NCBI GenBank assembly: GCA_002411615.1
Contig: DHOF01000134.1
Location: 4,880-20,802, forward strand
Direction of reading: 5' to 3'
Length of the DNA stretch: 15,923 nucleotides
Source: Ruminococcaceae bacterium UBA5397
Lineage (GTDB): Bacteria; Bacillota; Clostridia; Oscillospirales; Acutalibacteraceae
The notes beneath the pieces are model-generated. The model had not been told where the DNA came from. It searched no databases and was given only the letters and a program-made list of their open reading frames with translations. Below, piece after piece: positions 1 to 15,923 of the stretch (its first letter is position 1; each line of letters begins with the position of its first letter). The position numbers were made by a program, and so were the translations under genes.

Positions 1-981
1 AACGCCTGCAATGCCATAGAGGAATGCAGCCAGAATGAAGATCAGCATAATGGTTTTAAAAACATTTACGCCGGAAACGACAGCGGCTTCACGGTTGCCG
101 CCGACTGCATAAACGTTTTTGCCAAATACTGTTTTGTTTAGAACGAACCAAATGATTATACAGGTAATCAGTGCGATCGGAATCAGTACTGAAATCCCGA
201 CAAAGGTACTTCCACCAATATTTTGGAAGATCTTTTTCTGGCCGATTACAGTAAAGTCCGGACGAACACCACCGATTGGCTGAGAGTTATTCGGCGGCAT
301 ATCGAAATAAAGGCTGCATGCACCATAGATCATAACCTGGGTAGCTAGTGTTGCAATGAAGGGGTGCATATCGAATTTTGCAACAAGAAATCCGTTTAAA
401 ACACCGAACAGAACGCAGGCAGCTACCGCAGCTAAAATTGGTACGATAACCGGGAGCGCCGGCAGGTTCGGGAAAAAGCGATTTGCATAAGTTGCGGTCT
501 GCAGCATCGAGGTGGAAAGCACAGCAGCTAAACCAACCATACGGCCTGCAGAAAGGTCGGTACCTGCAATTAACAGTGTAAAGCAGATGCCTAATGCGAT
601 GATCAGACGGGGGGAAGCCTGTGTCATGATATCAAGCAAAACCTGATATTTCATGAAACGAGGTTCCTTGATCATGATAAATACGACTAGTGCCAGAAGA
701 GCAATCATAATCGCATTATTTGTCAAAAATGTTTTTGCGTTTGATCTGGAGAATTCAACAGGAACACTGTGCTGCTCTTTTCGCAGCAGCTGAGAAATTC
801 CATATGCGCCGGTGGCAATGCCAACTAGCAAAATGTACATCCAAAGATCATAAACTTGATCTTTTGGCGCGGCGACTGCAACAATGATAGAAATTAGAAT
901 CAGTGCAGCACCTATTAACGCAAAAATCGTTGCATATTTTTTGCGAGTGATTGTGTTCGTGGCTTTCGCGGTTGCTCCCAT
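1..981 (-). CDS. mglC: MglC, galactose/glucose ABC transporter permease (3' end cut off by window edge)
   Basis: This is the inner-membrane permease of the MglBAC importer, the channel through which beta-galactosides and galactose/glucose pass. The first 327 codons are in the window and the C-terminus lies beyond the left edge. I chose the ATG at 981 because a GTGAGG ribosome site lies just upstream and it follows mglA by 51 bp. Family hallmarks are the TDLSAGR motif followed by VGLAAV (around residues 140-152), and the loop GKNVYAVGGNREAA followed by VSGVNV near residue 300. These match the E. coli MglC pattern from memory. Compared with the E. coli protein (about 336 residues), the N-terminus is about 80 residues longer and appears to carry two extra hydrophobic segments (about residues 18-38 and 45-60) before the usual first helix. 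It is the last visible gene of the mglB-mglA-mglC operon. Confidence 0.93.
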   Translation of the reverse strand, partial: MGATAKATNTITRKKYATIFALIGAALILISIIVAVAAPKDQVYDLWMYILLVGIATGAYGISQLLRKEQHSVPVEFSRSNAKTFLTNNAIMIALLALVVFIMIKEPRFMKYQVLLDIMTQASPRLIIALGICFTLLIAGTDLSAGRMVGLAAVLSTSMLQTATYANRFFPNLPALPVIVPILAAVAACVLFGVLNGFLVAKFDMHPFIATLATQVMIYGACSLYFDMPPNNSQPIGGVRPDFTVIGQKKIFQNIGGSTFVGISVLIPIALITCIIIWFVLNKTVFGKNVYAVGGNREAAVVSGVNVFKTIMLIFILAAFLYGIAGV

Positions 982-1032
982 ATTGGACCTCACTTCCCTT
1001 TCCATTTTGTGCGATAGAAAATCACAGAAATT

Positions 1033-2535
1033 TTACATGAACTTTGTTGCGAGTTCCATTACTTTTACGGAATCGCATTCATTGGCATCCACAATTCCTG
1101 TTACACGCCCTTCGCACATAACCATGACCCGGTCGGACATACCAAGCAACTCCGGCATTTCAGAGGAGATCATGATTACCGATTTTCCTTCTTTAATTAA
1201 CTGCTGCATAATTGTGTAAATTTCGTATTTTGCACCGACGTCGATTCCTCGAGTAGGCTCATCCAAAAACAGAATATCCGGATCGGTCAGAAGCCACCGG
1301 GCTATCAGAACTTTCTGCTGGTTTCCGCCGGAGAGATTCTGCATCTGTTCCGCCATGCTTGGGGTTTTTGTACGCATAGAAGCATTACTGTCCGTTGCAG
1401 CTTTTTTGCGTGCGAAATCGTTAATTATGCTGTGATGAACCAATTTCCCTTCATTTTCTGTAGCAATTACAGTATTGTCCAATACCGAAAGAGTGGGGAA
1501 AATTCCGGTAGCGCGGCGCTCTTCTGTCAGAAGTGCAAATCCGTGCTTCATGGCGTCTCGCGGACTTTTAATTTTGATCTCTTTGCCGTCTTTGTAAATC
1601 GTTCCGGAAGCAATCTGACGCAGTCCAAAAATTGCCTCTACGGTCTCGGTACGTTGTGCGCCAACAAGGCCGCCGATCCCAAAGATTTCACCGCGATGAA
1701 CTTCGAAACTGACATGTTGAAACGAGCGCGGCAGAGGGGAGCAGATATCATCGACTTTAAAAACAACATCTGTACCCGGAGTATACTCCTTAGGTGGAAA
1801 ACGATTGGTCATATCACGACCGACCATTCGGCTGATAATCAGGTCAGTGGTTAGCTCGTTTGCCGGCCAAGTACCAACGCATTGACCGTCTCGCATAATG
1901 GTTACTTCGTCGGAAATTTTTAAAATTTCTTCCATTTTGTGCGAGATATAGATGATCGCGCGCCCTTCCGATTGAAGCTTTTTAATGATCTTAAACAAAT
2001 GTGCCGTTTCGTTCTCCGTTAAGGAGGAAGTGGGTTCATCCATGATGATGATCTTTGAATTATAACTGACTGCCTTTGCAATTTCAACCAACTGAAGTGT
2101 TGAAGCAGAAAGATTTCCCGCCAAGGTTTTGGGGTTTACATCCAGATCCACTTCTTTAAAAAGTTCCTTGGTCTTTTCATACATGACTTTATGATCAACC
2201 GCAGGTCCTCTTTTTGGGAAGCGTCCCAGCCAGATGTTTTCCATGACCGGCCGAAACCTTATTGGATGCAGCTCCTGGTGGATCATGGAAATCCCGAGAT
2301 CAAGTGCCTGCTTGGAACTGTTGATCTTCTGAGGCTTTCCGTCTAGAATGATCTCTCCGCTGTCTTCTGCATAGATGCCAAATAGGCATTTCATCAAGGT
2401 GGATTTTCCGGCTCCGTTTTCTCCCATCAGTGCATGTACACTGCCGGGACGGACTTTTAAACTGACGTTGTCCAACGCCTTTACTCCGGGGAACTCTTTG
2501 GTGATATTGTTCATTTCCAATACATATTCACCCAT
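1033..2535 (-). CDS. mglA: MglA, galactose/methyl galactoside import ATP-binding protein
   Basis: This is the cytoplasmic double ATPase that powers the MglBAC sugar importer. At 500 residues it fits the roughly 506-residue family. It has two nucleotide-binding domains. NBD1 has Walker A GENGAGKST at 38-46, a degenerate signature (LSASTLQ) and Walker B IIIMDEPTSSL. NBD2 has a degenerate Walker A (GGLVGAQRTE), but an intact signature LSGGNQQ and Walker B ILFLDEPTRGIDVGAK. This asymmetry (one canonical site, one degenerate) is characteristic of MglA/RbsA-type sugar ATPases, and E. coli MglA has the same pattern. The ATG at 2535 is preceded by AAAGGAGGAT. It sits 103 bp after mglB, with a strong hairpin between them, and 51 bp before mglC. 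Assignment to galactose rather than ribose rests on the adjacent MglB. Confidence 0.95.
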   Translation of the reverse strand: MGEYVLEMNNITKEFPGVKALDNVSLKVRPGSVHALMGENGAGKSTLMKCLFGIYAEDSGEIILDGKPQKINSSKQALDLGISMIHQELHPIRFRPVMENIWLGRFPKRGPAVDHKVMYEKTKELFKEVDLDVNPKTLAGNLSASTLQLVEIAKAVSYNSKIIIMDEPTSSLTENETAHLFKIIKKLQSEGRAIIYISHKMEEILKISDEVTIMRDGQCVGTWPANELTTDLIISRMVGRDMTNRFPPKEYTPGTDVVFKVDDICSPLPRSFQHVSFEVHRGEIFGIGGLVGAQRTETVEAIFGLRQIASGTIYKDGKEIKIKSPRDAMKHGFALLTEERRATGIFPTLSVLDNTVIATENEGKLVHHSIINDFARKKAATDSNASMRTKTPSMAEQMQNLSGGNQQKVLIARWLLTDPDILFLDEPTRGIDVGAKYEIYTIMQQLIKEGKSVIMISSEMPELLGMSDRVMVMCEGRVTGIVDANECDSVKVMELATKFM

Positions 2536-2562
2536 CAGCGATCCTCCTTTTCTTATAAAATA

Positions 2563-2599
2563 ACGGGGAACGGAAAGCGCCTGCTTTCGCGTTCCCCGT
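2563..2599 (-). terminator. Intercistronic hairpin between mglB and mglA
   Basis: A long imperfect stem-loop: outer arms ACGGGGAAC/GTTCCCCGT (9 bp perfect) and inner arms GAAAGC/GCTTTC (6 bp), separated by a small internal bulge and closed by a 4-nt loop. Read on the minus strand it is followed by TTATTTTAT rather than a clean T-run, so it may be a leaky terminator or an mRNA-stabilising element. In binding-protein operons such hairpins commonly keep binding-protein mRNA in excess over the ATPase and permease, and that role is inferred here. Confidence 0.75.
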
Positions 2600-2638
2600 G
2601 GACAGACTTAGATAGAAAATTCAGTCAATCACTGAAAG

Positions 2639-3739
2639 TTAGATGTAATCTTTGTAGTTGTCAGTAGTAACCTTTACGTAGTTAATCCAAACGTAATGTC
2701 CATCTGCCTGCTCTTTTCCGGTAGCGTCATAAAGTTTGTAGCCAACGTTTTCTTCGTTGATCGGTTTACCCTGTGCAGCAGCAGCAGCAATGTTAACAGT
2801 TGCTTTTGCCTGGTTCTTTGCATCATTCAGAACGGTGCCCAGCATGGAACCGTCTTTCATTGCTTCCAGAGCAGGAGCAGTTGCGTCGACGCCGACAACC
2901 GGGATGTACTTGGAGCTGTCGCCGGTGTTGTAGCCCTGTGCTTTCAAAGCTTCGATTGCGCCCAGTGCCATATCATCGTTGTTTGCAAGGATTGCTTCGA
3001 TCTTATCAAGACCAACAGAGGTAATCCAAGTGTTCATCAGGTTTGTTGCCTGTGCTTTATCCCACATTGCGGTATCTTTTGCAAGAGCCTCAGTCTGGAA
3101 TCCAGCAGCTTCGATAGCAGCCGGAGCAGCCTGAGAACGAAGGGTTGCATCCTGATGTCCGGGTTCGCCCTGGAGCATTACATACTGAATCTTGCCGTCT
3201 TTATTTTTATCAGCGTCTTTATGTGCCTTAAAGTAATCGGCAATAATTTCACCAGACATGGTGCCGGACTGTTTTGCATCTGCACCGACATAATATGCTT
3301 TGTCATAAGAAGCAATATCGGTATCGGAAGGCTGACGGTTTAAGAACACGATTGGCAGGCTGGCAGCTTTTGCTTTTTCAATCAAAGGAGCAGCGGCGGT
3401 CAGATCAACCGGGTTGATGGCCAGTGCATTAACGCCCTTAGTGATGTAGGTATCCACCTGTTCACTCTGGGTAGCTTGTTTGTTCTGGGAGTCCACCAGA
3501 TCAAGTTTTGCACCCAATTCTGTTGCGCGTGCAGTCATTGCATTACGAACGCCGGTCATAAACGTATCATCGAATTTGTAAATGCAAGAACCGATGTAAA
3601 CGTCTTTTGCGCTGGCGGTGGATGCGGCGCCGGAAGCCGCACCGGATGTAGCTGCTGAGCTGCTGGAGCTGCTACCACAGCCGGTTGTGGCGGCTGCAAT
3701 CATGGCAGCTGCCATGAGTACTGCAAGAATCTTTTTCAT
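2639..3739 (-). CDS. mglB: MglB, galactose/glucose-binding lipoprotein
   Basis: This is the extracytoplasmic substrate-binding protein of the MglBAC importer, 366 residues from the ATG at 3739. I chose that start over the upstream one at 3796 because ACAGGAGGT lies 7-8 bases before it and it begins directly with a signal peptide (MKKILAVLMAAAM). The lipobox ends in TTG-C21, followed by a Ser/Ala linker (22-44), as expected for a Gram-positive lipoprotein. Sugar-binding residues known from E. coli MglB are all present by motif: D58 in YKFDD, N134 in FLNRQP, D197 and R201 in GHQDATLR, W226 in TAMWD, N253/N254 in ANND, D285 in VGVDA, and N305 in VLNDA. The EF-hand-like calcium loop DKNKDGKIQ (177-185) is also conserved. 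It is the first gene of the operon and runs minus-strand into mglA. Confidence 0.96.
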   Translation of the reverse strand: MKKILAVLMAAAMIAAATTGCGSSSSSSAATSGAASGAASTASAKDVYIGSCIYKFDDTFMTGVRNAMTARATELGAKLDLVDSQNKQATQSEQVDTYITKGVNALAINPVDLTAAAPLIEKAKAASLPIVFLNRQPSDTDIASYDKAYYVGADAKQSGTMSGEIIADYFKAHKDADKNKDGKIQYVMLQGEPGHQDATLRSQAAPAAIEAAGFQTEALAKDTAMWDKAQATNLMNTWITSVGLDKIEAILANNDDMALGAIEALKAQGYNTGDSSKYIPVVGVDATAPALEAMKDGSMLGTVLNDAKNQAKATVNIAAAAAQGKPINEENVGYKLYDATGKEQADGHYVWINYVKVTTDNYKDYI

Positions 3740-3780
3740 ACAAAAACCTCCTGTTTTTCTTTTGGCTTTTGAGAAACCAC

Positions 3781-3796
3781 TTGTACCTTTGTACAA
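3781..3796. promoter_or_regulatory. Palindrome TTGTAC-CTTT-GTACAA upstream of mglB (operator candidate)
   Basis: A perfect 6-bp inverted repeat with a 4-bp spacer, ending 42 bp before the mglB start codon. It would lie in the mglB leader if transcription starts further upstream. It could be a repressor site or a small leader hairpin. No regulator gene is in the window to pair it with. Confidence 0.4.
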
Positions 3797-3929
3797 ATAT
3801 CGATGTTTCTCTGCCTTACTATTGGATAGTATAATTGGAATTGTGGACAGAATCTATAGGATTTTCTTTCGAAAAGCATCAAATATCTTTTCAAATAAGG
3901 CAAATTTAAGAAGTGGAAAGACGAATTTT

Positions 3930-3958
3930 TGTATAAAATGTTCAATTCGGTATGCAAA
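3930..3958 (-). promoter_or_regulatory. Possible mglB promoter
   Basis: On the minus strand, TTTGCA (3953-3958) and TATACA (3930-3935) are separated by exactly 17 bp, and each matches consensus at 4 of 6 positions. An alternative -10, TATACT at 3828-3833, has no good -35 partner. With the first choice the leader would be about 180 nt. This is a weak call. Confidence 0.3.
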
Positions 3959-3973
3959 ACGAGAATAAAATGA

Positions 3974-3987
3974 TTTTTGATCAAAAA
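3974..3987. promoter_or_regulatory. Perfect 14-bp palindrome centred on TGATCA
   Basis: TTTTTGATCAAAAA is fully self-complementary and sits just upstream of the -35 of the proposed mglB promoter. Such AT-flanked palindromes can be activator sites, but in AT-rich sequence they can also arise by chance. Confidence 0.3.
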
Positions 3988-4067
3988 ACTAAAAACAAAA
4001 AATAAAAGACATTGTGCTGTTTTGCACACTCAAAGTTGGAGCAATTCGAAAAACAGATCAATTTGTC

Positions 4068-4088
4068 GAAAAAGCCTGATGCTTTTTC
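4068..4088. terminator. Small hairpin GAAAAAGC/GCTTTTTC abutting the exporter promoter
   Basis: Perfect 8-bp arms with a 5-nt loop (CTGAT), ending one base before the -35 hexamer TTGACT at 4089. It has A-rich and T-rich flanks and might insulate the divergent units, or it may be a binding site. GC content of the stem is low, so terminator activity is doubtful. Confidence 0.3.
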
Positions 4089-4116
4089 TTGACTTTTTAG
4101 AGAACATGGGTACAAT
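4089..4116 (+). promoter_or_regulatory. Promoter of the ABC-2 exporter operon
   Basis: TTGACT (4089-4094, 5 of 6 to consensus) and TACAAT (4111-4116, 5 of 6) are separated by 16 bp. They lead to the gene at 4158, whose start has an AAGGAGG-type ribosome site. Confidence 0.75.
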
Positions 4117-4118
4117 TA

Positions 4119-4134
4119 GTATTACAAGTAATAC
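4119..4134. promoter_or_regulatory. GntR/YtrA-type operator candidate GTATTAC-AA-GTAATAC
   Basis: A perfect 7-bp inverted repeat with a 2-bp spacer, starting two bases after the -10 and covering the likely transcription start. The GT...AC half-site form is what GntR-family regulators tend to bind. This promoter position is typical for repression. Exporter operons of this type usually begin with a YtrA-like GntR gene, but here that gene is absent, so the regulator would act in trans. Confidence 0.6.
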
Positions 4135-4157
4135 CAAGGAGGAAAGGGGAGATTGAA

Positions 4158-5003
4158 ATGTCAGTTTTATCGGTTTCGGGACTTTCGAAATCTTATTCAT
4201 CTTTTTCGTTGAAAGATGTTAGCTTTGAGCTGCAAGAGGGCGCTATTACCGGATTTATCGGGAGAAATGGCGCGGGGAAAACCACAACTCTAAAGTCTCT
4301 GCTCAATTTTGTTCATCCGGACAAAGGGGAGATTCGGTTTTTTGGACAGTCCTTTCAGGAACATGAATTTGAGATCAAGCAGAAAATTGGTTTTGTTTCG
4401 GGGGGGATTTCTTTTTATCCGAAAAAGAAACTGCGTACCATTACTTCGGTTACGAAAAGATTTTATCCGCAGTGGGATGAAGCGGCTTATAAAGAATATT
4501 TAGAACGCTTTGAACTGGATGAAGATAAAGTGCCGGATTCCCTTTCGGCCGGTATGAAAGTAAAATACTCTTTGGCACTGGCACTTTCTCATCGGGCAAA
4601 ACTGCTGCTTCTTGATGAACCCACCAGTGGTCTGGATCCGGTTTCTAGAGACGATCTGCTGGATGTGTTTTTGGATCTTATCGAAAAAGATGGTGTTACG
4701 ATTCTGTTTTCGACCCATATCACCTCTGATTTGGAAAAATGTGCAGAAGAGATTCTCTACTTAAGAAAAGGCGAAATTATTGGAAGAGGGAAACTAAAAG
4801 AATTCCAGAATCAATTTGTTCTCTGTAATTTTTCGCAAGAGATGAAAGAACAATTAAAGCCGTATCTTGCGGGATATAAGCGTGAAAAAGAAGGATTCAG
4901 TGCTCTCTTTTATAAAGACCATCTGCCGCAGGGGAATTTTGATTACTATCCGGCAGATTTAGAATCGATTATGGTACATTTGGAAAAGGGGGAATTCGCA
5001 TGA
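4158..5003 (+). CDS. ABC-2 exporter ATP-binding protein (YtrB/BcrA-like)
   Basis: This is the cytoplasmic ATPase of a drug- or peptide-exporter-type ABC transporter, 281 residues. Walker A is GRNGAGKTT (35-43), the signature is the variant LSAGM (129-133), Walker B and D-loop are LLLLDEPTSGLDP (149-161), and the H-loop is STH (H187). The Q-loop region reads IGFVSGGISFYP (78-89), with Gly-Gly where Gln or Glu is usual. The C-terminal 80 residues are family-variable. The ATG at 4158 follows AAGGAGGAAAGGGGAG. Its stop overlaps the start of the permease gene (ATGA, 5000-5003), so the two are translationally coupled. Relatives sit in GntR-controlled operons that respond to cell-wall antibiotics or bacteriocins (for example B. 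subtilis ytr). The substrate here is unknown. Confidence 0.9.
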   Translation: MSVLSVSGLSKSYSSFSLKDVSFELQEGAITGFIGRNGAGKTTTLKSLLNFVHPDKGEIRFFGQSFQEHEFEIKQKIGFVSGGISFYPKKKLRTITSVTKRFYPQWDEAAYKEYLERFELDEDKVPDSLSAGMKVKYSLALALSHRAKLLLLDEPTSGLDPVSRDDLLDVFLDLIEKDGVTILFSTHITSDLEKCAEEILYLRKGEIIGRGKLKEFQNQFVLCNFSQEMKEQLKPYLAGYKREKEGFSALFYKDHLPQGNFDYYPADLESIMVHLEKGEFA

Positions 5004-5647
5004 AAAATTTGATTTATAAAGAGATCAAGCTTGCATTGCATCCCACGGCACCCTTGTTTTTGCTGCTGTCAACATTGTTGCTGATACCGAATTATCCTTA
5101 TGAAGTCGTCTTCTTTTATACCTGCTTAGCTGTCTTCTTCCATTGCCTGAGTGGGCGGGAAAATCATGATATTGAATATTCGCTGTTGCTGCCGATTCAA
5201 AAAAAATCGATTGTGGAGGCAAGATTTTTGTTTGTAATCGTTTTGCAGATGATGCAGGTTTTAGTGACAATTCCGTTTGTGTTTTTAAGAAACTACTTAA
5301 TTCCAGAAGGCAATCAAGCGGGAATGGATGCAAATGTAGCGCTTTTTGGAAATGTATTTTTGTTGATGGGAATTTTTAATCTTGTCTTTTTTGTGCTTTA
5401 TTATCGAAATCCGGATAAAGTGGGAAAAGCTTTTGCAGTTTCCAGTATCATATTTTTTGCAGTCATGGTAGTTTTAGAGGCATTTGTTTTTGCAGTGCCA
5501 TTTTTCCGCGATCAGCTAAATACGAAAGATCCGATGTATCTGCCCCAAAAGCTGGTAATGTTAGCGATCGGGGTTGCGGTTTATGTAATTTTTACAGGAA
5601 TTGCTTACCGAAAATCGACTTCTACTTTTGAAAAACTAGACTTTTAG
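5000..5647 (+). CDS. ABC-2 type permease, six predicted membrane helices
   Basis: This 215-residue membrane protein overlaps the ATPase stop codon by 4 bases and has a GGGGGAA ribosome site within that gene. Hydrophobic segments lie at about 16-30, 33-50, 76-95, 112-134, 144-167 and 185-203, a typical ABC-2 half-transporter layout. The cytoplasmic motif SGRENHDIEYSLLLPIQKK (51-69) between helices 2 and 3 resembles the D-x-x-x-LP-x-x-R/K signature of the short ABC-2 permeases paired with YtrB-like ATPases (PF13346-type, assigned from memory). It probably forms the membrane channel with the upstream ATPase, and the exported substrate cannot be read from the sequence. Confidence 0.83.
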   Translation: MKNLIYKEIKLALHPTAPLFLLLSTLLLIPNYPYEVVFFYTCLAVFFHCLSGRENHDIEYSLLLPIQKKSIVEARFLFVIVLQMMQVLVTIPFVFLRNYLIPEGNQAGMDANVALFGNVFLLMGIFNLVFFVLYYRNPDKVGKAFAVSSIIFFAVMVVLEAFVFAVPFFRDQLNTKDPMYLPQKLVMLAIGVAVYVIFTGIAYRKSTSTFEKLDF

Positions 5648-5663
5648 ATGTAAAAAAGCTAAA

Positions 5664-5701
5664 AAAGTCCCTGTGCCATTTTAAAATAGCACAGGGACTT
5701 T
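5664..5701. terminator. Bidirectional terminator between convergent operons
   Basis: 13-bp perfect arms AAAGTCCCTGTGC/GCACAGGGACTTT enclose a 12-nt loop, part of which is itself the palindrome ATTTTAAAAT. T-rich sequence follows on the plus strand. The A-rich stretch before the stem gives a T-run on the minus strand. It serves the exporter operon from the left and the rlmB operon from the right. Confidence 0.92.
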
Positions 5702-5724
5702 CTATTGTTTAGATCATAAAGGAT

Positions 5725-8700
5725 TTAAGGCTTGCGCAGTTTTGGAACAAGCCAAATTACCATTGCCCAGAAGAATTCATAAATAATCAGGCTCATGGTG
5801 GAAATTTGCTGCAGACCGGAATAACAGGTAAGCAGTGCTACCATGATGAAACCGAGTACAACAGCGACATTTTGCAGGACAATGGCAATGGAGATATTTC
5901 CTCGTTCCCGCACACAGGCGGTTACCAGACGCATCAATGCCGTAGGACGTCCCTTGGTGGCAATCATAGCCGGTTTTTCGCTGCATGCCTCGCAGGTACG
6001 GCTGACATAAAGTGCCCCCAACCGTTCCGGTAGGACTCGGATTCCGTGTGGATCCAAGCCGAAAAGTTCCGCGAGAAAAGTTGGAGTGATATTTGGATCG
6101 CAGTTGCGTAAAATCAACGAGATGCCATTATTCTCCATCCGGCGCAATTCCTGAAGGCGTCGGCGGTCACAGCTATAGGTAATGATCAGCATGGCAATCA
6201 GTTCTCCGCCGATTGCAAGATAAACCAGCTTTTTCCCGCCCTGAATATATTTTTGCTCAATGGCTTCTTCAGGTGGCTCAATTTTATGAGCAGAGAGCAG
6301 TTCGCGGTTCCCTACAAAAACCCGATGACCGTTGATCCAGCCGCTTAAGCCTTGTCCGTCTGTATAAGAAACTTTTTCAACTTCCGGAAGCTTTTTGTGC
6401 TGTGTATGAATCACTTGATCAAACAAAGAAGAAAGTGGGGAATGAGCGGCAATCATCAGCGCTGCCGCCTCCATGAGAAAATCGTCAATGGGAGCATTTT
6501 TGAAAGTTTTGATTCCATTTAAAGTGACCGTGTTTTTGGGGAATAGATCCTGAGAATCCATCATCACCGCATTTGATTCGCAGAAATGCTGAACAGCAGG
6601 GAATCCGATCACCATGCCGCCGCACTGAGCGGCGATTCGGCTGATTCTTGCAAGCGGAAGATTTACGGTCAGCAGATTCATAAAAGGAGTCGTGATGCAC
6701 GTTGCCGCAGCAAATGCAGTAAATGCGTTTGCGACATCTTTCGTCAGCACTAAAGTGATAATACAAAGAACCAAACTAGCTAGAAAAGCAACAGGCGCAA
6801 TCGTCTGATTGGCGCGGTCACTCGGATCGTCTTCATAAGAAAGACGGAGAAAATGCGATAGAAAATTGGTTTCAGTCTGATAAGCGATCACTGGGGTATC
6901 CATTGTACAACCGTCTGCTAACTGCAGACCAGTATTATAGTCTTCAAATAACGTTACAGCGTATTTTTTATCCGGTGAAACCACAAAATGAAAGTTCTTG
7001 TTAATCCGTTTGATCATGCTGAATTTTCCTAATGTATTGAGGAACAATGCAGCGGTTGCTACGCTTGCATAAAGATTAAGAGAGCCAGAGGAAAAACGTG
7101 TCTGCATGAAAAATGCCAGAATGGATTGAACAAGAGCGGCGATTGCGGCGATCGCAACCGCACTATCCGAATTGGCGTGGAATCGGAACAGCGCTTTTAG
7201 TCCGTTCCAGATGGTTGCTCCGCAGAATACGAAAGCGATCATAGTAAAGATCACATTACAGATAAGGTATACAGTAATGTTCAGACGTTGGAAGCCAAAG
7301 AATCCAAATTCGCCCAGCCAACCGAAGATCAGCAGCAGAACGGTAGAAATTCCGGTCACACCCAAACGCAGAGAAAGTTTTCTTAAATTTGCATTTAAAT
7401 CGTGAAAAACGGCAGGAGCATCATTACTGTTGCTGTAATCCTCTAATTCTTCAGCCTCTTTAGGAGGCGTTTCTTCCGACGGATCATTTTCCGGTTCGTC
7501 CATGCCTGAAAAATAGAAAAGAGAGCGTTTTTTTTTCTTCGGCTTTTTAGGCGGCAGAGAAGTTGGGTTCAGATTTCCATCCGCTTTGATAGGCTCCGTC
7601 GATTTTTGCTGCGCCGGTTTTTCTTTCGGAACTTCAGCAGACGGGGTCGGCGCGGGAGCAGGGATTCCTTCCTTAAGAGGCTCGATTGGCTCAATCTTTT
7701 CCCAGTCTTTTCTGCGGGCTGATAAAAAATCAACGGCATCATCCTGCGGCATGCCATTCTTGGAATATGTTTTTGCCGCCTCTTTTAAAGGAAAAGCGAG
7801 GTCATCAACTTCAATAAAATGAATGGGGGCGGTTTGACACCGGTAAGAAACTTTTTTATTAACAGGCTTAACAGCAAAATCTGAGGCGAGGAGAGGAGTG
7901 GCTTCTTCCCGTACAGGCTCTGGCCGCGTGACGGGTTCTTCTACCTTTGGCGCGGAAGACTCTTTATGCGGCAGAGGGGGAGTTAGCGTGGGCTCTTTTA
8001 CCGGAACTGGTTTTTGAATAGCGCCAGAAGTTGTTAAGGGCATCGTCGGTTTGTGAAAAACCAACTTTTCCGCGGAGGCTAAATTGGCTTTTGCAGCCTT
8101 TTCCTCAATGGGTTTGTACTGCATTTTGGAACCGCGTTTAGCTGCAGCTTCCTGAATCTCTTTTAAGCTGATTGCGGTGGTAATGGAAAAAATATCTTCC
8201 TGTTCAGGATCCTGTACGACTTTTTCAACCCGTTTGCGGCGTTCTTGATGAAGTTTGCGGAATCTTTCTTCTAGTTCGGGATCGCGCTCCTTTTTGCGCT
8301 TGGGATCGAACAAATAAGAAAAAGTGCCTGTGGCGCCTTTTGGATTTTCTTCCGGACGAATGGGTTTAAAAGACATGGTTTCTTCATATTCCCGCTGATA
8401 TTCTTCGCGGGATTTTAATTTTAGACCATAATAAATATCATCTTCACCGGCGGCGATGTCGTCCTTAGAACTTTTTTTCTTTTTCTTTTTTTGGCTTTGT
8501 GTTTCATCCTGCTTTTCCACAGGCGCTTTTAAAGGTGTCTGTGCTAACTTTTGAGAGGATGACTTTTCACTTTCCTTTGCATAAGGATTGCGGGAAATCT
8601 CTTCAGGTGTTTTATGAATCGGACTTTCTGCTTTTGGAGCAGGAGAGGCCGATTTTTTGGCGGCTTCTTTTTTAGCCGCGGTTTCTGCTAAAATTTCATC

Positions 8701-8736
8701 CAGGGAATAACCTGGGTTTTGTTTCTTTTCGTCCAT
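5725..8736 (-). CDS. Large membrane protein resembling a P-type ATPase with altered catalytic motifs (putative pseudo-ATPase)
   Basis: 1003 residues, ATG at 8736 with TAGGGGAT before it. Residues 1-450 are charged, Lys/Glu/Pro-rich and probably disordered, including a run of six Lys (83-88) and Pro-rich linkers (241-280, 359-400). Helices follow at about 457-475, 485-509, 522-545, 553-570, 646-666, 668-690, 949-970 and 976-997, an eight-helix P1B-like plan. Cytoplasmic parts align by eye with P1B ATPases. A short A-domain lacks TGES. D727 in VMMDSQDL sits where DKTGT should be. SP767 replaces HP in the N-domain. G794-x-G796 then NGHRVFVGN (802-810) match the nucleotide-binding GxG region. NCD880 replaces TGD, LPER (902-905) is kept, and no GDGxND is present. 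Helix 6 lacks the CPC metal motif. It probably cannot pump ions, so a sensing or scaffold role is inferred. It follows rlmB by 15 bp. Confidence 0.8.
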   Translation of the reverse strand: MDEKKQNPGYSLDEILAETAAKKEAAKKSASPAPKAESPIHKTPEEISRNPYAKESEKSSSQKLAQTPLKAPVEKQDETQSQKKKKKKSSKDDIAAGEDDIYYGLKLKSREEYQREYEETMSFKPIRPEENPKGATGTFSYLFDPKRKKERDPELEERFRKLHQERRKRVEKVVQDPEQEDIFSITTAISLKEIQEAAAKRGSKMQYKPIEEKAAKANLASAEKLVFHKPTMPLTTSGAIQKPVPVKEPTLTPPLPHKESSAPKVEEPVTRPEPVREEATPLLASDFAVKPVNKKVSYRCQTAPIHFIEVDDLAFPLKEAAKTYSKNGMPQDDAVDFLSARRKDWEKIEPIEPLKEGIPAPAPTPSAEVPKEKPAQQKSTEPIKADGNLNPTSLPPKKPKKKKRSLFYFSGMDEPENDPSEETPPKEAEELEDYSNSNDAPAVFHDLNANLRKLSLRLGVTGISTVLLLIFGWLGEFGFFGFQRLNITVYLICNVIFTMIAFVFCGATIWNGLKALFRFHANSDSAVAIAAIAALVQSILAFFMQTRFSSGSLNLYASVATAALFLNTLGKFSMIKRINKNFHFVVSPDKKYAVTLFEDYNTGLQLADGCTMDTPVIAYQTETNFLSHFLRLSYEDDPSDRANQTIAPVAFLASLVLCIITLVLTKDVANAFTAFAAATCITTPFMNLLTVNLPLARISRIAAQCGGMVIGFPAVQHFCESNAVMMDSQDLFPKNTVTLNGIKTFKNAPIDDFLMEAAALMIAAHSPLSSLFDQVIHTQHKKLPEVEKVSYTDGQGLSGWINGHRVFVGNRELLSAHKIEPPEEAIEQKYIQGGKKLVYLAIGGELIAMLIITYSCDRRRLQELRRMENNGISLILRNCDPNITPTFLAELFGLDPHGIRVLPERLGALYVSRTCEACSEKPAMIATKGRPTALMRLVTACVRERGNISIAIVLQNVAVVLGFIMVALLTCYSGLQQISTMSLIIYEFFWAMVIWLVPKLRKP

Positions 8737-8751
8737 CGTATCCCCTACTTT

Positions 8752-9543
8752 CTATTTGGATTTAAGGCCGGATCGCTGCCGTGCAACTTCATAACAGATA
8801 ATTCCGCAGGCAACAGATGCGTTGAGGGAGTTAATTTTTCCTTTCATGGGAAGAGAGACAATAAAGTCACATTTTTCCCGTACCAGTCTTCCGATACCGA
8901 ACCCTTCACTTCCAATGACAACTGCGCATGGGCCGCGGTAGTCGAGGGTACACCATGATTCGCCGCCCATATCAGCTCCATAGAGCCAGCACCCGCGGCT
9001 TTTCAATTCTTCCAGAGTGGCAGAAAGATTATTGACGCGTACAACCGGTACATATTCAATTGCACCGGCGCTCGCTTTTCCGACTGCATAAGAGAGACCA
9101 ACACTTCTGCGTTTTGGAATAATAACACCATGGGCTCCTGCACATTCCGCTACCCGCAGGATTGCCCCCAGGTTATGAGGATCTTCCAGCTCGTCCGCCA
9201 CAATCAAAAACGGCGGTTCATTACGGGATTTGGCCAGCGCAAAAACATCGTCAAGTGTAGCATATTCTTTAGCGGCAGCGACTGCCACAACACCCTGATG
9301 GGCACATCCTCCACAAAGAAAGGAGAGCTTTTTGGGGTCTGCTTCCTTAATGACGGTACCGCGCTTTTTTGCTTCGGCAATTAATGCACCAAGACTGCCG
9401 CTGTGTTCTCCGCGGACAACAAACAGCGTATCAATTTCACGGCCGCTGTTGAGCGCTTCTTTCACTGCGTTGCGTCCGGCGATAATTCCTTCTTTTTTGG
9501 AATCATCTTTGTTGTCGATTTCTAGTTTTGCATCCGTTTTCAT
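8752..9543 (-). CDS. rlmB: RlmB-like 23S rRNA 2'-O-methyltransferase (SpoU/TrmH family)
   Basis: This 263-residue SPOUT-class methyltransferase transfers a methyl group from S-adenosylmethionine to a ribose 2'-OH, most likely in 23S rRNA (G2251-type site in E. coli). The L30e-like substrate-binding domain starts at IIAGRNAVKEAL (20-31). The three SpoU motifs are intact: motif 1 DPHNLGAILR (121-130) with its catalytic Arg, motif 2 VVIGSEGFGI (208-217), and motif 3 LPMKGKINSLNASVA (231-245), which forms the knotted cofactor site. The ATG at 9543 follows AAAGGAG. The N-terminal 18 residues are charged and outside the fold. It is the first gene of a two-gene unit with the P-type-ATPase-like protein. 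RlmB is the best guess, although other TrmH paralogs share the same motifs. Confidence 0.9.
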   Translation of the reverse strand: MKTDAKLEIDNKDDSKKEGIIAGRNAVKEALNSGREIDTLFVVRGEHSGSLGALIAEAKKRGTVIKEADPKKLSFLCGGCAHQGVVAVAAAKEYATLDDVFALAKSRNEPPFLIVADELEDPHNLGAILRVAECAGAHGVIIPKRRSVGLSYAVGKASAGAIEYVPVVRVNNLSATLEELKSRGCWLYGADMGGESWCTLDYRGPCAVVIGSEGFGIGRLVREKCDFIVSLPMKGKINSLNASVACGIICYEVARQRSGLKSK

Positions 9544-9586
9544 GGGCGCTCCTTTACCTTATCTAATAATGTCTAATAATTTCTTT

Positions 9587-9595
9587 ATTATAGCA
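9587..9595 (-). promoter_or_regulatory. Extended -10 promoter of rlmB
   Basis: On the minus strand TGC-TATAAT is a perfect extended -10 element, with no good -35 hexamer at the usual distance. Transcription would start near 9580, giving a leader of about 37 nt that contains two copies of ATTATTAGA. Confidence 0.75.
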
Positions 9596-9849
9596 CAAGT
9601 TGACAAGCCTTGCACTTTTTTTCTACAAAATTCTCGCTTTCTACTTCTTTCTCCCTCTTTCTTCAAAAAGAACAAAGAATCTATGAATTATACAAATTGT
9701 ATTTATATGCGTTTACATAATTTTTTAGGAAAAGCGGGGTGAAACCGGTGGAAAACCCTGTTGAAAGTGTTGATAAGTGGCTCAGATAGGGGGAAAAATT
9801 AAAAATTTATTTTGTGGAGATAATTTTTTATGTTAACAACGGTTTTGAC

Positions 9850-9937
9850 AAGGGGAATCAACTGTCTGTATTTTAGTATACAAATAGTAATTTTTTGCGG
9901 ATTTTTGCCGCAAAGGGGATTCAACTTCCCGTATTTT
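9850..9937 (+). repeat. Two diverged 25-bp direct repeats, 63 bp apart
   Basis: Copy 1 (9850-9874) and copy 2 (9913-9937) both run AAGGGGA-T-CAACT followed by a variable patch and GTATTTT, agreeing at about 21 of 25 positions. The 63-bp offset equals six turns of B-DNA, so any protein bound to both copies would sit on the same face. A TTGACA (9845-9850) lies at the start of copy 1, and copy 2 contains the -35 of the proposed ogg promoter, so this may be a duplicated promoter/operator unit. Confidence 0.6.
9894..9914. repeat. Inverted repeat TTTGCGG/CCGCAAA between the two direct repeats
   Basis: Perfect 7-bp arms with a 7-bp spacer, ending next to the start of the second direct repeat. It has no T-run after it, so a terminator is unlikely, and a protein-binding site is more plausible. 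Confidence 0.45.
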
Positions 9938-9948
9938 TATGGTATGAT
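9920..9948 (+). promoter_or_regulatory. Promoter of ogg
   Basis: TTCAAC (9920-9925) and TATGAT (9943-9948, 5 of 6 to consensus) with a 17-bp spacer. Transcription would start near 9955, giving a very short leader of about 27 nt before the ATG at 9982. Confidence 0.55.
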
Positions 9949-9965
9949 TTTCTAAGAATCATACC
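9941..9965. promoter_or_regulatory. 9-bp perfect inverted repeat over the ogg -10 and start site
   Basis: GGTATGATT and AATCATACC are separated by 7 bp (TTCTAAG). The left arm contains the whole -10 hexamer and the right arm ends two bases before the AAAGGAG ribosome site. This is a classic operator geometry. If transcription starts further upstream, for example from the first direct repeat, it could also form an RNA hairpin near the ribosome site. Confidence 0.6.
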
Positions 9966-9981
9966 GAAAGGAGAAAAGCGG

Positions 9982-10815
9982 ATGGCAGCTTCTGATCTCA
10001 ATTTACGGCAGACGTTATTCTGTGGGCAATGCTTTCGCTGGGAGGAAAATCCAGACGGCGTTTTTTCTGGAATTGCATTTGGAAAAAAGTGTGTTATCAG
10101 GCAGGAAGAGAACAAATCTCTCACAGATGACCCGATCTGGCGAACTTATTTTGATTTGGATACCGATTATGGCTTTTTGCAAAAAAGGCTCAGCGGCATA
10201 AGCCCCGTTTTAAGCGAAGCAGTTCAGTATGCGCCCGGCATCCGAATTTTGCGGCAGGATTTTTGGGAAGCGCTTGCTTCTTTTATTATTTCTCAAAACA
10301 ACAATATTCCCAGAATTCGCGGGATTATTGCCCGGCTGTGCGAAAATTTCGGAGAAAAATTTAATGACGGATATGCGTTCCCTGAACCGCAAAAACTTTT
10401 AGGCCTTTTGCCGGAAGATCTTTCGAGCCTTCGATGCGGATTTCGTGCGCGTTATCTTCTGGATGCTGCACAAAAAGTCTGTGCAGGAGAGATTGATCCT
10501 GTTTCTCTCCAGAAAATGCCGCTGGAAAAAGCAAAAACACAGCTGATGACGATTTGCGGCGTCGGGCCAAAAGTAGCAGACTGCGTTTTGCTTTATGGAT
10601 TGCACCGAATGGAAGCTTTTCCGATGGATGTTTGGATGAAACGAGCGATGAAGACACTTTTTCCTGGAATGAAACCGGAAGATTTCGGACAAGGCGCAGG
10701 GCTTGCTCAACAGTATATCTTTTATTATTCCCGGCAGCATCCGGAACTGTTTTTGGAGAAAAACTCTTTGAAGCTGTCAGATTCGAAGAAGTTTTGTTCC
10801 GGAAGAAAACTTTAA
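9982..10815 (+). CDS. ogg: Ogg-type 8-oxoguanine DNA glycosylase/AP lyase
   Basis: This 277-residue base-excision repair enzyme removes oxidised guanine and nicks the strand through its lyase activity. The N-terminal Ogg domain begins LRQTLFCGQCFRW (8-20), like the SGQSFRW segment of human OGG1. ISQNNNIPRI (103-112) is an Ogg signature. The helix-hairpin-helix is ICGVGPKVADC (191-201), with catalytic Lys K197, and the GPD Asp is D216 in FPMDVW. I chose the ATG at 9982 because AAAGGAG lies 8 bases upstream. An upstream in-frame TTG at 9895 would add 29 residues outside the family and would sit above the promoter. It is a bacterial/clostridial Ogg relative of the eukaryotic enzyme, not MutM. 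It has its own promoter region, and fba follows after 88 bp from a separate promoter. Confidence 0.9.
   Translation: MAASDLNLRQTLFCGQCFRWEENPDGVFSGIAFGKKCVIRQEENKSLTDDPIWRTYFDLDTDYGFLQKRLSGISPVLSEAVQYAPGIRILRQDFWEALASFIISQNNNIPRIRGIIARLCENFGEKFNDGYAFPEPQKLLGLLPEDLSSLRCGFRARYLLDAAQKVCAGEIDPVSLQKMPLEKAKTQLMTICGVGPKVADCVLLYGLHRMEAFPMDVWMKRAMKTLFPGMKPEDFGQGAGLAQQYIFYYSRQHPELFLEKNSLKLSDSKKFCSGRKL
10789..10812. repeat. 24-bp near-perfect palindrome at the end of ogg
   Basis: AAGTTTTGTTCC is followed directly by GGAAGAAAACTT, giving 11 of 12 complementary pairs with no loop. It covers the last codons of ogg and ends just before its stop. T-rich DNA begins about 10 bases later, so it might act as a weak terminator or as a binding site upstream of the fba promoter. 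Confidence 0.4.
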
Positions 10816-10854
10816 AAATACGTTCTTTTTGTTTCTTTTTTTATTTAGATGCGT

Positions 10855-10860
10855 TATAAT
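10855..10860 (+). promoter_or_regulatory. -10 element of the fba promoter
   Basis: A consensus TATAAT lies in the ogg-fba gap, 43 bp before the fba start codon, after a T-rich tract (10824-10845). No good -35 hexamer is seen at 16-18 bp. Confidence 0.6.
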
Positions 10861-10903
10861 CAAATACAGAAATTTTAAAACGAAGGATTGGAGAGTGATA
10901 TCC

Positions 10904-11842
10904 ATGCCATTAGTTAACACAACGGAAATGTTTAAAAAAGCTTATAATGGCGGTTATGCAATCGGCGCGTTTAACGTCAACAATATGGAAATCATCCAGG
11001 GAATTACCGAGGCAGTAGGTGAATTAAAATCACCTGTGATTCTACAGGTTTCCAAAGGAGCTCGTGCTTATGCGAACCCTACCTATTTGGTCAAACTGGT
11101 AGAGGCGGCTGTCATTGAGCATCCGGAAATCCCGATTGCTCTGCATCTGGATCACGGTCCCTCTTTCGAAATGTGCAAAGCCTGCGTCGATGACGGATTT
11201 ACCTCCGTTATGTATGACGGTTCTTCCAAACCCTATGAAGAGAATGTGGAAGAAGCTTGCCGTGTAGTCGAATATGCACATAAATATCATGTAACAGTCG
11301 AAGCAGAACTCGGTACTTTGGGCGGCGTTGAAGATGAAGTTTCGGTTGAAGCAGATAAGGCAATGTATACCGACCCCGATCAGGTGCAGGACTTTGTTAC
11401 CCGTACCGGTGTAGACAGCCTTGCGATTGCCATTGGAACCAGCCACGGTGCTTATAAGTTTAAACCCGGCCAGAATCCAAAGCTGCGCCTTGACATTCTG
11501 AAAGAAGTCAGCGATCGGCTGCCTGGATTCCCGATTGTTCTGCATGGTGCTTCCAGTGTTCCGCAGAAATTCGTTGAATTGATCAACCAATATGGCGGAA
11601 ATATGCCCGGCGCAATCGGAATTCCGGAAAGCGAACTCAGAAAAGCCGCCGCGATGGCAGTCTGCAAGATCAACGTTGACTCCGATATCCGCCTTGCAAT
11701 GACCGCCTGCATCCGGCAGCATTTTGCAGAGCATCCCGATCACTTTGATCCTCGCCAATACCTTGCGCCTGCTCGTGAAGCCGTTAAGAATATGGTGGCT
11801 CATAAGATTACTGACGTGATGGGCTGCGCAGGCAAAGCTTAA
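10904..11842 (+). CDS. fba: Class II fructose-1,6-bisphosphate aldolase
   Basis: This cytoplasmic zinc enzyme of glycolysis and gluconeogenesis reversibly splits fructose-1,6-bisphosphate into dihydroxyacetone phosphate and glyceraldehyde-3-phosphate. It has 312 residues. Class II landmarks are LHLDHGPS (81-87) with the catalytic Asp D83 and zinc ligand H84, YDGSS (104-108), E135 in VEAELGTLGG, zinc ligand H181 in GTSHGAYK, zinc ligand H214 in VLHGASS, and the NVDSD phosphate-binding segment (257-261). I chose the ATG at 10904 because the family starts MPLVNTTEMF and a GGAGAG ribosome site precedes it. A longer frame from 10829 would begin upstream of the promoter -10. It is monocistronic, with its own promoter and a strong terminator. 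Tagatose-bisphosphate aldolase is a close relative and not fully excluded. Confidence 0.94.
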   Translation: MPLVNTTEMFKKAYNGGYAIGAFNVNNMEIIQGITEAVGELKSPVILQVSKGARAYANPTYLVKLVEAAVIEHPEIPIALHLDHGPSFEMCKACVDDGFTSVMYDGSSKPYEENVEEACRVVEYAHKYHVTVEAELGTLGGVEDEVSVEADKAMYTDPDQVQDFVTRTGVDSLAIAIGTSHGAYKFKPGQNPKLRLDILKEVSDRLPGFPIVLHGASSVPQKFVELINQYGGNMPGAIGIPESELRKAAAMAVCKINVDSDIRLAMTACIRQHFAEHPDHFDPRQYLAPAREAVKNMVAHKITDVMGCAGKA

Positions 11843-11871
11843 AAATTCGCTTTTAAATTAAATGTTTTTAG

Positions 11872-11905
11872 ATCGTCTGCATTTTTTAATGTGGACGATT
11901 TTTTT
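11872..11905 (+). terminator. Rho-independent terminator of fba
   Basis: A 12-bp stem with two G-U pairs (ATCGTCTGCATT / AATGTGGACGAT) around a TTTT loop, followed by seven T residues. It lies 30 bp after the fba stop codon. Confidence 0.92.
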
Positions 11906-11954
11906 GTAAAATTTTGAAATGATTTTGTAACTGTCTTTTGTTTCGAACATGAGG

Positions 11955-11960
11955 TATAAT
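11955..11960 (+). promoter_or_regulatory. -10 element of the lipoprotein gene promoter
   Basis: A consensus TATAAT 40 bp before the start codon at 12000, right after the fba terminator. The -35 position (TGTCTT, 11932-11937, 17-bp spacing) is poor. Confidence 0.6.
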
Positions 11961-11999
11961 CGATTCGAGTTAACATAAATCAAGGGAGAGACTGTTTTT

Positions 12000-12467
12000 A
12001 TGATTCAAGGGAAAAAGGTATTTGTACTGCTTTGCTGCGTATTTTTGCTGCTGCTGGGCGGATGCGGAGCAAAAGAAGTAAAGTTGGATGCTGCGGTGAC
12101 AGCAGATAAGTTGGCTTCTGAAGTTACGTTTAAGGATCAGCTTTCGCCCCTAAACGATAAAGCTGCGTTTAAACTCTTTGGGCTGGACGATTCCACGGTT
12201 GTCAGCCAAAAAGTTTATGTGGGGACCGGCGCCACCGCAGAAGAGATCGGCGTTTGGGAATGCAAGGACGAGAATGCCGCCAAAACAGTGCAGAGTGCTG
12301 CAGAACAGCGGGTAAAAGATCAGACGCAAGCGTTTGCAAACTATGTACCCGGAGAGCTCACAAAGCTGAAATCGCCGTTTATCAAAACTTATGGAAAATA
12401 TGTTGTTTATGTTTGCTGCGATGATACGGCTCAGGTGCAGAAAGTAATAGACAGTTTTACAAAATAA
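12000..12467 (+). CDS. Small lipoprotein, DUF4358-like
   Basis: This 155-residue protein of unknown function probably sits on the outer face of the membrane. The signal peptide is a basic start (MIQGKKV), a hydrophobic core (8-19) and the lipobox LGG-C22. The mature part resembles DUF4358 from memory: an N-terminal helix (VTADKLASEV), a central YVGTGATAEEIGVWECKD region, a predicted helix with AAKTVQSAAEQRVKDQT, and the end YGKYVVYVCCDDTAQVQKVIDSF. Such proteins are common lipoproteins in Clostridia. The ribosome site AGGGAG lies 11 bases before the ATG, slightly far. It has its own promoter and terminator, so it appears monocistronic. Two adjacent Cys near the C-terminus (YVCCDD) are unusual for an exported protein of an anaerobe. 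Confidence 0.8.
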   Translation: MIQGKKVFVLLCCVFLLLLGGCGAKEVKLDAAVTADKLASEVTFKDQLSPLNDKAAFKLFGLDDSTVVSQKVYVGTGATAEEIGVWECKDENAAKTVQSAAEQRVKDQTQAFANYVPGELTKLKSPFIKTYGKYVVYVCCDDTAQVQKVIDSFTK

Positions 12468-12480
12468 AATGATATAAATC

Positions 12481-12517
12481 AAAAGGCCGCTCCCGCTGCA
12501 ATGAAAGCGGCCTTTTT
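12481..12517. terminator. Terminator of the lipoprotein gene
   Basis: 10-bp perfect arms AAAAGGCCGC/GCGGCCTTTT with a 16-nt loop, followed by a further T on the plus strand. The A-run at its left lets it work in both directions. Confidence 0.9.
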
Positions 12518-12533
12518 AGTGTTTTAATCACAA

Positions 12534-12567
12534 AAAAGCCTCTGCGAAATTTTTCGCAGAGGCTTTT
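12534..12567. terminator. Terminator of the GGGtGRT operon
   Basis: A long hairpin AAAAGCCTCTGCGAA/TTCGCAGAGGCTTTT with a very small loop. Six A residues at its left (12532-12537) give a T-run on the minus strand, so it mainly ends the minus-strand operon 20 bp after its stop codon. It can also back up the plus-strand terminator 17 bp away. Confidence 0.92.
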
Positions 12568-12586
12568 CATAAGTAATAATCAGCGA

Positions 12587-13597
12587 TTAGCCTTTGAGTG
12601 CTTCATAAGCAGCAACCGCACAAGCAACAGTCGCACCGACCATTGGATTGTTGCCCATTCCGATCAGTCCCATCATTTCCACGTGAGCAGGGACGCTGGA
12701 GGAACCTGCAAATTGAGCGTCGCCGTGCATACGGCCCATAGAATCGGTTAAGCCGTAAGAAGCAGGCCCTGCACCGACGTTATCCGGATGAAGCGTTCTG
12801 CCGGTACCACCGCCGGAAGCAACTGAAAAATAGTGCTTGCCGTTTTCAATGGCCCATTTTTTATAGGTGCCGGCAACCAAATGCTGAAAACGAACCGGGT
12901 TAGTAGAGTTTCCGGTGATGGAAACATCAACGCCCTCGTGTTTCATGATTGCTACGCCTTCCAAAACGTCATTGGCGCCATAGCATTTGACTGCAGCACG
13001 GTCGCCGTCGGAATAGGCATGGGTATCGACGACTTTGAGCTCGTCATTATAGGGATCATACTCGGTTTTTACATAGGTAAAGCCATTAATTCTGGAAATA
13101 ATAAAAGCGGCATCTTTTCCCAGACCATTTAAGATAATGCGCAGCGGCTTTTTGCGGGCACGGTTTGCAGTACGCGCAATGCCGATAGCGCCTTCGGCTG
13201 CGGCAAAGCTCTCATGTCCTGCAAGAAATGCAAAGCACTGGGTCTCGTCCCGCAAAAGACGGGCGCCGAGGTTGCCGTGTCCCAATCCGACTTTCCGGTT
13301 TTCGGCAACGGAACCCGGAATGCAGAAGGCCTGCAGACCAACGCCGATTTTCTCAGCGGCATCAGAAGCAGAAGCTGCGCCTTCTTTTAAAGCGATCGCG
13401 GTGCCAAGGGTATATGCCCACGAAGCATTTTCAAACGCGATGGGTTGAATGCCCTTTACGATTTTATCAACATCAATTCCTTTGGAAAGGCAAAGATCTT
13501 TGGCTGCTTCGAGACTTTCAATCCCGTATTTTTTCATGCAGACCTTGATCTTTTCCATTCTTCTTTCTTTTCCTTCAAATGTTACATCATTGGCCAT
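12587..13597 (-). CDS. GGGtGRT protein (uncharacterised family)
   Basis: 336 residues, named for its invariant motif, here SGGGTGRT (261-268). I recognise the family from the motif and the C-terminal stretch, with SSSVPAHVEMMGLIGMGNNP (299-318) also typical. Other conserved-looking parts are GHGNLGARLL (106-115), FLAGHESFAAAEGAIGIARTANRARKK (124-150), and KDAAFIISRINGFTY (161-175). It has no signal peptide or clear membrane helix, so it is presumably cytoplasmic. Six Cys are scattered (20, 36, 92, 121, 205, 326) with no CxxC cluster. The ATG at 13597 follows AAAGGAGG. It lies 29 bp after a NifU-like scaffold gene in the same operon, the partner usually found with this family, so a link to iron-sulfur or metal handling is inferred. 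Biochemical function is unknown to me. Confidence 0.9.
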   Translation of the reverse strand: MANDVTFEGKERRMEKIKVCMKKYGIESLEAAKDLCLSKGIDVDKIVKGIQPIAFENASWAYTLGTAIALKEGAASASDAAEKIGVGLQAFCIPGSVAENRKVGLGHGNLGARLLRDETQCFAFLAGHESFAAAEGAIGIARTANRARKKPLRIILNGLGKDAAFIISRINGFTYVKTEYDPYNDELKVVDTHAYSDGDRAAVKCYGANDVLEGVAIMKHEGVDVSITGNSTNPVRFQHLVAGTYKKWAIENGKHYFSVASGGGTGRTLHPDNVGAGPASYGLTDSMGRMHGDAQFAGSSSVPAHVEMMGLIGMGNNPMVGATVACAVAAYEALKG

Positions 13598-13626
13598 TTT
13601 GCTGTGTCCTCCTTTATCTCTCGGAT

Positions 13627-14319
13627 TTATTCTTCGCGGGGATCAATATATCTGGCTGCGCCGTCAAAACGTCCATATTGTCCGATATTATCTTTGTATG
13701 CCTGATCCGGCGATTTTCCGTGGCGGATATCTTCCAGCATTTTTCCAACTTTGACGAACTGGTAGCCGATGACTTCATCATTTTCATCCAGAGCCATCTT
13801 CAGCACATAGCCTTCGGTCATCTCCATATAGCGCACGCCTTTTGCATTCGTGCTGAACATGGTGCCAACCTGGCTGCGCAGACCTTTGCCCAGATCTTCC
13901 AGACTCGCTCCGATGGGAAGCCCTCCCTCGGAAAATGCGGTCTGGCTGCGGCCGTAAACAATTTGCTTGAAAAGTTCCCGCATGGCAACGTTGATTGCAT
14001 CGCATACAAGATCGGTATTCAGGCATTCCAGAATTGTTTTTCCCGGAAGAATCTCTGCTGCCATAGCAGCAGAATGAGTCATTCCGGAACAGCCGATGGT
14101 TTCTACCAGTGCTTCCTGTACAATACCATCCTTAATATTAAGAGTCAGTTTACAAGTACCCTGCTGCGGCGCACACCAGCCAACACCATGAGTCAATCCG
14201 GAAATATCTTTGATGTCATAAGCCTTTACCCATTTTCCCTCTTCTGGAATCGGAGCGGGGCCGTGCTTTGGTCCTTTTGCTACGGTACACATTCTTTCCA
14301 CTTCTGCGGAATAGTTCAT
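13627..14319 (-). CDS. NifU/IscU-like iron-sulfur cluster scaffold protein paired with GGGtGRT
   Basis: 230 residues from the ATG at 14319, chosen because AAAGGAG precedes it. The frame extends back to an ATG at 14346 without a ribosome site. The IscU-like core is TIGCSGMTHSAAMAAEILPGKT (75-96), whose C77 matches the central cluster Cys of IscU. Other candidate ligands are C49 or C56 (GWCAPQQGTC) and C106 (DLVCDAIN), so three Cys are available as in a scaffold. It is longer than IscU (about 130 residues), with an extra N-terminal segment and a C-terminal part from about 130 (VRYMEMTEGYVLKMALDENDEVIGYQFVKVGKMLEDI) that is peculiar to this subgroup. No cysteine desulfurase (iscS/nifS) or IscR is nearby. 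It is first in the operon. Confidence 0.85.
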   Translation of the reverse strand: MNYSAEVERMCTVAKGPKHGPAPIPEEGKWVKAYDIKDISGLTHGVGWCAPQQGTCKLTLNIKDGIVQEALVETIGCSGMTHSAAMAAEILPGKTILECLNTDLVCDAINVAMRELFKQIVYGRSQTAFSEGGLPIGASLEDLGKGLRSQVGTMFSTNAKGVRYMEMTEGYVLKMALDENDEVIGYQFVKVGKMLEDIRHGKSPDQAYKDNIGQYGRFDGAARYIDPREE

Positions 14320-14678
14320 CTTCGTTCTCCTTTCAGCATCCGGCACTCGCTTTTTTGGAGCGCCTCCCGCATGTCATTTCTATATGCTTCATTATAGGGG
14401 ATTCAAAAACGTTGTGCAAGCTGAAAAAATAAAAAGATAAAAATTTAACAATCTTTTTAAGATAACCGAATTCTAAAAATATCAATGAAAAGAAAGAAGG
14501 AAAAGCCTTTTTGTGAAAATCGGTGGGGAGGAGGGACCTTTGGAGGAATTATCGGAGATGAAAATCAGAGATGGAGGGATTTAAAGTGCTTTCTTCGTAC
14601 TTTTTTTCAGTTTTGGACCGTTAAGATGGAGATACAGCCTTTCGAAGCGGACAGGCTTAAAAACGGAGGATTGAAATT
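14320..14678. other. Divergent gap between the NifU-like operon and the signal-peptidase-like gene
   Basis: 359 bp. The left part holds the strong minus-strand promoter. The right part (14485-14678) is purine-rich with several GGAGG-like tracts and overlapping tiny frames: 24 codons from GTG at 14513, and 19 codons from ATG at 14626, whose stop overlaps the next gene's start. None looks like a convincing gene. I see no clear plus-strand promoter. Confidence 0.6.
14391..14419 (-). promoter_or_regulatory. Promoter of the NifU-like/GGGtGRT operon
   Basis: On the minus strand TTGCAC (14414-14419) and a consensus TATAAT (14391-14396) are separated by exactly 17 bp. The leader would be about 65 nt. 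This is the best-looking promoter in the window. Confidence 0.85.
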
Positions 14679-15194
14679 ATGACAATGAAGCGCTGGAAAA
14701 AGATATGGAATATTTTAGGCGGATTATTGGTGGCGCTGGCAGTGGCAATCTTTGTAGTGCCGAGATTTTTCGGATATGTTCCTCTGGGGATGTGCAGCGC
14801 AGGGGTTCGGTGTGAATATCCTCAGGGAAGCCTTTTATATATACAAAAAATACAGCCTGAAAAACTGCGGGTAGGGGAACCCATTGCCTATTATAGGGGG
14901 ACTTTAAAAAGGCAGCCCATTGTGCGCAGAATTACCCGAATTGATTATTCTAACGGTCAGTTTATGGCAAATCAGGACGATTCCGATTTTGCCGCGGATA
15001 TCGTGCCGTTTTCAGATCTGTATGGAGCTCCGGTTTCTTTTTATCTGCCGGGATTAGGAACAGCGTTTACAGAGCTGCAGACGCTGCCCGGAATGGTGAT
15101 CTTGTTTTTTTTGGTCGGTACTTATCTGGTGCTCAACTATTATTTCGGTGCTTTAGCAAAAGGAGAATGGCCGCCGCCGACAGAATTTCGCTGA
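14679..15194 (+). CDS. Signal peptidase I (S26)-like membrane protein lacking the catalytic dyad
   Basis: 171 residues, with ATG at 14679 preceded by GGAGGA 8 bases upstream (a second ATG lies at 14685). It has one helix at each end (about 11-31 and 136-156), like SipW-type signal peptidases. The segment YVPLGMCSAGVRCEYPQGSL (33-52) lines up with the family's VP..VLSGSMEPT-P-GSL, followed by LRVGEPIAYYRG (63-74) for VGDVI-F. The catalytic SGSMEP reads SAGVRC, so the nucleophile Ser becomes G42. The partner Thr-His-Arg reads VRR, so His becomes R83. Without either residue it should not cleave signal peptides. It stops 172 bp upstream of secA, which has its own promoter. The fold assignment is by eye, and an unrelated two-helix exported protein remains possible. 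Confidence 0.65.
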   Translation: MTMKRWKKIWNILGGLLVALAVAIFVVPRFFGYVPLGMCSAGVRCEYPQGSLLYIQKIQPEKLRVGEPIAYYRGTLKRQPIVRRITRIDYSNGQFMANQDDSDFAADIVPFSDLYGAPVSFYLPGLGTAFTELQTLPGMVILFFLVGTYLVLNYYFGALAKGEWPPPTEFR

Positions 15195-15244
15195 ATCTTA
15201 ACTTTACAAGGAAAAATTATGAAATGTTACAAAAATTTAAAAAA

Positions 15245-15265
15245 GCCTTCTTTCCACCAGAAGGC
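15245..15265 (-). terminator. Hairpin just upstream of the secA promoter, oriented leftwards
   Basis: GCCTTC/GAAGGC arms with a 9-nt loop. The T-run (TTTTTT then AAATTT) follows only when read on the minus strand. No minus-strand gene ends here, so it may stop antisense transcription from within secA, or simply be a structured element above the secA promoter. Confidence 0.35.
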
Positions 15266-15270
15266 AAATA

Positions 15271-15279
15271 TGATATAAT
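15271..15279 (+). promoter_or_regulatory. Extended -10 promoter of secA
   Basis: TGA-TATAAT is a perfect extended -10 element. The -35 position 17 bp upstream reads TTTCCA (15251-15256, 4 of 6). Transcription would start near 15286, leaving a leader of about 80 nt. Confidence 0.75.
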
Positions 15280-15366
15280 CACTTTCGTATACTGAAATAC
15301 AGGGAAACTTTTAATAGAAACGAACCGGGAGTAAAAATTTCTCCTTGGCATGAGGTGGAAAATATT

Positions 15367-15923
15367 ATGGCAAATATCCTGAAAGCACTTTTTGGAAATT
15401 ACAGCAAGCGAGAGCTCAAACGGGTACAACCTATCTGCGATGCTGTGATGAAGCTGGAAGAAAAATATGCAGCTCTTTCGACACAGGATCTTCAGGCACA
15501 GACGGGTATTTTAAAACAGAGACTTAGAAACGGCGAAACACTGGATCAGATCCTCCCCGATGCTTTTGCAGTTTGCCGAGAGGCCAGCTGGCGGGTACTG
15601 GGAATGAAGCACTTTCCGGTACAGATTGTCGGCGGTATTATCCTGCATCAAGGACGCATCGCCGAGATGAAAACCGGTGAAGGTAAAACGTTAGTGGCAA
15701 CGCTGCCTGCTTATTTGAATGCGCTTTCCGGAAAAGGAGTCCATATTGTTACGGTCAACGATTATCTGGCACGCCGCGACAGTGAATGGATGGGAAAGGT
15801 CTATCGCTTTCTGGGCCTTTCGGTAGGACTGATCGTTCACGATAAAGAGGGCGCACAACGAAAAGCTGCTTATGAAGCCGACATCACCTATGGAACCAAC
15901 AATGAATTTGGATTTGATTATCT
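15367..15923 (+). CDS. secA: SecA preprotein translocase ATPase (3' end cut off by window edge)
   Basis: This is the ATP-driven motor of the general secretion pathway, which pushes preproteins through SecYEG. The first 185 codons are present. The start [19 protein letters not shown] and the nucleotide-binding domain motifs are typical: [18 protein letters not shown] (79-96), Walker A MKTGEGKT (101-108), [11 protein letters not shown] (128-138) and [14 protein letters not shown] (173-186). The ATG at 15367 follows GAGGTGG at 8 bases. It has its own extended -10 promoter and an 80-nt leader. The rest of the gene, including Walker B and the preprotein-binding domain, lies outside the window. Confidence 0.97.

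Follow-up and report, generated by a model that had tools for sequence, protein, structure and literature searches.

The window, a stretch of 15,923 nucleotides from Ruminococcaceae bacterium UBA5397, possesses a gene for a pseudo-P1B-ATPase of 1003 amino acids (5725..8736, minus strand). Going by sequence comparison and predicted structure, this protein belongs to a family of copper-type (P1B) P-type ATPases that is catalytically dead and has been inherited vertically. The family is spread through the host order, which we take to be the GTDB Oscillospirales. The phosphorylated aspartate is the defining feature of the textbook P-type ATPase pumps. The order-wide retention of a pump without its motifs beside rlmB, the gene of a 23S rRNA methyltransferase, indicates that the family probably performs a different, non-pumping job.

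Fold and catalytic sites of the window protein

The first-pass annotation of this DNA had proposed that the C-terminal part of the protein follows the P1B-ATPase plan in a frame which is intact across 1003 codons, and both proposals were borne out. Reading of the ORFs over the whole window confirmed the frame at 5725-8736 (-). It encodes an N-terminal arm (residues 1-428; 7453..8736) and a P1B-like body with membrane and cytosolic parts (residues 429-1003; 5728..7452), all features of the gene being on the minus strand. The span annotated earlier, 5725..7380, represents residues 453-1003, and the arm stands outside it. The C-terminal part was modelled by AlphaFold as a P1B-type ATPase fold with a pLDDT of 91, and eight membrane-helix-like segments, as in the P1B fold, were recognised in both sequence and model. 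In the structure search proposed earlier as a check, a P-type ATPase fold was found, and the nearest solved structure was the copper pump LpCopA. The profile and structure matches to CopA agree with the model: residues 640-905 matched LpCopA (3rfu) at E 4e-10 and the NCBIfam model PRK10671 (CopA) at E 2.9e-19, with a score of 68.8 bits which is far below the cut-off of 1316. The window protein is thus of the P1B fold. A Pfam scan of it gave zero matches.

A string search found none of DKTGT, TGE, TGD, HP, CPC and GDGxND anywhere in the window protein. These are the motifs on which a pump depends for phosphorylation, dephosphorylation, coordination of ATP and passage of the metal. The motif replacements listed in the first-pass annotation (DSQDL and NCD, with losses of TGES, CPC and GDGxND) stood, and the HP site, given there as SP, was corrected to H765-S766-P767. 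By alignment, DSQDL replaces DKTGT (residues 727-731; 6544..6558) and NCDPN replaces TGDxx (residues 878-882; 6091..6105), and D727 and D880 are aspartates as had been stated. The EHP site reads HSP (residues 765-767; 6436..6444), in which P767 is kept and Ser766 takes the place of the histidine; most relatives have glycine there, with GGP in 51 of the 77 rows of the family alignment described below. The former CPC site in M4 lies in ATCITTPF (6682..6705) and has become TPF, P684 being kept and the two cysteines being replaced by threonine and phenylalanine. The LPER motif is kept and begins at residue 902.

Two regions were shorter than in the CopA-like pump of the same host (L002). The A domain, which is the M2-M3 loop at about residues 587-637 (6826..6978), has no TGE and was found by loop-length comparison to be reduced to 55 residues against 120 in that pump, with a range of 42-57 in the family. 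The segment expected to hold GDGxND, which contains MIATKGR (residues 924-930; 5947..5967), has 36 residues against 67. The P/N part, in contrast to the A domain, keeps its length, with 191 amino acids in the window protein and 194 in the pump. Also kept is the glycine loop of the N domain, GQGLSGWINGHRVFVGNR (residues 794-811; 6304..6357), with G794, G796 and G809; the first of these, which is the first glycine of GxG, is present in just 39 of 77 rows.

Conservation, selection and origin of the family

A homologue search returned 493 proteins, and among the 120 matches listed 98-100% of the body was covered at 49-99% identity. Motifs were compared in an alignment (A2) of 77 rows reaching down to 17% identity, which represents the window, loci from its host family and at least 15 other host families of the order. 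The real pumps L002 and L083, the broken or cut L003, L046, L057, L082 and L092 and the near copies L065-L067 were left out of the source rows. An 85% identity filter reduced 95 rows to 78, and omission of L035, which has an odd start, and of the divergent L080 gave 76 loci plus the window. Five duplicates (L001, L065, L068, L071 and L073) were left out of the motif comparison of loci.

DKTGT or GDGxND was found anywhere in none of the 77 rows, and TGD, HP and CPC-like motifs were each absent at the aligned site from all of them. Away from their sites, [ST]GD is present in 7 of the rows, HP in 12 and [CS]P[CHS] in 5. The loss of TGE is not absolute in the family because three of 77 rows (L079, L088 and L106) hold this string inside the short A-domain loop. 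The replacement motifs are themselves largely conserved as D[AS]x[DE]LFP, GGPL and DPN[IV]T. At the former DKTGT site, D727 is present in 61 of 77 rows, the other 16 having a different residue or a gap; 73 rows have Asp or Glu at 730, 70 have F732 and 63 have P733. The rows printed for divergent host families often show Ser, Thr, Arg or Ala in place of D727 along with a kept '[DE][LIV][FY]' stretch. D880 (75/77) and N882 (70/77) are nearly family-wide, and the N-domain glycines G796 and G809 are invariant (77/77 each). At E<=0.01, the Pfam model PF00122 (E1-E2_ATPase) was matched by one of the 77 members and PF00702 (Hydrolase) by three. The altered motifs are therefore common to an order-wide family, and the comparison of orthologues for which the first-pass annotation had called found none with the canonical DKTGT or GDGxND among the 77 rows.

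The dN/dS analysis, also proposed there, revealed strong purifying selection on the body. Values calculated by the Nei-Gojobori method ranged from 0.016 to 0.116 over 11 pairs, the lowest of them with dS saturated at 2.0, and from 0.026 to 0.034 between the window body and three near relatives. In two of the pairs used, rlmB gave 0.028 and 0.038, so the body is constrained about as tightly as this ribosome enzyme. The arm evolves faster (0.08-0.28, same method). A decaying pseudogene or a sequencing error would account for the catalytic motif losses in themselves, and breaks do occur: four loci (L012, L013, L082 and L092) have the gene as two separate ORFs, for which assembly error and real mutation are both possible, and three order-level matches (G058, G179 and G256) contain a stop or are in two pieces. 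This explanation was rejected, and its probability is negligible, since most members have open frames, the replacements are conserved and shared across the order, and the body dN/dS is as low as given above. The kept fold, the family-wide motif changes and the selection on the body favour the earlier view of a conserved pseudoenzyme and no decaying pseudogene. Judged from the sequences and models, it is well supported that the family is a pseudoenzyme derived from P1B-ATPases, with the catalytic motifs lost throughout and the frame and fold held by selection.

To place the family among the P1B pumps, 33 of its rows and 19 rows of real P1B pumps from the same order (two of the 19 identical) were put into one phylogenetic tree. 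One branch separated the two groups with a support of 100/100, which makes the family one clade, of single origin, apart from the active pumps. The inner forks are unresolved, and the inner branching order is unsure because eight end branches are long.

Of the 247 genomes sampled from the order, profile A2 matched 241 at E<=1e-45; at this threshold a family match was absent in G062, G092, G115, G127, G149 and G243. The weakest of the 241 matches (G204, 167 bits) has no DKTGT and shares contig and strand with rlmB, while the DKTGT-bearing pumps examined scored lower against A2, at best 113.6 bits in one set and 135.1 bits for L002. Twenty further loci, mostly from the weaker of the matches listed, were all without DKTGT and GDGxND; 18 of them adjoin rlmB and two are cut by contig ends. 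A sample of 243 genomes of the class gave 12 matches and one of 398 genomes of the phylum gave 7, all from the window's order. The best 3-5 candidates were scored per genome in these two samples, so divergent members outside the order could be missed, and kinship was listed for few of the non-matching genomes. The full-length profile A1 detected the family in 55 of 60 order genomes, with some members missed or cut, and the C-terminal profile A2 finds more; in G048, A1 picked up a real pump alone and A2 shows a family member too. Named members include Caproiciproducens, Caproicibacter, Anaeromassilibacillus, Neglectibacter, Scatolibacter, Caproicibacterium, Flavonifractor and Candidatus Butyricicoccus. 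The host genome also contains the DKTGT-bearing CopA-like pump (G000:C166, L002), and real pumps were present in several relatives. A role in sporulation alone was considered. Of the 15 genomes in which SpoIVA (PF09547) had no match, perhaps through an assembly gap, 14 keep the family, and this speaks against such a role; the co-occurrence test is low in power because SpoIVA is found in 232 of 247 genomes.

The N-terminal arm and the gene neighbourhood

The arm is predicted to be mostly disordered, with pLDDT <50 over most of its length in the AlphaFold model and a few short helices (residues 12-28, 110-121, 153-175, 191-200, 314-326 and 337-345). Alignment and regular expression revealed a conserved short motif, YSLDEILAE (residues 10-18; 8683..8709, minus strand), near its start. 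A second conserved stretch, DIYYGLKLKSREEYQREYEE with its flank (about residues 100-121; 8374..8439, minus strand), was seen in the alignment at the predicted helix 110-121, and a loose expression for it matched 46 of 109 loci, real pumps being counted among the 109. For the first motif, the expression [FYW][ST][VLIMA][DE][DEQ][IL][LIV].[ED] matched the N terminus of 52 of 106 members, including 9 of 36 from other host families, and 0 of 200 composition shuffles. These counts are lower bounds because the expression misses variants such as FDLNDILAE in L167; roughly every second member gives no match, and some show no recognisable arm motif. A stricter form, scanned as a DNA pattern in 50 whole genomes including that of the window, gave 9 matches, all within the family gene by coordinates, and the reversed control pattern gave one. 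Occurrence of the motif in unrelated proteins was rejected, as the three other ORFs carrying it among 2718 turned out, by sequence and position, to be N-terminal pieces of the family gene in split frames.

The gene for RlmB, 23S rRNA (guanosine-2251-2'-O)-methyltransferase, is situated 15 nt upstream in the window (8752..9543, minus strand; TIGR00186, 230.6 bits over a cut-off of 160.15). Neighbours were counted in 123 loci without duplicates and small fetches, of which L165 and L166, at contig ends, had no family member, leaving 121. In 115 of these rlmB lies upstream on the same strand; of the remaining six, five are truncated at the locus end and L046 is ambiguous. The gap between the two genes has a median of 17 nt and is <=50 nt in 102 and <=206 nt in 111 of the 115 loci; 21 of the 102 are overlaps when the longest-ORF starts are taken, and three gaps of >1000 nt correspond to the split genes L012, L013 and L092. 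This spacing suggests that the family gene is probably co-transcribed with rlmB.

Like the family gene, rlmB was found in 241 of 247 order genomes (E<=1e-25). Five of the six genomes without the family gene are among the six without rlmB, and G136 has the family gene and no rlmB at this threshold. Where both are missing, the genes may truly have been lost, or the assembly may have a gap that spans the two neighbours. The family gene of G062 would fall off the contig because rlmB lies 419 nt from the contig end, and in G015, which had no match with A1, rlmB is 402 nt from the end and the family gene is likewise off the contig. G092 and G149, both of genus g82 in family f2, are without both genes at these thresholds, hinting at a possible joint loss in one genus. 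A plasmid search with rlmB gave no match.

On the downstream side, 29 of 121 loci have an EF-G paralogue as the immediate neighbour on the same strand and 13 have one at a greater distance; in 73 none was found, and six are edges. Ten of the 29 direct cases are from other host families, which represent 42 loci. Examples are L027:13656-16886, a copy of the PRK12740 subfamily, and L167:2083-4167, which is followed by an ORF read as an RsuA-like pseudouridine synthase. The window has a convergent ABC transporter pair at this place: an ORF which reads as an ABC permease (5000-5647) and has no NCBIfam match adjoins an ABC ATPase (4158-5003). Further along the window, the ORF at 12587-13597 (minus strand) has no NCBIfam match and its product is presumably a GGGtGRT protein, while that at 13627-14346 (minus strand) is NifU-like with a score below cut-off; the pair (12587-14346) is also near the family gene in several relatives. 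The ORF at 14679-15194 weakly matches the signal peptidase I model TIGR02228, below its cut-off. No metal gene or real pump stood out among the recurrent neighbours, the clusters of which were read by eye and few of which were family-scanned.

Proposed role and relation to known systems

We give about even chances to the reading that the protein, a pseudo-P1B-ATPase, is anchored in the membrane and serves as a scaffold or adaptor. The body would fix the protein in the membrane, and the long disordered cytosolic arm, with [FY]S[LV][DE][DE]ILAE and further short helices, would capture one or more cytosolic partners. The client process would most likely be ribosome maturation or translation at the membrane, because of the probable co-transcription with rlmB and the EF-G paralogue downstream in a minority of loci. 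However, two genes may stay stably paired through inheritance, so the position next to rlmB does not prove a shared function. The absence of a detected EF-G gene downstream in most loci and the failure of the expression to find the arm motif in about half of the members also speak against a scaffold of this kind, and some ligand may still be bound at the site, to judge from the two invariant N-domain glycines and from D880, which is nearly invariant. The stronger proposal, that the dead copper pump is a core membrane hub of ribosome biology in the order, with the arm tethering RlmB, the EF-G paralogue or maturing ribosomes, is doubtful.

The first-pass annotation had suggested a nucleotide or stress sensor. 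In such a protein the dead P/N domains would still bind a nucleotide such as ATP or ADP, and the arm would pass on the energy or stringent state of the cell. The invariance of G796 and G809, the near-invariance of D880 and N882 and the kept length of the P/N part beside a shortened A domain are in favour of this role. Copper pumps need the histidine equivalent to that of HP to bind ATP. None of the 77 rows has HP at the site, and the loss of this histidine speaks against ATP being bound in the ordinary way; KTGT of DKTGT and GDGxND are gone as well, and the neighbouring genes suggest a connection with ribosomes and translation instead. A nucleotide sensor appears possible although rather unlikely. 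The descent from copper-type pumps is also compatible with a membrane metal sensor, in which the copper path would have become a sensing site near the kink proline, formed by C680 (59/77 rows) and Cys or Ser at 682 (58/77; both together in 68 of 99 rows), with a signal given through the arm. This is improbable, since CPC is gone from the site in every row and C680 is found mainly in the window's host family, with one of 15 rows from other host families; moreover, the window protein has Thr at 682 and, in the clusters read by eye, no metal gene stood out.

There is little probability that the protein is an inactive subunit which regulates the cell's own genuine P1B pump. Such a pump is present in the host and in several relatives, but the recurrent neighbours show linkage to rlmB and none to a real pump. 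Slighter still is the chance of a residual HAD-type phosphatase or phosphotransferase using D727 and D880; these aspartates are frequent in the family, but D727 is replaced or gapped in 16 of 77 rows, and DKTG and GDGxND are absent from all 77.

Among known systems, CopA (LpCopA 3rfu/4bbj; PRK10671, TIGR01525) is the best match by profile and structure. The family shares with it the fold with eight membrane-helix-like segments, the full-length P/N part, part of the glycine loop and the kink proline of M4. Unlike CopA, which has DKTGT, HP, GDGxND and CPC, the family is without these motifs and the window protein is also without TGE; the A domain and the hinge segment are about halved, and a long disordered arm with its own motif is present. 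KdpB and other P-type ATPases share the general fold; both in structure (lower Foldseek and VIA rows) and in profile they are more distant from the family than the P1B pumps. RlmB (TIGR00186) is a separate enzyme and a conserved gene neighbour. Pseudoenzymes such as pseudokinases keep their fold under strong purifying selection after losing catalytic residues, and the family is like them in all three respects.

No description of a P-type ATPase pseudoenzyme family was found in the open-licence literature; in PMC10654040 the word 'inactive' is absent from the main text, and the passages available do not treat inactive P-type ATPases. Within this literature the ribosome-hub reading would, if true, represent the first described bacterial family of P-type ATPase pseudoenzymes. 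A known P1B fold turned into a non-pump across an order is a natural separation of fold from catalysis, in a near-universal and apparently unstudied membrane protein of a large bacterial group, and, because the gene is paired with rlmB, a connection of ribosome maturation to the membrane can be tested directly. Members are entered in databases under names such as 'hypothetical protein', 'cation transport ATPase', 'HAD family hydrolase' and 'Copper-transporting P-type ATPase'. The ATPase- and hydrolase-type names very probably misstate the activity; P0018, P0019, P0031, P0041 and P0054 bear names of this type.
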